A stretch of 64,000 nucleotides of DNA from Microcella alkaliphila. GTDB taxonomy: Bacteria > Actinomycetota > Actinomycetes > Actinomycetales > Microbacteriaceae. Numbering within the stretch: the stretch's first letter is position 1; every line of letters begins with the position of its first letter. Under the pieces are notes generated by a model. It made no database searches. It was given only the letters and a program-made list of their open reading frames with translations, and was not told where the DNA came from. A program made the position numbers and the translations under genes. The DNA lies in the NCBI RefSeq assembly GCF_002355395.1, contig NZ_AP017315.1, forward strand, positions 124,001-188,000, given 5' to 3'. Below, one piece after another: positions 1-64,000 of the stretch.

Positions 1-2049
1 GAGCCGGTCGTCGATCTCGTGCTGCATGAGCCGGCGCAGCGGACGCGCGCCGTAGATCGGGTCGTAGCCGCGCTCGGCGAGCCAGGCCCGCGCTTCCGGC
101 GTGACGGCGAGCTGCAGGCGACGGTCCGCGAGCCGGCGCTCGAGGCGGTCGACCTGCAGCGACACGATCTGGCCGAGGTCGTCGGTCGACAGCGTCGAAA
201 AGACGACGATGTCGTCGAGGCGGTTCACGAACTCGGGCTTGAACGCCTGGCGCACCATGTCGTTCACGGCCGCCACCTTCGTATCCCAGTCGAGCGACGG
301 GTCGATGAGCGCTTGCGATCCCAGGTTCGAGGTGAGGATCAGAATTGTGTTGCGGAAGTCGACGGTGCGCCCCTGCCCATCGGTGAGTCGCCCGTCGTCG
401 AGCACCTGCAGCAGCAGGTCGAACACCTCGGGGTGAGCCTTCTCGACCTCGTCGAGCAGGATCACCGAGTAAGGACGGCGGCGCACAGCTTCGGTCAGCT
501 GCCCGCCCTGCTCGTAACCGACGTAGCCGGGAGGGGCGCCGATGAGCCGCGACACGGCGAACTTCTCGCCGTACTCGCTCATGTCGATGCGCACCATCGA
601 CTTCTCATCGTCGAACAGGTAGTCGGCGAGCGCCTTCGCGAGCTCCGTCTTGCCGACGCCGGTGGGCCCGAGGAACAGGAAGGAGCCGATCGGCCGGTCG
701 GGATCGGAGATGCCGGCGCGCGTGCGCCGCACCGCCTCGCTGACGGCGACGACCGCATCCTTCTGCCCGATGATGCGCTTGCCGAGCTCGGCCTCAAGGT
801 TCAGCAGCTTCTCGGTCTCGCCCTGCGTCAGCTTGTCGACGGGGATGCCCGTCCACGCGGCAACGACGCTCGCGATGTCCTCGTCGGTCACCTGGTCGTT
901 GACCATGCGCGGGCGCTGCTCGATGTGCTCGGCGTCAGCCAGCTGCTTCTCGATCTTCTTGATCGTCTCGTGCTCGAGGCGCGAGGCCTCCTCGTAGCGG
1001 CCGTCACGGATGGCGAGATCGAGCTGGATGCGGGCGTTGTTGAGGCGCTCCTTCAGATCACCGACCGCGTTCAGGGCGAGCTTCTCGGCCGCCCACGCGC
1101 GTTCCAGCTCGTCGCGCTGGGCGCTCTTGTCGGCGAGTTCGGCGCGCAGCGCCTCGAGTCGCGCCTTCGACGCCTCGTCCTTCTCCTTTTTCAGGGCGAG
1201 CTCTTCGATCTCGAGGCGCGTCACAGCGCGCTTCAGCTCGTCGAGCTCGACGGGGCTCGACTCGATCTCCATCTTCAGCCGGCTGGCGGCCTCGTCGACG
1301 AGGTCGATCGCCTTGTCGGGCAGCTGCCGGCTCGTGATGTAACGGTTCGACAGGCTGGCAGCGGCCACGAGGGCGCTGTCGGCGATCGCCACCTTGTGGT
1401 GCGCTTCGTAGCGTTCCTTGAGGCCGCGCAGGATCGCCACCGTGTCTTCGACGCTCGGCTCTCCGACGAACACCTGCTGGAAGCGGCGCTCGAGCGCGGC
1501 GTCCTTCTCGATGTATTCGCGGTACTCGTTGAGCGTCGTGGCGCCAATGAGCCGCAGCTCGCCGCGGGCGAGCATCGGCTTCAGCATGTTCGCCGCCGCG
1601 ACGGAACCCTCGCCGCCGCCCGCGCCCATGAGCGTGTGCAGCTCGTCGATGAAGGTGATGACGCGGCCGTCGGACTCGTCGATCTCTTTCAGCACGGCCT
1701 TCAACCGCTCTTCGAATTCGCCGCGGTACTTCGCGCCGGCAACCAGCGCGGCCAGGTCGAGCGAGACGAGTTGCTTGTCTTTCAGCGAGTCGGGCACGTC
1801 GCCCGCAACGATGCGCTGGGCGAGGCCTTCGACCACGGCGGTCTTGCCGACGCCGGGCTCGCCGATGAGCACGGGGTTGTTCTTCGTTCGGCGGCTCAGC
1901 ACCTGGCTGACGCGACGAATCTCGGCATCGCGGCCGATGACGGGATCGAGCTTTCCAGCGCTCGCGATCGCGGTGAGGTTGACGCCGTACTGCTCGAGTG
2001 CCGACTTTTGGTCGCCGTTCGTTGACGGCGCACCCTGCATGTTCGCCAT
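1..2049 (-). CDS. clpB: ClpB-type disaggregase, N-domain-less, 3' end outside window
   Basis: AAA+ chaperone that works with DnaK to pull proteins out of aggregates. The minus-strand reading frame is open from the ATG at 2049 to the window edge (683 codons visible). Walker A GEPGVGKT lies about 60 residues in, and a second AAA module carries GPTGVGKT, with the coiled-coil middle region between them. Translation goes almost directly into the first AAA domain (LEQYGVNLT near residue 18), so the usual ~150-residue ClpB N-domain is missing. The ATG at 2049 follows an AAAGG ribosome site; an in-frame ATG lies at 2040. A HAIR operator just upstream indicates HspR control together with the dnaK operon. 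The C-terminus is not visible. Confidence 0.93.
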
Positions 2050-2094
2050 GTGCGACTGGCCTTTCGTGACCGGAGGTACCCATAACGCGCAAAT

Positions 2095-2115
2095 CTTGAG
2101 TCGCGCTGACTCAAG
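2095..2115. promoter_or_regulatory. HAIR operator (HspR site) upstream of clpB
   Basis: CTTGAGT-N7-ACTCAAG is a perfect 7-7-7 inverted repeat and an exact match to the HspR-associated inverted repeat known from Streptomyces and mycobacteria. It sits 46 bases upstream of the clpB start. hspR itself is encoded at 7775-8200, so cis site and regulator are both in the window. Confidence 0.93.
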
Positions 2116-2139
2116 TTTACGCGTGCGGCTGTGAGCGCG

Positions 2140-3669
2140 CTAGGAGGAAAGCGCGCGCGGTGTTCGCCCTGCGAGATCGGCGAACAGCTGCTTCCAGCGC
2201 GCCAGGGCCCTCTCTGGCCCGTTCGCGAGCGCCCAGTCGAGGGATGCGCGTGACAGGCGGTCAATCTCGGTCGCGTTTCCGAGCATCCCGAGAACCGCGT
2301 CGGCGAGCGCCGCGATGTCGCCGGCGGGGACCAGGCGGCCCGTCTCGCCGTCGGTGATGAGCTCTCCGGGGCCGTAGGCGATGTCGTAGGAGACGGCGGG
2401 GCATCCGCGCGCCATCGCCTCCGTGATGGCGAGCGACTGGCCCTCGTAGACGCTCGTCAGCAGCAAGAGCGCCGCCGTGCGGGACTGTTCGGGGGCGTCG
2501 GGGGTGTAACCGTGCAGGGTCACCGCGTCGCCGAGGTCGAGCTCGGCGATCAGGGCCTGGAGGTCGGCGCGGAGCGGACCGTCGCCGTAGATGTCGAGTC
2601 GTGTGGTCGGGCGGGCGTCGATGACCAGGCGCCACGCGCGGATCGCGTGGTCGAGGCGCTTCTGCGGGGCGAGCCTCGCGACCATGACGGCGCGGTCGAG
2701 ATCACGGTGAGCGGCGCCGGCGACCGTGGAGGGGTCGGCGACGACGTCGGCGGGCGGCTCGGCCGGGTGCGGGATGACGTAGCCGGGGGCGTCGTCCGCC
2801 GCAGGCGTGGTGCTGGTGGCGTCGGCCTCGCGTCGTCGGGCGACCTCCACGCGCTGGCGTTCGGTCAACCACACGACAGCGTCGTACTGAGGCAGAGTGT
2901 CCAGCCACCCGCTCCACGTGACGTCCATCGGGCTGTCCCAGGCGTGCGGCGCCGTCGTGTGCGCGTTGTGCACTGTGTGAATAAGGGGCACCCCACCCGT
3001 TCCGTTCCAGTGCTCGCCGACCTGCCGGGCCTCCGCGATCGCGACAAGCTGAGCATCCGGGTAGAGCGCTCGCTCGTCGTCGATGAGGGCCCGCCACCAG
3101 GCGCGGTAGAGCGCGCCGAAGCCGGCGAGACCGCCCACGCGGCTGGGCACCACGCCAGCACCGCCGCTCGGGGTGCGTCCGGCGGTGAGCACGTCGATCA
3201 CCGCCTCGGTGCGCCACCAGTCGGGCGCCGCGACGAACGGCAGTCGAAACAGCGGCATGCCGTCCGCGTCGAAAAAGTCGGTGAAGACGACGGCGCCTGC
3301 GGCGTCGCGCACCACCTGGCGCCACGGCACGCCGGCCGCGTCGAGCTCGAAGGCCTCGCGGTGCGTCCCGGCCGACTCGTCGATCGTCGGGGCGAGCTCG
3401 GGGTCGGCGGCGTCGCGGAGGATCGCGGGGCGGCTGCGGAGCTCCTCGAGCAGGTTGCGCATGACCGTCTGGGAGTCGGCGAGGCCGAGGCGGCGAAATT
3501 CGTCGGCGAACGGCGTGTAGTCGGGGTGCAGATCGACCGTCGCGAGCACGACCGGGTGGCCCGCTTCGGCGAGCAGCTGGGCGCGCCGCATCGTCGCGAC
3601 CGTGTATCCGCCGTCGAGGCCGGGGCGCAGGCGGCTCGTGATGATGAGGCAGACCGGGTCGGAGTGCAT
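2140..3669 (-). CDS. GT4 family glycosyltransferase (poly(glycerol-phosphate) glucosyltransferase-like)
   Basis: A 509-residue retaining glycosyltransferase with two Rossmann lobes. The C-terminal lobe has the nucleotide-sugar signature of GT4: VARLAPQKRLDHAI, then IYGDGPLR, then an E-x7-E pair (EGQSLAITE) followed by EAMARGCP and GETGRLV. The long N-terminal lobe resembles TagE/poly(glycerol-phosphate) alpha-glucosyltransferases, which decorate wall polymers on the cytoplasmic side. The acceptor cannot be read from sequence. It starts at ATG 3669 and is divergent from the gene at 3718, with a 48-base gap. It is single, with no visible wall-polymer operon around it. Confidence 0.82.
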   Translation of the reverse strand: MHSDPVCLIITSRLRPGLDGGYTVATMRRAQLLAEAGHPVVLATVDLHPDYTPFADEFRRLGLADSQTVMRNLLEELRSRPAILRDAADPELAPTIDESAGTHREAFELDAAGVPWRQVVRDAAGAVVFTDFFDADGMPLFRLPFVAAPDWWRTEAVIDVLTAGRTPSGGAGVVPSRVGGLAGFGALYRAWWRALIDDERALYPDAQLVAIAEARQVGEHWNGTGGVPLIHTVHNAHTTAPHAWDSPMDVTWSGWLDTLPQYDAVVWLTERQRVEVARRREADATSTTPAADDAPGYVIPHPAEPPADVVADPSTVAGAAHRDLDRAVMVARLAPQKRLDHAIRAWRLVIDARPTTRLDIYGDGPLRADLQALIAELDLGDAVTLHGYTPDAPEQSRTAALLLLTSVYEGQSLAITEAMARGCPAVSYDIAYGPGELITDGETGRLVPAGDIAALADAVLGMLGNATEIDRLSRASLDWALANGPERALARWKQLFADLAGRTPRALSS

Positions 3670-3717
3670 CCGGTCAGCCTAGGGAATGCGCACAGACTGA
3701 CGCTGTTGACTCCTCCC

Positions 3718-4380
3718 ATGACGACTATCGGCATCATCGGATCGGGAAACATCGGCTCGCAGCTCGCCCGCGCGTTCACCGCGCTGGGGCACGACGTGGT
3801 GATCGCGAACTCGCGCGGCCCCGCATCGCTCGCGGGCCTCGTTGCCGAGATCGCCGACAGCCCGCGCGTCGGCACGCTCACCGCGGCCACCGTCGCCGAG
3901 GCGGCCGCGGCCGGCGACCTCGTCGTGCTCACCATTCCACTCGGGAAGGTGCCGAGCCTGCCGCGCGACCTGTTCGCCGGGCGCACCGTCATCGATACCG
4001 GCAACTACTACCCGCAGCGCGACGGACAGATACCGCCACTCGACGACGAGACGACAACCACCGTCGAGTGGGTCGCGGAACAGTTTCCGGGCGGTACCTT
4101 CGTGAAAGCCTTCACCCACATCCCGGCGCGCGAGATCACCGACCACGCGCAACCGGCCGGCACCGACGGTCGCCGCGCCCTCACCGTGCACGCCGACGAT
4201 GAGGCGGCGAAGCAGCGCGTCGCGCAGCTGATCGACTCGATCGGCTTCGACGCCGTCGACGGCGGAACCCTCGCCGACAGCTGGCGCATCCAGCGTGACA
4301 CCCCCGGCTACGGGCCGCGCTTCACCGCGGACGAACTGCGGGCGAAGCTCGCGGAGGCGAAGCGCTACCGCGACATGTAG
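3718..4380 (+). CDS. NADPH-dependent F420 reductase-like / NADP oxidoreductase
   Basis: A 220-residue Rossmann protein beginning with a dinucleotide-binding GSGNIGSQLARAF motif, followed by ANSRGP, which is typical of the pyrroline-5-carboxylate reductase-like NADP-oxidoreductase family (coenzyme F420-dependent group). The middle contains DTGNYYPQRDG and the C-terminal part VKAFTHIPAREI, both common in proteins annotated as NAD(P)-binding domain or F420H2:NADP oxidoreductase. Whether it uses F420 is not shown; related proteins also reduce other small substrates. It ends 10 bases before the convergent methyltransferase stop. Confidence 0.75.
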   Translation: MTTIGIIGSGNIGSQLARAFTALGHDVVIANSRGPASLAGLVAEIADSPRVGTLTAATVAEAAAAGDLVVLTIPLGKVPSLPRDLFAGRTVIDTGNYYPQRDGQIPPLDDETTTTVEWVAEQFPGGTFVKAFTHIPAREITDHAQPAGTDGRRALTVHADDEAAKQRVAQLIDSIGFDAVDGGTLADSWRIQRDTPGYGPRFTADELRAKLAEAKRYRDM

Positions 4381-4390
4381 GCGTGCCCGC

Positions 4391-5554
4391 TCAGCGCCGG
4401 GTCGACGCCGTCACGGTGAACTTGCGGGTGCGGGAGATCTGCCGCGTCGGGCCGACGAGACGCTCGAGCACCGGTCGGTACTGCAGCGACGAATTCCAGA
4501 CGCAGCGCAGCTCGCCGCCCGGTCGAAGCACCCGCGCCGCCTCGGCAATCAAACGATGGGCGATGCCCGTGTGCACGGCGCCGCCCACGTGAAACGGCGG
4601 GTTGAGCAGCACAAGCTCGACGCTCCGGTCGGCGAGGCTCGAGGCGCCGTCGTCGTGCCGCACCTCGACCGCGACCCCGTTCGCCTCGGCGGTCAGCCGG
4701 GCGCTCTCGACGGCGGCGGCCGACACGTCAGTCGCGACCACGTGCGCCGCCGGCAGTCGTCGAGCGAGCGTTACCGCGAGCACGCCCGAGCCGCACGCAA
4801 GGTCGAGCGCGACGGCAGCGTCCGGTAGGTCGTCGAGCGCGTGCAGCAGCGCGCGCGTGCCGATGTCGACACTCGCGCCCGCGAACGTGCCCGGTACGGC
4901 CACGACCTCCAGCCCCGACTCCCCGTCCCGAAAGCGCTCGGGCTCGGCCGCGGCGACGCTGGCGATCGGCTCGCGTGCCGTCAGCAGCCGCGCCTTGCCG
5001 CGCGCGAGCGACACATCGACGCGCCCAAACGCGGCACCAAGCACCTCGTTCTGGCGCGGCGTCATGTGCTTGACCATGTTGCCGGCGAGAAGCACGACGT
5101 CGGGGTGGGCGACCGGCGCGATCGCGCGGGCGATCGCGTCCAGCCTGGCGAGCGACCGCGGCAGGCGCAGCAGGATGAGGCGGGCATCCCGGGCGACCGT
5201 CTCGAGTGGGTGCGCGTCGAGGGTGATCGGGAGACGGGCATCCCGAGCGTTGTCGGCGGTCGCGCGCGCTGCGACGACCGAATCGTGATGAATGGATGCA
5301 CGCTGCACGCCAAGAACGGACAGGCCGGCCACGAGGGCCCCGTGCGCGTCGTCGATCACCGCAACGCGGGGATCCGCGACGCCCGCGAGCTCGGCCAACA
5401 GCTCGGGGTGCGCGCCGGCGAGCGTGTCGAGCAGGTAGCGGTCGGCGGCATCCCACGCGCGGAGCCCCGCCGCGCGCGCATCGGCGTGCGGCCGCAGAGC
5501 GGTCAGTGTCGCGTCGAGCCGCGCCGCCACGGAATCGCCCACAGAAACCCCCAC
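4391..5554 (-). CDS. Class I SAM methyltransferase, RsmC/RlmG-like
   Basis: A 387-residue protein with two halves. The C-terminal half is a class I SAM fold: VALDLACGSGVLAVTLAR binds SAM, and LNPPFHVGG is the NPP(F/Y) catalytic loop of N2-guanine rRNA methyltransferases. The N-terminal half is a degenerate methyltransferase-like domain, as in RsmC (16S G1207) and RlmG (23S G1835). It probably modifies rRNA; which base cannot be decided here. GTG 5554 is used as the start; a second in-frame GTG a few codons later is possible. It is divergent from the kinase gene at 5643. Confidence 0.8.
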   Translation of the reverse strand: MGVSVGDSVAARLDATLTALRPHADARAAGLRAWDAADRYLLDTLAGAHPELLAELAGVADPRVAVIDDAHGALVAGLSVLGVQRASIHHDSVVAARATADNARDARLPITLDAHPLETVARDARLILLRLPRSLARLDAIARAIAPVAHPDVVLLAGNMVKHMTPRQNEVLGAAFGRVDVSLARGKARLLTAREPIASVAAAEPERFRDGESGLEVVAVPGTFAGASVDIGTRALLHALDDLPDAAVALDLACGSGVLAVTLARRLPAAHVVATDVSAAAVESARLTAEANGVAVEVRHDDGASSLADRSVELVLLNPPFHVGGAVHTGIAHRLIAEAARVLRPGGELRCVWNSSLQYRPVLERLVGPTRQISRTRKFTVTASTRR

Positions 5555-5642
5555 GCGTTAACGCTAGTCGGGAGGATCGACCATCGAACGGGGGGCGGCG
5601 TCGCGCTAGGGAAATGAGCCGGCTTCGGGGTACATTCTCGCC

Positions 5643-7716
5643 ATGAGGCACGATCGGTCGGCGAGCCCCGACCGTGAGGCGGGCCCGCAATACTCGGCGC
5701 CGCACCCGGCGCAGCGCATTCGCACCGCGCGCCGGAGCGTGCACCTCGGCGTCGCCATCGGCCTCAGCCTGCTCACCCTCGGACTCGGTGTCGTCGCACT
5801 GATCTACACCCCGCCGGGGGACACCGCGGCAATCTGGTGGCCCGCGGCCGGTACCGGTGTGTTGCTCATCCTGCTGTTTCGCGGACCCATTTGGATACCG
5901 TTCGCCGTCATCGCGGCGACCGGTCTGCTCGCCAACCTCGTGGTCGGGCGAGCCGTCGAGTTCAGCATCGCAACACCGATACTGCTCGTGCTGGAGGCGC
6001 TCATCGTCGTGCTGATCGTCGGTCGGCACGGCGAGCACGCACGCCTCGACAACGTCCGAGGCCTCGGACAGTTCTTCCTCGCGGCGGATCGCCGGCGCAC
6101 TCAGCGTGGCGCTGCTGGGCGGGCTCATCCACTTCGCGCTCGGTGGAGACGAGCCGGTGGGAACGGGGCTGGCCCTGTTCCTCTCGCACCTGTCGGCACT
6201 GCTGCTGATGGCGCCCATCGCTCTCGTGCCGTTCTCTCGACGGCCACTCATGGTCAAACCCGCACGTATCGCGGAGGGGATCGTTCAGTTCACGGTGACA
6301 CTCGCCCTCGCCGGGGTGATCTTCTCCCCGGCACTGCCCGTGCCCGTGCTCTTCACCCTGTTCCCCCTGCTCGCGTGGGCGGCGGCGCGATTCCGGCCGC
6401 TGTACGTGGTCGCCCAACTCGCCGCCATCGCGCTGCTCATTCCCACCCTCAACATCGCGCTGGGCGGGCCGTACCGTGACATGAACGGCATCGACAACGC
6501 GGGCGAGCTTGTGCAGCTCTTCATGATCTGCGCGGCCATCACCACGATCTTCCTCGCCGTCGGACGCAGTGAACGCGAGGCCCTGATTGACGATCGGGAG
6601 CGGCGGACGGCGCTCCTCCGCGGAGGCTTCATCGGCGCACAGGTGGGTTTCCTCGTCCTGCGCCGCTCGGCCAACGGACGGCTCACGATCGTCGAGGCAA
6701 ACGACGTCGGGTACCGCATGAGCACCGACAACTGGCTCGAGGATCTCCTCGAGCGGTGGCTGAAGCACCCCGAAAACGACCTGACGCAGGAGGTCACCCT
6801 CGAGAACGGGCGCAGCTTCCAGGTGTTCGCCAGCCTCGCCGGGGCCACGTCGGCCGCCGACGACGGTGACATGGCCGTCGGCGTTCAACTGGTGGAGATC
6901 ACCGACACGATTGCGGCCCGCGATGCGCTGGCGCGCACGCTCGAACGCGAACGCGCCGTGACGGTCGAGTTGCGCGAGCTCGCCCGCCAAAAAGACGTCT
7001 TCGTCTCCGCCGTCAGCCACGAACTGCGAACCCCGATCACCAGCATCCTGGGCTTCGCGGAAGAGATCGACGACACGGGACCTGCCGAGACCAAGCAGGC
7101 CGCGCAGATCATTCTGCGCAACTCGCACCGCTTGGCGGAGATGGTCGAACAGCTGCTCGAATTGGGCCGGCTGGCCGACCCGGAAACGCACCGCAGCGTT
7201 GACGTGAGCGAACTCGACCCCGTCGTGATCGACACGATCGACGAACAGCGGCGCACGGCAGAGCGATCGGGCATCGCCATCCAGGTGAGCACGGGCCTGG
7301 GCGACCGCCTGGTCGGCATGGAACGGCTCAGCCTCGGACGAGTGCTGACCAACCTCCTGTCCAACGCGATCAAGTTCACTCCCGCGGGAGGCACCGTGCG
7401 GGTCGAGACACGAGTGGCGGGTCACCGGGGGGTCGTCACGGTCGATGATTCTGGCGTGGGAATCGAAGAGGCCGACCGCGATCGTGTCTTCGATCGATTC
7501 TTCCGTGCATCCGACGAGTCGAAGCTGGCGATGCCCGGCACGGGCCTCGGCCTGCCCATCGTCAAGGCGCTCGTCGAGTCCGCCGGCGGGCAGGTGACGA
7601 TCGACGATTCCCCGCTCGGCGGAACGCGCTTCACGGTCGAACTCCCGCTGACGGCGAAGCACGATGCGGCAGAACCCGCCGTGCGGGTCGCAAGGGAGCC
7701 GAGCACCTTCCGATAA
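5643..7716 (+). pseudogene. MASE1-domain sensor histidine kinase, frameshifted
   Basis: Two overlapping frames together make one kinase of about 690 residues, the size of the intact paralogue at 27656-29692. The first frame (from ATG 5643) encodes the first MASE1 membrane helices as far as GLGQFFLAA. Near 6083-6088 the homology moves to the next frame (IAGALSVALLGG onward), which continues through the remaining helices, a PAS-like segment, HisKA (VSHELRTPITS), the N box (NLLSNAIKFTP) and G boxes (PGTGLGLPIVKAL) to 7716. Alignment to the paralogue suits loss of two bases or gain of one. TACATT at 5631-5636 is a possible -10 placing transcription near the ATG, giving a leaderless mRNA. The cause could be mutation, sequencing error or, less likely, recoding. 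Confidence 0.8.
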
Positions 7717-7774
7717 CGGGCTAACCCACGATGCCGCTGCTGAGCCGGCTGGGCAGACCGGGCGGGCACGAGAC

Positions 7775-8200
7775 CTAGCCGCGCCGGAACGGTCGCCAGA
7801 TGACCAGCTGGTTCGCTTTCTGGATGCGCGTGCCCGCCTTGATCGACACGACCTCGCCCTCCGCGCCGGCGGCAAAAACGCGCCGACCCGGGCTCTTCAG
7901 CAGTTCATCGGCGAGCGCCTTCTCGAGCTCACGGACGCGACCGCGCAACGCCTGGACCTCGTTTTCGAGCTCGAGGATGCGACGGATTCCCTCGAGGTTC
8001 AGGCCCTCCGAGCTGAGCTGCGCGATCTCGCGCAGCTGCACGACGTCGCGCATCGAGTAGCGGCGGCTCTGCCCCGCCGTGCGGGTGGGCGAGACAAGGC
8101 CGAGCCGGTCGTATTGCCTGAGCGTCTGCGGATGCATGCCGGCGAGCTCGGCCGCAACGGCGATCGCGAACATCGGGGTGTTCTCGTCCACGGTGCTCAT
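7775..8200 (-). CDS. hspR: HspR, MerR-family heat-shock repressor
   Basis: A 141-residue MerR-family regulator: the helix-turn-helix begins at MFAIAVAAELAGMHPQTLRQ and continues with YDRLGLVSPTRT and RRYSMRDV, the HspR signature, followed by a coiled coil (about residues 75-95). HspR binds HAIR sites, using DnaK as co-repressor in Streptomyces. It is the last gene of dnaK-grpE-dnaJ-hspR, 32 bases after dnaJ, so it controls its own operon and probably clpB through the HAIR sites found here. The stop converges on the frameshifted kinase. Confidence 0.95.
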   Translation of the reverse strand: MSTVDENTPMFAIAVAAELAGMHPQTLRQYDRLGLVSPTRTAGQSRRYSMRDVVQLREIAQLSSEGLNLEGIRRILELENEVQALRGRVRELEKALADELLKSPGRRVFAAGAEGEVVSIKAGTRIQKANQLVIWRPFRRG

Positions 8201-8232
8201 TCTCGCCTCCTCGCGAGTCGTTGGCGCTAGAT

Positions 8233-9201
8233 CTAGCCGCGCGCCTTCAGCAGCAGGTCGTCACGGGGGTTCTCGTCGGGCAGAGTCTTCGCAAACGCCT
8301 CGAGCTTCTTCTTTGCTTCGGCGCTCAGGTGCGACGGCACCGCGACCTGCACGGTGGCGAGCAGGTCGCCCGTACCCTTCGCGCTCGTAACGCCGCGACC
8401 CTTCACCCGTAGCACCCGGCCGCTGGGGGTGCCCGGCGCGACCTTGAGCCGCACCGGCTCGCCGCCAAGCGTCGGCACCTCGATGGTCGCGCCGAGCGCG
8501 GCCTCGACGAACGTCACCGGCACGTCGACTCGCAGGTTCAGACCGTCGCGCGTGAACACGGGATGCGGGCGCACCTTCACGGTCAGCACCAGGTCTCCCG
8601 GCTCGCCTCCCGTAAGGCTCGGCTCGCCCTTGCCCTTCAGGCGAATCTTCTGGCCGTCGGCGACGCCCGCGGGAATCTTTACCTTCAGGGGTCGGCCGCT
8701 CTGACGTTCGAGCTGCACCGTGTCACCCGACACCGCAGTCGTGAAGTCGAGGCTCACCTCGGCTGTCTGGTCTCGTCCCTTCTGCGGCCCGCCGCGGAAG
8801 CCCGCGCCGGCACCGCCGGGGAAGCCCTGACCGCCCCCGAAGAGGCCGCCGAAGATGTCGTCGAAGCCGCCCGCGGGGGGCCGTCCTCGGGAGGGCCCCC
8901 CGAACATCCCGCCAAAGACGTCCTCGAAGCCGCCCGGGGAGCCGCCCGCCGTGAAACGGGCACCCGAGCCCATCGCGCGCAGCTGGTCGTACTCGGCGCG
9001 CTGCTGAGGGTCGCTCAGCACCGCGTAGGCCTCGCTGATCGACTTGAAGCGCGCTTCGGCGGCCGCGTCTCCCGGATTGGAGTCGGGGTGGTACTGCCGC
9101 GCGAGCTTGCGGTAGACCTTCTTCAGCTCAGCGTCACTGACGTCCTTCTGCACCCCGAGGGTCGCGTAGAAGTCCTTCTCGAACCAGTCGTTACTGGCCA
9201 C
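8233..9201 (-). CDS. dnaJ: DnaJ co-chaperone, zinc-finger-less form
   Basis: A 322-residue Hsp40. The J domain (residues 10-75) has HPD at 38-40, needed to stimulate DnaK ATPase. A Gly/Phe-rich linker follows (GGFDDIFGGLFGGGQG), then two beta-sandwich substrate-binding domains. No CxxCxGxG repeats are present, so this is a class B/CbpA-type DnaJ and not the zinc-binding type. It lies 9 bases downstream of grpE in the same operon, as is usual for the actinobacterial DnaJ1 next to hspR. A second, zinc-type dnaJ would be expected elsewhere in the genome. Confidence 0.94.
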   Translation of the reverse strand: MASNDWFEKDFYATLGVQKDVSDAELKKVYRKLARQYHPDSNPGDAAAEARFKSISEAYAVLSDPQQRAEYDQLRAMGSGARFTAGGSPGGFEDVFGGMFGGPSRGRPPAGGFDDIFGGLFGGGQGFPGGAGAGFRGGPQKGRDQTAEVSLDFTTAVSGDTVQLERQSGRPLKVKIPAGVADGQKIRLKGKGEPSLTGGEPGDLVLTVKVRPHPVFTRDGLNLRVDVPVTFVEAALGATIEVPTLGGEPVRLKVAPGTPSGRVLRVKGRGVTSAKGTGDLLATVQVAVPSHLSAEAKKKLEAFAKTLPDENPRDDLLLKARG

Positions 9202-9210
9202 GAACGCCTC

Positions 9211-9867
9211 CTAGCTCTCGGGGGTGAAGACCGCCACCTTCGCGGGCCGGATCAGCCGGTCGTTCAACGCGTAGCCGACCTCAATCACGTCGCCCACTTC
9301 GTTGGCGGTCACATCGGGCTTCGGCAATTGCACGATCGCCTCATGGAAATTCGGGTCGAACACCTCGCCGACCTCGCCGACCTTGCGCAGCCCGTACTTC
9401 TCGAAACCGGTGCGCAGCTTCTGCGCGACCAGGTCGAGCGGACTGCCCTCGAGGTCGCCGTGCTGCGCAGCGCGGTCGAGGTCGTCGATCGCGGGTAGCA
9501 ACGTGCGGATCACCTCGGCGATCACGGCCTCGCGGTTTGCCGCGCGATCGCGCTCGACGCGAGTGCGGAAGTTCGCGAGCTCCGCCTCCGCGCGCGCGGC
9601 GCGGTCGCGGTACTCGGCGATCTCGGCCTGCCCGGCCTCGGAGAGGATGTGGTCGATGTCGGCGTCGAGGCTGTTGCCCGACTCCGACACCTCGACGTCG
9701 GCGTCTTCGGCCGCGATCAGCTCGTCGACTTCCTCCGCGTCGGTCGGCGCGCCATCTTCGGCGAGGGGGGCGGCGTCCTCCGGGACGCCACCCTCACTCG
9801 TCGCCGCGCCGTCGGCACTCTCGTCGGGAGTCTCGTCCCGGTCCTTCTTGCGCTTCTTGGCCGACAT
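9211..9867 (-). CDS. grpE: GrpE nucleotide exchange factor
   Basis: A 218-residue GrpE: an acidic, Lys-rich disordered N-terminus, a long coiled coil (AEYRDRAARAEAELANFRTR) and the C-terminal beta domain ending GYALNDRLIRPAKVAVF, the family signature. It releases ADP from DnaK. The start is set at ATG 9867 (MSAKKRKK), 4 bases after the dnaK stop; the reading frame extends further upstream, but only as a shadow of dnaK. Lies between dnaK and dnaJ. Confidence 0.96.
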   Translation of the reverse strand: MSAKKRKKDRDETPDESADGAATSEGGVPEDAAPLAEDGAPTDAEEVDELIAAEDADVEVSESGNSLDADIDHILSEAGQAEIAEYRDRAARAEAELANFRTRVERDRAANREAVIAEVIRTLLPAIDDLDRAAQHGDLEGSPLDLVAQKLRTGFEKYGLRKVGEVGEVFDPNFHEAIVQLPKPDVTANEVGDVIEVGYALNDRLIRPAKVAVFTPES

Positions 9868-9871
9868 CGGA

Positions 9872-11734
9872 CTACTTCTTGTCCTTGTCGTCCTCGTCGT
9901 CGACGATCTCCGCGTCGACGACGTCGTCGTCCTCCGCCTGCGGCTCGGCGCCCTCGGGGGACGCGTCACCGGCGGCATCCGCCTGCGACGCGGCGTAGAT
10001 CGCCTCGCCGAGCTTCGTCTGCGACTCGTTGAGCTTGTCGAACGCGGTCTTGACCGCCTCGTCGTCGTCACCGGCGAGGGCCGCCTTCAGCGCGTCGACG
10101 TCGGCCTGAACCTCGGTCTTCACGTCGTCGGGCAGCTTGTCCTCGTTCTCCTTGATGAGCTTGTCGATCGAGTACGCGAGCTGCTCGGAGTTGTTGCGCA
10201 CCTCGGCGGCCTCGCGGCGCTTCTTGTCTTCTTCCGCGTGCTCTTCCGCCTCGCGGACCATGCGCTCGATGTCCTCCTTCGGCAGCGACGAGCCGCCGGT
10301 GATGGTCATCGACTGCTCCTTGCCGGTGCCCTTGTCCTTCGCGCTGACGTGCACGATGCCGTTCGCGTCGATGTCGAAGGTGACCTCGATCTGCGGGATT
10401 CCGCGCGGCGCCGGCGCGATGCCGGTCAGCTCGAAGGTGCCGAGGTTCTTGTTGTCGCGAGTGAACTCACGCTCGCCCTGGAACACCTGGATCGCGACCG
10501 ACGGCTGGTTGTCGTCGGCGGTCGTGAAGGTCTCCGAACGCTTCGTCGGAATCGCCGTGTTGCGCTCGATGAGCTTCGTCATGATGCCGCCCTTCGTCTC
10601 GATGCCGAGGCTCAGGGGGGTGACGTCGATGAGCAGCACGTCCTTGCGCTCACCCTTCAGCACGCCGGCCTGCAGGGCGGCACCCACGGCGACGACCTCG
10701 TCGGGGTTCACGCCCTTGTTGGGCTCCTGACCGCCGGTGAGCTTCTTCACCATCTCGGCGACGGCGGGCATGCGGGTCGAGCCGCCGACGAGCACGACGT
10801 GGGCGATGTCGCTGACCTTGACGCCCGCTTCGCGAATCACGTCTTCGAACGGCTTCTTCGTGCGCTCGAGCAGGTCGCTCGTGAGCTCTTCGAACTTGGC
10901 GCGGCTGAGCGTCTCGTCGAGGTTCGCGGGGCCGTTTTCGGTGAGCGAGAGGTAGGGCAGCTGGATGCTGGTCGACGTCGAGCTCGACAGCTCCTTCTTC
11001 GCCTGCTCCGCGGCCTCCTTGAGGCGCTGCTTGGCGATCTTGTCGCCCGAGACGTCGACACCGGTCGAGTCCTTGAAGCGCTTGGCGAGGTAGTCGACGA
11101 CGCGCTCGTCCCAGTCGTCACCGCCGAGGCGGTTGTCACCGGCGGTCGAGCGCACCTGGATGGTCGAGAAGTCGTCGTCCTTGCCCACCTCGAGCAGTGA
11201 CACGTCGAACGTTCCGCCACCGAGGTCGAAGACGAGGATCAGCTCGTCCTCCTTGCCCTTGTCGAGACCGTAGGCGAGGGCGGCCGCGGTGGGCTCGTTG
11301 ATGATGCGCAGCACGTTGAGGCCGGCGATCTCGCCGGCGTCCTTCGTGGCCTGGCGCTCGGCGTCGTTGAAGTAGGCAGGAACGGTGATGACGGCGTCGG
11401 TGACGGGCTCGCCCAGGTACTGCTCGGCGTCACGCTTCAGCTTCGCGAGGATGCGCGCCGACAGTTCCTGCGGCGTGTACTTCTTGTCGTCGATCTCCTT
11501 CTTCCAGTCGGTGCCCATGTGGCGCTTGACGCTCGCGATGGTGCGGTCGACGTTGGTGACAGCCTGGCGCTTGGCGGTCTCGCCGACGAGCACCTCGCCA
11601 TCCTTGGTGAAGGCCACGACCGACGGGGTCGTGCGGAAGCCTTCCGCATTGGCGATGACGGTGGGTTCGCCACCTTCGAGGACGGAGACGACGGAGTTGG
11701 TGGTTCCGAGGTCGATGCCGACGGCACGAGCCAT
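9872..11734 (-). CDS. dnaK: Chaperone DnaK (Hsp70)
   Basis: A full-length 620-residue Hsp70. The ATPase domain has GIDLGTTNS at residues 6-14, the phosphate-2 loop [10 protein letters not shown] and the adenosine motif [12 protein letters not shown]. The substrate-binding domain contains [11 protein letters not shown], and the C-terminus is the usual acidic tail (DDEDDKDKK). Start ATG 11734 has a strong AGAAGGAG site. It is the first gene of the dnaK-grpE-dnaJ-hspR operon, with a near-consensus promoter and two HAIR-like operators upstream. DnaK probably serves as HspR co-repressor. Confidence 0.98.
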
Positions 11735-11799
11735 GGTGGTGCTCCTTCTGGTAGTTCGGATTGATCGGGAAGATGGTGGGCGCGACTCCAGAGGAAAAG

Positions 11800-11820
11800 G
11801 TTGAGTCGCGCGATATCAAG
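11800..11820. promoter_or_regulatory. HAIR-like operator 1, dnaK promoter
   Basis: GTTGAGT-N7-TATCAAG is a degenerate HAIR (two mismatches to CTTGAGT-N7-ACTCAAG). It overlaps the proposed -10 of the dnaK promoter, so a bound HspR would block RNA polymerase. Confidence 0.75.
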
Positions 11821-11847
11821 TTTGAGATTAGGGATGCCCGCTGTCAA
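11819..11847 (-). promoter_or_regulatory. dnaK promoter
   Basis: Minus-strand TTGACA (11847-11842) is a perfect -35, followed by a 17-base spacer and CAAACT (11824-11819) as a poor -10. The two HAIR-like sites lie one over the -10 and one upstream of the -35. The -10 is the weak part of this call. Confidence 0.6.
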
Positions 11848-11862
11848 GTCGAGTGGCGCAAA

Positions 11863-11883
11863 CTTGCGTCACGCAGACTCAAC
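11863..11883. promoter_or_regulatory. HAIR-like operator 2, dnaK promoter
   Basis: CTTGCGT-N7-ACTCAAC, two mismatches to the HAIR consensus. It lies 43 bases from operator 1 (half-site 1 to half-site 1 is 63 bases, about six helical turns), upstream of the -35. Confidence 0.72.
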
Positions 11884-11941
11884 TCTCAGGAAGTTCGCGT
11901 CGCGCTACCTCGTGTTTACCGCGCGGCAGTAGCGTGAGCGC

Positions 11942-13420
11942 ATGAGCGAGAAGCCGCTCGACGACGACGTCGAGAACGCAGCAACCGTCAGTGCCCGCAC
12001 GCCGAGCGTTCCCCGAATCGGCCACACGCGGGCCATCGGCACCGTCGGGCAGGGATCCCTCGCCGAAACTCCGGTACCCAAATCAATGGTGCGCGCCTGG
12101 GCGCTCTGGGACTGGGGCTCGGCCGCCTTTAATGCTGTGGTCACCACCTTCGTGTTCAGCACGTATCTCGCCAGCCAGCTATTCGTCGACCCCGCGATCG
12201 TGGAGGCCGCCGGCGGTGACATCACCGAGCCGGGGCTCCAGGCGGCTCTCGCCGCAAACTCCACCGTCATCTCGGGCGCACTCACCATCGCGGGCGTGGT
12301 GATCGCGGTCCTCGCACCCGTCCTCGGCCAGCGCTCCGACGGATCCGGCAAGCGCAAACTCTGGCTCGCGATCAATACGTTCCTGGTAGTCGCAGCCATG
12401 GCGGCGATGGTCTTTGTCGCCCCGATCCCGGCCTACATCTATCTCGGCGCGGCCCTCCTCGCGGTTGGCAACATCTTCTTCGAGTTCGCGAGCGTCAACT
12501 ACAACGCCATGCTTGTGCAAGTCTCAACCCCGTCGACCGTAGGCCGCGTCTCGGGCTTCGGCTGGGGAATGGGTTACGTCGGCGGCATCGTGTTGCTCGT
12601 CGTGCTCCTCGTGCTGTTCATCCAAAACTTTGGCAGCGACACCGGCAACGGCCTGCTCAACGTCCCCTTCGGTCGCGACGGCGGGGCCCTCGACGTGCGC
12701 TTCGCGATCCTCGCCTCCGCCATCTGGTTCGCGATCTTCGCCATTCCCGTTCTGCGGAAGGTGCCGGAGATTCCCGCGCGCGAACGCGAGAACCGGGTCA
12801 GATTCTTCGGCAGCTACGCCCAACTCTGGAACACCGTAAAGCGGCTCGCTGCAAAGAACCCCAACGTGCTGCTGTTCCTCTTCGCCAGCGCGATCTTCCG
12901 CGACGGGCTCGCCGCCGTCTTCACGTTCGGCGCCATCATCGCCGCCGTCGTGTTCGGCTTCAGCTCCTCCGAAGTGCTGTACTTCGCCGTCGCAGCGAAC
13001 GTCGGCGCGGGCATCGGCACCTTCCTCGGCGGATGGCTCGACGACCGGTTCGGCGCCAAGCGCGTCATCATCGGCTCGCTCATCGGCCTCGTTGCCGCTG
13101 GCAGCGCCATCCTGTTCATCGGCGACGCAAAGATCGGTTTCTGGATCGCCGGCCTGTTCCTCACCCTGTTCGTCGGCCCCGTGCAGGCGGCGAGCCGCTC
13201 GTTCCTCGCCCGCATCACGCCCCCCGGCCGCGAGGGCGAAATCTTCGGCCTCTACGCCACCACCGGTCGCGCCGTCAGCTTCCTCGCGCCAGGCCTGTTC
13301 ACCATCATCGTGGGAGTGACCGAGAACACGCGCTTCGGCGTCATCGGCATCGTACTCGTATTGCTCGCGGGCCTTCTACTCATGCTTCCCGTGAAGCCGA
13401 GGCAGGAAGTGATCGACTAG
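11942..13420 (+). CDS. MFS transporter, UMF1/Atg22-like
   Basis: A 492-residue membrane protein with about 12 helices. After a polar N-terminus of some 50 residues, the first helix reads AWALWDWGSAAFNAVVTTFVF, cut here to the family hallmark WDWGSAAFN, which is typical of the UMF1/Atg22 branch of the major facilitator superfamily. GQRSDGSGKRK is the loop-2 motif. Substrate is unknown; the eukaryotic relative exports amino acids from the vacuole, but bacterial members are not characterised well enough to transfer that. Divergent from dnaK, with its start 207 bases away, so the intergenic region serves both. Confidence 0.85.
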   Translation: MSEKPLDDDVENAATVSARTPSVPRIGHTRAIGTVGQGSLAETPVPKSMVRAWALWDWGSAAFNAVVTTFVFSTYLASQLFVDPAIVEAAGGDITEPGLQAALAANSTVISGALTIAGVVIAVLAPVLGQRSDGSGKRKLWLAINTFLVVAAMAAMVFVAPIPAYIYLGAALLAVGNIFFEFASVNYNAMLVQVSTPSTVGRVSGFGWGMGYVGGIVLLVVLLVLFIQNFGSDTGNGLLNVPFGRDGGALDVRFAILASAIWFAIFAIPVLRKVPEIPARERENRVRFFGSYAQLWNTVKRLAAKNPNVLLFLFASAIFRDGLAAVFTFGAIIAAVVFGFSSSEVLYFAVAANVGAGIGTFLGGWLDDRFGAKRVIIGSLIGLVAAGSAILFIGDAKIGFWIAGLFLTLFVGPVQAASRSFLARITPPGREGEIFGLYATTGRAVSFLAPGLFTIIVGVTENTRFGVIGIVLVLLAGLLLMLPVKPRQEVID

Positions 13421-13492
13421 GGGCCTGCCCCGCGCGACGATCTGCAGAGAACCGGCACCGAGCATCCAGGATTCTGGGCGCACAATGTCGTC

Positions 13493-14002
13493 GTGACGAC
13501 GTACCCGCACCCGCACCTCGACAACCTCGACGAGGACGACCCGAACCGCCCCGGCTGGCAGCCCGACCCCGAGCGCGACGGGTGGGAGCGCTGGTGGGAC
13601 GGCCAGCAGTTCACCCAGTGGGTGCACAGGTCGCCCCGGCCCGGCGCCGCGTTCGACCCCAACTGGAAGCGGGCCTTCTGGCCCGGCCCGAATCGGGATG
13701 CCCGCATCGCCCGCTACGGACTGGTCGCCACCCTCGCCACCTTCTTCGTGCAGGCATGGATCACCACCGCCGAGGTGGTGGGCCTCGGCTTCGTCGACCC
13801 GCCCGTGATCATCGCGTCGATCGTCGCGGCCTCCCTCGCCGCCGTCATCACCGCCTTCTACGGCTACCGCGGCATGAAGCGCGCCGACCCTCTGGGTGGA
13901 CGCGCGTCGGCCGTCGCCGCACTCACCGTCGCGGTCGTGTTGGGGGCGACGCCGCTGTCGTTCCTGCTCGCGTACGCGCTCATGGGGTTCCAGCTGTACT
14001 GA
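13493..14002 (+). CDS. DUF2510-like membrane protein, copy A
   Basis: A 169-residue protein of unknown function. The N-terminal part has the PGWQPDPERDGWERWWDG pattern of DUF2510 (PGWYPDP...RWWDG), a small Trp-rich domain common in actinobacterial membrane proteins. After a linker containing GPNRDARIARYGLVAT come three hydrophobic segments. GTG 13493 is the start. It is clearly paralogous to 14904-15401; both share the DUF2510-like start and NRDARIAR-x-GLVAT, and they flank the PEP-mutase-like gene. Confidence 0.75.
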   Translation: MTTYPHPHLDNLDEDDPNRPGWQPDPERDGWERWWDGQQFTQWVHRSPRPGAAFDPNWKRAFWPGPNRDARIARYGLVATLATFFVQAWITTAEVVGLGFVDPPVIIASIVAASLAAVITAFYGYRGMKRADPLGGRASAVAALTVAVVLGATPLSFLLAYALMGFQLY

Positions 14003-14045
14003 ATCGGCCCTGTCGCCGGCCCGCCCGCCGTGACAGGGTGAGGGC

Positions 14046-14867
14046 ATGAGTGATGCCGCTGACCTGACGCCGCCCACCACCGCCGACAAGGCCGCCGCCC
14101 TCGCTGCGCTGCACGTGCCCGGCGATCCGCTCGTCGTCGTCAACGTGTGGGATGCCATGACGGCGCGCATCGTCGCGCGCACTCCCGGCGTGCGGGCGCT
14201 CGCGACCGCCAGCCACTCGATCGCCTACGCGCTGGGGGTGGAGGACGGAGAGGGCATGAGCGTCGACATGGCCTTGGACGCGGCGCGACGGATCACGGCG
14301 TCGACCGAGCTGCCCGTCAGCGTCGACTTCGAACGCGGCTACGCACCGGATGCTCGGGGCGTCGGCGAGAACGTCGCGCGCCTCATCGAGGCGGGTGCCG
14401 CCGGCATGAACATCGAAGACTCACTGGCCGGGGCGACGAGCGAGCGTCGGCCGCTCGACGAGGCGGCGTCTCGGGTCGCCGCGGCGCGGGCCGCAGCCGA
14501 CACCGCGGGAGTTCCGCTCGCGATCAACGCGCGCACCGACACGCTCGCGGGCAGCCCCGACAACTGGAGCGAGGCGATCGACCGGGCTAACGCGTACGTC
14601 GACGCCGGTGCCACCAGCATCTTCATGCTCGGCCTTCGGGACGAGCAGATGGTGGCCGACGCCGTCGAGAAGGTGCGCGCACCGATTGCGGTGTTCGCGC
14701 ATCCCGGATACCTGCCGATCAGCCGCCTCGCCGAGCTGGGCGTGGGGCGCATCTCGTTCGGGCCGCAGATCCTCGGGCTGACCCTCAGCCACTTGGCCGA
14801 CGCGGCGGCTCAGCTGACGGCGCACGGCGACTACCCGGCCGAACTGTCGTACCGCTACAAGCTCTAG
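14046..14867 (+). CDS. Isocitrate lyase / PEP phosphomutase family protein
   Basis: A 273-residue TIM-barrel enzyme of the PEP mutase/isocitrate lyase superfamily. It has the opening VVNVWDAMTARI, the metal-site stretch SVDFERGYA, GMNIEDS and INARTDTL, in the normal order. The Cys-containing KKCGH loop of true isocitrate/methylisocitrate lyases is not seen, so it is more like the oxaloacetate-hydrolase or carboxyPEP-mutase-like subgroup; substrate unknown. It starts 43 bases after copy A of the DUF2510-like pair and probably shares its transcript. Confidence 0.8.
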   Translation: MSDAADLTPPTTADKAAALAALHVPGDPLVVVNVWDAMTARIVARTPGVRALATASHSIAYALGVEDGEGMSVDMALDAARRITASTELPVSVDFERGYAPDARGVGENVARLIEAGAAGMNIEDSLAGATSERRPLDEAASRVAAARAAADTAGVPLAINARTDTLAGSPDNWSEAIDRANAYVDAGATSIFMLGLRDEQMVADAVEKVRAPIAVFAHPGYLPISRLAELGVGRISFGPQILGLTLSHLADAAAQLTAHGDYPAELSYRYKL

Positions 14868-14903
14868 CGGGAGGCGCTCAGCGCCGGGCGGCAGAATGGC
14901 GGC

Positions 14904-15401
14904 GTGGCGCACGACGAACGCGATGAGCTCGACGAGTTGGATGACCCGAACGCTCCGGGCTGGCAGCCCGACCCCGAGCGGCCCGGCTACGAGCGGTGGT
15001 ACGACGGCGCGCACCTGATCGGGCCGCCGAAGAAGGAACCCGACCCATTCTCGGCGTTCAGCCCCGCCGTCACCCGCTCGCTGCGCCCCGGCCCGAACCG
15101 GGATGCGCGCATCGCCCGCTGGGGGCTCGTCGCGACGGTCGCCGGCTTCGCCCTGCAGCAGGTCGTCGCCGGCGGGTTTCTTACGGGGCCCGGCGTCGAG
15201 CAGATCAGCGTGATCCTCGTCGCACTGGCGATCGCCGCGGCGGCCGCCATCGTCACGGTCGTGTTCGCACTGCGGGCGCTGAAGCGCGCGCCGCAGCTCG
15301 GCGGGCGCGGCGTCGCCACCGTCGCCCTCGTCGCCGCGCTGCTGCTCGGCCTCGCGCCGACCCTGCTGCTCTTCGCGATCGGCATCGGCGGCGGGGTGTA
15401 G
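14904..15401 (+). CDS. DUF2510-like membrane protein, copy B
   Basis: A 165-residue paralogue of 13493-14002. It has PGWQPDPERPGYERWYDG at the N-terminus, a Pro-rich linker, GPNRDARIARWGLVAT and three hydrophobic helices. GTG 14904 is the start, 36 bases after the PEP-mutase-like gene. Function unknown. Same strand and spacing suggest one transcript with the two genes before it. Its stop converges on treZ. Confidence 0.72.
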   Translation: MAHDERDELDELDDPNAPGWQPDPERPGYERWYDGAHLIGPPKKEPDPFSAFSPAVTRSLRPGPNRDARIARWGLVATVAGFALQQVVAGGFLTGPGVEQISVILVALAIAAAAAIVTVVFALRALKRAPQLGGRGVATVALVAALLLGLAPTLLLFAIGIGGGV

Positions 15402-15416
15402 CCGCGGCAGGCTCAG

Positions 15417-17318
15417 TCAGCGCAGGCGCACGACCGCGGCGCTCCACGGTGCGAGGGTGATCGACGCGGAGGTGTCCGTCGCGGGGGCTCCCTCCGCCGG
15501 CGGCGCGAGGCGGGCATCCGACGTTGTCGAGAACAGCAGGCGCGGCGGCTCGTCGCCGGGGCTACCCGGCAGGGCAATCGTCGCCGGCTCGGCGAATGCG
15601 ACGCAGACGCTGACGAGGCCACCCGCCGCGGCGGTCAGTCCGGCTCCGCGATCGAGGCGGAACCACGCAAGGGGGTAGTCGGCGGCCGCGGTCGCCGGCC
15701 CCGACGCGCTCGCCGCGTGCACGAAGCGGGGGTCGGTCAGCTCGGGCACGGCCTTTCGCAGCGCGATGAGGTCACGGTGCAGGGTGAGCAGGCGGCGATG
15801 CCGGGCGGTGCCCTCGTGGTCGGGGTCGATCTCTGCCCAGTCGAGGCGCGAGCGTGTGAACGTGTCTGGGTCTTGCGGGTTCGGCACGACCGACTCGTCC
15901 CAACCCATCTTCACGAACTCGGCGAGCCTCCCCTCGGCTGTGGCCTTCCCGAGCTCGGGCTCGGGGTGCGAGGTGAAGAACTGCCACGGGGTCTGCGCGC
16001 CCCACTCCTCGCCCATGAACAGCATCGGCGTCGAGGCGCTCGTCAGGTTCAGCACCGCGAGCACGGCGAGCTGCTCGTCGCTCAGGGTCTGAGAGAGCCG
16101 GTCGCCGGCGGCGCGGTTGCCGATCTGGTCGTGGTTCTGCGCGCAGGTGACGAGCCGCCAGAACGGCACGTCGAGCGGGATCGGCGCGCCGTGGTCTCGC
16201 TCGCGGAAGCTCGAGTAGGTGCCGTCGTGGAAGAAGCCCCGCGTCGAGGTCTTCACAAGCGCACCCGGGTCAGCGAAGTCGGCGTAGTAGCCGGCCGTCT
16301 CGCCCGACACGACAACGTGCATCGCGTGGTGGTGGTCGTCGCTCCACTGCGCGGTGAGCCCGTAGCCGCCGGCCTCCCGCGGCAGGATCAGCCGCGGGTC
16401 GTTCATGTCGCTTTCGGCGATCAGCGTCAGCGGGCGTCCGAGGTGGGCGCTGCGCGCATCCGTCTCGACGGCCATCGCCTCGAGAATGTGGTCGTCCGGG
16501 TCGTCCACGAGTGCGTGCACGGCGTCGAGCCGCAGGCCGTCGACGTGGAAGTCGTCGAACCACATCGCGAGGTTGTCGAGGATGAACCGGCGCACCTCGG
16601 GGGTGTCGACCGCGACCGAGTCGCCCCACGTGTTCGCCGAGCCGTCGCGCAGGTAGGGGCCGAAGCGCGGCAGGTAGTTGCCCGAGGGCCCGAGGTGGTT
16701 GTAGACGACGTCCTGCACGACGCCGAGCCCGCGGGCGTGGCAGGCGTCGACGAAGCGGCGGTAGGCGGCCGGCCCGCCGTAGCCCTCGTGCACCGTGTGC
16801 CACAACACCCCGTCGTAGCCCCAATTGTGCGTGCCGTTGAACCCGTTCACGGGCAGCAGCTCGACGAGGTCGATGCCGAGCTCGACGAGGTGATCGAGAC
16901 GGCCGATGGCGGCGTCGAGCGTGCCGTCGGGGGTGAAGGTGCCGAGGTGCAGCTCGTAGATGACGCTGCCGGCCAGCTGCCGGCCCGTCCAGTGCTGGTC
17001 GCGCCACTCGTGGGAGGCCGGGTCATCGACGGCGCTCAGCGCGTGGACGCCGTCCGGCTGGCGCCGCGACGCCGGGTCCGGCAGGGGATGCTCGTCGTCG
17101 TCGAGCAGGAACCCGTAGCGGTCGCCGACGCGCAACGCCTGCTCGAGGGCGAACCAGCCGCCGGGCTGCGCATCCATGTCGATGCGCTCGGTCACGCCGT
17201 CTCGCTCGCGATGCAGGCGAACAACGGATGCACGGGGCGCCCACACGCGCACCGCGCGATCGCGCGCCCCCGCCCCGTCGAGCACCCCGTGCCGTGCGGA
17301 CGTCACGGCCGCGCTCAC
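15417..17318 (-). CDS. treZ: Maltooligosyltrehalose trehalohydrolase
   Basis: A 633-residue GH13 enzyme that releases trehalose from maltooligosyltrehalose. An N-terminal CBM48-like beta domain ([14 protein letters not shown]) precedes the barrel, which has [17 protein letters not shown], the nucleophile region [10 protein letters not shown], acid/base ESDMNDP and NHDQIGNRA. Start GTG 17318 overlaps the treY stop (GTGA), so translation is coupled. Last gene of glgX-treY-treZ. Confidence 0.95.
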
Positions 17319-19741
17319 CGCTCCGCCTCCAGCAGCAGCGCGACCGGGTAGGGGCGCAGCACGTCGTCGAGGCGCAGCTCGCCGCCGTCGTAGTGGCGGC
17401 CGGTGAACACGTCGATGACGGGGCGATGGGGCAGGACGATCACGGTGTCGCCGAAGCCGCCCCGCGCATCCAGGCCGACGGGGAGCCGCGTCGCGATCGC
17501 GACGGCCCCGCCACGGTCGAGAGCGACCGCGTGCCGGGCCGCCTCGCCGATGACGGGCAGGGGCGCGTAGCGGGTGAAGAGTTCGGCGCGGTCGCGGCGG
17601 GCCCGCAGCGCGCGGCTCGTGACGAGCAGCTTCGCGGCGCCGCTCGCGTCGACATCGGGCAGCCAGCCCTCGTCGAGGCGGGCGAGCAGCGCACGGCGCT
17701 CGTCGTAGTCGACGGGTCGGCGGTTGTCGGGGTCAACGAGGCTCGTCTCCCACAGCTCGCTGCCCTGGTAGACATCGGGCACGCCGGGGCCGGTGAGCTG
17801 CAGCAGCTTCGCGGCGAGGCCATTCGACCAGCCAGCGGAGGCGATCGCGGCCACGAAGTCGGTGACGAGGTCGGTGAGCTCGCCGCCGCCGAGCACGGTG
17901 TCGATGGCGGCGTGCATCCGGTCTTCGAAGTCGGCGTTGGGCTCCGTCCAGGTGGTCGAGGTGCCGGCCTCGCGGGCTGCCTTCTCGGCGTAGGCGTGCG
18001 CGCGGTCGGCCTCCACGGGCCACGCGCCGACGAGGCTCTCCCACAGGAGGTTCTCGAAGGGACCGTCGCCGAGGGGAGCGCCCTCGCGGAGCGCCACGAG
18101 CAGGGTTTCCCAGGCGTCGGGCACCTCGGCCAGCACGTGGATGCGCGCACGGGTGTCTTCGCCGCGCTTCGTGTCGTGCGTGCTGAGCGTCGTCAGCGAG
18201 GCCGGGTAGGCGGCCTGCCGCATGGCTTGCCGTCGGTGGAACTCGTCGACGTCGACCGAGAACTCGGCCGGGTCGGCGCCCACCTCGGTGAGCGAGGCGA
18301 GCCGGCTGACCCGGTAGAAGGCGGTGTCTTCGACGCCCTTCGCCATAACCATGCCGCTCGTCTGCTGGAAGCGACGCGCGACCGGCTGGTCGGGGTCGGC
18401 GAGCAGCGGCTCGAGCGCGGTGATCGCGGCGTCGAGGTCGGGGCGCGAGCGCCGAGCGGCCGCGACCGCCTCGGCGAGGTGCTCGGCGCCGACCGGCAGG
18501 TACGAGCGGTAGACGGGGAAGCACGCGAGCAGTTCGGCGAGCGCGTCCGCCGCGCCGTCAATCGGATGCTCACCCGACGCTGCCGCCGGAAGCTCCCGTT
18601 CCAGCCGCAGCACCTCGCTGCGCAGGATCGTGTCGGCGACCTTCCGCTTCGTGCGACGAATCAGCGCGTGCCAGTCGAGTGGGGTGTCGTCCCCGCGCAG
18701 GGTCGCGTCGAGCGCGCCCAGCGCTGCCCGGCCCGCCGGGTCGACGAGCACGCGGTCGATCGACGCGAGCGCGTCGTAGCCGGTCGTGCCGGCGGCCTGC
18801 CAGGCGACGGGCAGCTGCTCGTCGCCCTCGAGGATCTTCTCGACCCACACCGGCGCGTGGTCGGTGACCTCGGCGAGACGGTCGAGGTAGCCGCCCGGGT
18901 CGAGCAGTCCGTCGGGGTGGTCGACCCGGATGCCGTCGGCGAGTCCCTCGCGCACCCAGCGCACGATCTCGCGGTGACTCTCGTCGAATACCGCGTCGTT
19001 TTCGACCCGGATCGCCGCGAGCGTGTTGACGGCGAAGAACCGCCGGTAGTTGAGTTCGGCGTCGGCGCGGCGCCAGTGCATGAGTTCGTAATGCTGCGCG
19101 TCGAGCACCGCCTGGATCACGGACGGCGCCGTCGGGTCACTGTCGGTTGGCGGGATGCTGCCCTCGCGCAGCGGATACACCGTCTCGTACACGCGCACCG
19201 CCGGCCCCGGCTCGGGCTGCGCGAGCGCATCGCCCCCCTCGTCGCTCGGGACCCCGTCGGGCAGCAGCGTCACGTGCCCGTCGGCGATGACCTGCGGCAG
19301 CTCGTCGCCCAGCACCGGAAGGCGCACGCGGCCCGCGCCGAACGCCCAGTCGACGTCGAACCAGGCGGCCGCCTCGCCAACGGCTCCATCGCGAAGCAGG
19401 ATCCACCACATGCGGTTCTGCGCCGGGTCGGCGACTCCGACGTGGTTCGGCACAGTGTCGACGAGCACGCCGAGCTGCTCGGCACGGGCGGCGCGCACCG
19501 CGCGCTCGAAGCCGGCCGCTCCCCCGCGCTCACCGTCAACCGATCCGTGGTCAACCACGTCGTAACCGTGGCTCGACCCCCGCGTCGCCTGCAGCAGCGG
19601 CGACAGGTACAGCCAGTCGGCGCCGAGCGAACGCACGTAGTCGGCGAGCGCCGCGACCGCGTCGAGGTCGAAGTCGGCCGTCACCTGCAGCCGGTAGGTG
19701 GAGACGGGAAGGCGTGGTCCGCGTCGCGTCTCCGCGGTCAC
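17315..19741 (-). CDS. treY: Maltooligosyltrehalose synthase
   Basis: An 808-residue GH13 enzyme that converts the reducing-end alpha-1,4 bond of a maltodextrin to alpha,alpha-1,1. Typical order: STYRLQ near the N-terminus, [22 protein letters not shown], nucleophile region [16 protein letters not shown], acid region [12 protein letters not shown], then [14 protein letters not shown]. The frame extends upstream to 20155, but the proper start is GTG 19741: it overlaps the glgX stop as GTGA and gives a protein of family length. Middle gene of the trehalose operon. Confidence 0.94.
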
Positions 19742-21951
19742 GATGTGCTCGCAGAGCTCGCCGACGGGGTCGAGATGGCGTCGATCGGCACGGTTGACAG
19801 CGACGCGGCGACCGCGTCGTCGACCACGATCTCGGGCTCGATCCACTCGCGCAGGACGACGAGGCTGATGCCGTCGAGCGGCATGGTGTCGCCGGCGCCG
19901 AGCAGTGGCTCGCCGTCGATTCCGCTCGTGTCGATGAGGCGCTCCCAGCGGGTGCCGTAGTCGCTCGGCGGCAACGTGACCGAGACCTGCTCGGTGTGGG
20001 CCGAGAAGTAGACGAGGAACGAGCGGTCCACGATGCGCTCGCCCCGCGCATCCCGTCCGCTGATGCCGCGACCGTTCAGGTACACGCCGATCGATCGGCC
20101 GAAGCCGGACTCCCAGTCCTCCGGGTCCATGGCGCTGCCGTCGGGGCGCAACCACGCGACGTCGGGCATGGGCTCACCGGCGCCGCGACGAACGGGGCGG
20201 CCGTCGAAGAACCGGGTGCGACGGAAGGTGGGATGCTCGCGGCGCAGCCGTGTCAGGGAGCCCACGAATTCGATGAGCGCCGCATCCGCCTTCGCCCAGT
20301 CGATCCACGACAGGGCCGAGTCGTGCGCGTACACGTTGTTGTTGCCACGCTGGGTGCGGCCGAGCTCGTCGCCGTGGGCGATCATCGGCACCCCCTGGCT
20401 GAGCAGCAGGGTGGCGAGGAAGTTGCGCACCTGCCGCGCGCGCAGAGCGTTGATGATGGGGTTCGCGCTCGGCCCCTCCTCGCCTAGGTTGTACGAGCGG
20501 TTGTGGCTCTCGCCGTCTTGATTGTTCTCGCCGTTGGCCTCGTTGTGCTTCTCGTTGTACGAGACGAGGTCGCGCAGGGTGAAGCCGTCGTGCGCGGTGA
20601 CGAAGTTGATGCTCGCGACGGGGCGGCGGCCCGAGTGCTCGTACAGGTCGGCCGAGCCGGTGATGCGGCTCGCGAACTCGCCGAGCGTGCCCGTCTCGCC
20701 GCGCCAGAAGTCACGCACGGTGTCGCGGTACTTACCGTTCCACTCCGTCCACTGCGGCGGGAAGTTGCCGACCTGGTAGCCGCCGGGGCCGATGTCCCAC
20801 GGCTCGGCGATGAGCTTCACCTGCGACACGATCGGGTCCTGCTGCACGAGGTCGAAGAAGGCGCTCAGCCGGTCGACGTCGTAGAACTCGCGGGCGAGCG
20901 TGGCGGCGAGATCGAAGCGGAAGCCATCCACGCGCATCTCGGTCACCCAGTAGCGCAGCGAATCCATGATGAGCTGCAGCGAGTGCGGGTGGCGAACGTT
21001 CAGGCTGTTGCCGGTGCCCGTGTAGTCCATGTAGTGCTGCTCATCGCCCTCGACGAGCCGGTAGTAGGCCGCGTTGTCGATCCCCTTGAGGCTGAGCATC
21101 GGCCCGAGGTGGTTGCCTTCGGCCGTGTGGTTGTAGACGACGTCGAGGATGACCTCGATGCCGGCGGCGTGCAGCGCCTTCACCATCGACTTGAATTCCT
21201 GCACCTGCTGGCCGCGGTCGCCCACCGACGAGTAGTCATTGTGCGGGGCGAGGAACCCGATCGTGTTGTAGCCCCAGTAGTTGCGCTTACCGGCGTCGAC
21301 GAGGTGCTTGTCGTGCACGAACTGGTGCACGGGCATGAGTTCGATCGCCGTGACGCCCAGCTTCTTCAGATGGTCGATGATCGCGGGATGCGCGATGGCC
21401 GCGTACGTGCCGCGAATCTCTTCGGGGATGTCGGGATGCGTCTGCGTGAGGCCCTTCACGTGCGCCTCGTAGATGACGCTCTCGGCATAGGGGATGCGCG
21501 GGTGGCGGTCTCCGGCCCAGTCGTAGAAGGGGTTGATGACGACCCCGAGCATGGCGTGCGGGAGCGAGTCATCGTCGTTGCGCGCATCCGGGTCGCCGAA
21601 GCGGTAGGGGAAGAGCGATTCGTCCCAGTCGATCTCGCCGTGCACCGCTTTCGCGTACGGGTCGAGCAGCAGCTTGTTCGGGTTGCAGCGCTGCCCCGAC
21701 TCGGGATCGTAGGCGCCGTGCACGCGATAGCCGTACAACTGCCCGGGCTGCACGCTCGGCAGGTAGGCGTGCCAGACGAACGCGTCAACCTCGATCAGCT
21801 CGACGCGCGTCTCGACGCGAGTTCCGTCGTCAGCCTCGTCGATCAGGCAGAGCTCGACGCGCTCGGCGGCCTCGCTGAAGAGGGCAAAGTTCGTGCCATT
21901 GCCGTCGAACGTGGCTCCGAGCGGGTAGGGGGTGCCGGGCCAGGTGTGCAT
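19738..21951 (-). CDS. glgX: Glycogen debranching enzyme GlgX/TreX
   Basis: A 737-residue isoamylase-type GH13 enzyme that cuts alpha-1,6 branches of glycogen. A CBM48 N-terminus (YPLGATFDGNGTNFALFSEAA) is followed by the barrel with nucleophile region RVDGFRFDLA, acid LIAEPWDIGPGGY and AHDGFTLRDLVSYN. Heading treY-treZ, it corresponds to TreX and supplies linear maltodextrins for trehalose formation, a route to osmotic or desiccation protection. The C-terminal tail is Ser/Thr-rich. Start ATG 21951, with only 53 bases to the crtEb stop upstream. Confidence 0.95.
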   Translation of the reverse strand: MHTWPGTPYPLGATFDGNGTNFALFSEAAERVELCLIDEADDGTRVETRVELIEVDAFVWHAYLPSVQPGQLYGYRVHGAYDPESGQRCNPNKLLLDPYAKAVHGEIDWDESLFPYRFGDPDARNDDDSLPHAMLGVVINPFYDWAGDRHPRIPYAESVIYEAHVKGLTQTHPDIPEEIRGTYAAIAHPAIIDHLKKLGVTAIELMPVHQFVHDKHLVDAGKRNYWGYNTIGFLAPHNDYSSVGDRGQQVQEFKSMVKALHAAGIEVILDVVYNHTAEGNHLGPMLSLKGIDNAAYYRLVEGDEQHYMDYTGTGNSLNVRHPHSLQLIMDSLRYWVTEMRVDGFRFDLAATLAREFYDVDRLSAFFDLVQQDPIVSQVKLIAEPWDIGPGGYQVGNFPPQWTEWNGKYRDTVRDFWRGETGTLGEFASRITGSADLYEHSGRRPVASINFVTAHDGFTLRDLVSYNEKHNEANGENNQDGESHNRSYNLGEEGPSANPIINALRARQVRNFLATLLLSQGVPMIAHGDELGRTQRGNNNVYAHDSALSWIDWAKADAALIEFVGSLTRLRREHPTFRRTRFFDGRPVRRGAGEPMPDVAWLRPDGSAMDPEDWESGFGRSIGVYLNGRGISGRDARGERIVDRSFLVYFSAHTEQVSVTLPPSDYGTRWERLIDTSGIDGEPLLGAGDTMPLDGISLVVLREWIEPEIVVDDAVAASLSTVPIDAISTPSASSASTS

Positions 21952-22004
21952 TCGGGGCTCCTCGCGGGTGGTGGTGGCACCAGGCTAGGGGGTCGCCCCG
22001 CAGG

Positions 22005-22868
22005 TCACGCTCCGATCACCCAGTAGATCATCAGCATTGTGACGACGGCACCCGCGAGGAAGTTCAGCAGCAAGAAGCGCCGCCAGCCGCGGTTGGCGTC
22101 TTCCGCCGTCGCGTCGGTGACGTTCCACCACTGCGCCGTCGACACGGCGTAGGGCAGCGCCGCGATGGCCGCGAGCGGTCCCGGCCAGTCGGTGCCGAGC
22201 AGCAGGAGTCCGGCGAGCACGTAGGCGACGACGGCGAGCCTCGTCGTGGCGCGAGCGCCGATGACGGTGGCGATCGACGCGAGCCCGCCCTCGCGGTCGG
22301 CGATCACATCCTGTACCGCCCCGAAGGCGTGGCTCGCGATGCCCCAGAGGAAGAACGCCCCCAGAATCAGCCACAGGGCTGGCGTGAATTCAGCGCCGGC
22401 GAGCACCAGGCCGTAGACGGCGGGGCTCACGAAGTGGGTGCTCGAGGTCACCGAGTCGAGGAAGGGCTTCTCCTTGAACCGCAGCCCCTTCATCGAGTAG
22501 GCGATGACGGCGAAGACGCTGATGGCGAGCACGAGCCAGCTGAGCGGATCGCCGACGCTCACGAGGTAGACGAGGAACGGCACGTTGGTGACGAGCGCCG
22601 CAATCAGGGTCGTGCGGTGCAGCGAGGTGTCGAGCAGCGCCCCCTCGACCCCGCCCTTGCGGGGGTTGCGCAGGTCGGACTCGTAGTCGAACACGTCGTT
22701 GATGCCGTACATCGCGAGGTTGTACGGAATGAGGAAGTACACGGTGCCGATGATCACCACGAGGTCGATCTCGCGCGTCGTCAGGAGGTAGGCGGCCGCG
22801 AAGGGGAAGGCCGTGTTGATCCAGCTGAGCGGCCGCGAGCTGAGGGTCAGCTGCGCGAGCGTGTTCAC
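22005..22868 (-). CDS. crtEb: Lycopene elongase (UbiA prenyltransferase), C50 carotenoid synthesis
   Basis: A 287-residue UbiA-family membrane prenyltransferase with about eight helices. The Asp-rich motifs are NDVFDYESD (residues ~58-66) and DVIADREGG. It adds C5 prenyl units from DMAPP to both ends of lycopene, the step that commits to C50 pigments such as decaprenoxanthin (Corynebacterium) or sarcinaxanthin (Micrococcus). GTG 22868 overlaps the crtYf stop (GTGA). Last gene of the crt operon. Confidence 0.92.
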   Translation of the reverse strand: MNTLAQLTLSSRPLSWINTAFPFAAAYLLTTREIDLVVIIGTVYFLIPYNLAMYGINDVFDYESDLRNPRKGGVEGALLDTSLHRTTLIAALVTNVPFLVYLVSVGDPLSWLVLAISVFAVIAYSMKGLRFKEKPFLDSVTSSTHFVSPAVYGLVLAGAEFTPALWLILGAFFLWGIASHAFGAVQDVIADREGGLASIATVIGARATTRLAVVAYVLAGLLLLGTDWPGPLAAIAALPYAVSTAQWWNVTDATAEDANRGWRRFLLLNFLAGAVVTMLMIYWVIGA

Positions 22869-23209
22869 GAGTCCTTATTCTGCCGCGCGTCGCCGGCCTC
22901 GGCGCCCGCCTCGCGGGTGCGGGTGGGCAGCAGATGCCAGACCGCCGGCAGGAGCACGAGCGCGGCGACCGTGTAGGCGAAGTCTTCGATCGGGGCGACG
23001 CCGATACGGATCCCTGAGATGAGAGCGTCGTCGTAGTCGACGATGCCGGTTCCGATGATCACGTTGTCGAAGATGGCCGTGAGCGCGATGAGCAGGATGC
23101 TCGCAAGCCCCACCGCGCGCCAGTTCGGTGAGCGCCGCGCCAGCACCGCGGCGACCCCCACGACGGCGACGACGGCGAGGAAGACGATGTTCAACAGGGT
23201 GTAGGTCAC
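22865..23209 (-). CDS. crtYf: Heterodimeric C50 carotenoid cyclase subunit
   Basis: A 114-residue protein with three hydrophobic helices and the conserved PIEDFAYT motif of CarR/CrtY-type cyclase halves, here in the second subunit (CrtYf/CrtYh). With CrtYe it closes the end rings of the elongated C50 chain in the membrane. GTG 23209 is the start, overlapping the crtYe stop (GTGA); the frame upstream of it is a shadow of crtYe. Ring type (epsilon, gamma or beta) cannot be told from sequence by eye. Confidence 0.88.
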   Translation of the reverse strand: MTYTLLNIVFLAVVAVVGVAAVLARRSPNWRAVGLASILLIALTAIFDNVIIGTGIVDYDDALISGIRIGVAPIEDFAYTVAALVLLPAVWHLLPTRTREAGAEAGDARQNKDS

Positions 23210-23562
23210 GACGTCACAACCCCGGCGCTTCGTGACGCGCGGCGCCAGCGTCCGCCCAGCCAGTCGACGGCGGCGAGGTAGGCGTTCATCGTGTTGTAGC
23301 AGAGCAGGATGAGGAAGAAGACCTCCTCGATCGGCAGCTCGGGGCCGATCAAGACACCCGTCAAGAAGTTCGTCGAGCCGCGGAAGAAGATGCCGAGGGC
23401 GATGCCGAAGACATCCCACACGAGGAAGAACGCGACGCCGAGGGGCAAGACGACAGCGGCTTTCCGCCAGTCGCGCCAGAAGAACAGCCCGAACCGTCGA
23501 TCGAGCATCACCATGCCGGTGATCGCGATCGACAGCGCGATCAGGTAGCTGAAGCCGATCAT
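23206..23562 (-). CDS. crtYe: Heterodimeric C50 carotenoid cyclase subunit
   Basis: A 118-residue protein with three helices, DRRFGLFFW after the first and PELPIEEVFFLILLCYNT, the PxE(E/D)-x-F-F motif of the first subunit of actinobacterial lycopene cyclases (CrtYe/CrtYg). It acts with CrtYf. It starts at ATG 23562, 4 bases after the crtI stop, and overlaps crtYf at its end. Confidence 0.9.
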   Translation of the reverse strand: MIGFSYLIALSIAITGMVMLDRRFGLFFWRDWRKAAVVLPLGVAFFLVWDVFGIALGIFFRGSTNFLTGVLIGPELPIEEVFFLILLCYNTMNAYLAAVDWLGGRWRRASRSAGVVTS

Positions 23563-23566
23563 GACG

Positions 23567-25129
23567 CTAGACGGTGGTGACCGTTGGCTCGAGCGGCTCG
23601 GGCAGCGGTTCGGTCGAGGTGTCGCCGCGTAGGCGCTTCACCAGCACCTCCGCACTGATGAGACACATCGGCAGACCGATGCCGGGGATCGTCGAGTAGC
23701 CGGCGTAGTACAGGCCGCGCACCTTCTTGGAGACGTTGCCCGCGCGGAAGAACGCCGACTGCTTCAGCACGTGCGCGGGGCCGAGCGCTGTTCCCCGCCA
23801 GGCGTTCACGTCTTCGGCAAAGTTTCCGGGTCCGTACGTGCGGCGCACGACGATGCGGTCGGCGAGGTCGGGGATTCCGGCCCACTCGCTGATCTGCGCG
23901 ATGATGCGGTCGGCGTAGGTCTCGAGCGGGGTGTCGCCATCGCCATCGACGTCACCGCGACCGAACGACAGATCGGCGGGAGCCGGCACGAGCACGAACA
24001 CGTTCTCGTGGCCCTCGGGCGCCACCGAGGGGTCAACGCCCGACGGCTTGCAGATGTACAGCGATGCGGGGTCGGGCCACGACGGGCTCTCGCCGAAGAT
24101 CTTCTCGAAATTCTCGCGCCAGTCGGCGGCGAACAGCAGCGTGTGGTGCTCAAGCTGCGGCAGGTCACCCTCGACGCCGAGATACATGAGCAGTGCGCTC
24201 GGGCCAGCCGTCGCCTTCTGCCAGTACTGCTCGGGGTAGGTCTGCCGCTCCTTCGGCAGCAGGGCCGTCTCGGTGTGGTGCAGGTCGGCTGCCGCGACGA
24301 CGAGGTCGGCCTCAATGATCTCGCCGTCCTCGAGTTGCACGCCCCGTGCATCCCCCGTTGCCTCGTCGACCATGATGCGAGCAACCGGCGCGTTCAGGCG
24401 CAGCTCGGCGCCCTGGTCTTCCGCGACCGCGGCGACGCGCTCGATGAGCTTCGCGAAGCCGCCCATCGGGTACAGCACGCCGTCGGTCAGGTCGAGGTGC
24501 GACATGAGGTGATACATCGCCGGGGTCAGGAACGGTGACGAACCGAGGAACACGGCCGGGTAGCCCAGGATCTGGCGCAGGCGCAGGTCGCGGAAGCGTC
24601 GCCCGACGAAACTGTCGAGGCTCTGCACGAGCATCGTCATGAGCTTGCCCGAACGCTTCAGCACGTCGCCCCGCAGGAGCGGACCAATCGACTCGAAGCT
24701 CGTGTACAGGAAGCGCTTCTTCGCCATGACGTAGGTGTCTTCGGCCGAGTCGAGGTAGCGCTCGAGCTTCGCGCCCGCGCCCTTCTCGATCGACTCGAAC
24801 AGCGCCACGTTGTCGGCGCGGTTCGCGGCGATGTCGGTCGGCCGGTCGAAGCCCTCGGTGATGACGCGGTAACCAGGGTCCAGCTGAATCAGCTCGAGCT
24901 GCTCGGCGGTCGAGGTGCCGCAGAGCTTGAAGAAGTGGTCGAACACCTCGGGCATGAGGTACCAGCTGGGCCCAGTGTCGAAGCGGAAGCCGTCGACCGA
25001 CCACGAGCCGGCGCGGCCGCCGAACTGGTCCCGCTTCTCGACGAGGGTCACGCGATGGCCGTCGCGGGCGAGCAGCGCGGCCGACGACAGGCCAGCGATG
25101 CCGCCGCCGATCACGACGACGCGGCTCAC
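23567..25129 (-). CDS. crtI: Phytoene desaturase
   Basis: A 520-residue FAD-dependent desaturase turning phytoene into lycopene. The N-terminus has the dinucleotide-binding VVVIGGGIAGLSSAALLARDG pattern (residues 4-24), followed by GGRAGSW and FDTGPSWYLMPEVF. The C-terminal signature is YYAGYSTIPGIGLPMCLIS. Start GTG 25129 overlaps the crtB stop as GTGA. It sits between crtB and crtYe, as in C50 clusters. Confidence 0.96.
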   Translation of the reverse strand: MSRVVVIGGGIAGLSSAALLARDGHRVTLVEKRDQFGGRAGSWSVDGFRFDTGPSWYLMPEVFDHFFKLCGTSTAEQLELIQLDPGYRVITEGFDRPTDIAANRADNVALFESIEKGAGAKLERYLDSAEDTYVMAKKRFLYTSFESIGPLLRGDVLKRSGKLMTMLVQSLDSFVGRRFRDLRLRQILGYPAVFLGSSPFLTPAMYHLMSHLDLTDGVLYPMGGFAKLIERVAAVAEDQGAELRLNAPVARIMVDEATGDARGVQLEDGEIIEADLVVAAADLHHTETALLPKERQTYPEQYWQKATAGPSALLMYLGVEGDLPQLEHHTLLFAADWRENFEKIFGESPSWPDPASLYICKPSGVDPSVAPEGHENVFVLVPAPADLSFGRGDVDGDGDTPLETYADRIIAQISEWAGIPDLADRIVVRRTYGPGNFAEDVNAWRGTALGPAHVLKQSAFFRAGNVSKKVRGLYYAGYSTIPGIGLPMCLISAEVLVKRLRGDTSTEPLPEPLEPTVTTV

Positions 25130-26037
25130 GCGGATGCTCCGATCGCCGACGCCGGCGCCGGTTTCGGCGGGCGCGGGGTGCGACCCGCGGCGGCCTGCGC
25201 CAACAGACGAGCCTTGACCGCCGTCGGCACGCTGATGCGGGCGCGAATCAAGGTCTCGGCGGGGGTTCTGCGGATGCGCTCCCCCAGTTCCTGGAAGAGG
25301 CTCTGCGCGAGCGCCACGGCGCGCCGGCTGCCGGCCGGAAGCTCGGGGATCACGGCGGCCGAGACGCGCAGGTCATCGTCGATGTCGTCGAGCAAGCGGT
25401 GCTTCTCCTGTTCGGTGAACTGGTCGACGCGGATTCCCGGGAAGTAGCTGCGCCCGAGCGTCTCGACGTCGGCCGCGAGGTCACGCAGAAAGTTGGCCTT
25501 CTGGAAGGCGGCGCCGAGGGCGCGGGCTCCGCGCACCATGCGCTCATTCTGGTCGTCGGTGACGGGGTGATCCTGAAGGAATGCCCGCAGACACATGAGG
25601 CCGACGACCTCGGCCGAGCCGTAGACGTAGGTGTCGAAGCTCTCCTGGTCGTGCTCGGTGTCGGTGAGATCCATGCGCATCGAGTGGAAGAAGGGCTTCG
25701 TCAACTCGGTGCCGAACCCCGTCTCGCGGGCCGTGCGGGCGAAGGCGTGCACGACGAGATTCGTCGAATACCCGGTACGGATCGCCTGCTCGGTGTCGGC
25801 CTCGAACTCGTCGAGGTACCGGCCGGCCGCGGCGGTGTCGAGCCCCGCTTCCGCCACGCCGCCGTCGACGATCTCATCGGCGACGCGCACGAGCGCGTAG
25901 ATGTTTTCGACGTGCTGGCGCACGCCGGGCTCGAGCAGGCGCGAGGCGAGCCCGAACGACGTGGAGTAGCGGCGAATCACCCGGCCCGCGATCTCGTCGG
26001 CGACGCGGTCGTACAGAGAGAGGCGCATCTCGGTCAT
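25126..26037 (-). CDS. crtB: Phytoene synthase
   Basis: A 303-residue trans-isoprenyl diphosphate synthase that condenses two GGPP to phytoene. Motifs are YALVRVADEIVDG (first Asp-rich region, about residue 47) and NFLRDLAADVETLGRSYFP (second). ATG 26037 lies 4 bases after the crtE stop and the stop overlaps crtI. Second gene of the operon. Confidence 0.96.
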   Translation of the reverse strand: MTEMRLSLYDRVADEIAGRVIRRYSTSFGLASRLLEPGVRQHVENIYALVRVADEIVDGGVAEAGLDTAAAGRYLDEFEADTEQAIRTGYSTNLVVHAFARTARETGFGTELTKPFFHSMRMDLTDTEHDQESFDTYVYGSAEVVGLMCLRAFLQDHPVTDDQNERMVRGARALGAAFQKANFLRDLAADVETLGRSYFPGIRVDQFTEQEKHRLLDDIDDDLRVSAAVIPELPAGSRRAVALAQSLFQELGERIRRTPAETLIRARISVPTAVKARLLAQAAAGRTPRPPKPAPASAIGASA

Positions 26038-26041
26038 GGGG

Positions 26042-27112
<1,071 letters not shown>

Positions 27113-27134
27113 CCCAGCAGACTAGCGCGGCCCC

Positions 27135-27674
27135 ATGAGCGAAACCCCCGAACTCGTCGTCCTTCTCGCTGACGACGGAACCCCCATCGGCACCGCCGAG
27201 AAGGCGACCGTTCACACGGCGGACACTCCCCTTCATCAGGCGTTCTCGTGCCACGTTTTCGATGACGCCGGCCGGGTGCTGGTGACGCGCCGCGCCCTGT
27301 CGAAGAAAACCTGGCCGGGGGTGTGGACGAACAGCTTTTGCGGCCACCCCGCGCCGGGGGAAGACCTAAGCGAGGCCATCGCGCGGCGGGCCGAGCGCGA
27401 GCTCGGGCTGGCCGTGAGCGACGTCCGGGTCGCGCTCCCCGACTTCCGTTATCGCGCGGTCGACGCGTCTGGGGTCGCCGAGAACGAAATCTGCCCCGTG
27501 TACACGGCACGAGCATCCAGTGACCCGCAGCCGGCCGCCGATGAGGTCGCGGAGTGGGCCTGGGTCGAACCGGACGCCCTGCGGAGCGCGGTCGCCGCCA
27601 CCCCCTTCGCCTACTCGCCCTGGATCGGCTGGCAGCTGGCCGTCTGGCCGGGTGACTACTCCCCGGAGGCCTGA
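27135..27674 (+). CDS. idi: Isopentenyl-diphosphate delta-isomerase type I
   Basis: A 179-residue Nudix-fold enzyme interconverting IPP and DMAPP. It has SCHVFDDAGRVLVTRRA, the active-site Cys motif TNSFCGHPAPGE, RRAERELGL and EWAWV, which include the metal-binding His/Glu set. It supports the crt pathway with DMAPP for GGPP and for the two C5 additions by CrtEb. Its 3' end overlaps the stop of the convergent histidine kinase by 19 bases. Confidence 0.95.
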   Translation: MSETPELVVLLADDGTPIGTAEKATVHTADTPLHQAFSCHVFDDAGRVLVTRRALSKKTWPGVWTNSFCGHPAPGEDLSEAIARRAERELGLAVSDVRVALPDFRYRAVDASGVAENEICPVYTARASSDPQPAADEVAEWAWVEPDALRSAVAATPFAYSPWIGWQLAVWPGDYSPEA

Positions 27675-29692
27675 GGCATCACGGGAACGCTCGCCGTGGG
27701 CGGGGCGGGGAAGGTCTCCCGGGGTAGCAGAACGCGCGCAAGCGTTCCGGTCCCCGTCGGCTGCGGCTCCAGCGTGATGCGTCCTCGCAATCGCTCGTCG
27801 ACGAGCGCCTTCACGATGGGAAGCCCGAGGCCCGTGCCCGGAGCATCCCGGTGCGACTCGTCCTGAATGCGATAGAAGCGCTCCCACACGTGCGGAAGGT
27901 GCTCGGCCGGGATTCCCGGACCGCGATCACCGATCGTGATCTCGACGCCATCGCCAGCCGGGCCGAGACCCACGGTCACTGTTCCCCCAACGGGGCTGAA
28001 CTTCACCGCGTTCGACAGCAGATTCGCAATGACGCGCTGAACGTCCTGGCGCACGAGCACAACCGGGACGGGCTCATCGGGAAGGGAGGTTTCGATGACG
28101 ATCTGACGCGCCGGGTACAGGCCCCGCGCGTCCTCGGCCGCCAGCTCGATGAGATCGCGCAGGTCAAATTCGGACGCCGCGCGCCGGATCGTCGCGGAGC
28201 CCGTCAGTCTGCTCAGCTCGAGCACGTCCTCGATGACGTCGGCGAGGCGGCGCGCGTTGCGGTCGATCACGTCCGCGGCCTGCTGGGCCTGAGCGCCGAG
28301 CGCCTCGTCGGCCAGCTGCTCCGAGAATCCCATGATCGCCGTCACCGGGGTGCGCAGCTCGTGGCTGACGGAGGCGATGAAGTCGTCCTTCTGCTGGTTG
28401 AGGTCGCGCAGGCGAACGAGCGATTGCACGACGGCGTCTTCACGTTCCTGGCGGCGCGTGACGTCAGACATGACGATCGTCACGATCGCGGTGCCTCGCG
28501 ACAACGGGCGCGTCGAGACCTGCGCGTCGAAGCGGCGATCGTCACGCGTGAGTTCTGCCTCGCCGGCTTCCCCGCTGCGCAGCAACGCGTCAAGGCCACG
28601 ATTGCCCAGCACCGGCTGACCCGGAACAAGGGGGATTCCCGCCTCGAACCACTCAGGAGGCGCGGATTCCAAGCCCAGTGCGGCGAGCGCGGCGCGGTTG
28701 ATGCCGCGAATGACGAGTCGAGAGTCATCCGTGTGCTCGGCGATCACAATGCCCGACTCGGCATTGACGATGCCGCCGCGCAGCAGCTCCTCCTGCGCCT
28801 CCACGCGCACGAGGGCGCGCCCCCAGTCGTTGCGGGCGCCCGAGACGAAGAGAGCGGCGAGGGCGTGCACGATGAGGAACCCCTGCAACAGGAGCACCGT
28901 GGTGCGCTCTCCCGTTGCGATGAACGGCGCAAAGGGACCTCCTCCGAGCACCGTGAGGATCGTGGCGGCGGTGGCCAGCACGAGGATTTCCGCCGCCACA
29001 ACGACGGCGGGCAGCCGGAACGCCGCCCACAGCAGCGCGATGAGCGGCAGGTACGCGATCGGCAAGTCGCTCGTCGGAGAGAACACGAACCAGGTGATCA
29101 GCGCGAGGACGGCGACCTGCGCCACCACCTCTACGGGATGCACGCGTCCGTGAGTTCGCGGAGAGAGCACGAACAGCGGCAGCACCACGACGAGCGCCGA
29201 GAAGTGCGAGGCGAGAAGGGAGAAGAAGGCGACCTCGAGGGGCCGGTCGGCGACGATGAAGGCCGTCACGCCGCCGATCGCGGAGAATACGCCGGACCCC
29301 ACGATGCAGGCGACCAGGAAGCGGGCGATGTCGGAAACGCCGTCGAGTCGGGCCGCAGCCCGGCCCCGGGTGAGAATCCACGCGACGACCCACGCCTCGA
29401 CAGCGTTGCCGATGCCGTAACCAACGGTGAGGCCCCATTCACGGCCCGCCAGGGTGTTTGCCGCCATCGCGGCGAACAGGATGCCCGTCGCCGCCAGAAG
29501 GCGTGTTCCCCGAGAGACGAGCAACGCCGCCGCGCCCAGCCCAGCTGCAGGCCACCACGCGGCGATGGCAGCGCCTGCGGGACGCAATTCGACCGAGAAA
29601 TAGCTGATGATCCCCGCGAGCACGATGAGGGTCGCGACGACCGTGCGCCTCGCGGCCGGCCGCCCGAACCCGACCGCCGTCGTGAATGCCAC
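27656..29692 (-). CDS. MASE1-domain sensor histidine kinase
   Basis: A 678-residue kinase. About eight N-terminal helices form a MASE1 sensory region (AAIAAWWPAAGLGAAALL near the start, FLVACIVGSGVF later). Next comes a PAS-like segment (residues ~310-420), then HisKA with the phosphorylated His in VSHELRTPVTAIMGF, and HATPase_c with NLLSNAVKFSP, DRGPGIP and PGTGLGLPIVKAL. GTG 29692 has a GGGGGAGG site. Divergent from the response regulator at 29776 and therefore its likely partner. Ligand unknown. Intact paralogue of the frameshifted kinase at 5643-7716. Confidence 0.88.
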   Translation of the reverse strand: MAFTTAVGFGRPAARRTVVATLIVLAGIISYFSVELRPAGAAIAAWWPAAGLGAAALLVSRGTRLLAATGILFAAMAANTLAGREWGLTVGYGIGNAVEAWVVAWILTRGRAAARLDGVSDIARFLVACIVGSGVFSAIGGVTAFIVADRPLEVAFFSLLASHFSALVVVLPLFVLSPRTHGRVHPVEVVAQVAVLALITWFVFSPTSDLPIAYLPLIALLWAAFRLPAVVVAAEILVLATAATILTVLGGGPFAPFIATGERTTVLLLQGFLIVHALAALFVSGARNDWGRALVRVEAQEELLRGGIVNAESGIVIAEHTDDSRLVIRGINRAALAALGLESAPPEWFEAGIPLVPGQPVLGNRGLDALLRSGEAGEAELTRDDRRFDAQVSTRPLSRGTAIVTIVMSDVTRRQEREDAVVQSLVRLRDLNQQKDDFIASVSHELRTPVTAIMGFSEQLADEALGAQAQQAADVIDRNARRLADVIEDVLELSRLTGSATIRRAASEFDLRDLIELAAEDARGLYPARQIVIETSLPDEPVPVVLVRQDVQRVIANLLSNAVKFSPVGGTVTVGLGPAGDGVEITIGDRGPGIPAEHLPHVWERFYRIQDESHRDAPGTGLGLPIVKALVDERLRGRITLEPQPTGTGTLARVLLPRETFPAPPTASVPVMPQASGE

Positions 29693-29775
29693 GAACCATC
29701 CTCCCCCGTACGGGCGGGTCCCACCCCGAACCGTGCGTTTCTGAGACTAAGGTGTGAAGGGGGAAAGAGAGAACA

Positions 29776-30147
29776 ATGGCGCGCATTCTGATCGTCGAAG
29801 ACGAGCCCGACGTGCTCCTCTTGCTCGAGAATCGAGTCAAGGGGGCAGGGCACGACGTGGTCAGCGCTACAAATGGTGAAGAGGGTCTCACGCTGTTCGC
29901 CACCGAGAAGCCCGACCTCGTTGTGCTGGACTGGATGATGCCGCGTCGCGACGGCATCGACGTGTGCGAAGAGATTCGTGCCTCCGACCCCGACCATCGC
30001 ACGAAAGTCCTGATGTTGACCGCTCGTTCGCAGCAGAGCGACGTCGACCGCGCGATGGAGGCGGGCGCGGACGACTACATCGTGAAGCCGTTCAGCTCGC
30101 GTGACCTGATCGAACGCATCACCGCCCTGCTGGTTCCAGCCGGGTAG
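29776..30147 (+). CDS. Single-domain response regulator
   Basis: A 123-residue receiver domain with acidic pocket VEDEPD, phosphoacceptor Asp in VVLDWMMP (about residue 53), conserved Thr in LMLTAR and Lys in YIVKPFS. No output domain follows, so it must act through protein contacts, as a CheY/DivK-like relay. GGGGGAAAGAGAG precedes the ATG. Divergent from the MASE1 kinase, 83 bases apart. Confidence 0.9.
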   Translation: MARILIVEDEPDVLLLLENRVKGAGHDVVSATNGEEGLTLFATEKPDLVVLDWMMPRRDGIDVCEEIRASDPDHRTKVLMLTARSQQSDVDRAMEAGADDYIVKPFSSRDLIERITALLVPAG

Positions 30148-30168
30148 CGCCGTGCGAGGGCCCGCCGA

Positions 30169-30750
30169 CTACCGCTCGATGTCGGTGCGATGAAAGTTCT
30201 GCCACGACCGCGAGGCTGTCGGGCCCCGCTGGCCCTGGTACCGGTTGAGGTATGCGCCCGTGCCGTACGGATTCTCGGCGGGCGAGGTGAGCCGGAAGAA
30301 GCAGAGCTGGCCGATCTTCATGCCGGGCCACAGCGTAATCGGCAGTGTCGCGACGTTACTCAGCTCGAGGGTGACGTGACCGCTGAAACCGGGGTCAACG
30401 AACCCGGCCGTTGAGTGGGTCAGCAGGCCCAAGCGCCCGAGAGAACTCTTGCCCTCCAGCCGCGCGGCGACGTCGTCAGGCAGGGTGACCGTCTCGTACG
30501 TCGAGCCCAACACGAACTCGCCAGGGTGCAGAATGAACGGCTCGTCGGGCTTGGCCTCCACCAGGCGGGTCAGTTCGGGCTGCTCGACCGCGGGATCGAT
30601 GAACGGGTACTTGTGGTTGTCGAACAGCCGGAAGAAGCGGTCGAGCCGAACGTCGACACTCGACGGCTGCACCATCGACGTGTCGAGCGGGTCAAGGCCG
30701 ATGCGGCCCGAGTCGAGTTCGGCCCGAATGTCGCGGTCGCTCAGCAGCAT
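30169..30750 (-). CDS. dcd: dCTP deaminase, likely bifunctional dCTP deaminase/dUTPase
   Basis: A 193-residue dCTP deaminase that makes dUTP, or dUMP in the bifunctional form, for thymidylate synthesis. It reads [12 protein letters not shown] at the start, [12 protein letters not shown], the catalytic region [21 protein letters not shown] and [10 protein letters not shown], and [12 protein letters not shown] at the C-terminus, very like the mycobacterial bifunctional enzyme. The start is ATG 30750; the frame continues 15 codons upstream without family homology. Confidence 0.93.
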
Positions 30751-30795
30751 GAAGGTCAGCCTAGCGAGGGATGAGTAGACTTGGTGTGCGTGCAA

Positions 30796-30818
30796 CCGAC
30801 GCCCGGGACGGGCGTCGG
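30796..30818. repeat. Perfect hairpin, 9-bp stem
   Basis: CCGACGCCC-GGGAC-GGGCGTCGG, a perfect inverted repeat with a 5-base loop, 46 bases upstream of dcd and 55 before the tRNA-Gly. Not expected to be a terminator here because the flanking genes are divergent. Confidence 0.7.
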
Positions 30819-30831
30819 CGCTGGGGTCGCG

Positions 30832-30855
30832 GCGACGACCAGAAATGGTCGTCGC
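30832..30855. repeat. Perfect hairpin, 9-bp stem
   Basis: GCGACGACC-AGAAAT-GGTCGTCGC, a perfect inverted repeat with a 6-base loop, 13 bases after the previous hairpin and 17 bases before the tRNA. Confidence 0.7.
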
Positions 30856-30872
30856 TCATAGCTCCACCGCGC

Positions 30873-30946
30873 GGGGATGTAGTTCAATGGCAGAACTTCA
30901 GCTTCCCAAGCTGATAGCGCGGGTTCGATTCCCGTCATCCCCTCCA
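30873..30946 (+). tRNA. tRNA-Gly (anticodon CCC)
   Basis: Complete cloverleaf: acceptor GGGGATG pairs with CATCCCC, D arm with GTTCAATGGCAGAAC, anticodon stem CAGC/GCTG with loop TTCCCAA (anticodon CCC), T arm with GGGTTCGATTCCC, discriminator T and encoded CCA (30944-30946). It reads GGG codons. Confidence 0.97.
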
Positions 30947-30979
30947 TTCAGCCATCTCACAGCAAACCGCCGCGCCTCC

Positions 30980-30997
30980 CGCACCGAACACGGTGCG
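30980..30997 (+). terminator. Hairpin after tRNA-Gly, possible terminator
   Basis: CGCACCG-AACA-CGGTGCG, a perfect 7-bp stem 33 bases beyond the tRNA end. No T-run follows; instead a GAGGAGGG stretch and an ATG at 31011 come next. Confidence 0.45.
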
Positions 30998-31034
30998 AGA
31001 GGAGGGCGCAATGTCAATTACCACGCGTCCGGCG

Positions 31035-31085
31035 GCGAGCGGGGGCTCGCACCGCCGCATCGTGCCGAGCGGGGGCTCGGCACGA
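31035..31085. repeat. Two tandem hairpins with the same GAGC-GGGG-GCTC core
   Basis: First: GCGAGC-GGGG-GCTCGC (31035-31050). Second: an 11-bp perfect stem TCGTGCCGAGC-GGGG-GCTCGGCACGA (31060-31085). The 13-base core is repeated exactly 30 bases apart. The second is very stable and could stop transcription or act as an RNA element; it carries no T-tail on either strand. Confidence 0.7.
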
Positions 31086-31105
31086 CCATCGCGTCGCCGG
31101 CAGCG

Positions 31106-31345
31106 ATGTCTGCCGTGCTGCTGCTGACGACGCCGGCTCTCCTCTGGGGGTTACTCCTGCTCGCGAGCGCGGCACTGAAGGATCCGGGGCTGGGGGGCCT
31201 CGGTGCATCCACACTGCTGCCATTGGGTGTGGCGAGCACCGTCGGACTCGCAGGCGCCACGGGGGTTGCGCTCGCGAGCCGTTTCGCCGCGCCCGCCGAT
31301 GAGCCTGCCGCTCCGCTATTCGGGGTCGACCACTCGAACCACTGA
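31106..31345 (+). CDS. Small two-helix membrane protein, hypothetical
   Basis: A 79-residue frame with two hydrophobic helices (LLLTTPALLWGLLLLASAAL; LLPLGVASTVGLAGATGVAL) and a polar tail. No family recognised. The start is uncertain: the ATG at 31106 has no good ribosome site, while the well-placed GGAGG/ATG at 31011 is in another frame that stops after about 38 codons. The original gene may have begun at 31011 and been shifted in the repeat-rich stretch between. The last 30 bases overlap the convergent helicase gene. Confidence 0.4.
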   Translation: MSAVLLLTTPALLWGLLLLASAALKDPGLGGLGASTLLPLGVASTVGLAGATGVALASRFAAPADEPAAPLFGVDHSNH

Positions 31346-32665
31346 CCCGCGGTCGATCACCGGCTCGGCGTCCGCCATGAACCGGCGCACGTCGTGGTCG
31401 ACGATGATGTCGCTCGGTCGCAGCGGTCGTACGAGGTGCAGGCCCTCCAGCGAGCGGATGCGTGACAGCGCCACATACGTCTGGCCGGGCGCGAAGGCAC
31501 GCGGCCCCAGGTCGATGATCGCGCGGTCGTAGGTCTGGCCCTGCGACTTGTGAATCGTGACCGCCCACGCGAGCCGCAACGGGAACTGCGTGAACTCGCC
31601 GATGACATCCTTCGTGACCCGCTTCTGGGCCGACGAGTAGGTGTAGCGGAACTTCTCCCACGTGGCGGGGTGCACCTCGTGGCTCTCGCCGTCGACCTCG
31701 ATGAAGACGGTGCGGCCGATGCGCTCGACGGTTCCGAGGCTGCCGTTGACCCAACGGGGGGCACCGTCGCCGGCGGTGTCGTTGCGCAAGAACATCACCT
31801 GGGCGCCCACCTTCAGCTGCAGCGCCTCGTCGGCCGGGTAGCCGCCGCGGCCGCCGAACTCGCCGACGACGTCGGCGCGCGCCGTCTTCACGTCGCCGGG
31901 GAGGCGCGCGAGCTCGCGACCGTTGATGCGCGTCACCGTGGCGTTCGTGCTGGCGAGGGTCAGCACCCCCTCGTTGGGTGCCGGTCGGGCCCCCGCCTCG
32001 TTGAGCGCGCGCCCGATCTCGGGTGTGACCTCACCGTGCCGCACGGCGGTCAGCATGTGGCGAAACGCCTCGTCGCGTTGGCGATGAATTGTCTGCAGCT
32101 CGACGATGCGCAGCTCGGTCTCCCGCCAGACGCGCGCGTCGAAGAACCAGATCGAGCGGTAGTGGTCGGCGTAGTAGGCGCGCTCCCCCTCGTCGCGCCC
32201 CGGCACCGGCGCCAGCTGATACGGGTCGCCGAATAACACGACCTGGGCGCCACCGAAGGCTTCGCGGGGGCGTGCGCGGGCGCTGCGGAGGCGCCGATCG
32301 ATCGCATCCATCAGGTCGGCGCTCACCATCGACACCTCGTCGATGACGACCGTGTCGACGCCGCCCAGGAGGCGCCGCAGGTGCGGGGCGTCGTCGAGGT
32401 CGGCGTCGGCGATCAGCCCGATCGGGAGGCGAAACAGCGAGTGAATCGTCTGGCCGCCGACGTTTAGCGCCGCCACTCCGGTTGGCGCGCACACGACGAC
32501 CGTGCGATCGGTCTGGGCGAGGAAGGCTTCCAGAAGCGTCGACTTGCCCGTGCCGGCGCGGCCCGTCACGAAGACGTGGTCGCGCGTCGACTCGATCAGC
32601 TCGATGACGGCGCGCTGCTCATCGGCGAGGGTGGGTGCGCCCACGAACGCAGACGAAGCAGTCAC
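31316..32665 (-). CDS. Pif1-like / RecD-type superfamily 1 DNA helicase
   Basis: A 449-residue SF1 helicase. Walker A is VTGRAGTGKSTLLEAF (about residue 36); motif Ia is CAPTGVAALNVGGQTIHS, with motif II VIDEVSMV, GDPYQLAPV as motif III, and a C-terminal AWAVTIHKSQGQTYD plus YVALSRIRSL, matching the Pif1/RecD2 group. Likely ATP-driven 5'-3' unwinding of DNA. Single gene, divergent from 32739. Bacterial Pif1 homologues can resolve G-quadruplexes, but that is not shown here. Confidence 0.88.
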   Translation of the reverse strand: MTASSAFVGAPTLADEQRAVIELIESTRDHVFVTGRAGTGKSTLLEAFLAQTDRTVVVCAPTGVAALNVGGQTIHSLFRLPIGLIADADLDDAPHLRRLLGGVDTVVIDEVSMVSADLMDAIDRRLRSARARPREAFGGAQVVLFGDPYQLAPVPGRDEGERAYYADHYRSIWFFDARVWRETELRIVELQTIHRQRDEAFRHMLTAVRHGEVTPEIGRALNEAGARPAPNEGVLTLASTNATVTRINGRELARLPGDVKTARADVVGEFGGRGGYPADEALQLKVGAQVMFLRNDTAGDGAPRWVNGSLGTVERIGRTVFIEVDGESHEVHPATWEKFRYTYSSAQKRVTKDVIGEFTQFPLRLAWAVTIHKSQGQTYDRAIIDLGPRAFAPGQTYVALSRIRSLEGLHLVRPLRPSDIIVDHDVRRFMADAEPVIDRGSVVRVVDPE

Positions 32666-32738
32666 GACACCTCCGGGATAGGGGTTTCAGCGTAGCCGGG
32701 GCCGCGCCCCGGTGCGGGCCCCCGCCTAGGCTGGGCGC

Positions 32739-33683
32739 ATGTCGCGCGGAATGCTGATCGGGGGAGGAGTCCTTGCCCTCGTGTCGGGGCTCACCGCCGC
32801 CGCGCTCGCCGCCCTCGTGATCGTCGCCGAGACTCCGGAGGCGCACGTCGAACGCTACCTGGCGGCGCTGGCCGACGACGACCTGCTCGCCGCAGCTCAG
32901 TTCGCCGGACTGGAAACGGGTGCGCCCCTGCCCCTCGGCGACGAGGGGACACCCACGACGGTCCGCGTCGTCACCGCGCAAGACCGCGCCGAGAATCGCG
33001 TCGCCGTGACCGCCGTGTACGGGGGCGAGTCGGACCCCGCGACCGTCATCTTCCTGCTCGAGCCCGACGCGCGCCTGCTCGGGGTGATCCCGCAGTGGCG
33101 GTTCGTCGCGCCTCCCGTCGCGCGCATCCCGGTCGGTAGTGACAACCACGATCGTGTGCGCGTCCCTGGGCGGACGGTGACCACCTCGGGGCCGGGGGCG
33201 ACCAGCGAGGTCGCCGCGTTCATCCCCGCCCGCGTGTCGGTGACGAACGCCGAGCCGTTCCTCGACGCGCCATCGCGGGTGATCCGGCCGCGGTCGGTTG
33301 ACCCGGCCCCGGTCATCCTGCAAGCACAGCCCTCCGACCGGCTGGTGCGCGAGGTGCAGCGGCAGGTGACCGAGCTGCTCGATCAGTGCGCCGAGCAGAC
33401 CGTCCTGCAACCGGCGGGATGCCCGTTCGGTCGCGTCATCGACGACGACCGCGTGCTCGACCGGCCGCGGTGGGAACGTGTCGACGAGCCGCGCGTCGTG
33501 CTCAGCCGAACAGCGAACGCGGGGCGGTTCAGCCTCGAGGCGTCGGCCACCATGCAGATCACGGCGGAGGTGCAGTCGCTGTTCGACGGCAGCATTACAC
33601 GCCTCGTCGACGACGTTCCGGCCGAGATGCTCGGCGTCGTCGCGCTCGGGCCGGACGGGCCCGTCGTTACGGTCTACCCGTAG
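32739..33683 (+). CDS. Membrane-anchored extracytoplasmic protein, unknown
   Basis: A 314-residue protein with one N-terminal hydrophobic helix (about residues 5-28, LIGGGVLALVSGLTAAAL) and a long hydrophilic remainder, presumably outside the membrane. It has two Cys (in LLDQCAEQ and AGCPFGR) about a dozen residues apart, possibly a disulfide. The repeated layout of short beta-like stretches recalls proteins annotated DUF4878 or NTF2-like, but I do not recognise a family with confidence. Ends 22 bases before the convergent CopD-CtaG stop. Confidence 0.65.
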   Translation: MSRGMLIGGGVLALVSGLTAAALAALVIVAETPEAHVERYLAALADDDLLAAAQFAGLETGAPLPLGDEGTPTTVRVVTAQDRAENRVAVTAVYGGESDPATVIFLLEPDARLLGVIPQWRFVAPPVARIPVGSDNHDRVRVPGRTVTTSGPGATSEVAAFIPARVSVTNAEPFLDAPSRVIRPRSVDPAPVILQAQPSDRLVREVQRQVTELLDQCAEQTVLQPAGCPFGRVIDDDRVLDRPRWERVDEPRVVLSRTANAGRFSLEASATMQITAEVQSLFDGSITRLVDDVPAEMLGVVALGPDGPVVTVYP

Positions 33684-33705
33684 CCAGGAGCAGCGCGCGG
33701 TCGAC

Positions 33706-35757
33706 CTATCCGTCGGCCCGGCCGTCGCGGCCCGCGCGCTGGGCGAGCATCGCGTTCCACGCCACGAGCTCGGCGTCGCCGTCGCGGTCGGCCTGACGGT
33801 CGCGACGCTTCGTCTCCTTCTTGTCGGCGCGTGACCACATCCAGACCACCAGCATCGCGAGCGTCAGGGTGGGAATCTCGCCGACGCTCCAGGCGATGCC
33901 GCCGCCGCGCTGCTGGTCGGCGAGTGGGGTGATGCCCCACTCCCGGCCCATCGCGCCGTACCACTCAGGCAGCAGGAGGCCCGTGCCCGACAGCAGGAAC
34001 AACCCGAAGAACGCGTGGAACGCCATCGTCGCCATGAGGATCAGCAACCGGATGGGGTACGGCGGCCGGTAGGGCGCCGGGTCTTCGCCGATCAGCGAGT
34101 TGACGAACAGGTAGCCAGACAGGAGGAAGTGCACGATCATCCACTGGTGGCCGAGGTGATCGGTCACGGCCCACCGGAACAGCGGCGAGTAGTAGAAGAC
34201 CAGAAGCGACACGGCGAACACGATCGAGGCGACGATCGGGTGCCCGACGAAACCCGCCCACTTCGAGTGCACGATCGCGAGGATCCACTCGCGGGGGCCG
34301 CGCGAGCCGTCTTTACGGGCGCGGATCGCGCGGGCCGCGAGCGTCACCGGCGCCGCCAGCACCAGCATCACCGGAATCGCCATCGACAGCACCATGTGGC
34401 CCAGCATGTGGATGCTGAACAGATACTTCTCGTATACCGCCAGCCCCGAATTGGTCACCAAGAACAGGGTGATCATGCCGAGCGTCCACAGGATCGTGCG
34501 GTGAATCGGCCACCGGTCGCGGCGGCGAGCAAGACGCACGGCGCCCGCGAGGTAGAAGAACAGGCCGAAGGCCGCAAGGAGCGTCCACAGCAGGTTGAGG
34601 TCCCACTCGGTAGCGAGGCGCCACCACACGAACTCGGGCGGCAACGGCGACCCGGTGAGCAGCTCGGCGGGCGTCGGATCGGGCAACTCGGTCACGGGCA
34701 CCTGGGGCGCGGGCGTCGCCGTGCGCCCGAGAGCAGACGCCAGGCCCATCGCGACACCCATCACCGTGAGCTCGGCGACGACGATCGTCCAGAAGCCGAG
34801 CCCCGGCCGGGGTGACGCCTCGACCCGGGCGATGACCGCGCGGCGGTAGCTGGCGCCGACGATGCCGAGCGCGACGAGTGCGGCGGATTTGGCGATGACG
34901 AGCATCCCGTATTCGGTGCCGAGCCCCGCGAGGTCGCCGATGCGCAGCTGGGCGCTGACGAGGCCGGAGGCGGCGACCACGATGAACGCGATCAGCGCGA
35001 GGGTCGAGTAGCGGCGCAGTACCGTGGGCATGTCGTCGCCCAGGGGCCGCCGCAACAGGATCAGCGCGAGCAGCCCTCCTACCCACACGGCGGCGAACAC
35101 GCTGTGCAGAAAGACGGCGGTGACGGCGGCGTCGTGATCAGCGGTTCCGCCCGCGTGCCCGGTCTGCGCGACCGGCCAGAGAGCGGCGACGGCGAGCAGA
35201 CCCACGACCGCCACCAGGCTCGGGTGCCGCAACACGAAGCAGAGCACCGTCACGACGGCCGCCATGAGCGTCGTGGCGAGCCACGCGCGACCGAGGTCGA
35301 CCTCGCCGAAGAAGACGCCGAGCACGCGCCCGAACTCGGGCTCGAGGCTGATCGGCTGGGTGAAAACGGTCAGGAAGGTGAAGAACCCGGTGACCGCACT
35401 CGCGAGCGTCCAGACCGCCGCGGACCCGGCGGCGATATCGAGGGCGCGGCCATAGGCGTCGCTCTGGATGCTCAGGGCGATCAGGGCGAGCAGGATCGCG
35501 CCGATCGCGCCCGCCGCCCCGAGATTCACCAGCAGCTTGCCGGCGGGAAGACCCCAGCGCACGACCGCGCCCGGGTCGCTGAACAGCGGAGCGTCGGCGC
35601 CGCCACCGTACGCGAGCCCGGCGACGAGGGCGATCGTGCCGCCCACGAGCAGCGCGGCGACACCGAGTGCCGACCAGGGGGCGCGGCGCAGCCACGGCGA
35701 CGAATCGTGCGGGGTGCCCGTGTCTGGCACGGTGGTGTGCGTCGCTGACGCGGTCAC
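33706..35757 (-). CDS. CopD / CtaG fusion: copper transport and cytochrome c oxidase assembly
   Basis: A 683-residue polytopic membrane protein with at least 14 helices. The N-terminal half resembles CopD (copper import; HSVFAAVWVGGLLALILL includes the conserved His). The C-terminal half is a CtaG/caa3 assembly domain: EWDLNLLWTLLAAFGLFFYLAG, FSIHMLGHMVLSM, and WMIVHFLLSGYLF with conserved His. The fusion is common in Actinobacteria and is thought to deliver copper to the terminal oxidase. The last 35 residues are charged (KKETKRRDRQADRDGD). Confidence 0.88.
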   Translation of the reverse strand: MTASATHTTVPDTGTPHDSSPWLRRAPWSALGVAALLVGGTIALVAGLAYGGGADAPLFSDPGAVVRWGLPAGKLLVNLGAAGAIGAILLALIALSIQSDAYGRALDIAAGSAAVWTLASAVTGFFTFLTVFTQPISLEPEFGRVLGVFFGEVDLGRAWLATTLMAAVVTVLCFVLRHPSLVAVVGLLAVAALWPVAQTGHAGGTADHDAAVTAVFLHSVFAAVWVGGLLALILLRRPLGDDMPTVLRRYSTLALIAFIVVAASGLVSAQLRIGDLAGLGTEYGMLVIAKSAALVALGIVGASYRRAVIARVEASPRPGLGFWTIVVAELTVMGVAMGLASALGRTATPAPQVPVTELPDPTPAELLTGSPLPPEFVWWRLATEWDLNLLWTLLAAFGLFFYLAGAVRLARRRDRWPIHRTILWTLGMITLFLVTNSGLAVYEKYLFSIHMLGHMVLSMAIPVMLVLAAPVTLAARAIRARKDGSRGPREWILAIVHSKWAGFVGHPIVASIVFAVSLLVFYYSPLFRWAVTDHLGHQWMIVHFLLSGYLFVNSLIGEDPAPYRPPYPIRLLILMATMAFHAFFGLFLLSGTGLLLPEWYGAMGREWGITPLADQQRGGGIAWSVGEIPTLTLAMLVVWMWSRADKKETKRRDRQADRDGDAELVAWNAMLAQRAGRDGRADG

Positions 35758-35834
35758 CGCATCCCCCCTTCGCGCTGTGTGAAACCGGCGTGTTCAGCGT
35801 ACTGGAGCGGTGCTTCGCACCAGCCGGGAACGCA

Positions 35835-35870
35835 ACGAGGCGCCCCCGCCCGTGAGCGGGAGCGCCTCGT
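35835..35870 (-). terminator. Terminator hairpin downstream of hupB
   Basis: ACGAGGCGC (35835-35843) pairs with GCGCCTCGT (35862-35870); inside, CCCGC pairs with GCGGG past one bulged base on each side. It lies 55 bases beyond the hupB stop, on the way to CopD-CtaG. T-tail poor. Confidence 0.7.
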
Positions 35871-35924
35871 GTGGGCGGCGCCGTGCGTGATGCGCGGTGC
35901 CGAGAAGCCCGAAGGCCTCGAGAG

Positions 35925-36197
35925 TTACTTGACGGCAGCCTTCAGCTTGCTGCCGGCGCTGACCTTGACGCCGTTCGACGCGGCGATCTGGATGGTCTCA
36001 CCGGTCTGCGGGTTGCGGCCGGTACGAGCGGCACGCGACGTGCGCTCGAACGACAGCCAGCCGGGGATGGAGACCTTGGTGCCACTGGCGACAGCGCCGG
36101 AGACGGTCGAGAACAGACCATCGAGGACGCGGTTGACGTCAGCCTGGCTCAGGCCCGACTCAGCAGCCACAGCGGCGACGAGCTCGGAACGGTTCAT
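35925..36197 (-). CDS. hupB: HU-family nucleoid protein
   Basis: A 90-residue HU: helices MNRSELVAAVAAESGLSQ and VNRVLDGLFSTV, then the beta arm with GFLS-equivalent IPGWLSFERTSRAARTGRNPQTGE (family signature RxGRNPxTG) and the C-terminal helix. It lacks the long Lys/Ala tail of mycobacterial HupB, so it is the short form. It binds and bends DNA. Separated by 77 bases from rpsN. Confidence 0.95.
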   Translation of the reverse strand: MNRSELVAAVAAESGLSQADVNRVLDGLFSTVSGAVASGTKVSIPGWLSFERTSRAARTGRNPQTGETIQIAASNGVKVSAGSKLKAAVK

Positions 36198-36234
36198 TGT
36201 GTCCTCCTCGGACCTCAGGATTGTTCAGATAGAT

Positions 36235-36260
36235 CCCGCGAATTCGCGAGAACTCGCGGG
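36235..36260 (-). terminator. Hairpin between rpsN and hupB
   Basis: CCCGCGA (36235-36241) pairs with TCGCGGG (36254-36260), 14 bases past the rpsN stop. It contains the 12-base palindrome CGCGAATTCGCG and the overlapping CGCGAGTTCTCGCG, so alternative folds exist. Terminator of the ribosomal operon or an operator for hupB. Confidence 0.5.
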
Positions 36261-36274
36261 AATCGCCCCTGAAA

Positions 36275-36580
36275 CTACCAGCTTGACTTCGTGATGCCGG
36301 GCAATTCGCCACGGTGCGCCATGTCGCGGAAGCGAACACGGGAAATGCCGTACTTGCTGAGAACACCGCGGGGACGGCCGTCGATGGCGTCGCGCGAGCG
36401 CAGACGAACCGGCGACGCGTCGCGCGGAAGCTTCTGCAGCGCCTTGCGGGCCGCCTCACGCGACTCGTCGGTGCCGTTCGGGTCGACGAGGGCCTTCTTC
36501 AACTCGAGTCGCTTCGCGGCGTACCGCTCGACGATCACCTTGCGCTGCTCGTTGCGCGCGATCTTGCTCTTCTTCGCCAT
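36275..36580 (-). CDS. rpsN: Ribosomal protein S14, zinc-independent form
   Basis: A 101-residue S14 of the long type without the CxxC...CxxC zinc ribbon (no Cys at all); the C-terminus [21 protein letters not shown] is the S14 signature. In the 30S subunit head. It forms a transcription unit rpmB-rpmG-rpsN with two other cysteine-poor ribosomal proteins. Starts at ATG 36580, two bases after the rpmG stop. Confidence 0.96.
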
Positions 36581-36582
36581 GG

Positions 36583-36750
36583 TTAGCGCTCCTCGCGGAA
36601 TTCGACGTGCTTGCGGACAACCGGGTCGTACTTCTTCAGCACGAGGCGGTCGGGGTCGTTACGACGGTTCTTGCGGGTCACGTAGGTGTACCCGGTACCG
36701 GCGGTCGACCGAAGCTTGATGATGGGACGGACGTCCTGCTGCTTGGCCAT
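36583..36750 (-). CDS. rpmG: Ribosomal protein L33, zinc-independent form
   Basis: A 55-residue L33 ([20 protein letters not shown] at the start, then [21 protein letters not shown]). The two CxxC pairs of zinc-binding L33 are absent, and no Cys is present. The ATG overlaps the rpmB stop by one base (TAATG). Component of the 50S subunit. Very short, hence easy to miss. Confidence 0.97.
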
Positions 36751-36986
36751 TAGATCTTCTCCCCGCGAGCGATGAGGTCCTTGACGACCGACTCGATACC
36801 GCGCGCGTCGATCACCTTGATGCCCTTGGCCGACAGCGTCAGGGTGACGTTACGGCGAAGCGAGGGCACGTAGTAGGTCTTCTTCTGGATGTTCGGATCG
36901 AACCGACGCTTCGTGCGGCGGTGCGAGTGCGAGATGTTGTGCCCGAAACCAGGGGTGGCTCCGGTCACCTGGCAGACGGCTGCCAT
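36750..36986 (-). CDS. rpmB: Ribosomal protein L28, zinc-independent form
   Basis: A 78-residue L28: [32 protein letters not shown] is cut here to its core [15 protein letters not shown], with [15 protein letters not shown] following. Only one Cys (residue 5) remains, so the four-Cys zinc site of the C+ form cannot be made. First gene of rpmB-rpmG-rpsN, with a strong GGAGG site. Confidence 0.96.
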
Positions 36987-37010
36987 GGGTCCTCCAACTA
37001 TTCGGCTACC

Positions 37011-37028
37011 GTACGGCGACGGCCGTAC
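37011..37028. promoter_or_regulatory. Inverted repeat upstream of rpmB
   Basis: GTACGGC-GACG-GCCGTAC, perfect 7-bp arms, 24 bases upstream of the rpmB ATG. It does not match the TGA-N-TCA Zur pattern. It could be a leader RNA hairpin or an operator for another factor. Confidence 0.45.
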
Positions 37029-37138
37029 CCAAGGTCACTTGTCGGCACGCGAGACCCGCCGTATCCGCTCCAGTAGCTGGTTGAGCGGGGCGAGATGCGC
37101 ACAAGAAGCCAGGCCGGGGCCTGACACAATCCTCTAGC

Positions 37139-37543
37139 TTACGGGCTATCGGGCGTTTCCGACAAACGCGAGCACGCGGGGCACAGGCCGAAGATGTCGA
37201 CGACGTGCTCCGCCTTCGTGTAGCCGTGCTCGGCCGCGACCTGGCGAGCCCACTGCTCGACCGGGTCGGCCGCGATCTCTTCCGTCGCCCCGCAGCGGCG
37301 GCAGATCAGGTGGTGGTGGTGCGAGTCGGGAGTGCACGCCCGGTAGAGGGCCTCGCCGTCCTGCGTGAGCGTGTCGGCCTCGCCCTCGTCGGTGAGGTCG
37401 GTCAGCGCCCGGTACACGGTGGCGAGGCCGATCGTCGTGCCCGAGTCGCGCAGGGCGCCGTGGAGGGCCTGTGCGCTGATGAACCCGTCGGATTCGCCGA
37501 GGGCCGAGCGCACGGCCTCGCGCTGCCAGGTATTCCGCTTCAT
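37139..37543 (-). CDS. zur: Fur-family regulator, probably Zur
   Basis: A 134-residue Fur-family repressor: winged helix with QREAVRSAL, TIGLATVYRALTDL, then the His-rich sensor HHHHLICRRCGATEEI and a final CPAC pair forming the structural zinc site. Its place as the last gene of the znu operon, with ATGA overlap to znuB, points to Zur and not to Fur or PerR. The frame continues upstream, but the MKRNTWQR start at 37543 is the family one. Confidence 0.9.
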   Translation of the reverse strand: MKRNTWQREAVRSALGESDGFISAQALHGALRDSGTTIGLATVYRALTDLTDEGEADTLTQDGEALYRACTPDSHHHHLICRRCGATEEIAADPVEQWARQVAAEHGYTKAEHVVDIFGLCPACSRLSETPDSP

Positions 37544-38388
37544 GACCCCACCAGGGTACGCGGAGTGCGGGAGGGCTGGGGAGCCGGGCGCCGCCCGGAG
37601 CCGGTGCGCAGCATCCGACCGACGAGCACGCAAGCGCCAACGACGAGCGCGATGACGACTGTGATCGCGCCACCCGCCGCGATGGAGAACGCGCGCGACA
37701 GGAAGACGCCCGCCACGGCGGATGCGGCCCCGATCACCGGAGCGAGCAGAAGCACGGCGTTCGTCGACGACACCAGCTGGCGGGCGGCGACGGCCGGGCC
37801 GACGATGAGGGCGATGGCGAGGATGGCGCCGATGGCGGGCATGATCACGACGACGGTGCCCGCGATGAGAGCGACGATCGTCGCCTCGGCAACCCACGGC
37901 CGGTAGCCGGCGGCGCGGTAGCCGAGCTCGTCGACGGTGGAGAAGACGAGGTGTCGGCCGCGCAGCAGGATCACGACCGCCGCGATGGCGAACATGATGG
38001 CCGTGAGGGTGATGTCGCCCCAGCCGACCGTGAGGATCGAGCCGACGAGGAAGCTCTCGACCGAGATCGGCAGCGACGGGTTCGCCGACTGCAACAGCGC
38101 TCCGAGGGCGAAGCCGAACGTCAAAACGACGCCGGCGGCGACCTGCGCGCCCTGGTCGCGGACGCGAGAGATCAGGGTCATCAGCGCCACCAACAGCACG
38201 CTGAAGACGGCTGCCCCCAGCACCACACTCACTCCGAGAACCGCGGCGACGACAGCGCCGGGAAACGTCGCGTGGGTGAGGGCCGTCGTGAAGAAGGCGC
38301 GGCGGCGCAGCACCACGAATGTTCCGACGAGTCCGGCGACGCCGCCGGCCAGCACCGCCTCGAGCAGCGCGCGTTCGAAGAAGCCCAT
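37540..38388 (-). CDS. znuB: Zinc ABC transporter permease, second copy
   Basis: A 282-residue ABC-3 family permease with about eight helices (LRRRAFFTTALTHATFPG; LSIS-like VESFLVGSILTVGW; IGAILAIALIVGPAVAAR). It starts at ATG 38388, overlapping the previous permease stop (ATGA), and overlaps zur at its end. With the first permease it may form a heterodimeric channel for ZnuC, as in manganese/zinc systems with two permeases. Confidence 0.88.
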   Translation of the reverse strand: MGFFERALLEAVLAGGVAGLVGTFVVLRRRAFFTTALTHATFPGAVVAAVLGVSVVLGAAVFSVLLVALMTLISRVRDQGAQVAAGVVLTFGFALGALLQSANPSLPISVESFLVGSILTVGWGDITLTAIMFAIAAVVILLRGRHLVFSTVDELGYRAAGYRPWVAEATIVALIAGTVVVIMPAIGAILAIALIVGPAVAARQLVSSTNAVLLLAPVIGAASAVAGVFLSRAFSIAAGGAITVVIALVVGACVLVGRMLRTGSGRRPAPQPSRTPRTLVGS

Positions 38389-39311
38389 CAGCGCGCCGCC
38401 TCGGGAACCGGCGCAGGCGCGGTCGACGCGCCGCGAGCATCCGCTGCCGTGTGTGCGGTGCGCGGACCGTGGCGGTGCAGCATGCTGGCGGCCAAAACGA
38501 CACCGTAGATGACGACGAGCATCGTGATGACCGACGCGCCGCCGGCGAGCGGGATGCCCCAATCAACGGATGCGCGGAACCCGATCAGCAGACCGCCGAA
38601 GCCGGCGAGCGCCCCCGTCGCGATGGAGATCGCGACCATCCAGCCGATGCGGTGGGTGAGCAGGCGGGCGGCCGCGCCGGGCACCACGAGCAACCCGAGG
38701 GCGAGGAGGTTTCCGACGGCGGCGGTGGCGGCAACGATCAGCACGGCCACGGCGACGGTGAGCACGAGGTCGGTGGCCAGCACGCGGTGGCCGGCAGCGC
38801 GCGCGGCGAGCGGGTCGTGCGCGCGAAACAGCTGGGTGCGCCAGACGACGGCGATCGCGATCGTGGCAGCGGCCGCGACGACGACGGTCAGCGTCACATC
38901 GGCGTCGGTCACGGTGAGCAGTCGCCCGAACAGCAGTTCTTGCAGCTGGCCGACGTAGTCGGACTGGCGCGAGACGATGATGACGCCGATGCCGAACATG
39001 ACGGTGAGCACCACAGCGATCGCGGAGTCGCTCGCGAGAGCCCGCCGGGTGAGCAGGGTGAAGGCAACGGCCGCAATTGCTGCGGCAACCAGTCCGCCCG
39101 GCACCAAGCCCTCACGGCCGCCCACGGCGAAGCCGATCACGATGCCCGGAAAGACGGCGTGCACGAGTCCGTCGCCGACGAACTGGAGCGACCGCAGGGT
39201 GACCATGACGCTCGCCAGCCCGAGGGCGACGGCCAACACGAGCATGACCAGCAGCGGCCGCTGCATGAACGGCAGCGCGAACGGGGAAAACAGCCAGTCG
39301 ATCGCGGTCAT
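38388..39311 (-). CDS. znuB: Zinc ABC transporter permease, first copy
   Basis: A 307-residue ABC-3 family permease: SLQFVGDGLVHAVFPGIVIGF corresponds to the conserved first loop, and LLALGLLVVPGAAARLLTHRI to the coupling region. Starts 4 bases after the znuC stop; ends in an Ala/Pro-rich cytoplasmic tail. Second permease gene follows directly. Confidence 0.88.
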   Translation of the reverse strand: MTAIDWLFSPFALPFMQRPLLVMLVLAVALGLASVMVTLRSLQFVGDGLVHAVFPGIVIGFAVGGREGLVPGGLVAAAIAAVAFTLLTRRALASDSAIAVVLTVMFGIGVIIVSRQSDYVGQLQELLFGRLLTVTDADVTLTVVVAAAATIAIAVVWRTQLFRAHDPLAARAAGHRVLATDLVLTVAVAVLIVAATAAVGNLLALGLLVVPGAAARLLTHRIGWMVAISIATGALAGFGGLLIGFRASVDWGIPLAGGASVITMLVVIYGVVLAASMLHRHGPRTAHTAADARGASTAPAPVPEAAR

Positions 39312-39315
39312 GGTC

Positions 39316-40146
39316 TCAGGCGTGCCCGTCGTGCGGGGGCACGACGACGGTGTGTTCGTCGACCTCGACCTGATGTCCGGCGAAGACCCGCTCGAGGTTG
39401 TCGAGGGTGAGCACGTCGTCGCGGGGGCCGGCAGCGACCTGCACTCCGTTCACGAGTAGCACGCTGTCGCAGACCGCGCGGGCGAGGTCGAGGTCATGGG
39501 TCGAGATGACGAAGGCGACCCCCTCGGCCTTGAGCTCGCGCACGATGTCGAGCAGGGTGTCGCGGCTCGTCTGGTCGAGGCCGTTGAACGGCTCGTCCAG
39601 CACGAGTAGCCGCGGCGACGAGACGAGCGCGCGTGCGAGAAGTCCGCGTTGCTGCTGACCGCCCGACAGTCGGCCGAATCGCGTGCGGTGCTGCTCGGAG
39701 AGGCCAACCCGCTCGAGGGCCGCGTGCACGGCCGCGCGGTCGCGGCGACCGGGCCAGCGCCAGCCGAGCTTTCGGTATCGCCCCATCATGACGACCTGAT
39801 CGAGCGTCACCGGAAACTCGGGGTCGAGGCCCGCGGTCTGCGGCACATAGCCGACGCTCACCCGGGCGGCAGCCGGCGTTCGGTCAAGCACCCGCAGCTC
39901 GCCGTCGGCGAGCTGGGTGAGGCCCAGCAGCCCCAGGATGAACGTGGACTTTCCGGCACCGTTCGGCCCGATCACGGCGAGCGCCTCGCCGGGCGCCACG
40001 TCGAGCGTGACGTCGCTGAGGGCGGGCGGGTTCGACCCGTACCGCAGCGCGACGCCGCGCGCGCTGAGCGCCGGACGCACGGCGACGGCCGGCTCCCGGG
40101 TGGGGGAGCCGGCCGTCGCTGGAGCGTCTGAGGTCACGCCCCTCAT
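39316..40146 (-). CDS. znuC: Zinc ABC transporter ATP-binding protein
   Basis: A 276-residue ABC ATPase with Walker A GPNGAGKST, Q-loop VPQTAGLDPEFPVT (typical of metal importers), signature RLSGGQQQRGLLARAL, Walker B LLVLDEPF and H-loop ISTHD. Start ATG 40146 overlaps the znuA stop by ATGA; the frame runs further upstream in the znuA shadow. Confidence 0.92.
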   Translation of the reverse strand: MRGVTSDAPATAGSPTREPAVAVRPALSARGVALRYGSNPPALSDVTLDVAPGEALAVIGPNGAGKSTFILGLLGLTQLADGELRVLDRTPAAARVSVGYVPQTAGLDPEFPVTLDQVVMMGRYRKLGWRWPGRRDRAAVHAALERVGLSEQHRTRFGRLSGGQQQRGLLARALVSSPRLLVLDEPFNGLDQTSRDTLLDIVRELKAEGVAFVISTHDLDLARAVCDSVLLVNGVQVAAGPRDDVLTLDNLERVFAGHQVEVDEHTVVVPPHDGHA

Positions 40147-41249
40147 TCTGCCAATGCGGCGGGAACGGGGGCGGGTTCGGCGCCCCACGCCGTCACGAGA
40201 ACCGTGACGTTGTGGATCATCGAGCCGATGTAGGTCTCGCCGGGCGAGCCGGCCGGTCCGAGCGAGTCGCCGTACAGACCCTCGTCGCCGCTCAGCACCT
40301 GGATGCCGGCTTCGCTGGCGATGGTCTCGGCCGCCGCGGGAGACAGCGTCGTTTCGCTGAACACGGTCGTGGCTCCGGATTCGCGGATGCTCGCGACGAG
40401 CCGGTCGATGTCGGCGGCGCTGACCTCGGCGTTGTCGTCGAAGCTCGGAATGATGGCACCGACGTACGTCACGTCGTAGGCGTCGACGAAGTAGCCGAAG
40501 GCCTCGTGGTTGGTGACGAGCAGCCGGTCGCTGGGGTCGACCGCGCTGATGCTCTCGATGATCCACGCGTCGAGCTGTTCGAGCTGGGCGATGTACGCGG
40601 CAGCGTTGGCCTCGTAGACCTCGGCGTTGTCGGCGTCGGCGGCCGCGAGGCCCTCGGCGATGGCCTCGACCATCGCGGCGGCGTTGGATGCGCTCGTCCA
40701 GATGTGCGGGTCGCCCCCGTCGTGCGCGTGGTCGTGGTCGTCACCCTCGGTGTGGGGCTCTTCCTCCGTCGACGCGGCCGCGACGTCTTCCTCGTGAGCG
40801 TGGTCGTCACCCTCGTGGCCGTGCGCATCCTCTGAGGCGAATTCGATGAGGCCGACCTGCTCGCTCGCGTCGACGGTCTCACCCGCGAAGCCCGATGACG
40901 CGATCGCGTCGTCGAGCCACTCTTCGAGGCCAGCACCGTTGATGACGAGCACGTCGGCGGCGGCGAGCGCCTGCAGGTCGGCGGCGGTCGGGTCGAAGCT
41001 GTGCGCGCTCTGGTTCGGCTGGATGAGCGCGGTCACCTCGGCGAGCTCGCCCGCCACGCGCTCGGCGAACTCGGCCGTGTGCGTGGTGCTCGCAACGATC
41101 GTCAGGGCGGGCTCGACGGCGGCGGGGGTGTCAGCGTCGGCGGCCGGCTCGGCCGTCGCGCAGCCGGCGAGGCCGAGGGCGAGCACACTCGAGGCGAGCA
41201 GGGCGGGAAGCGCGCGACGGGTGCGGCGCGAGGTCGAAAACGACGTCAT
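40143..41249 (-). CDS. znuA: Zinc-binding lipoprotein ZnuA
   Basis: A 368-residue cluster A-I solute-binding lipoprotein. The signal peptide ends in lipobox LAGC (Cys30). The metal site uses Hi in STTHTAEFAERVAGE and SAHSFDPTAADL. A His/Asp/Glu-rich loop (about residues 155-190, with DHDHAHDGGDPH) is the mark of zinc rather than manganese members. First gene of znuA-znuC-znuB-znuB-zur, behind a promoter overlapped by a Zur-like box. Confidence 0.93.
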   Translation of the reverse strand: MTSFSTSRRTRRALPALLASSVLALGLAGCATAEPAADADTPAAVEPALTIVASTTHTAEFAERVAGELAEVTALIQPNQSAHSFDPTAADLQALAAADVLVINGAGLEEWLDDAIASSGFAGETVDASEQVGLIEFASEDAHGHEGDDHAHEEDVAAASTEEEPHTEGDDHDHAHDGGDPHIWTSASNAAAMVEAIAEGLAAADADNAEVYEANAAAYIAQLEQLDAWIIESISAVDPSDRLLVTNHEAFGYFVDAYDVTYVGAIIPSFDDNAEVSAADIDRLVASIRESGATTVFSETTLSPAAAETIASEAGIQVLSGDEGLYGDSLGPAGSPGETYIGSMIHNVTVLVTAWGAEPAPVPAALAE

Positions 41250-41286
41250 GACGGACTCTCTAAGGAGGGGGCGATGGGACTCCCCG

Positions 41287-41316
41287 AGCGTACGTCTTAC
41301 TGATAACGATTGTCAA
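41287..41316 (-). promoter_or_regulatory. znuA promoter with overlapping Zur-like box
   Basis: Minus-strand TTGACA (41316-41311), 18-base spacer and TACGCT (41292-41287) make a good sigma-70 type promoter. The Zur-like element TGACAATCGTTATCA (41315-41301) is a 7-1-7 imperfect palindrome matching the Fur/Zur pattern and covers the -35 and spacer, so bound zinc-Zur would block the operon that encodes it. Confidence 0.78.
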
Positions 41317-41318
41317 AA

Positions 41319-41337
41319 CGGTTCTCATTAAGAACCG
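41319..41337 (-). terminator. Intrinsic terminator of the bkd operon
   Basis: On the minus strand CGGTTCT-TAATG-AGAACCG is a perfect 7-bp stem with 5-base loop followed directly by TTTT, 11 bases past the bkdC stop. The T-run is also the beginning of the znuA -35 region. Confidence 0.82.
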
Positions 41338-41348
41338 GATGCGCGCGT

Positions 41349-42716
41349 TCAGTCGAGCAGGAGCGCCGGCTCTTCGATGATCGACGCGACGTCCGCCAGG
41401 AAGCGGCTCGCGACATCCCCGTCGACGACGCGGTGGTCGAAGCTCGCGCCGAGCGTCGTGACGAAGCGCGGGCGCACCTCCCCGTCAACGACCCACGGCT
41501 TCTGCTTGATCGTGCCGAGCGCGACGATCGCGACCTCACCCGGGTTCAGGATCGGCGTGCCGGTGTCCATTCCGAAGACGCCAATGTTGGTGACCGTGAT
41601 GGTGCCCTCGGCCATGTCAGCCGGCTGCAGCTTGCCGTCGCGCGCGGTGATCGTCAGTTGCTCGATCGCCTGGGCGAGTTCGCGCAGGCTGAGTTCTTGG
41701 GCGTTCTTGACGTTCGGCACGACGAGCCCGCGCGGGGTGGCGGCGGCGAAGCCAAAGTTCACGAAGTGGTGAACGATGATCTCGGTGTCGGTCCAGGTCG
41801 AGTTGACCGTGGGGTTGCGGCGTACGGCCCAGATCATTGCCTTCGCCATGACGAGCATCGGCGACACCTTGACGCCCGCGAAGTCGGGGCTCGCCTTCAG
41901 TCGCTTGACGAACTCCATAGTGCGGGTCGCGTCGACATCGACGAAGACGCTCACGTGCGGGGCGGTGAACGCGCTCTTCACCATGCCGGCCGCGATCGCC
42001 TTCCGAACGCCCTTGACGGGGATGCGGTCCTCACGCGCCGTCGGCTGCTCGGGCGTCGTGATGTTGCGGAACACGCTCGCCTGCTGTGCGTGGCGAATGA
42101 CGTCGTCGCGCGTCACCTCGCCCCCGATGCCGGTGCCCGCGACCTGGGCGAGGTTCACGTCGAGGTCTTTGGCGAGCTTGCGGATCGGCGGCTTCGCCAG
42201 CACGGGCGCCGCCTCGGCGACGGGAAGGGATCGCGGCCTCGGTGAGGCAGCCGCGGCCTCCTCTTGCGGCGCGTGGTCGGTCACGCCGACACCGGCCGAG
42301 CGGCGGCGGCGCGAGACCACATGACCGCCCTTCGATCCGTAGCCCACAAGCACGGCGCCGGAGCCGGAGTCGGCGCCCGCGCGGGACTCTTCGGAGGCGA
42401 CCGTTCCCTTCGTGTCGGCGACAGCATCCGCCGTTTCGGATTCGGCGGCGGTCGGAGCGGGAGCCGCAGCATCCGAGGCCCCCCGCACGCGGATGATGGG
42501 GGTGCCGACCTCGACGGTGTCTCCGGCGGCGACGAGCAGCTCATCGACCGTGCCCTCGAAGGGGCTCGGCAACTCGACGAGCGACTTGGCCGTCTCGATC
42601 TCGACGATCACCTGGTTGACCGCGACAGGGTCGCCGGGTGCCACCTTCCACTCAACGATTTCGGCCTCGGTCAGACCCTCGCCGACGTCGGGGAGCGGGA
42701 ACTCGGATGCGGTCAC
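41349..42716 (-). CDS. bkdC: Branched-chain 2-oxoacid dehydrogenase E2 (dihydrolipoyl acyltransferase)
   Basis: A 455-residue E2. An N-terminal lipoyl domain (lipoyl Lys in ETAKSLVEL, residue ~44) is followed by an Ala/Glu-rich linker, the E1/E3-binding domain ([19 protein letters not shown]) and the catalytic domain with [12 protein letters not shown], whose HxxxDG is the active site. GTG 42716 is the start. One lipoyl domain only. The assignment to branched-chain rather than pyruvate rests on the separate alpha and beta E1 genes before it. Confidence 0.9.
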
Positions 42717-42733
42717 GGTGTCCTCCAGGCGGC

Positions 42734-43711
42734 TCAGTAGGCGAGCGAGCGGTCGACGGCGTCGAGGATGCGGTCGACGTCGGGAAGGTAGGCGCCCTCG
42801 AGCTTGGCGGGCGGGAAGGGGGTGTCGAAACCCGACACGCGCACCACGGGAGCCTCCAGCGAGTAGAACGCACGCTCAGACACGGTCGCGGCGATCTCCG
42901 AGCCGATGCTGACGTTGCCGGGCGCCTCTTGCGCGACCACCAGACGACCCGTGCGACGTACCGACTCGAGCAACGGCCCATAGTCGATGGGGGAGAGCGA
43001 GCGAAGGTCGACGACCTCGATGCTCGTGCCCTCCTCATCGGCGAGGGCAGCGGCGTCCAACAGCATGCTCACCATGGCGCCGTGGCCGACCACGGTGACG
43101 TCGGTGCCGGTGCGCACGACCCGGCTCGCATGCATGCCGATGCCGGCCTCGTCGAGGTCGACCTCACCCTTTGGCCAGTAGCGACTCTTCGGCTCGAAGA
43201 ACAGCACGGGGTCGGCGCTTGCGATCGCCTGCTGGATCATCCAGTAGGCGTCGTGCGGAGTCGCGGGGCTCACGAGCCGCAGCCCGGCGGTGTGGGCGAA
43301 GTATGCCTCGGGGCTCTCCTGATGGTGCTCGACGGCCCCGATGTGTCCGCCGTACGGCACCCGAATAACGACCGGCAGCTGCAGGCCGCCCTCGTGACGA
43401 GCCGTGAGCTTCGCCAACTGGGTCGTGATCTGGTCGAAGGCGGGGAAGATGAACCCGTCGAACTGAATCTCGACGACCGGCCGGTAGCCCCGCATTGCGA
43501 GCCCAATCGCGCTGCCGACAATGCCCGACTCGGCGAGCGGCGTGTCGAGCACGCGACCTTCACCGAAGCGTTGCTGTAGCCCCTCGGTCACGCGGAACAC
43601 CCCACCGAGCAGCCCGATGTCTTCGCCCATGAGCAGGACGCGCTGGTCGGCCTCCATCGCGGCGGCGAGGCCGGCGTTGAGGGCCTTCGCCATCGTCATC
43701 GTCTCGGTCAT
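42734..43711 (-). CDS. bkdB: Branched-chain 2-oxoacid dehydrogenase E1 beta subunit
   Basis: A 325-residue transketolase-like E1 beta: [33 protein letters not shown] (cofactor activation Glu) and [16 protein letters not shown]. Start ATG 43711 overlaps the E1 alpha stop as ATGA. It forms a heterotetramer with BkdA. Confidence 0.92.
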
Positions 43712-44823
43712 GCCTGCTCCTCGAACGATGCCTCGTAGCGCGCGAGCCACTCGGCCTGCTCGGCCATGAGGGGATGCTCGTCGCTGTACACGTGACGGAA
43801 CATGCTGTCCGCGGGCGGCGGCTCCATAGCGAGCGTCTGGCGCCGTGCGTCGGCGGCGAGATCCTCGCCCTCCTGGCGAACCTCCTCGAAGAACGCGGCG
43901 TCCACGCCGCGCGCCTTCAGGAACGTTTCGTAGCGGCTGATCGGGTCGCGCTCCTGCCAGTACGCGACCTCGTCGTTCGTGCGGTACTTGGTGGGATCGT
44001 CGCTCGTCGTGTGCGCTCCCATCCGGTAGGTGAGCGCCTCGATGAAGCGCGGTCCCTCACCGCTGCGCGCAGCATCCAGCGATTCGGCGGTCGCCGCGTA
44101 GCTGACGAGCACGTCGTTGCCGTCGATCTGCACGCTCGGAATGCCGAATCCGGCGGGGCGGCGGTAGAGCGGCGTGCGTGACTGCACACTGACGGGCACC
44201 GAGATGGCCCAGTGGTTGTTCTGCAGGAAGAACACCTGCGGTGTCTGATAGCTCTGCGCGAAGACATAGGCCTCGTTGACGTCGCCCTGGCTGGTCGCTC
44301 CGTCGCCGAAGTAGACGAGCACGGCGGTGTCACTTTCGGGGTCGCCGGTTCCGACGAGCCCGTCGAAGCGCACGCCCATCGCGTAGCCGGTGGCGTGCAG
44401 GGCCTGCGAACCGATGACGAGCGTGTAGAGGTGGAAGTTGCCGGTGTCAGCCGGGTTCCAGCCTCCGTGGGTGAGGCCGCGCAGCATCGCGATGATGCGC
44501 GTGAGGTCGAGGCCGCGCAGCCGGCCGACCGCGTGTTCGCGGTAGGCGGGGAAGATGTGGTCCTGTGCGCGGGCGGCGAATCCCGACCCGACCTGGGCGG
44601 CCTCCTGGCCGATGCTGGGAATCCAGAGCGCGAGCTGGCCCTGGCGCTGGAGGTTGCCCGCCTCCATGTCGAAGCGCCGGGTGACGGCCATGTGGCGGTA
44701 GAACTCACGCAGCGTGGTCTCGTCGAGCGCGTCGACCCGGTCGCGGAAGCGCTCCGTCTCGTCGGTGTAGCGGAGGGTTCCGTCGGGCGCGAGTAACTGC
44801 AGGGTCTCGGCCGTGTACGACAT
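43708..44823 (-). CDS. bkdA: Branched-chain 2-oxoacid dehydrogenase E1 alpha subunit
   Basis: A 371-residue ThDP-dependent E1 alpha. The ThDP motif runs from FGDGATSQGDVNEA to FLQNNHWAIS (GDG...NN); YRMGAHTTSDDPTKYR holds the phosphorylation-loop position. ATG 44823 is preferred; GTG 44832 is in frame. It decarboxylates 2-oxo acids from Val, Leu and Ile, feeding branched fatty acid primers that are dominant in actinobacterial membranes. 34 bases after the pat stop. Confidence 0.92.
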   Translation of the reverse strand: MSYTAETLQLLAPDGTLRYTDETERFRDRVDALDETTLREFYRHMAVTRRFDMEAGNLQRQGQLALWIPSIGQEAAQVGSGFAARAQDHIFPAYREHAVGRLRGLDLTRIIAMLRGLTHGGWNPADTGNFHLYTLVIGSQALHATGYAMGVRFDGLVGTGDPESDTAVLVYFGDGATSQGDVNEAYVFAQSYQTPQVFFLQNNHWAISVPVSVQSRTPLYRRPAGFGIPSVQIDGNDVLVSYAATAESLDAARSGEGPRFIEALTYRMGAHTTSDDPTKYRTNDEVAYWQERDPISRYETFLKARGVDAAFFEEVRQEGEDLAADARRQTLAMEPPPADSMFRHVYSDEHPLMAEQAEWLARYEASFEEQA

Positions 44824-44857
44824 GGGTTCCACTCTAGGCGGGGGGCGGGGTCACGGT

Positions 44858-45946
44858 TCAGAGGTCGCGGACAACCTCGCCCGCTACCCGCAGGAGGGTC
44901 GGCACAGACGCATGCTCGGCGACGGATATACGGATGCCGTCCCCGGGGAACGCACGTCCGATGATTCCGGCCTTCTCGAACCGCTCCGCAACCTCGGTTG
45001 TGCGGTCGCCGGTGGGAAGCCAGACGAAATTGCCCTCGCTCGGCGGAATCGCCCACCCCTGTTCGCGAAGGGCCGTCTCGACGCGGTCACGCAGCACCAC
45101 GAGTTCATCGACCTGGGCGAGGAGCTCGTCTTCGTGGTCGAGCGCGGCGAGCATGGCGCGCTGAGCGACCTCGGTCACCGACAGCGGGATCTGGGTGCTG
45201 CGCGCGGCGTCGATGAGGGCACGGTGCCCGACGGCGTAGCCCGCCCGCAGGCCCGCGAGACCGTACGCCTTCGAGAACGTGCGCAGCACGACCAGGTTCG
45301 GGTAGCGCCCGATCAACTCGGATCCGTTGACCGCCGTGCGGTCGCGGACGAACTCGGCGTACGCCTCATCGAGCACCACGAGCAAGTTCTTCGGCACGAC
45401 GCGCATGAACGCCTCGAACTCGTCGGCAGCCACGGTCGTGCCGGTCGGATTATTCGGCGAGCAGACCAGCACGATGCGGGTGCGCTCGGAGATCGCCGCC
45501 GCCATCGCGGCCAGATCGTGCCGGAAGTCGGGCGTCAGCGGAACGGGAACCGCCGTGGCGCCGGCAATGGTCGTGAGCAGCGGGTAGGCCTCGAAGCTGC
45601 GCCAGGCGTACACGGCCTCGTCGCCGGGGGCACACGAGGCCTGAATCAGCTGCAGCAGGATCGACACCGAGCCCGCGCCGACAATGACCTCGTCGGGGTC
45701 GACGCCGTGGCGCTCAGCGAGGCGCTCGCGCACGGCGAGCGCCGTCGCGTCGGGGTAGCGGTTGGGCGACGAGTCGGCGATGGCCGCCATGACCGCCGGG
45801 TGCGCGGGGAAGGGGTTCTCGTTGCTGGACAGCTTGAAGGCGTCGGCCGACGCCTGGCGTCCCTGGCGGTACGCAGGCAGGGCGACGATCTCGTCGCGGA
45901 GCCGCACGGGCGGCCCGGCGGGGTTCGGATGCTCGGGGGCGCTCAC
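44858..45946 (-). CDS. pat: Aromatic amino acid / histidinol-phosphate aminotransferase (Pat-type)
   Basis: A 362-residue class I/II PLP aminotransferase: FKLSSNENPFP, SPNRYPD, CSPNNPTGT, VLDEAYAEF and the PLP-Lys motif RTFSKAYGLAGLRAGYA. It is closer to mycobacterial Pat (phenylalanine aminotransferase) than to HisC inside his operons, notably in GSVSILLQLIQAS and AWRSFEAYPL. The start is probably GTG 45946; the frame also has an upstream ATG at 46009. It likely heads pat-bkdA-bkdB-bkdC. Confidence 0.85.
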   Translation of the reverse strand: MSAPEHPNPAGPPVRLRDEIVALPAYRQGRQASADAFKLSSNENPFPAHPAVMAAIADSSPNRYPDATALAVRERLAERHGVDPDEVIVGAGSVSILLQLIQASCAPGDEAVYAWRSFEAYPLLTTIAGATAVPVPLTPDFRHDLAAMAAAISERTRIVLVCSPNNPTGTTVAADEFEAFMRVVPKNLLVVLDEAYAEFVRDRTAVNGSELIGRYPNLVVLRTFSKAYGLAGLRAGYAVGHRALIDAARSTQIPLSVTEVAQRAMLAALDHEDELLAQVDELVVLRDRVETALREQGWAIPPSEGNFVWLPTGDRTTEVAERFEKAGIIGRAFPGDGIRISVAEHASVPTLLRVAGEVVRDL

Positions 45947-46056
45947 GCGACCAGCGTACGCGGGCGCGTGGCGGGCATCCGCCAGGGAAACTCGTCGCTG
46001 GACGGTCACCGGGAATTCAGTGGACGCGCCCGAGTCCCGCCGACCAGAATGGGGGC

Positions 46057-46455
46057 ATGTCCCGATTTATCGTGCGCCTGATCATCAATGCCGTGGCCCT
46101 CTGGCTGACCACCCTCATCGTTGCCGGGGTGAGCGTGGTGCCGTTCGGCGATGGCGACACGACCGCCGTCGTGCTCACCTACCTGCTGGTGGCGCTGATC
46201 TTCGGGGTGGTCAACGGGGTGATCGGCAACCTGATTCGCATCGTCGCCTTCCCGCTGTACATCCTGACCCTCGGGCTCATCGCGCTCATCGTGAACGGAC
46301 TGCTGCTTCTTCTTGTCGCGTGGATCTCGAGCCTCATCGGCTTCGGTCTCGAGGTCGATGGCTTCTGGTGGGGCGTGTTGGGCGCAATCGTGCTCGGCCT
46401 CATCAGCTGGCTGATCGGCATCGTGCTGAAGCCACTGGTGGGAAAGACCCGCTAA
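46057..46455 (+). CDS. Phage-holin-4-superfamily membrane protein
   Basis: A 132-residue protein with four hydrophobic helices (LIINAVALWLTTLIVAGVSV; VVLTYLLVALIFGVVNGVI; LYILTLGLIALIVNGLLLLL; GVLGAIVLGLISWLIGIVL) and a short basic end. The layout and NGVIGNLIRI, FPLYILTLG match the widespread PF04020 family, named after phage holins but found in most bacteria as a core gene. Function unknown. No phage genes are near. Confidence 0.85.
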   Translation: MSRFIVRLIINAVALWLTTLIVAGVSVVPFGDGDTTAVVLTYLLVALIFGVVNGVIGNLIRIVAFPLYILTLGLIALIVNGLLLLLVAWISSLIGFGLEVDGFWWGVLGAIVLGLISWLIGIVLKPLVGKTR

Positions 46456-46474
46456 CGCCATCGGCTGAGCACGG

Positions 46475-47893
46475 CTATTGCGCATCCAGGATGCGCGTCG
46501 CCTCGTAGTGCCGCACGGCTCCGACCCCGGAAACGGTCGGAAACCGATCACGCGCTGCGACGAGGGCGGGATCGCTGCTCTCGTCGACCAGGGTCGCCGT
46601 GCCCTGATACGTGGCGGCGGCGTGGGGCAGAAACAGCTCGCCCGCGCCGTCGGGGAAGGCGCGCGTGGTCACGACGGTCGCGTTGGTCTCGCGTCGCACG
46701 CCCGACGCCGCGCTGATGATGTCATCGTCGTGTTCGATCACGATCGCCGGATAATCGCCGGTCACGGGAAAGTTGCCGAGTGGGCCGCCGATCGTGATGA
46801 GGCCGGCCGTGTTCCACGCGCCGCTCTCGGCGTGAACCACGGCCACCGCAGCACCCTGCGAGTGGCCCGTGAACACGACGGGGCTATCCGCGGTGGCGCC
46901 GGCGTCTCGCAGCGCGAGCTCGACGGCGCGGGCTGAGGAGGCGTCGGGCAGGCCGGCGACGAGCGCGCCGTTGCTCGCCATGTCGAAGGGGTTCGTGCCT
47001 CCGGCCTCGGCGGTGGCGTTCGTGCCCGCGATGTACACCTCGAAGTGCGGGCCGCGTGGCCCGTCGTAGCTCTCTACCCGCACCGGCGGGCCGCTGCTGT
47101 CGGGAAGCCTCGACACACGGTCACCCACCGACTGCGGTGGCGGGGTTCGTCTCTCGAGGGTGGAGGGCGCCGGAGTCGGAATGCCGCCGACGACGCTGAC
47201 GCGTTCGACGCGGACAGGGGCCGTGCCGCGGATACCGATGATGGCGGCGAGCCCGGTGAGAACAGCCGCCGAACTAGTGACGCCCGTGAGTCCGAGCCCG
47301 GGTTCGCCGACGATCGGCACGAGCGCGGGCGGAACGCCGACCGCCCCGAGCGCGGCGTCGTCCAGCAGGGTCACGAGCCAGCGCGTCAGCGCAACGCCAT
47401 CAGGGGTGGCGAGCCGCTGACCCGCGAGATCGAGTCCGCGCCCGGCGGCCGACCCCAGTGTCGTCGCCACGGCGTCGCGCAGGGGTTCGGGAAGCAGGTA
47501 CGCGAAGCGAGCAGCCTGCAACGCTGCGGGCAGAAGCATCACCCCACCGGCGAGGGCCACACGAGCGCCGACGAAGCCGAGAAGCGCGGCCGCCTGACTC
47601 GCGGCTGCCTCAACAGCGCGCTGCGCGGCGTGGTCGGCGCCGACCATCAGATCAGCGACCGATGTCAGCGCCGTCGCCAGCGCCTCCAAGCGATGGGTCG
47701 CGTCTCGCGTCGCGACAACCGCGTGATCAAGCTGCGCGAGCGCATAGCTGTCGACACCCGGGCCGTACGCGCCGCGAGCCAGTCGCTCGGCGAACGCGCA
47801 GCGGTCGGCCTGCGCGCGCACCTGGATGCACATGGACTCGAGCACGGTGTCCGAGACCACGGTGGTGCCGGGCGCCGTGACCGTCAGCGTCAT
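46475..47893 (-). CDS. Putative alpha/beta hydrolase with long helical N-terminus
   Basis: A 472-residue protein. The first ~240 residues are mostly helical, Ala-rich, with one or two hydrophobic stretches (VALAGGVMLLPAALQAARFAYLL). The rest is an alpha/beta hydrolase core: nucleophile elbow GHSQGA with Ser345, then EHDDDI (possible acid near 390) and PHAAATY (possible catalytic His near 424). Lipase or esterase activity is inferred. ATG 47893 overlaps the stop of the 88-residue gene before it (ATGA), so the two are translated together. Possible secreted effector; no signal peptide is seen. Confidence 0.65.
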   Translation of the reverse strand: MTLTVTAPGTTVVSDTVLESMCIQVRAQADRCAFAERLARGAYGPGVDSYALAQLDHAVVATRDATHRLEALATALTSVADLMVGADHAAQRAVEAAASQAAALLGFVGARVALAGGVMLLPAALQAARFAYLLPEPLRDAVATTLGSAAGRGLDLAGQRLATPDGVALTRWLVTLLDDAALGAVGVPPALVPIVGEPGLGLTGVTSSAAVLTGLAAIIGIRGTAPVRVERVSVVGGIPTPAPSTLERRTPPPQSVGDRVSRLPDSSGPPVRVESYDGPRGPHFEVYIAGTNATAEAGGTNPFDMASNGALVAGLPDASSARAVELALRDAGATADSPVVFTGHSQGAAVAVVHAESGAWNTAGLITIGGPLGNFPVTGDYPAIVIEHDDDIISAASGVRRETNATVVTTRAFPDGAGELFLPHAAATYQGTATLVDESSDPALVAARDRFPTVSGVGAVRHYEATRILDAQ

Positions 47894-48156
47894 CGGCCAC
47901 TGCCCGACTCGGCCGCACTCGCGAGAGCGGTGAAGTGTCGCCAGGCGTTCGTGAGCGCCCCATCCGCTTCGGCGAGCAGCGCCTCGATACGTCGCGCTTC
48001 GGCGTCGTAGACGACACGTATCGGCCCAGCAAAGCCCGCTCGCGACTCGGGACCGGGAAGCTGTGTCGGCGCCGTACGCACGATGTCGGCCGCGTGGGCG
48101 AGTTGGCGCTCACGCCTGCGTAGGTCAGCCGCCAGGAACGGATCGGGAGAATTCAT
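47890..48156 (-). CDS. Small helical protein coupled to the hydrolase gene
   Basis: An 88-residue, two-helix protein (ADLRRRERQLAHAADIV; YDAEARRIEALLAEADGALTNAWRHFTAL) without Cys or a membrane segment. Size and helix-turn-helix shape recall WXG100/ESX-like partners, but the WxG turn is missing (GFAG in that place), so the resemblance is weak. It overlaps the hydrolase start by ATGA. Start ATG 48156. Confidence 0.6.
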   Translation of the reverse strand: MNSPDPFLAADLRRRERQLAHAADIVRTAPTQLPGPESRAGFAGPIRVVYDAEARRIEALLAEADGALTNAWRHFTALASAAESGSGR

Positions 48157-48279
48157 GCCCGGAGGGTGCCTTGCCGGCGCGACGGCGAGCATCCCGTGCC
48201 TGCCGCGTGGGGTCGTATTCGAGCACATCGAGGATGGGGAGGAGTGTCGGGCCTTCGGCATTCCCGGCAGAATGGGCGG

Positions 48280-48822
48280 GTGAGCAGCCAATCGGACGAG
48301 GACGCGGAGGCGGACGGTCGCCCCCTCGCGCCGGTCTTCCGCATCTGCTTCGTCTGCACCGGCAACATCTGTCGCTCACCGATGGCCGAGGCGGTCATGC
48401 GGCAGCTGATCCGCGAACGCGGCTACGAGAAGCTCGTCACGGTTGAATCGGCCGGCACGGGCGAATGGCACGTGGGTGAGCCCGCCGACCCGCGCACCGT
48501 GGACGCGCTCGCCCGTCGCGGGTATGAGGCCGACGACCACCGCGCCCGACAGTTCGACCCGGCCTGGTTCGTCACCCACGACCTGGTGATCGGCTTCGAC
48601 CGGGGGCACGAGCGCATTCTTCGCAGTTGGGCACCGAGCGAGGACGCCCGCGCGAGCGTGCAGATCATCACCGACGTCGACCCGGAAGGCGCGGGAGTCG
48701 ACGTGCCCGACCCGTACTACTCCGACGCCGACCTTTTCGCCCAGGTGCTCAGCGTGATCGAACGATCGTGCCGCGCCCTTCTTCAGCAGCTCGAACCCGC
48801 ACTACGACAGGGAGCCCGATGA
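48280..48822 (+). CDS. Low-molecular-weight protein tyrosine phosphatase
   Basis: A 180-residue LMW-PTP with active-site loop VCTGNICRS (Cys26, Arg32; CxxxxxR) and general acid Asp in VPDPYYSD. It dephosphorylates phosphotyrosine proteins or small phosphoesters. GTG 48280 is the start; the frame upstream is not homologous. Its TGA overlaps the purB start (ATGA), coupling the two. Confidence 0.92.
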   Translation: MSSQSDEDAEADGRPLAPVFRICFVCTGNICRSPMAEAVMRQLIRERGYEKLVTVESAGTGEWHVGEPADPRTVDALARRGYEADDHRARQFDPAWFVTHDLVIGFDRGHERILRSWAPSEDARASVQIITDVDPEGAGVDVPDPYYSDADLFAQVLSVIERSCRALLQQLEPALRQGAR

Positions 48823-50204
48823 CCACCCTCAGCCCGCAACCGCTCAGCCCGCTCGACGGCCGCTACCGCAGCCAGGTCGGCGACCTGGGCAGCCACCTGT
48901 CGGAAGCCGGGCTCAACCGCGCGCGGGTGCACGTCGAGGTCGAATGGCTCATCCACCTCACCGACCGCAAACTGCTCGGCGCGCGTCGCCTGACCGACGA
49001 TGAGAAGGTCGCTCTGCGCTCACTCGTCGAGGGCTTCGGCGATGACGACGTGGCCGCCCTGGCTGCGCGCGAGGCGGTCACGCGGCACGACGTGAAGGCC
49101 GTCGAATATCACGTGCGCGACCACCTGGCCGCGATCGGACTCGGTGACCTCGCCGAGCTCACCCACGTCGCCTGCACGAGCGAAGACATCAACAACCTCG
49201 CGTACGCCATCACGATCCGCGACGCGGTCGCCGGTGAGTGGATGCCCCGAGCCCGGTCGGTCGTCGAGGCGCTGCGCGAGCGCGCGCTCACGTGGCGCGC
49301 CGTGCCGATGCTCTCGCGCACCCACGGCCAGCCGGCCACGCCCACCACCATGGGCAAGGAGCTTGCCGTGTTCGTGCACCGCCTCGAGCGGCTGCTCACG
49401 AGCGTCGACGAGGTCGAATACCTCGGCAAGTTCTCGGGCGCGACCGGCACGTTCGCCGCCCACGTCGCCGCCGACCCGACGCACGACTGGCCAACGTCAT
49501 CGAAGGAGTTCGTCGAGCACCTCGGCCTCACGTGGAACCCGCTCACCACGCAGATCGAGTCTCACGACTGGCAGGCGCAGCTTTACCAGCGCATCGCGCA
49601 CGTCGGCCGAGTGCTGCACAACCTCTGCACCGACGTCTGGACCTACATCTCGATGGGCTACTTCCGGCAGATCCCGCAGGAGGGCGCCACGGGCTCGTCG
49701 ACGATGCCGCACAAGATCAACCCCATCCGTTTCGAGAATGCGGAGGCGAACCTCGAGTTGTCGGCAGCGCTGCTCGACTCGCTCGCGTCAACACTCGTCA
49801 CCTCGCGCCTGCAGCGCGACCTGACCGACTCGTCGGCACAGCGCAACATCGGCGTTGCCCTCGGCCACGCGTTGCTCGCACTCGACAACATCGTGAAGGG
49901 GCTCGGCGAAATCGCTCTCGACGAGGATGCGCTCGCCCGCGATCTCGAGGGCAACTGGGAGGTGCTCGGCGAGGCTATTCAGACGGTGATTCGCGCCGAG
50001 GTGACGGCGGGCCGCTCCACGATCAGTGACCCGTACGCACTGCTGAAGGAGCTCACGCGCGGCCACCGCGTATCGGGCGACGAGTTGCGGGCGTTCGTCG
50101 ACGGGCTGGACGTCTCGGACGACGCGAAGGCGCGCCTCCGTGCCCTGACCCCGGCCACGTATGCGGGGCTCGCCGACGAGCTGACCGGCTACGTCGAGCG
50201 CTAA
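48819..50204 (+). CDS. purB: Adenylosuccinate lyase
   Basis: A 461-residue fumarase/aspartase-superfamily enzyme acting twice in purine synthesis (SAICAR to AICAR; adenylosuccinate to AMP). Starts SPLDGRYRSQV, has TSEDINNLAYA, SRTHGQPATPTTMGKEL and the superfamily signature SSTMPHKINPIRFENAE. Start ATG 48819. Confidence 0.95.
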   Translation: MTTLSPQPLSPLDGRYRSQVGDLGSHLSEAGLNRARVHVEVEWLIHLTDRKLLGARRLTDDEKVALRSLVEGFGDDDVAALAAREAVTRHDVKAVEYHVRDHLAAIGLGDLAELTHVACTSEDINNLAYAITIRDAVAGEWMPRARSVVEALRERALTWRAVPMLSRTHGQPATPTTMGKELAVFVHRLERLLTSVDEVEYLGKFSGATGTFAAHVAADPTHDWPTSSKEFVEHLGLTWNPLTTQIESHDWQAQLYQRIAHVGRVLHNLCTDVWTYISMGYFRQIPQEGATGSSTMPHKINPIRFENAEANLELSAALLDSLASTLVTSRLQRDLTDSSAQRNIGVALGHALLALDNIVKGLGEIALDEDALARDLEGNWEVLGEAIQTVIRAEVTAGRSTISDPYALLKELTRGHRVSGDELRAFVDGLDVSDDAKARLRALTPATYAGLADELTGYVER

Positions 50205-50216
50205 CGGCGGCGAGCG

Positions 50217-50471
50217 CTACTGCTGCTCGCCGCCCTGCTGCTCGGCCGCCCAGCGCTCACCATCGGCCGGCCTATTGGGTGTGACCGCGAGCATCAGCAT
50301 GGCGAGCACGAGCAGGTCAATGACGAAGGTCGCACCGAAGAAGATGACGGCGAGCAGCCAGTCACGGGTCACCATGAAGATGATGAGGCCGATGAAGGCG
50401 GCGACGACGGCGGCGAGGCCGACGAGCTCGCCGGGGCGCAGTCGTTCGCGGCGGGGCGTCTTGTCGGTCAT
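50217..50471 (-). CDS. Small two-helix membrane protein
   Basis: An 84-residue protein with two helices (LVGLAAVVAAFIGLIIFMV; LLAVIFFGATFVIDLLVLAM) and a basic N-terminus. Homologues in Microbacteriaceae tend to carry transporter names without support. Start ATG 50471 overlaps the stop of the previous gene (ATGA). Confidence 0.7.
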   Translation of the reverse strand: MTDKTPRRERLRPGELVGLAAVVAAFIGLIIFMVTRDWLLAVIFFGATFVIDLLVLAMLMLAVTPNRPADGERWAAEQQGGEQQ

Positions 50472-51070
50472 GAGGCGGGGTGCTCCTTGGGGGTGTCGGC
50501 CCACTTCGCGCTGAAGCCGGCGATGACGAGGTAGACGCCGACGATGACAGCGTAGGCGCCGAAGAAGCCGACGGCGCTGACCGAGTCGCCCACGGCGACG
50601 AGGATCAACGCAAGGATGACCGTGCCCGCGCCGACGGTGATGCCGTCACGGGCGAGCGGCGAGATGCCGCGGTGGCGCAGACCCCACACGACCTCATAGG
50701 CGCCCGCGAACACGCCGTACGCGCCGAGCGTAAGCAGCAGGAAGGGCAGGAGGTTTCCCTCGAGACCTGCCACGAGGGCGAACGCGGCGGCGGCGGCGAC
50801 GGCCGCGATGACCGACAGCCCACGGTGCAGTGACCGCAGCGGTTCACCGGCGCCGAGGCGCAGCGTCGTCAGGACGAGCACGACGGCACTCACGGCACCG
50901 AAGATGCCAAGCGAAACGAGGCCCATACTGGCCGAATGGTCGGGCGTGAACGTGATCACCAGGCCGACAATGAGGGCCGGAATGGCACGCGCGATGGGTG
51001 CGAGCCACGGTGAAGCGGATGCTCGTGAGCCGGTGTCGGCGTCACTCTCGGTGGATGGGGCGGTCACCAT
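50468..51070 (-). CDS. DUF308 / HdeD-like membrane protein
   Basis: A 200-residue protein with about six helices in repeated pairs (AIPALIVGLVITF; GIFGAVSAVVLVLTTLRLG; FLLLTLGAYGVFAGAYEVV; GFFGAYAVIVGVYLVIAG), the arrangement of DUF308/HdeD family proteins. Function unknown; some members relate to acid stress. First gene of a pair with 50217-50471. Confidence 0.72.
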   Translation of the reverse strand: MVTAPSTESDADTGSRASASPWLAPIARAIPALIVGLVITFTPDHSASMGLVSLGIFGAVSAVVLVLTTLRLGAGEPLRSLHRGLSVIAAVAAAAAFALVAGLEGNLLPFLLLTLGAYGVFAGAYEVVWGLRHRGISPLARDGITVGAGTVILALILVAVGDSVSAVGFFGAYAVIVGVYLVIAGFSAKWADTPKEHPAS

Positions 51071-51396
51071 AGCTCACAAGCGTAGGGCCGGGAACCGTGA
51101 GCCTCCTGCATCGACCGGGTGAGGGAAAGCTCGGCCTGTAGGTTCCCGCTCGAGATGGCGGAGGAGGCCGGGAATCCACGGCACTTGGCAGCGATTTCGA
51201 GCCGGAGATTCCACGCGAAATGGCGGATTCCTCCGAAAGACCCCTACAGCTGTTCCAGCTCGCCGCGGCTATGCCCGTTCTGGCGGGGATGGTCGGGATC
51301 GCACCGAACACCGCCATCTGCTGGCGACGCTGACCTCACGCAGTGGGTCCGCTTATATCGCCCAGCGTTGATCCAGGCAGCACCCGGGCATTCTGA
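51071..51396. other. Intergenic stretch at core/accessory junction
   Basis: No gene supported. CTGTAGG (51136-51142) and CCTACAG (51243-51249) form a 7-base inverted repeat around 100 bases that also carry near-direct repeats (CGAGATGGCGGA, CGAAATGGCGGA) and inner GGAATC/GATTCC. This may be a small relic of a mobile element, but no transposase or target duplication was found. Confidence 0.35.
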
Positions 51397-51726
51397 TCGC
51401 GGAACAGCCACCGGGGCACGAGCCACAAAGTAGGCGACCATGCCAAGCAACTCGACGAGGGATTGGATGACGATCACGATCGCCGCGATCTCCCATCCCG
51501 CGGGCAGCGAGAGCGCAAGCGGGAGCACCACGAACGAGTTCCGAGTCCCGAAACTGAACGCGAGAGTGCAGCCCTGCACGGCAGGCAGCCGCAGGGTGAC
51601 GGCCGTGAGCTTGGCGAGAGCAGCGGCGAGGACCAAGAACACCACCGCGGCGAGCACGACGACCGGGAGGACCTGCAGAGCGTCGCGCACGGCGCCGACC
51701 TGGGCGGCGGCGATCAGGAACACCAT
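51397..51726 (-). pseudogene. Remnant of an arsenite/bile-acid-symporter-type permease
   Basis: About 110 residues match the C-terminal third of bacterial arsenic-resistance permeases of the bile acid:sodium symporter fold: MVFLIAAAQVGAVRDALQVLP is cut here to FLIAAAQVGAV, and LAFSFGTRNSFVVLPLALSLPAGWE carries the conserved FGTRNSFVVLPLAL; SLVELLGMVAYF follows. The normal protein is over 300 residues, so the N-terminal two thirds are gone. The surrounding frame 51244-51834 adds unrelated ends. No arsR or arsC is nearby. Confidence 0.7.
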
Positions 51727-51839
51727 GGCAGGAGCACCTGACGACCAGCGCGAGCACCGATGAGGCCTACCGCTAACGTCGTGCGCCTGAGTCTCGTTGA
51801 CGGGTGACTTGCCGGGGATGAGCACCGGGAGCATCCCCG

Positions 51840-52076
51840 CTATGGGACGTGCAGGTCTTCGCTGGGGGATGCGCAGCCGACTGAGGGCGCACAGTATGGG
51901 ATGGGCACCAACACCCGAAAGATGGACGTCGTGCTGATCGAGGTTTGGCCGCTCGCTTCACGAAGGTTGGTCGGTGGAGCGAGGCTGGCGACAAGCAGTG
52001 CAGCGGTCACTGCCGAAGCCACGAGGACGCTCGCGAGGCTGTCATTTCCACGACTCGTTTGCTGGGTCGATCTCAT
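51840..52076 (-). CDS. 78-residue signal-anchored small protein coupled to GMC oxidoreductase
   Basis: The ATG at 52076 overlaps the preceding GMC oxidoreductase stop (ATGA), the coupling used elsewhere in this operon. The peptide has a hydrophobic helix (LASVLVASAVTAALLVASLA, residues ~14-33), then about 45 polar residues with two Cys (YCAPSVGC). It could be a secreted or anchored small subunit, or the N-terminal stub of a longer protein cut at the junction. No family recognised. Confidence 0.5.
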   Translation of the reverse strand: MRSTQQTSRGNDSLASVLVASAVTAALLVASLAPPTNLREASGQTSISTTSIFRVLVPIPYCAPSVGCASPSEDLHVP

Positions 52077-53611
52077 GTGGATCCGATCCTCTCCGCGACT
52101 CGGAGCGCATTCGCCGCGATGGTGAGCGCCGGATTGAGGGCAGCCGAGGATGGGAAGAAGGAGCTGTCGACGACCCAGGTGTTCTCGACCTCGTGGAGTC
52201 TGCAGTTGGGGTCTAGCACGCTCGTTGAGGGCTCGACCCCGGCGACGATGGTGCCGCACTGATGTGAGTTGGTCTCGATCCCCATGCGCTGTGTCAGAAC
52301 GATCGGATAGCCGGCTCGGCGGACGGCTTGCCTCATCCGCCGCACGAGTTCGCGGTGCGGCTTCATGTTCGTCGTCTGCCAGCGCACGCGAACATCCCCG
52401 TCCGTGGTGACGATGCGGTTCTCGGGTCTAGGGAGATCCTCGGTGGTGAGGTAGAAGTCGACGCTGTGGTCCGCGATCCAGCGCAGCACAAAGTTCGGCA
52501 CCCAACGCCGGGCGCTCTTGAGCATCGGGGCGCGCAGCTTCCCGAGCATCTGCACGTTGCCGAGAGGGAACCGGTTGCCTCGGGCGCTCTTTCCACCCTC
52601 GTACCAGTCGTTCAGTCCGAGCGTCTTCTGCCATTGTGTGGAGTTCGTCCGGCGTGGGTCGATCGCCATGAAGAATGTGCTGTTGTGCACCATGTAGTTC
52701 CGACCGACCAGCCCTGTCGCGTTGCCCAGTCCGTGCGGGTGATGTGGTGAGGTGGAACGCAGCAGCAATGCGGCCGAGTTGACGGCGCCGGCAGAGACGA
52801 CGAACTTCCTGGCCGTGATTCTCAACGGTTCGCCGTCGCGTTCGGCGAGGGCTGCGATCACCGTCCGGCCGTCGTCGGAGACCTCCAGCCTGGTCACGAC
52901 CGTGCGGGTGAGCAGTTCGACGTTTCCGGTGTCCAGCGCGGGTTGCAGCGCACGGTTCTCGGCGTCAGACTTCGCGCCCGTCTCGCACGGTGCCCCGTCG
53001 CACCCGGTACACGCGGCCCTTTCCTCCGCGGTGTCCACGTCCAGCGCCGTCGCCATGTGGAAGGGGTGAAGGCCTTGCCGCCGGAAGTCCGCAGCGAGCC
53101 GCTCGATGGTCGGCTCGTGCTCGAGTGGCGGGTAGGTGTAGTCGCGTGAGTGCGGCGGCTCAGTGGGGTCCTCACCGTACTGCCCATGGGCGTGATACAG
53201 GGTCTCCGCGGCCGAGTAGTGCGGCTCGATCTCGTCATAGGAGAACGGCCACGCGGGCGACACCCCGTCGTGGTGGGGCGTGGACTCGAAGTCGCTCCTG
53301 CGGAAACGGGGAAGGCACGCGCCGTACACTTTCGTGTTGCCGCCGACCCAGTAGTACACACCGGGCCGGAAGCGGCGGCCAGTGCTGTCGTCGATCCAGT
53401 CCTCTGCGTTCTTGTAGCGGCCGCGCACGTGCACCTCGACAGGGTCGGAGTTCTCGGCCTCGCGCGGGAGATGGTCGCCGCGCTCGACCACGAGCACGCG
53501 TTCGGAGCCCTCTCGCAGCCCCCAGGCGAGTGTCGAGCCGCCCATGCCGGAGCCGATGATCAGAATGTCGGTGCTCACGACCCGAGGTGTGTCGATCGCA
53601 GATGCGGTCAT
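52073..53611 (-). CDS. GMC-family FAD oxidoreductase (sugar/glycoside oxidase-like)
   Basis: A 512-residue GMC flavoprotein: FAD-binding IIGSGMGGSTLAWGL at residues ~14-28, VVERGDHLPREAEN, then YWVGGNTKVYGACLPRF, and the C-terminal active-site pair His in NSHQCGT and Asn in NPALTIAANALR. A Cys cluster CTGCDGAPCETGAKSDAEN in the middle is typical of a subgroup near pyranose oxidases, C-glycoside 3-oxidases and gluconate-type dehydrogenases. Likely oxidises a sugar ring hydroxyl or polyol. ATG 53611 overlaps the GH88 stop. Confidence 0.82.
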   Translation of the reverse strand: MTASAIDTPRVVSTDILIIGSGMGGSTLAWGLREGSERVLVVERGDHLPREAENSDPVEVHVRGRYKNAEDWIDDSTGRRFRPGVYYWVGGNTKVYGACLPRFRRSDFESTPHHDGVSPAWPFSYDEIEPHYSAAETLYHAHGQYGEDPTEPPHSRDYTYPPLEHEPTIERLAADFRRQGLHPFHMATALDVDTAEERAACTGCDGAPCETGAKSDAENRALQPALDTGNVELLTRTVVTRLEVSDDGRTVIAALAERDGEPLRITARKFVVSAGAVNSAALLLRSTSPHHPHGLGNATGLVGRNYMVHNSTFFMAIDPRRTNSTQWQKTLGLNDWYEGGKSARGNRFPLGNVQMLGKLRAPMLKSARRWVPNFVLRWIADHSVDFYLTTEDLPRPENRIVTTDGDVRVRWQTTNMKPHRELVRRMRQAVRRAGYPIVLTQRMGIETNSHQCGTIVAGVEPSTSVLDPNCRLHEVENTWVVDSSFFPSSAALNPALTIAANALRVAERIGST

Positions 53612-54786
53612 GAGCCGGTCTCCTGGAACTGCTGCATCTGGTCGATGGTGTCGAGGAACCAGTAGTCTCCCCACATGACCGACTCGTCAACCCCGAGCCC
53701 TTTGCCCTCGTGGTAGGTCCCGTGCTTGACGATGCCCTCCCAGTCCTCTTCCGGTCGGGCGAGGAAGTGCGGGCTCGCGAGGCGTTCCACCGTGCGCACC
53801 GCATGATCGGCATAGACCCTCGCACGCAACGGGTCGCCAACCAATCCGGCGAGCTGCCACAGGCCACCTGCAGCGGCCGCGGCTGCGGATGACTCGTAGG
53901 AGTGGACGGGACTTGGCTCTTCCCAGTCGTTGGGGGGGATGAGCTCGCCACGAGTGTTGTCGATGTAGAAGTCAGCCGTCGCGATCGCCGTGGCCAGAAA
54001 CCTTCGATCGCCGGTGAACCGGTAGACGGTTCCGAAACCGTAGAGCGCCCATGCCTGACCGCGAGCCCATGAGCCGTCGTCGGAGAAGCCCTGCTGCGTG
54101 GTCTGGCGGAGGAACGCACCCGTCTCGAGGTCGAACATCCCCTCATGCGACGCCGATCCGTCGCCTCGGATCAGATAGCGGCGCGTCGTCAGGCAATGCT
54201 CGATCGCAACCGCGGCAAGGTCCGTGTCGCCCGTCTGCTGCGCGGCGTACAGCGCCATGTGGATGTTCATCATGATGTCGATGAAGAGACTGTCCGGCTG
54301 CCGGAAGCTCGGCATGTAGCCGCCAACCGTGCGGTGTCTACTCGCGGTCGTCCGGCCTGCCTCGATCAGCACATCTCGCTTCGCGGGGTCACCGGACGCC
54401 TCGAACCAGCGTCGATACGTCGACCAGAACAGGAACCCGAGATCGTGCACGGTGTCGTCAGTCTTCCGATGCTCGATGAGTTCGGAGTAGTGCTCGGCCG
54501 CGGTGTGAAAGCTGTCCCGACCTGCCGGTGCCCGTCTGGACAGGAGCCAGAGTTCTCCGCCGAGGAACCCTTCGCACCAGTTGGTCCACGCCTCGCCGTC
54601 GATGACCCATCGTCCGCCCTCGGTGTAGAGCGGGAAATGATCAGGATGCTGTGAGATGAGCTTGTTCACCTTCGCAGTAGCGGTCGCCCACACGCGAGTG
54701 GCAACCGAGTCGAAGGACTCGGGGAGCCGGTAGTCGTTCGGGAGGACCAGCGGAAGGACGGTGGGAAGGACGAGGGGACTGCTCAT
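53608..54786 (-). CDS. GH88-like unsaturated glucuronyl hydrolase
   Basis: A 392-residue alpha6/alpha6-barrel protein. WTNWCEGFLGGELWLLSR, HDLGFLFW and SLFIDIMMNIHMALYA resemble GH88 (and GH105); Asp in HDLGF and in FIDIMMN fit the two catalytic Asp known in Bacillus unsaturated glucuronyl hydrolase. Such enzymes hydrate the double bond of unsaturated uronic acids and so open the glycosidic bond. No signal peptide, so it acts on imported fragments. Coupled by ATGA to ALDH before and GMC after. Confidence 0.8.
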   Translation of the reverse strand: MSSPLVLPTVLPLVLPNDYRLPESFDSVATRVWATATAKVNKLISQHPDHFPLYTEGGRWVIDGEAWTNWCEGFLGGELWLLSRRAPAGRDSFHTAAEHYSELIEHRKTDDTVHDLGFLFWSTYRRWFEASGDPAKRDVLIEAGRTTASRHRTVGGYMPSFRQPDSLFIDIMMNIHMALYAAQQTGDTDLAAVAIEHCLTTRRYLIRGDGSASHEGMFDLETGAFLRQTTQQGFSDDGSWARGQAWALYGFGTVYRFTGDRRFLATAIATADFYIDNTRGELIPPNDWEEPSPVHSYESSAAAAAAGGLWQLAGLVGDPLRARVYADHAVRTVERLASPHFLARPEEDWEGIVKHGTYHEGKGLGVDESVMWGDYWFLDTIDQMQQFQETGS

Positions 54787-56309
54787 CGTGCTCCCTTTCG
54801 CTCCGCGTCCGGCGCTGACACCCATCGGGTGTCACGTGGCCCGACCTGGAGCTGGATGGTCTTGAGCTCGCTGAACTCGGCGAGCGCCTGGCGTCCGAGC
54901 TCGCGGCCGATCCCGCTCTCGCCGTACCCGCCGAACGGGATCTCGGGGTAGCCGTCCATCCAGCGGTTGACCCAGACGGTTCCAGCGCGCAGATCGCGGG
55001 CCGCGATGAGCGCCTCGTTGATGTCGTTGCTCCAGATTCCCGCGGACAGGCCGAACGACGTGCTGTTGGCGATGCGGATGGCGTCGGAGAGCTCATCGAA
55101 GGGCAGCACCGACAGAACGGGTCCGAAGATCTCCTCCCGGGCGATGGACATGTCGGGTGTGACGTCCGCGAAGACGGTCGGCTGGTAGAACCGCCCCGCG
55201 TCGCTGCGCGCGGGTGCGCCGCCAGTGACCAGGCGGGCTCCGGCGGCGACGCCTTCCGAGACGTAGCGCTGGATGACGCCGAACTGCTCCTCGCTCACGA
55301 TCGCACCGATCTGCGTCGCGCTGTCCAGCGGGTCGCCCAGTGGCACGTGGGCCGCGCGCTCCGCGACCGCGGCGGCGAACTCGTCTGCGATCGAGCGGTG
55401 GACGATGAGGCGGCTTCCCGAGTTGCAGCACTGGCCGACGTTGAAGTATCCACCGAAAACGGCGGCATCCACGGCGGCGGGCCAGTCGCAGTCCGCCGAG
55501 ATGATCTGCGGGTTCTTGCCGCCGAGCTCCAGCTCCACCTTCTTCAGGCTCTGTCCGGCGCTCGCGGCGAGGCTGCGTCCGACCGCTGTCGATCCAGTGA
55601 AGCTGAGCATGTCGATGCCGGGGTGGTCGACGATCGCCTGTCCCACGCGGCGGTTCCCGGTGACCACGTTCACCACACCGGGCGGGAATCCGGCTTCGCG
55701 GACGAGCTCGGCGAGCATGACCGTTGTCGAGGAGGTGCTCTCACTCGGCTTGATCACCGCCGTATTGCCTGCAGCCAACGCGAACGGGAGCTTCTGGCTG
55801 ACGATGAGCAGCGGGAAGTTCCACGGCGTGATCATGCCGATGACGCCGATCGGCTCATGGACGACCAGTGCGAAGGTCTCGGCGCCCAGGCCGTTGTGCG
55901 CATCGCCGTAGTTGTGCCGGGCCAGACTCGCGGAGTACGCCCACAGCTCCGCGGTCGACCGCACCTCGTTGCGCGATTGGGTGATCGGCTTTCCGGACTC
56001 GAGCGTCTCGGCGAGGGCAAGCTTCTCCAGGTCCCGGACGATCAGCTCCGACACCCGTTGCAGGAGCGCGGACCGCTGTGCCCCCGAGACGGTGCGCCAT
56101 CCGGCCTCCAACGCCCGGCGCGCCGACGTCACGGCGCGATCGACATCCTCGCGGTCTCCCCGGGGAAGGGTGGACACCTCGATGTCGTGGGCGGGGCTCG
56201 AGCGCGTGAACGTCTCACCGCTCGCAGCGGGAACGCTCTCGCCGTCGATGACCATCTCGAGTGTGGTCGCCTCGATCTCCGACAGCGTGTAGTTCTTGGC
56301 CTGGTTCAT
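54783..56309 (-). CDS. NAD(P)-dependent aldehyde dehydrogenase
   Basis: A 508-residue ALDH: TPWNFPLLI binds cofactor, LELGGKNPQII holds the general-base Glu and GQCCNSGSRLIV the catalytic Cys; EEIFGPVLSVLPF and PFGGYGESGIGRELG follow. Resembles betaine/phenylacetaldehyde-type ALDHs. In the operon it would oxidise the aldehyde made by a GMC enzyme or by an aldehyde-forming lyase step. ATG 56309 has AGAAGGAG. Confidence 0.92.
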   Translation of the reverse strand: MNQAKNYTLSEIEATTLEMVIDGESVPAASGETFTRSSPAHDIEVSTLPRGDREDVDRAVTSARRALEAGWRTVSGAQRSALLQRVSELIVRDLEKLALAETLESGKPITQSRNEVRSTAELWAYSASLARHNYGDAHNGLGAETFALVVHEPIGVIGMITPWNFPLLIVSQKLPFALAAGNTAVIKPSESTSSTTVMLAELVREAGFPPGVVNVVTGNRRVGQAIVDHPGIDMLSFTGSTAVGRSLAASAGQSLKKVELELGGKNPQIISADCDWPAAVDAAVFGGYFNVGQCCNSGSRLIVHRSIADEFAAAVAERAAHVPLGDPLDSATQIGAIVSEEQFGVIQRYVSEGVAAGARLVTGGAPARSDAGRFYQPTVFADVTPDMSIAREEIFGPVLSVLPFDELSDAIRIANSTSFGLSAGIWSNDINEALIAARDLRAGTVWVNRWMDGYPEIPFGGYGESGIGRELGRQALAEFSELKTIQLQVGPRDTRWVSAPDAERKGAR

Positions 56310-56346
56310 GATCTCTCCTTCTGCATGTCGCTCTGGTCGCGTCGGC

Positions 56347-57147
56347 TCACGAATCGGTGAACCGAGCGGCGCGCTTCTCCCGGAACGCGTTGGTTCCTTC
56401 GATGAGGTCGTCCGTTCCGGCCGCGACCCCGGAGGCGAGCGCTTCGAGTACCGAGCTCGCGGCCCCGTCCGCGGCAGCGTCGATGATCTGCTTGGCGAGC
56501 TGGATCGCCACCGGTGCGGACAGCAGAATCTCGGACACCAGGCGGGAGGTCTCGTCGTCGATCTCGGCCGCATCAACGACAAGGTTCGCAACGCCCCACT
56601 GTTGAGCCTCGTCAGCAGTGAGCTGGCGGCGGGTGAACACGAGCTCTTTCGCGCGGGCACGCCCCGCCAGCTCGGTGAGCCGCTCCGTGCCACCCCACCC
56701 CGGGACCGTGCCCAGGCCCCCCTCGGGCAGCGCGACCTTCGCGTGCTGAGCGACGATGCGAAGGTCGCACGCCAGGGCGAGCTCGAAGCCTCCGCCCACC
56801 GCGAGGCCGTCCACGACCGCGATGGTGGGCTGCCGCAGCGATGCCAGCCGAGCGAACGCCCGGTGACCGGTGGCGACCCATTCCCGCCACATCTGGACAG
56901 CGCTGATCCCCGCAAAGTGGGTGATGTCCGCCCCGACACAGAACACTCGCGTGCCAGCCGTCCGCACGAGCACGACCCGCGCGGGGGATCGGTCGATCTC
57001 TTCGCACACCCACTCCAGCTGCCGCAGCATGTCAAGGGTGAGCGCGTTGAGCTTATCCGCCCGATCTATCAGGATGGTCGCCACGGCCCCGCCGCGCGAG
57101 ACGGCGACGCTCACCCTCCCGGAGGCATCGTTCATCGTGGCCGACAT
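56347..57147 (-). CDS. Enoyl-CoA hydratase/isomerase family protein
   Basis: A 266-residue crotonase-fold enzyme. Oxyanion hole in VFCVGADITHFAG and GLAVGGGFELALACD; both catalytic Glu of true hydratases are present (GGGFELA; ALPEGGLGTVPGWGGTERL). It could hydrate an enoyl-CoA, or act as a hydroxycinnamoyl-CoA hydratase-lyase that yields an aromatic aldehyde plus acetyl-CoA; the ALDH next to it would suit that. ATG 57147 overlaps the GMC stop (TGATG); GTG 57150 is possible. Confidence 0.85.
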   Translation of the reverse strand: MSATMNDASGRVSVAVSRGGAVATILIDRADKLNALTLDMLRQLEWVCEEIDRSPARVVLVRTAGTRVFCVGADITHFAGISAVQMWREWVATGHRAFARLASLRQPTIAVVDGLAVGGGFELALACDLRIVAQHAKVALPEGGLGTVPGWGGTERLTELAGRARAKELVFTRRQLTADEAQQWGVANLVVDAAEIDDETSRLVSEILLSAPVAIQLAKQIIDAAADGAASSVLEALASGVAAGTDDLIEGTNAFREKRAARFTDS

Positions 57148-58766
57148 CACACGTACTCGGCTGCGGGAATGGCGGATGAGGCCCCATGCCGGATGTGATG
57201 TGCGCCCTTCTCACCGATCATGATGGACGTGGCCTGGGTGTTCCCGCTGATCAGCGTCGGCATGATCGACGCGTCGACGACCCTCAGCCCTTCGACGCCG
57301 CGTACGCGCAGCTGCTGGTCGACGACAGCCATCTCGTCCTCGCCCATCTTGCACGATCCGACCGGGTGGTAATCCGTCTTGGACCATTGCTTGACGTACT
57401 CGCGAATCTCCTTGTCGGTGCGGACGTCCTTGCCGGGCATGTGCTCCTTCTTGATGTAAGGCGCGTACGCCTTCGTCGCGAGCATCTCTCGGCCCCACTT
57501 GAAGCCCTCCAGCGAGATCTTCCAGTCGTACGGATCCGTGAGGAACGCCGGGTCGATCGCCGGCGGCACCGACGGGTCGGATGAGCGCAACGTGACGGAT
57601 CCGATGCTCTTCGGTCGCAGGTTGCAGGTGTTGATGGTCATCCCATGCCCCTTGACGCGGAGCCGACCGTGGTCGATCACGTACGCGGGAAGGCAGTGCA
57701 TCTGGATGTCCGGGGCTTCGACAGCCTCACTGCTGCGTACGAACATCCCCGCCTCGCACACCGATGCGGTGATGGGGCCGGTGCGGTATAGCAGGTACTG
57801 GATCATCGAGAGCGCCGCGGGCACCGGGCGATCCGAACGGTTGTAGCTGACATCGGTCGTCTCGGCGGTGAGGTACACGTCCATGTGGTCCTGGAAGTTC
57901 TTGCCCACCCCCGGGAGATCGTGCACGACGGGGACGCCGAGCGCGCGCAGCTCGTCACCAGGGCCGATCCCGGACAGCAGCAGCAGCCGCGGGGTGTTGA
58001 CCGCGCCCCCCGAGAGGACGACCTCCCTGTTCGCCCGGGCTGTGGCCGGCTCGCCGTCGTGCGTGTACTCGATCCCGGTGGCTCGCCCGTTCTCGACGAT
58101 GACCTTGGTGGCCAGTGCGTGGGTGTGGATGGTGAGGTTGCGACGGTCGCGGGCCGAACGCAGGTACGCGGTGGCGGCGCTCTCGCGGCGCGCTCGCTTC
58201 TGCGTGACGTCGTAGTAGCCGACGCCGTCCTGGACCGCGCCGTTGAAGTCGGGGGTGAACGGCAGTCCCAGCTCTTGAGCGGCACGGACGAATGCCTTGC
58301 TCAGCTCGTTGTGCGAGACCTGCTCGGTGACGTTCATCGCGCCGTTCGAGCTGTGATACTCGTCGTTGAGGCGCTCGTTGTGCTCCGCGCGTCGGAAGAA
58401 CGGGAGGACCTGTTCGAATCCCCACTCGTGGTTGCCGAGCTCTGCCCACCGATCGTAGTCGTGCCGGTTGCCGCGGATGTAGATCATGGCGTTGATCGAG
58501 GTGCTGCCGCCGAGGAGCCGTCCCTGCGGGTACCACATCTCCCGGTTGTTCAGCTGCGCCTGCGGGACGGTCTCATACCCCCAGTTCACCTTCGGCCCGG
58601 TCAGCTTCGTGAAGCCGACCGGGATGTGCACCAGGAAGGAGGAGTCGCGGCCACCCGCTTCCAGAAGTAGAACGGAGACATCGGGGTCCTCGGTGAGGCG
58701 GTGTGCGACGGCGCAGCCGGCTGCGCCGGCGCCGACCACGATGTAGTCGTAGGTGTTGCTGGTCAT
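57147..58766 (-). CDS. GMC-family alcohol/choline dehydrogenase-like flavoprotein
   Basis: A 539-residue GMC oxidoreductase of the BetA/AlkJ type: YIVVGAGAAGCAVAHRL (FAD) at the start, GRLLGGSTSINAMIYIRG (signature 1), GGAVNTPRLLLLSGIGP (signature 2), and catalytic His in DYHPVGSCKMG with Asn in SGNTQATSIMIGEK. Different branch from the 52073-53611 protein. Probably oxidises a primary alcohol to an aldehyde. Start ATG 58766 (the frame extends without homology to 58832). Confidence 0.9.
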   Translation of the reverse strand: MTSNTYDYIVVGAGAAGCAVAHRLTEDPDVSVLLLEAGGRDSSFLVHIPVGFTKLTGPKVNWGYETVPQAQLNNREMWYPQGRLLGGSTSINAMIYIRGNRHDYDRWAELGNHEWGFEQVLPFFRRAEHNERLNDEYHSSNGAMNVTEQVSHNELSKAFVRAAQELGLPFTPDFNGAVQDGVGYYDVTQKRARRESAATAYLRSARDRRNLTIHTHALATKVIVENGRATGIEYTHDGEPATARANREVVLSGGAVNTPRLLLLSGIGPGDELRALGVPVVHDLPGVGKNFQDHMDVYLTAETTDVSYNRSDRPVPAALSMIQYLLYRTGPITASVCEAGMFVRSSEAVEAPDIQMHCLPAYVIDHGRLRVKGHGMTINTCNLRPKSIGSVTLRSSDPSVPPAIDPAFLTDPYDWKISLEGFKWGREMLATKAYAPYIKKEHMPGKDVRTDKEIREYVKQWSKTDYHPVGSCKMGEDEMAVVDQQLRVRGVEGLRVVDASIMPTLISGNTQATSIMIGEKGAHHIRHGASSAIPAAEYV

Positions 58767-58803
58767 CTGATCGTCCTTGAGTCTGTGGGTGTTCGAGTGC
58801 CGC

Positions 58804-60435
58804 TCAGGCGGCCCGAGGCGTGTCCAGCGCAATGATCCGGCTCGGAGGCGGCAGAAGCGGGAGGGTGAGCTGGAGCGGCCGGTCGAGGAACAAGGCGTGG
58901 TCCATGGTGCGCAGATCGTCCGCGATGTGCAGGGTGAAGTCGGAGCGATCGAGGATGTCTCTCTGTACGTCCACGCCAGGAGCGACCTCGGTGACCACGA
59001 GTCCGTGCTTGGTCAGCTCGAGGACGCAGCGCTCCGTGATGTATGTGACTCGCTGCCCCCGCTCGAGCGCCTTCGGACCGGAGAAGGTGACGGCGGCGAC
59101 GTTCTTCACGAGCTTGGTGTGTGGGCCGTCGCTGCGGATGTCGAGCCTTCCCTCATCGAATTCGATGTCACGCCGGCCGGCGGTGAACGAACCGATGAAG
59201 GCGATCGCGGGGGCCGAGGAGGTGATGTCCGCGAAGCCGCCGACACCGGCCGTGACGTGGCGCTTCTTCGGTAGATAGTGCACGTTCACGCTTCCTCGCT
59301 CGTCGATCTCGAGGAAGGAGAGCATCGATCGATGGAATCCGCCGCCCTGCAGCAGCGTGAACTGGTCGATGCTCGGCATGATCGCGTCCGGGTTCTGCGC
59401 ACATCCGAACGCGAAATCGAGGAGTGGGACGCCTCCGACGGCGCCCTGCTCGATGACCCAGCTGACCTCCTGGGCGAGGCCCTCCTCCACGAGGATGTGC
59501 GGCACCAGTGCGGAGACGCCGAAACCGAGGTTGACGATCTCTCCCGTCTGGAGCTCCTGCGCAGCACGGCGGGCGATAACCTTCTCGAGCGAGAAGGGGA
59601 CAGGCGGCAGTTGCGTGAGGGGCTGGCGCAGCTGTCCAGAGATCGCCGGGTCATACAGAGTGTTGGTGGTTTGAAGCTGATCCGGGTCGATCACGATGGC
59701 ATCCACGAGGATGCCGGGAACGCGGACATCTTGGGGCGCCTGACTGTACGCCTGCGCGATCCGTTTCACCTGGGCGATGACAATGCCGCCGTTGTTGTGC
59801 GCCGCGTAGGCCTGATCCAATGCGCCGAGGGGTGAGCCTTCCTCTTCGAAGGTGAGATTGCCGAACTCGTCGGCCGTCGTCGCCCTGATGATCGCGACGT
59901 TCGGGACGACGGCGGGGAAGAAGAGCCACTCGGCACCGTCCAGTTCGACCGTTCGAACGTGCTCGGCAGGTGTGGAGGCGTTCATCCTGCCGCCCTGCTG
60001 TCGTGGGTCGATAAAGGTGTCGCTGCCCACCTGAGTGAACACGCCAGGCTGGTGGGCGGCCGCTGCACGGTGCATCTGGAACAGCACGCCGGAGGGGAAG
60101 TTGTAGGCGTGAACCTGATTGTTCTCGATCATCTGCCAGATCTTGGGCGGCTCGAAGGACGACGGCCCGGACGGATACGAGCCTGCGATGACTTTCGCGA
60201 GAAGCCCGGGCATGGAGAGATGGTCTATGCCCTTGACTCCGTACATGTCGCCGGCGGCGATCGGGTGCACGGCAGTCAGCCTGCGGGGTGCTTCGGTCTC
60301 GGCGAACCGTTGACCGATGCCGGCTAGCACAGCGTCGGGGCAGCCCAGCCCGCTGGAGGAACTGACGGTGATGACATCGCCGTCGCGGATGAGATCGGCG
60401 GCGTCCCGTGCGGTGAGGATCGTGGCTTTCTGCAT
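58804..60435 (-). CDS. Family I acyl-CoA:acetate/propionate CoA-transferase, fused subunits
   Basis: A 543-residue protein joining the A and B halves. SSSGLGCPDAVLAGIGQRF and GDMYGVKGIDHLS are typical of the first half; the second has GFGVSALVPHILVEEG and the catalytic Glu in VIEQGAVGGVPLL. It moves CoA from acetyl- or propionyl-CoA to a carboxylic acid without ATP use. Probably activates the acid formed in this pathway. ATG 60435, 9 bases after the Gfo/Idh stop. Confidence 0.88.
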   Translation of the reverse strand: MQKATILTARDAADLIRDGDVITVSSSSGLGCPDAVLAGIGQRFAETEAPRRLTAVHPIAAGDMYGVKGIDHLSMPGLLAKVIAGSYPSGPSSFEPPKIWQMIENNQVHAYNFPSGVLFQMHRAAAAHQPGVFTQVGSDTFIDPRQQGGRMNASTPAEHVRTVELDGAEWLFFPAVVPNVAIIRATTADEFGNLTFEEEGSPLGALDQAYAAHNNGGIVIAQVKRIAQAYSQAPQDVRVPGILVDAIVIDPDQLQTTNTLYDPAISGQLRQPLTQLPPVPFSLEKVIARRAAQELQTGEIVNLGFGVSALVPHILVEEGLAQEVSWVIEQGAVGGVPLLDFAFGCAQNPDAIMPSIDQFTLLQGGGFHRSMLSFLEIDERGSVNVHYLPKKRHVTAGVGGFADITSSAPAIAFIGSFTAGRRDIEFDEGRLDIRSDGPHTKLVKNVAAVTFSGPKALERGQRVTYITERCVLELTKHGLVVTEVAPGVDVQRDILDRSDFTLHIADDLRTMDHALFLDRPLQLTLPLLPPPSRIIALDTPRAA

Positions 60436-60444
60436 GTGGGTCTC

Positions 60445-61455
60445 CTAGTCCATTCCGACCATGCGGCCGGTGCGTGCCGACTCCTGGGCGGCGAGCGCGA
60501 CGCGCAAGGCCGCCAACCCGTCCTCACCGGAGGCGGTCGGCTGGCCATGTCCCGCGATCGCGGCGGTGAACGCGTCGATGATGATCTCGTACAGATCTCG
60601 AGACGTGTCGACGGGGATAAGCTCCACTCCCGTTGCGGTCGTCAGCGTGACCGTGCCGTGGGTGTCTTGCGTCATGGCGTCGCTGATGTGGATCGAGCCG
60701 AGCGTGCCGTGGATCGTGAGTGAAGTGCGGTCGAACTCGACGGTGAACGCGTCGTGCGTCTGGGCCAGGATGCGCTCTCCTGCGGATCCTTCGTATTCGA
60801 TGACCGTCATCACGGCGTCTTCCGCACCGGCGTTCCACTGTCCTTGGTGCGCGCTGAGCGCGGCGACGCGTCGTGGCCGGCCGAGGAGGGGGTTGAGGAC
60901 GGAGGCGTCGTGGCAGGTGATGTCCGCAATCACGCCGCTGCCGGGCGCCGCCGACTCGACGCGCCAGCCGCGAAGACGTTCAGGAAGCAGGACGGCGTGA
61001 TGCACCCGCGCAGACAGCACCGTGCCGATCCGGCCCGATCGCACCAGATCCCGGGCTGCCGCATGCAGTGGGCTGCCCGGCAGATGATGGTTGGCCGCGA
61101 GCACGAGTCCGCGCTCCGCGGCGGTCTCGATCATCTCGCGTGCATCGCGGATGGTGATCGCCAACGGCTTCTCGCAGAGCACGTGTTTGCCTGCGGCAAG
61201 CGCCGCCATCGATTGCGGGTGGTGAAGGTCGTTGGTCGTGGAGATGTACACGGCGTCGATCTCGGCCGCGAGCAGCGCAGGGAGATCCGACGTTCCCGCC
61301 GGGATCCCGTTCGCGTGAGCATAGGTCGCCGCACGATCGGCCGACGAGCTATGGACGATCTCGACCGCGCCGCCGCAGGCGCGGATGGCTCCGATCACTC
61401 GCGTCTGTGCGATGTCGCTGGTGCCGATAAGACCCCAACGCAGGCCGCGGCTCAT
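60445..61455 (-). CDS. Gfo/Idh/MocA-family NAD(P)-dependent dehydrogenase
   Basis: A 336-residue oxidoreductase: RWGLIGTSDIAQTRVIGAI binds the dinucleotide, YISTTNDLHHPQSMAALAAGKHVLCEKPLA is cut here to the motif HVLCEKPLA with the catalytic Lys, and GGSDIGDHCxD-like GVIADITCHDASVLNPLLG follows. These enzymes oxidise or reduce sugar and inositol hydroxyls, and some work on 3-keto-glycosides. ATG 61455 overlaps the LacI stop (ATGA). Confidence 0.86.
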   Translation of the reverse strand: MSRGLRWGLIGTSDIAQTRVIGAIRACGGAVEIVHSSSADRAATYAHANGIPAGTSDLPALLAAEIDAVYISTTNDLHHPQSMAALAAGKHVLCEKPLAITIRDAREMIETAAERGLVLAANHHLPGSPLHAAARDLVRSGRIGTVLSARVHHAVLLPERLRGWRVESAAPGSGVIADITCHDASVLNPLLGRPRRVAALSAHQGQWNAGAEDAVMTVIEYEGSAGERILAQTHDAFTVEFDRTSLTIHGTLGSIHISDAMTQDTHGTVTLTTATGVELIPVDTSRDLYEIIIDAFTAAIAGHGQPTASGEDGLAALRVALAAQESARTGRMVGMD

Positions 61456-62486
61456 CGCGCCACCGCGATTCCGCGCGGGCGCCACAGTGCGGTCGATGCG
61501 CGGACCTTCAACGTCGGTTCGATGAGGACACGGCGCGGTGGTTCGTCCCCATCCTGCAAACGGGCGAGCAGCAACTCTGAGGCCTTTCTGCCGATGCTTG
61601 CCGCGTGCGTGGCAACGGATGTCAGCGGTGGGTACTGGAGCGCGGCCAGTGGTGCGTCGTCGAAGCTGGCGACCGACACCGCGGACCCCGGCTCGAGGTT
61701 CCGCCGCCTCAGCTCGCCGTATACACCCTGTGCGACCGCGTCGCTGTAGCAGATCACACTGTCCGGAAGGGTGCCCCGGTCGAGGAACTCCCCGAGACCT
61801 CGGGCGCCGTCGTCTGGGATGTTCAGCGTCGACACCGAGTCGGCGGGGTCGAATCGAACCTGTGTCCCTGCGAGTCCGCTCACCAGCCCTTGCAGGCGCT
61901 CCCGGCGTGCCGACGATTCGGTCGGGCCCCCGATGAGGACCGCGGAACCGCTGCCCAACGATGCGATGTGCGCGGCGAGGTTCTCACCGGCGGCTCGGTT
62001 GTCGGGGCCGACGTAGTCGAGATCATCCGTGAAGTAGCGCGAGAACTGGACGATCGGCACCTTCGTCGTCCAGACGAGCCTGCCCACGCTGTCGCGAGTG
62101 GACCCGATCGAGGGAAGCAGCAGGATACCGTCGACCTGTCGCTGGATCATGGCCTCGATCTGCTCGCGCTGACGATCGACGCTGTCACGGTTGTATCCGA
62201 CGAAGAGGGTGTAGCCGGCATCGTGCACAGCCTCCTCGACTGCCATGGTGAGCTCGGCGAAATATGGATTGCGGATGTCCGTGGCGATCAGGCCGAGCGT
62301 CATCGACCGGCTCTGCCGCATGTTCGCTGCCTGCCGGTTGTACACATACCCCAATTCGGACATCGCCTGCTCGACTCGAAGTCGCGTGGCCTCCGAGATC
62401 CGTGAGCTTCCCCGCAGCACGAGTGACGCAGTAGATCGAGACACTCCAGCGCGTTCACTCACGTCGGTCAGCGTCGTTCTGCTCAC
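61452..62486 (-). CDS. LacI-family transcriptional regulator
   Basis: A 344-residue LacI protein: helix-turn-helix LTDVSERAGVSRSTASLVLRG with hinge-helix YVYNRQAANMRQSRS, then a periplasmic-binding-protein-like sensor (GLIATDIRNPYFAEL; SVASFDDAPLAALQYPPLTSV). Ligand probably the sugar or an intermediate. GTG 62486 is the start; upstream frame is not homologous. First gene of the nine-gene minus-strand operon and divergent from the sugar-binding protein, with repeated operator-like elements between. Confidence 0.9.
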   Translation of the reverse strand: MSRTTLTDVSERAGVSRSTASLVLRGSSRISEATRLRVEQAMSELGYVYNRQAANMRQSRSMTLGLIATDIRNPYFAELTMAVEEAVHDAGYTLFVGYNRDSVDRQREQIEAMIQRQVDGILLLPSIGSTRDSVGRLVWTTKVPIVQFSRYFTDDLDYVGPDNRAAGENLAAHIASLGSGSAVLIGGPTESSARRERLQGLVSGLAGTQVRFDPADSVSTLNIPDDGARGLGEFLDRGTLPDSVICYSDAVAQGVYGELRRRNLEPGSAVSVASFDDAPLAALQYPPLTSVATHAASIGRKASELLLARLQDGDEPPRRVLIEPTLKVRASTALWRPRGIAVAR

Positions 62487-62531
62487 GGTTCCACCGTCCT
62501 TGGTTTGAACGAGATCGATAGTTGGAGTGTA

Positions 62532-62542
62532 ATCTAGTAGAT
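62532..62542. promoter_or_regulatory. Operator-like element 1 (ATCTAGTAGAT)
   Basis: ATCTAGTAGAT is a perfect 11-base palindrome about a central G. It lies between a possible minus-strand -35 TTGGTG (62553-62548) and -10 TACACT (62531-62526) of the LacI operon (spacer 16), a good place for autorepression. Confidence 0.65.
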
Positions 62543-62552
62543 CGAAACACCA

Positions 62553-62563
62553 ACGGCTAGATT
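62553..62563. promoter_or_regulatory. Operator-like element 2 (half site)
   Basis: Minus-strand AATCTAGCCGT shares the AATCTAG half of element 1, 21 bases away (two helical turns, centre to centre). Degenerate right half. Confidence 0.45.
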
Positions 62564-62598
62564 GGCGAAAACTGTTGCGTTTCCGCCGTTTCGATGAC

Positions 62599-62610
62599 AA
62601 TCTAGCAGAC
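62599..62610. promoter_or_regulatory. Operator-like element 3
   Basis: AATCTAGCAGAC matches element 1 in nine of twelve to ten of twelve bases. Lies upstream of the sugar-binding protein gene. Confidence 0.5.
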
Positions 62611-62656
62611 AGAACCGATACGCGGGGCAGTACATTCGGACCAATATGCGTGATCG

Positions 62657-62667
62657 ATCTACTAAAT
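62657..62667. promoter_or_regulatory. Operator-like element 4
   Basis: ATCTACTAAAT is element 1 in the opposite orientation (ATTTAGTAGAT) with one mismatch. It is 61 bases before the sugar-binding protein ATG, about where a promoter or leader would be. Confidence 0.5.
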
Positions 62668-62727
62668 CACCAGGTGCGAGAGTCCTCAGTCGCCTCAGTG
62701 TCACCTGCACTCAAAGGAGAGAAACTC

Positions 62728-64000
62728 ATGCACATCAACCGGAAGGCAACCGCAGCAGTCGCCCTCGGATCCGCCGCGCTGCTGGTCGCCGCCCTCACCG
62801 GCTGCGCGGCCAACAACCCCGACGACACGGGCGGCGGTGACAATACGCTCGAGATCACCTCCTGGTGGACCTCTGGGTCCGAAGCCGACGCGCTCAACGT
62901 GCTCATCGACGCGGTGAAGGCGAAGGATCCGACGCTCAACGTCGAGAACGCGGCCGTCTCAGGGGGTGGCGGCGCCAACGCCCAACAGGCTCTCGCCGCC
63001 CGCCTCCAAGCTGGCAATCCGCCCGACGCCTGGCAGCTTCACCCCGCCGGCCAGATGGAGAGCTACGTCGCCGGCGGCCAGCTGGGCGACGTGACCGAGC
63101 TCTGGGAGTCCAACGGCTGGGAGGCCCTGGTCCCCGCTGACGTCGCTGCCGTGCAGCAAGTGGACGGCCGGTACTACACCGTCCCGATCGGCGTCCACCG
63201 CGGCAACGTGCTCTGGACGAACCCCGCTGTTCTCGAACAGGCCGGAGTGACGCTCGAAGCCGGAGGCACACTCGACGAGCTGCTCGCCGACCTGCAGACG
63301 ATTCAGGACAGCGGAGTCACCCCGGTCTGCCTCGGCGACAAGGACGTCTTCGCCTCGGCGCAGTTGCTCGAGGCAGCCCTCATCTCTCGGCTGGGAGCTG
63401 ACAACTGGAACGCCCTCTGGACCAACGAGTACTCGTTCGACTCCCCCGAGGTCGTGCAGGCGCTCGATGATTACGCGACGCTGCTGGCCCTGTCGAACCC
63501 GGACCATTCCGCGCTCACCTGGGATGAGGCCTCGAAGAAGCTGGCCGCCGGTGAGTGCGCCGTGAACCTCATGGGCGACTGGGCATACGGAGAGCTGATC
63601 AACGCGGGCTTCGAGCCGGAGGTCGACTTCGGGTGGGTGACGTTCCCCGGCGAGACGGACATCTTCGACTACGTCGGCGACGGCTTCTCCATCGCAGCCA
63701 CGAACGTGCCGAACCCCGAGGCCGCGCAGCTGTGGCTCGAGACCCTGATGGACCCCGAGGTCCAGACTGCCTTCGCCGCCAAGAAGGGCTCGATCCCGGC
63801 GATGACGACCGCGGACGTCTCGTCGCTCTCCGGATACCAGCAAGGGGCAGCAGCGAGCTTCGCGACCGCGGCCATCGTGTCATCGATCGCACACGCGCAG
63901 GCATCCACCGGCGAGGTCGCGCAGATCTTCGCCGACGCAGTGACGACGTTCAACGGCAACGGTAACGCCGACGCATTCATCGCGTCGATGCTCGGCGCCC
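62728..64000 (+). CDS. Sugar ABC transporter substrate-binding lipoprotein, 3' end outside window
   Basis: At least 424 residues of a family 1 extracellular solute-binding protein. The signal peptide ends with lipobox LTGC (Cys near 26); ITSWWTSGSEADAL, GGGGANAQQALAARLQAGNPPDAWQ and DYVGDGFSIAA match glucose/mannose-type binding proteins (GtsA/ThuE-like). ATG 62728 with AAAGGAG ribosome site. Permease genes are presumably beyond the window. It supplies the substrate to the divergent catabolic operon. Confidence 0.92.
   Translation, partial: MHINRKATAAVALGSAALLVAALTGCAANNPDDTGGGDNTLEITSWWTSGSEADALNVLIDAVKAKDPTLNVENAAVSGGGGANAQQALAARLQAGNPPDAWQLHPAGQMESYVAGGQLGDVTELWESNGWEALVPADVAAVQQVDGRYYTVPIGVHRGNVLWTNPAVLEQAGVTLEAGGTLDELLADLQTIQDSGVTPVCLGDKDVFASAQLLEAALISRLGADNWNALWTNEYSFDSPEVVQALDDYATLLALSNPDHSALTWDEASKKLAAGECAVNLMGDWAYGELINAGFEPEVDFGWVTFPGETDIFDYVGDGFSIAATNVPNPEAAQLWLETLMDPEVQTAFAAKKGSIPAMTTADVSSLSGYQQGAAASFATAAIVSSIAHAQASTGEVAQIFADAVTTFNGNGNADAFIASMLGA

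Follow-up and report, generated by a model that had tools for sequence, protein, structure and literature searches.

What does an operon degrade in which a GH88 enzyme is encoded alongside a CoA-transferase, a crotonase and alcohol-oxidizing enzymes? The operon lies on the minus strand of the window, which is the 64,000-nucleotide stretch of the Microcella alkaliphila genome that we analyzed, and contains eight convincing genes (coordinates include the stop codon). They encode a LacI-family regulator (61452-62486; PF00532, 89.6 bits; PF00356, 60.4 bits; GTG start at 62486 likely), a Gfo/Idh/MocA oxidoreductase (60445-61455; PF01408, 80.9 bits; ATGA overlap with the LacI gene), a family I CoA-transferase similar to YdiF and FadX (58804-60435; PF01144, 99.7 bits; YdiF structure 2ahu, 386.5 bits), GMC1 of the choline-dehydrogenase/alcohol-oxidase type (57147-58766; NF002550, 623 bits versus a cut-off of 605), a crotonase (56347-57147; PF00378, 154 bits), an ALDH (54783-56309; PF00171, 559.9 bits), a GH88 protein resembling unsaturated uronyl hydrolases (53608-54786; PF07470, 36.9 bits versus a cut-off of 26.6; UGL structure 1vd5, 158 bits), and GMC2, which by sequence profile and predicted fold resembles the catalytic subunits of fructose dehydrogenase and FAD glucose dehydrogenase (52073-53611). 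The genes meet in four ATGA overlaps and one TGATG overlap, with remaining gaps of 9, 37 and 37 bases, as in the original prediction (overlaps at five junctions, gaps of 9 to 37 bases elsewhere), whose list and order of these eight genes are likewise borne out by the family matches and coordinates. One transcription unit from the LacI gene to the GMC2 gene is supported, as is control by LacI on the basis of gene position; a simple script found no palindrome that could serve as a LacI operator in the 241 bases between the divergent genes or in four Arthrobacter gaps. The 78-residue open reading frame that had been counted as a ninth gene (51840-52076, minus strand) is probably not a gene, as neither Pfam nor NCBIfam yields a match to it, its best match among the compared loci has an E value of 0.79, and its GC content by codon position is 0.59/0.59/0.69, versus third-position values of 0.79-0.88 in the eight operon genes.

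The genes next door concern sugar uptake. On the plus strand, a divergent gene for an ABC sugar solute-binding protein occupies 62728-64000 and continues to 64017 (locus L004, numbered as window coordinates minus 62000), which supports the predicted pairing of the operon with a divergent sugar-binding protein and uptake genes. Reading beyond 64000, a check that had been proposed for this DNA, revealed two permeases, a KDG-type kinase and a KDPG-type aldolase (the last two by NCBIfam), along with the rest of a Tn7-like element.

We next consider the enzymes and their catalytic residues. In a report on Bacillus UGL, Asp88, Asp149 and His193 are given as catalytic and Trp42 as a stacking residue (PMC4528949). 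The window GH88, which exceeds the cut-off of Pfam Glyco_hydro_88, has the equivalents D115, D170, H214 and W70; these residues and R242 are invariant across an alignment of seven sequences (A1), and D115, D170 and R242 are present in 17 of 17 operon rows. Family and conserved catalytic residues together suggest an unsaturated-glucuronyl-hydrolase-like enzyme with predicted activity on 4,5-unsaturated uronides. The CoA-transferase shows both the family match (PF01144 and YdiF 2ahu) and the active-site glutamate, Glu329, which is conserved in 77 of 77 aligned rows. In the crotonase, E122 (58 of 59 rows) and E142 (59 of 59, the window protein counted in) are presumably the counterparts of the catalytic glutamate pair of the rat enzyme, and W151 is present in 58 of 59 rows. 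Its nearest solved relative is a 3-hydroxypropionyl-CoA dehydratase (5zai, 182.6 bits), and no hydroxycinnamoyl-CoA hydratase-lyase model appears among the best 25 of its 73 NCBIfam matches. With both hydratase/dehydratase glutamates kept, these findings do not support the hydratase-lyase step that had been predicted. A hydroxycinnamyl or feruloyl reading was also set aside, since the closest relatives of the crotonase are generic hydratases and 3-hydroxypropionyl-CoA dehydratase, and since the gene set recurs with sugar genes. GMC1 matches the PDB structures 9lq0, 8b7s and 8rpg, and the predicted fold of GMC2 is closest to 8jej and 8grj/6a2u. We rejected GMC2 as a C-glycoside or pyranose oxidase, because the profile search reaches the C-glycoside oxidase 7dve only through the C-terminal motif, whereas the scores for fructose and glucose dehydrogenases are far higher.

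We infer both activity and substrate from the protein families, the conservation of catalytic residues and the gene sets that recur. On this basis we propose that the operon degrades, through uronyl-CoA dehydration followed by GH88, a hexopyranoside or a comparable cyclic sugar whose 4-OH and 6-OH groups are free, a reading that we hold tentatively, at a little under an even chance. The sugar would enter through the ABC importer, GMC1 would oxidize the C6 hydroxyl to an aldehyde, and the ALDH would convert the aldehyde to a carboxylate, after which the CoA-transferase would turn the uronate into a uronyl-CoA thioester. Because the thioester would acidify H5, the crotonase, as a uronyl-CoA 4,5-dehydratase, could remove water across C5-C4, where H5 is alpha and the 4-OH beta to the thioester; a syn elimination would suit the gluco or manno arrangement. 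The CoA-transferase would then take CoA off the unsaturated product and load it onto the incoming substrate, and with CoA cycled in this way no thioesterase or ligase would be required. GH88 would hydrate the resulting 4,5-unsaturated uronide, a substrate that would arise without a polysaccharide lyase, and the ring would open with release of any aglycone. The keto-deoxy acid would proceed to KDG or a stereoisomer and be split via KDG kinase and KDPG aldolase. Gfo/Idh and GMC2 may be accessory, perhaps in reduction and re-oxidation of a carbonyl en route to KDG; that neither has a firm place in the scheme counts against it.

Is the gene set a chance assembly, which the original prediction had named as a possible refutation? 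Eight Arthrobacter and Pseudarthrobacter loci share the layout of the window, including the divergent importer-kinase-aldolase module, with a Gluconate_2-dh3/GMC fusion in the place of GMC1. Of 80 loci in which CoA-transferase relatives occur, 17 combine GH88 with crotonase and ALDH, and Embleya has a divergent version of the set. The operon is therefore not a chance assembly. Presence was judged by tblastn, because an ORF caller based on third-codon-position bias can miss genes, and the counts are bounded by flanks, as contig ends and stretch limits cut several loci. All 17 GH88 loci carry the crotonase and ALDH; a KDG kinase is found in 9 of them and Eda in 11, compared with none of either in the other 63 loci at the same thresholds. 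The zero for KdgK is valid only within the flanks and thresholds used, because KdgK-like kinases occur further downstream in two alphaproteobacterial loci (L111 and L117) and a kinase clustering with KdgK occurs in the non-GH88 locus L064. Gfo is present in 49 and GMC2 in 47 of the 80 loci, and the limits of flanks and thresholds leave GMC1 undercounted among them. Embleya has a divergent version of ten genes, all co-oriented, among them ALDH, CoA-transferase, crotonase, GH88 with its catalytic residues kept, Eda, KdgK and GMC1, and with no Gfo or GMC2 match. Locus L130 of the Microbacteriaceae genome G069 (GH88 46%, CoA-transferase 40%, crotonase 37% and ALDH 45% identical) also has no Gfo or GMC2 match; its alcohol dehydrogenase, named by eye without a family call, is seemingly of the iron type, and an IclR gene on the opposite strand separates GH88 from the remaining genes. 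In G839, an operon that lacks GH88 is on one contig and a 63% identical GH88 with a LacI gene is on another.

Recurrence of the CoA-transferase, crotonase and ALDH with GH88, KDG genes and differing alcohol dehydrogenases is easier to reconcile with a single sugar route than with a sugar joined to an unrelated aglycone, and leaves without support the original prediction that an alcohol or hydroxycinnamyl compound is degraded as its glycoside or glucuronide. The corresponding alternative, which we consider unlikely, is that GH88 cleaves an imported, already unsaturated uronide while GMC1, ALDH, CoA-transferase and crotonase turn the freed alcohol into an acyl-CoA for housekeeping beta-oxidation. 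Lyase products are indeed the normal substrates of GH88, the four other enzymes are usual side-chain tools, and a Rhodococcus plasmid pairs GH88 with an acyl-CoA dehydrogenase (in the order CaiB, acyl-CoA dehydrogenase, CaiB, Zn dehydrogenase, GH88). However, Hepar_II_III_C (PF07940), the one polysaccharide lyase family searched, has 0 matches in the window genome; the sets recur with KDG genes and show no thiolase-like neighbors among the nameable genes; and related operons without GH88 keep the CoA-transferase, crotonase and ALDH, which are therefore not tied to an aglycone released by GH88.

Those GH88-free operons (63 of the 80 loci have no GH88 in their flanks) must end with another step or act on another substrate. 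They count against the uronyl-CoA route, as do the lack of KduI (PF04962, 0 matches in the window genome), a best KduD relative that stays below its cut-off and lies elsewhere, the IclR gene that interrupts L130, and the GH88 relatives of locus L150 and the Rhodococcus plasmid, which are without equivalents of D88, H87 and H193. In L150, also from G069, the GH88-like gene adjoins a CaiB-type transferase, which matches annotated CaiB proteins of L274, together with ALDH, crotonase and GMC genes. Assignments made by eye instead of by a family call include CaiB in L150, L159 and L190, the MBL-fold and epimerase-like genes of L190, the MFS and TRAP transporters, AKR, TnsB, dnaB, purB, and the Embleya binding protein and permease. 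PF07470 has no match above its cut-off in 11 of 15 alphaproteobacterial genomes, a test in which it is insensitive, as the window GH88 itself reaches just 35 bits; one of the other four has GH88 beside the operon, and one sub-threshold locus shows 32% identity over 347 aa.

A second alternative, somewhat less probable still, is that the CoA-transferase and crotonase dehydrate an open-chain aldonate at C2-C3 to the 2-keto-3-deoxy form, with GH88 in a neighboring step. Type B loci (Rhodococcus, Subtercola, Arthrobacter mobilis and Burkholderia relatives) pair these two enzymes with organic-acid-carrier-like transporters, DUF993, an SDR and in some cases a TIM-barrel protein, in a unit without GMC or ALDH; DUF993 has a dihydrodipicolinate-synthase fold with an invariant GIK lysine and would thus suit an aldolase of keto-deoxy acids. 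That alternative leaves unexplained the 17 GH88 loci and the GH88 in trans in G839. Least probable is an oxidative 3-keto glycoside route, in which the sugar would be oxidized by GMC2, Gfo would reduce what GMC2 forms, and 3-keto intermediates would be handled by GH88 or the crotonase. In its favor, GMC2 resembles sugar dehydrogenases of the GMC family, and both GMC2 and Gfo are frequent among the 80 loci. Against it, Gfo reaches 32-36 bits with glycoside/disaccharide 3-dehydrogenase models, whose cut-offs are 650-750, GMC2 scores 47 bits against a pyranose oxidase cut-off of 544.9, the CoA genes are left without a job, and neither Gfo nor GMC2 has a match in the Embleya and L130 units.

With the unsaturated uronate pathway (polysaccharide lyase, GH88/GH105, KduI, KduD, KdgK and Eda) the operon has in common a GH88 with conserved catalytic residues, an importer, a KDG kinase and a KDPG-type aldolase. 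In contrast to that pathway, the unit adds an alcohol oxidase, ALDH, CoA-transferase and crotonase, and the window genome has no KduI or Hepar_II_III_C match; its best KduD-like SDR reaches 289.1 bits versus a cut-off of 338.85 and lies far from the operon (G000:C1:2467409-2468149). Among 12 classical GH88 loci in Microbacteriaceae, none has a CoA-transferase, crotonase or ALDH, and an SDR (10) or KDG kinase (8) is often nearby. In an order-wide sample, CoA-transferase and crotonase accompany 2 of 59 GH88/105 stretches versus 0 of 34 GH31 controls, too few alone to prove an association. In carnitine metabolism, CaiB is reported to shuttle CoA between substrate and product, with CaiD as the hydratase (PMC2131755). 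The proposed chemistry would resemble this (CoA on, water out, CoA back), and a CaiB-type transferase is also found in L150. Unlike CaiB, the window transferase belongs to family I, its substrate would be a sugar acid, and GH88 would act afterward. It shares family and active-site glutamate with the acyl-CoA:acetate CoA-transferases YdiF and FadX, but scores 320 bits versus a FadX cut-off of 750 and occurs in a sugar-uptake operon. GMC1 falls in the subfamily of choline dehydrogenase-like alcohol oxidases (BetA, the chloramphenicol-inactivating 8b7s, alcohol oxidase 8rpg), but reaches 534 bits versus 732 for the BetA equivalog, with no betaine genes at the operon. Fructose dehydrogenase and Burkholderia FAD glucose dehydrogenase are nearest to GMC2, but at 21-22% identity, and the operon has no cytochrome or small-subunit gene. 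In the literature searched, which left most subscription papers outside its scope so that absence proves little, we found no described pathway with this gene combination, as had been predicted, and no uronyl-CoA route; under the same limit, nothing was found on DUF993 or on a Tn7-like element together with its attachment site, dnaB and TniQ, and no title pointed to a GMC-dependent 3-keto glycoside route to KDG.

We advance a broader version with slightly less confidence: a lyase-independent uronyl-CoA route may have arisen on more than one occasion by recruitment of various alcohol dehydrogenases and CoA-transferases. A second branch, with a DUF993 aldolase, an SDR and a glycerate kinase, would not require GH88, because it would act on free sugars or uronates. 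Where a unit has neither KduI nor KduD, a 1,5-anhydrosugar or another non-reducing ring of that kind may serve as substrate, and opening it would lead straight to a 2-keto-3-deoxy acid. If true, sugars are cleaved by a CoA chemistry familiar from the metabolism of fatty acids and amino acids. Glycoside breakdown would gain a chemical class and GH88 enzymes a supply of substrate that does not depend on lyases, functions could be assigned to genes that occur together in Arthrobacter, in other Actinobacteria and in many alphaproteobacteria, and DUF993 would probably act as an aldolase.

The operon appears mobile and sporadically distributed. The set had been expected in other Microbacteriaceae. 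Of the 249 genomes of that family that were searched, two (the window genome and G069) contain a GH88 relative at E<=1e-60, whereas the search of the four members of the genus in this sample gave none at E<=1e-20. A 37,485-bp element, whose insertion point lies 10 bp beyond dnaB (named by eye), carries the operon as cargo, so that a whole catabolic pathway would travel with it. The left end (51132-51146) comprises the 5-bp duplication CGGCC (51132-51136) and the terminal repeat TGTAGGTTCC (51137-51146), and the element covers 51137-64000 of the window and runs to 88621 in continued coordinates. Its ends are TGTAGGTTCC inverted repeats that start with TGT and are flanked by the CGGCC repeats, and it encodes TnsA (PF08722, 31.6 bits), TnsC/TniB (PF05621, 29.9 bits), TniQ (PF06527, 67.2 bits) and a TnsB recognized by eye only; TnsA, TnsC/TniB, TniQ, the inverted repeats and the 5-bp duplication identify it as a Tn7-like transposon. 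The insertion site is empty in all five congeners compared.

The minus-strand operon is a real, mobile and recurrent catabolic unit. Within the single-contig genome of 2.70 Mb, where the window spans C1:124001-188000, Pfam and NCBIfam confirmed the gene list of the original prediction, assigning LacI, Gfo/Idh/MocA, a family I CoA-transferase, a choline-dehydrogenase-like GMC (GMC1), an enoyl-CoA hydratase (crotonase), ALDH and GH88, plus a further GMC that is more distant (GMC2); the tight junctions it had described between these genes were also borne out. The 78-aa ORF, which shows weak codon bias, has no family in Pfam or NCBIfam and no credible match among related loci. The divergent module, in continued window coordinates, encodes a solute-binding protein (62728-64017), two permeases (64091-65101 and 65107-65997), a PfkB-type kinase closest to KDG/KDGal kinases (66033-66980) and a KDPG-type aldolase (Eda; 66977-67636).

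A genome scan with the CoA-transferase as query yielded 123 confirmed relatives, and 80 loci were retained for tblastn with all operon proteins at thresholds of 30-35% identity over half the query. Crotonase was detected in 70 of these 80 loci, ALDH in 54, Gfo in 49, GMC2 in 47 and GH88 in 17. All 17 GH88-bearing loci also encode crotonase and ALDH, together with Gfo (15/17), GMC2 (14/17), Eda (11/17) and the kinase (9/17); at the same thresholds, the flanks of the 63 GH88-free loci contained neither kinase nor Eda (0/63 each). Eight Arthrobacter/Pseudarthrobacter loci repeat this entire layout (48-80% identity), except that a fused Gluconate_2-dh3/GMC protein occupies the GMC1 position. One genome, G839, carries the operon on one contig (CoA-transferase 71%) and a 63% GH88 beside its own LacI gene on another.

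Six further loci were taken as independent re-assembly of GH88 and CoA genes. In Embleya sp., co-oriented genes encode a binding-protein-like product, an ABC ATPase, a permease-like product, ALDH (45% identity), CoA-transferase, crotonase, GH88, Eda (31%), KdgK (34%) and GMC1 (52%), with no match to Gfo or GMC2. Its CoA-transferase and GH88 are 63% and 56% identical to those of L130, a locus of same-family genome G069, and its crotonase is 50% identical to that of L150, a second locus of G069. L130 encodes GH88 (46%), CoA-transferase (40%), crotonase (37%), ALDH (45%) and, by eye, an iron-containing alcohol dehydrogenase, and an opposite-strand IclR gene separates GH88 from the rest. In L150, 5 bases lie between the GH88-like gene and a CaiB-type transferase gene, followed by ALDH, crotonase, GMC and sugar permeases. 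L190 has a CaiB-type transferase and a crotonase, plus two other genes and GH88/105, in one same-strand run with a divergent sugar importer; L159 groups CaiB, crotonase and GH88/105 closely, with CaiB on the opposite strand. Rhodococcus plasmid pDK3 encodes CaiB, acyl-CoA dehydrogenase, CaiB, Zn dehydrogenase and GH88, with divergent ALDH.

As controls, none of 12 classical GH88 loci from the same family encodes a family I or III CoA-transferase, crotonase or ALDH; SDR genes lie near 10 and KDG kinase genes near 8. Among four non-CoA plasmid GH88 loci viewed, two adjoin annotated heparinase II/III and two have a transporter as their only neighbour. An order-wide sample of 396 genomes gave 75 GH88/105 places, from which 59 stretches were fetched. 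CoA-transferase and crotonase co-occurred in 2/59 of these, 2/14 family-set stretches and 0/34 GH31 control stretches, counts that by themselves are too few to prove association, and the weight therefore falls on operon structure and recurrence.

Residue conservation was counted in the best hit per locus, filtered by length, plus the window. CoA-transferase E329 is kept in 77/77 rows, crotonase E122 and E142 in 58/59 and 59/59, GH88 D115, D170 and R242 in 17/17, and GMC2 H450 and N493 in 49/49. The operon's GH88 residues align with D88, D149, H193 and W42 of the Bacillus hydrolase UGL, the set named functional in the available text of PMC4528949. Crotonase W151 (58/59) is replaced by Tyr and Phe in the two closest solved relatives; a role in stacking against a sugar would be guesswork. 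GH88 relatives adjoining CaiB-type transferases in L150 (7163-8350) and pDK3 (L274:8956-10080) keep D149, R221 and W225 and lack equivalents of H87, D88 and H193; the reaction of this branch must differ.

We infer every enzymatic step of the following route. GMC1 and ALDH would produce a C6 carboxylate, and GH88 requires a C4=C5 double bond adjoining it. In a CoA thioester of the C6-oxidised sugar, H5 is alpha and the 4-OH beta to the thioester group, so crotonase could form exactly this bond. The CoA-transferase could charge substrate and discharge product, much as CaiB loads and unloads CoA around CaiD (PMC2131755, available text). The units draw on different alcohol dehydrogenases (GMC1, a G2DH-type GMC, or enzymes that look Fe- or Zn-dependent) and on CoA-transferases of either family I or family III, as expected if chemistry rather than descent binds these units together; L190, with no alcohol or aldehyde dehydrogenase named, would begin from a uronide. 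The open literature searched contained no described pathway with this gene set. Our best reading, held tentatively at just short of an even chance, is that the GH88 substrate is made lyase-free and CoA-dependently.

Among the GH88-free relatives, the alphaproteobacterial run comprises (LacI) Gfo, CoA-transferase, crotonase, ALDH, four ABC genes, GMC2, in many cases an SDR, and GMC1; some loci also carry DUF993 and Dabb genes and a glycerate kinase. In Rhodococcus, Subtercola, A. mobilis and Burkholderia-type loci, CoA-transferase and crotonase stand beside transporters that by eye are of acid type, together with a varying mix of DUF993, TIM-barrel and SDR genes. PF07470 scored above cut-off in 4 of 22 genomes of this group (15 alphaproteobacterial, 7 others), all four alphaproteobacterial, and the match adjoins the operon in one. 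We read these operons as a branch starting from free sugars or uronates, but they may instead mean that GH88 is optional and the proposed route wrong. DUF993 (L118:2109-3272; L029:15832-16989), which recurs alongside CoA-transferase and crotonase, shares the dihydrodipicolinate synthase/NAL aldolase fold, and the lysine of its GIK motif is invariant; the L118 protein is 57% identical to 4dnh, an unannotated S. meliloti structure. The open literature searched yielded no mention of DUF993 by name.

In a congener whose PurB is 98% identical, the chromosome joins 51125 directly to 88630, and the insert is absent from all five congeners fetched. The intervening DNA contains a complete Tn7-like element of 37,485 bp (51137-88621 continued; 51137-64000 in the window), bounded by TGTAGGTTCC and its inverted copy with CGGCC duplicated on both sides. 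It encodes TniQ, TniB and TnsA relatives by family match and a TnsB-like protein by eye. The operon was thus acquired as cargo. The element ends 10 bases short of the stop of dnaB (88632-90083, minus strand, by eye), an insertion 10 bp after the gene, and dnaB may be the attachment site.

The element also holds a second catabolic cluster (L004:5688-12096) of IclR, iron alcohol dehydrogenase, aquaglyceroporin (MIP), Zn alcohol dehydrogenase, small protein and GMC genes, which might act on glycerol or another polyol; that this would fit a glucosylglycerol-like operon substrate is a guess. At its left end, a 196-codon ORF (51244-51834, minus strand) with gene-like codon bias and no Pfam match, transporter-like by eye, is probably a remnant. 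At its right end, a 1221-aa YobI-like P-loop NTPase (L005:2844-6509; PF20693, 346 bits) is possible defence-type cargo. Elsewhere in the genome, a second sugar-acid cluster (C1:2459000-2476000) encodes KdgK (36%), Eda (38%), a KduD-like SDR, an ALDH-like protein and, by eye, a TRAP transporter.
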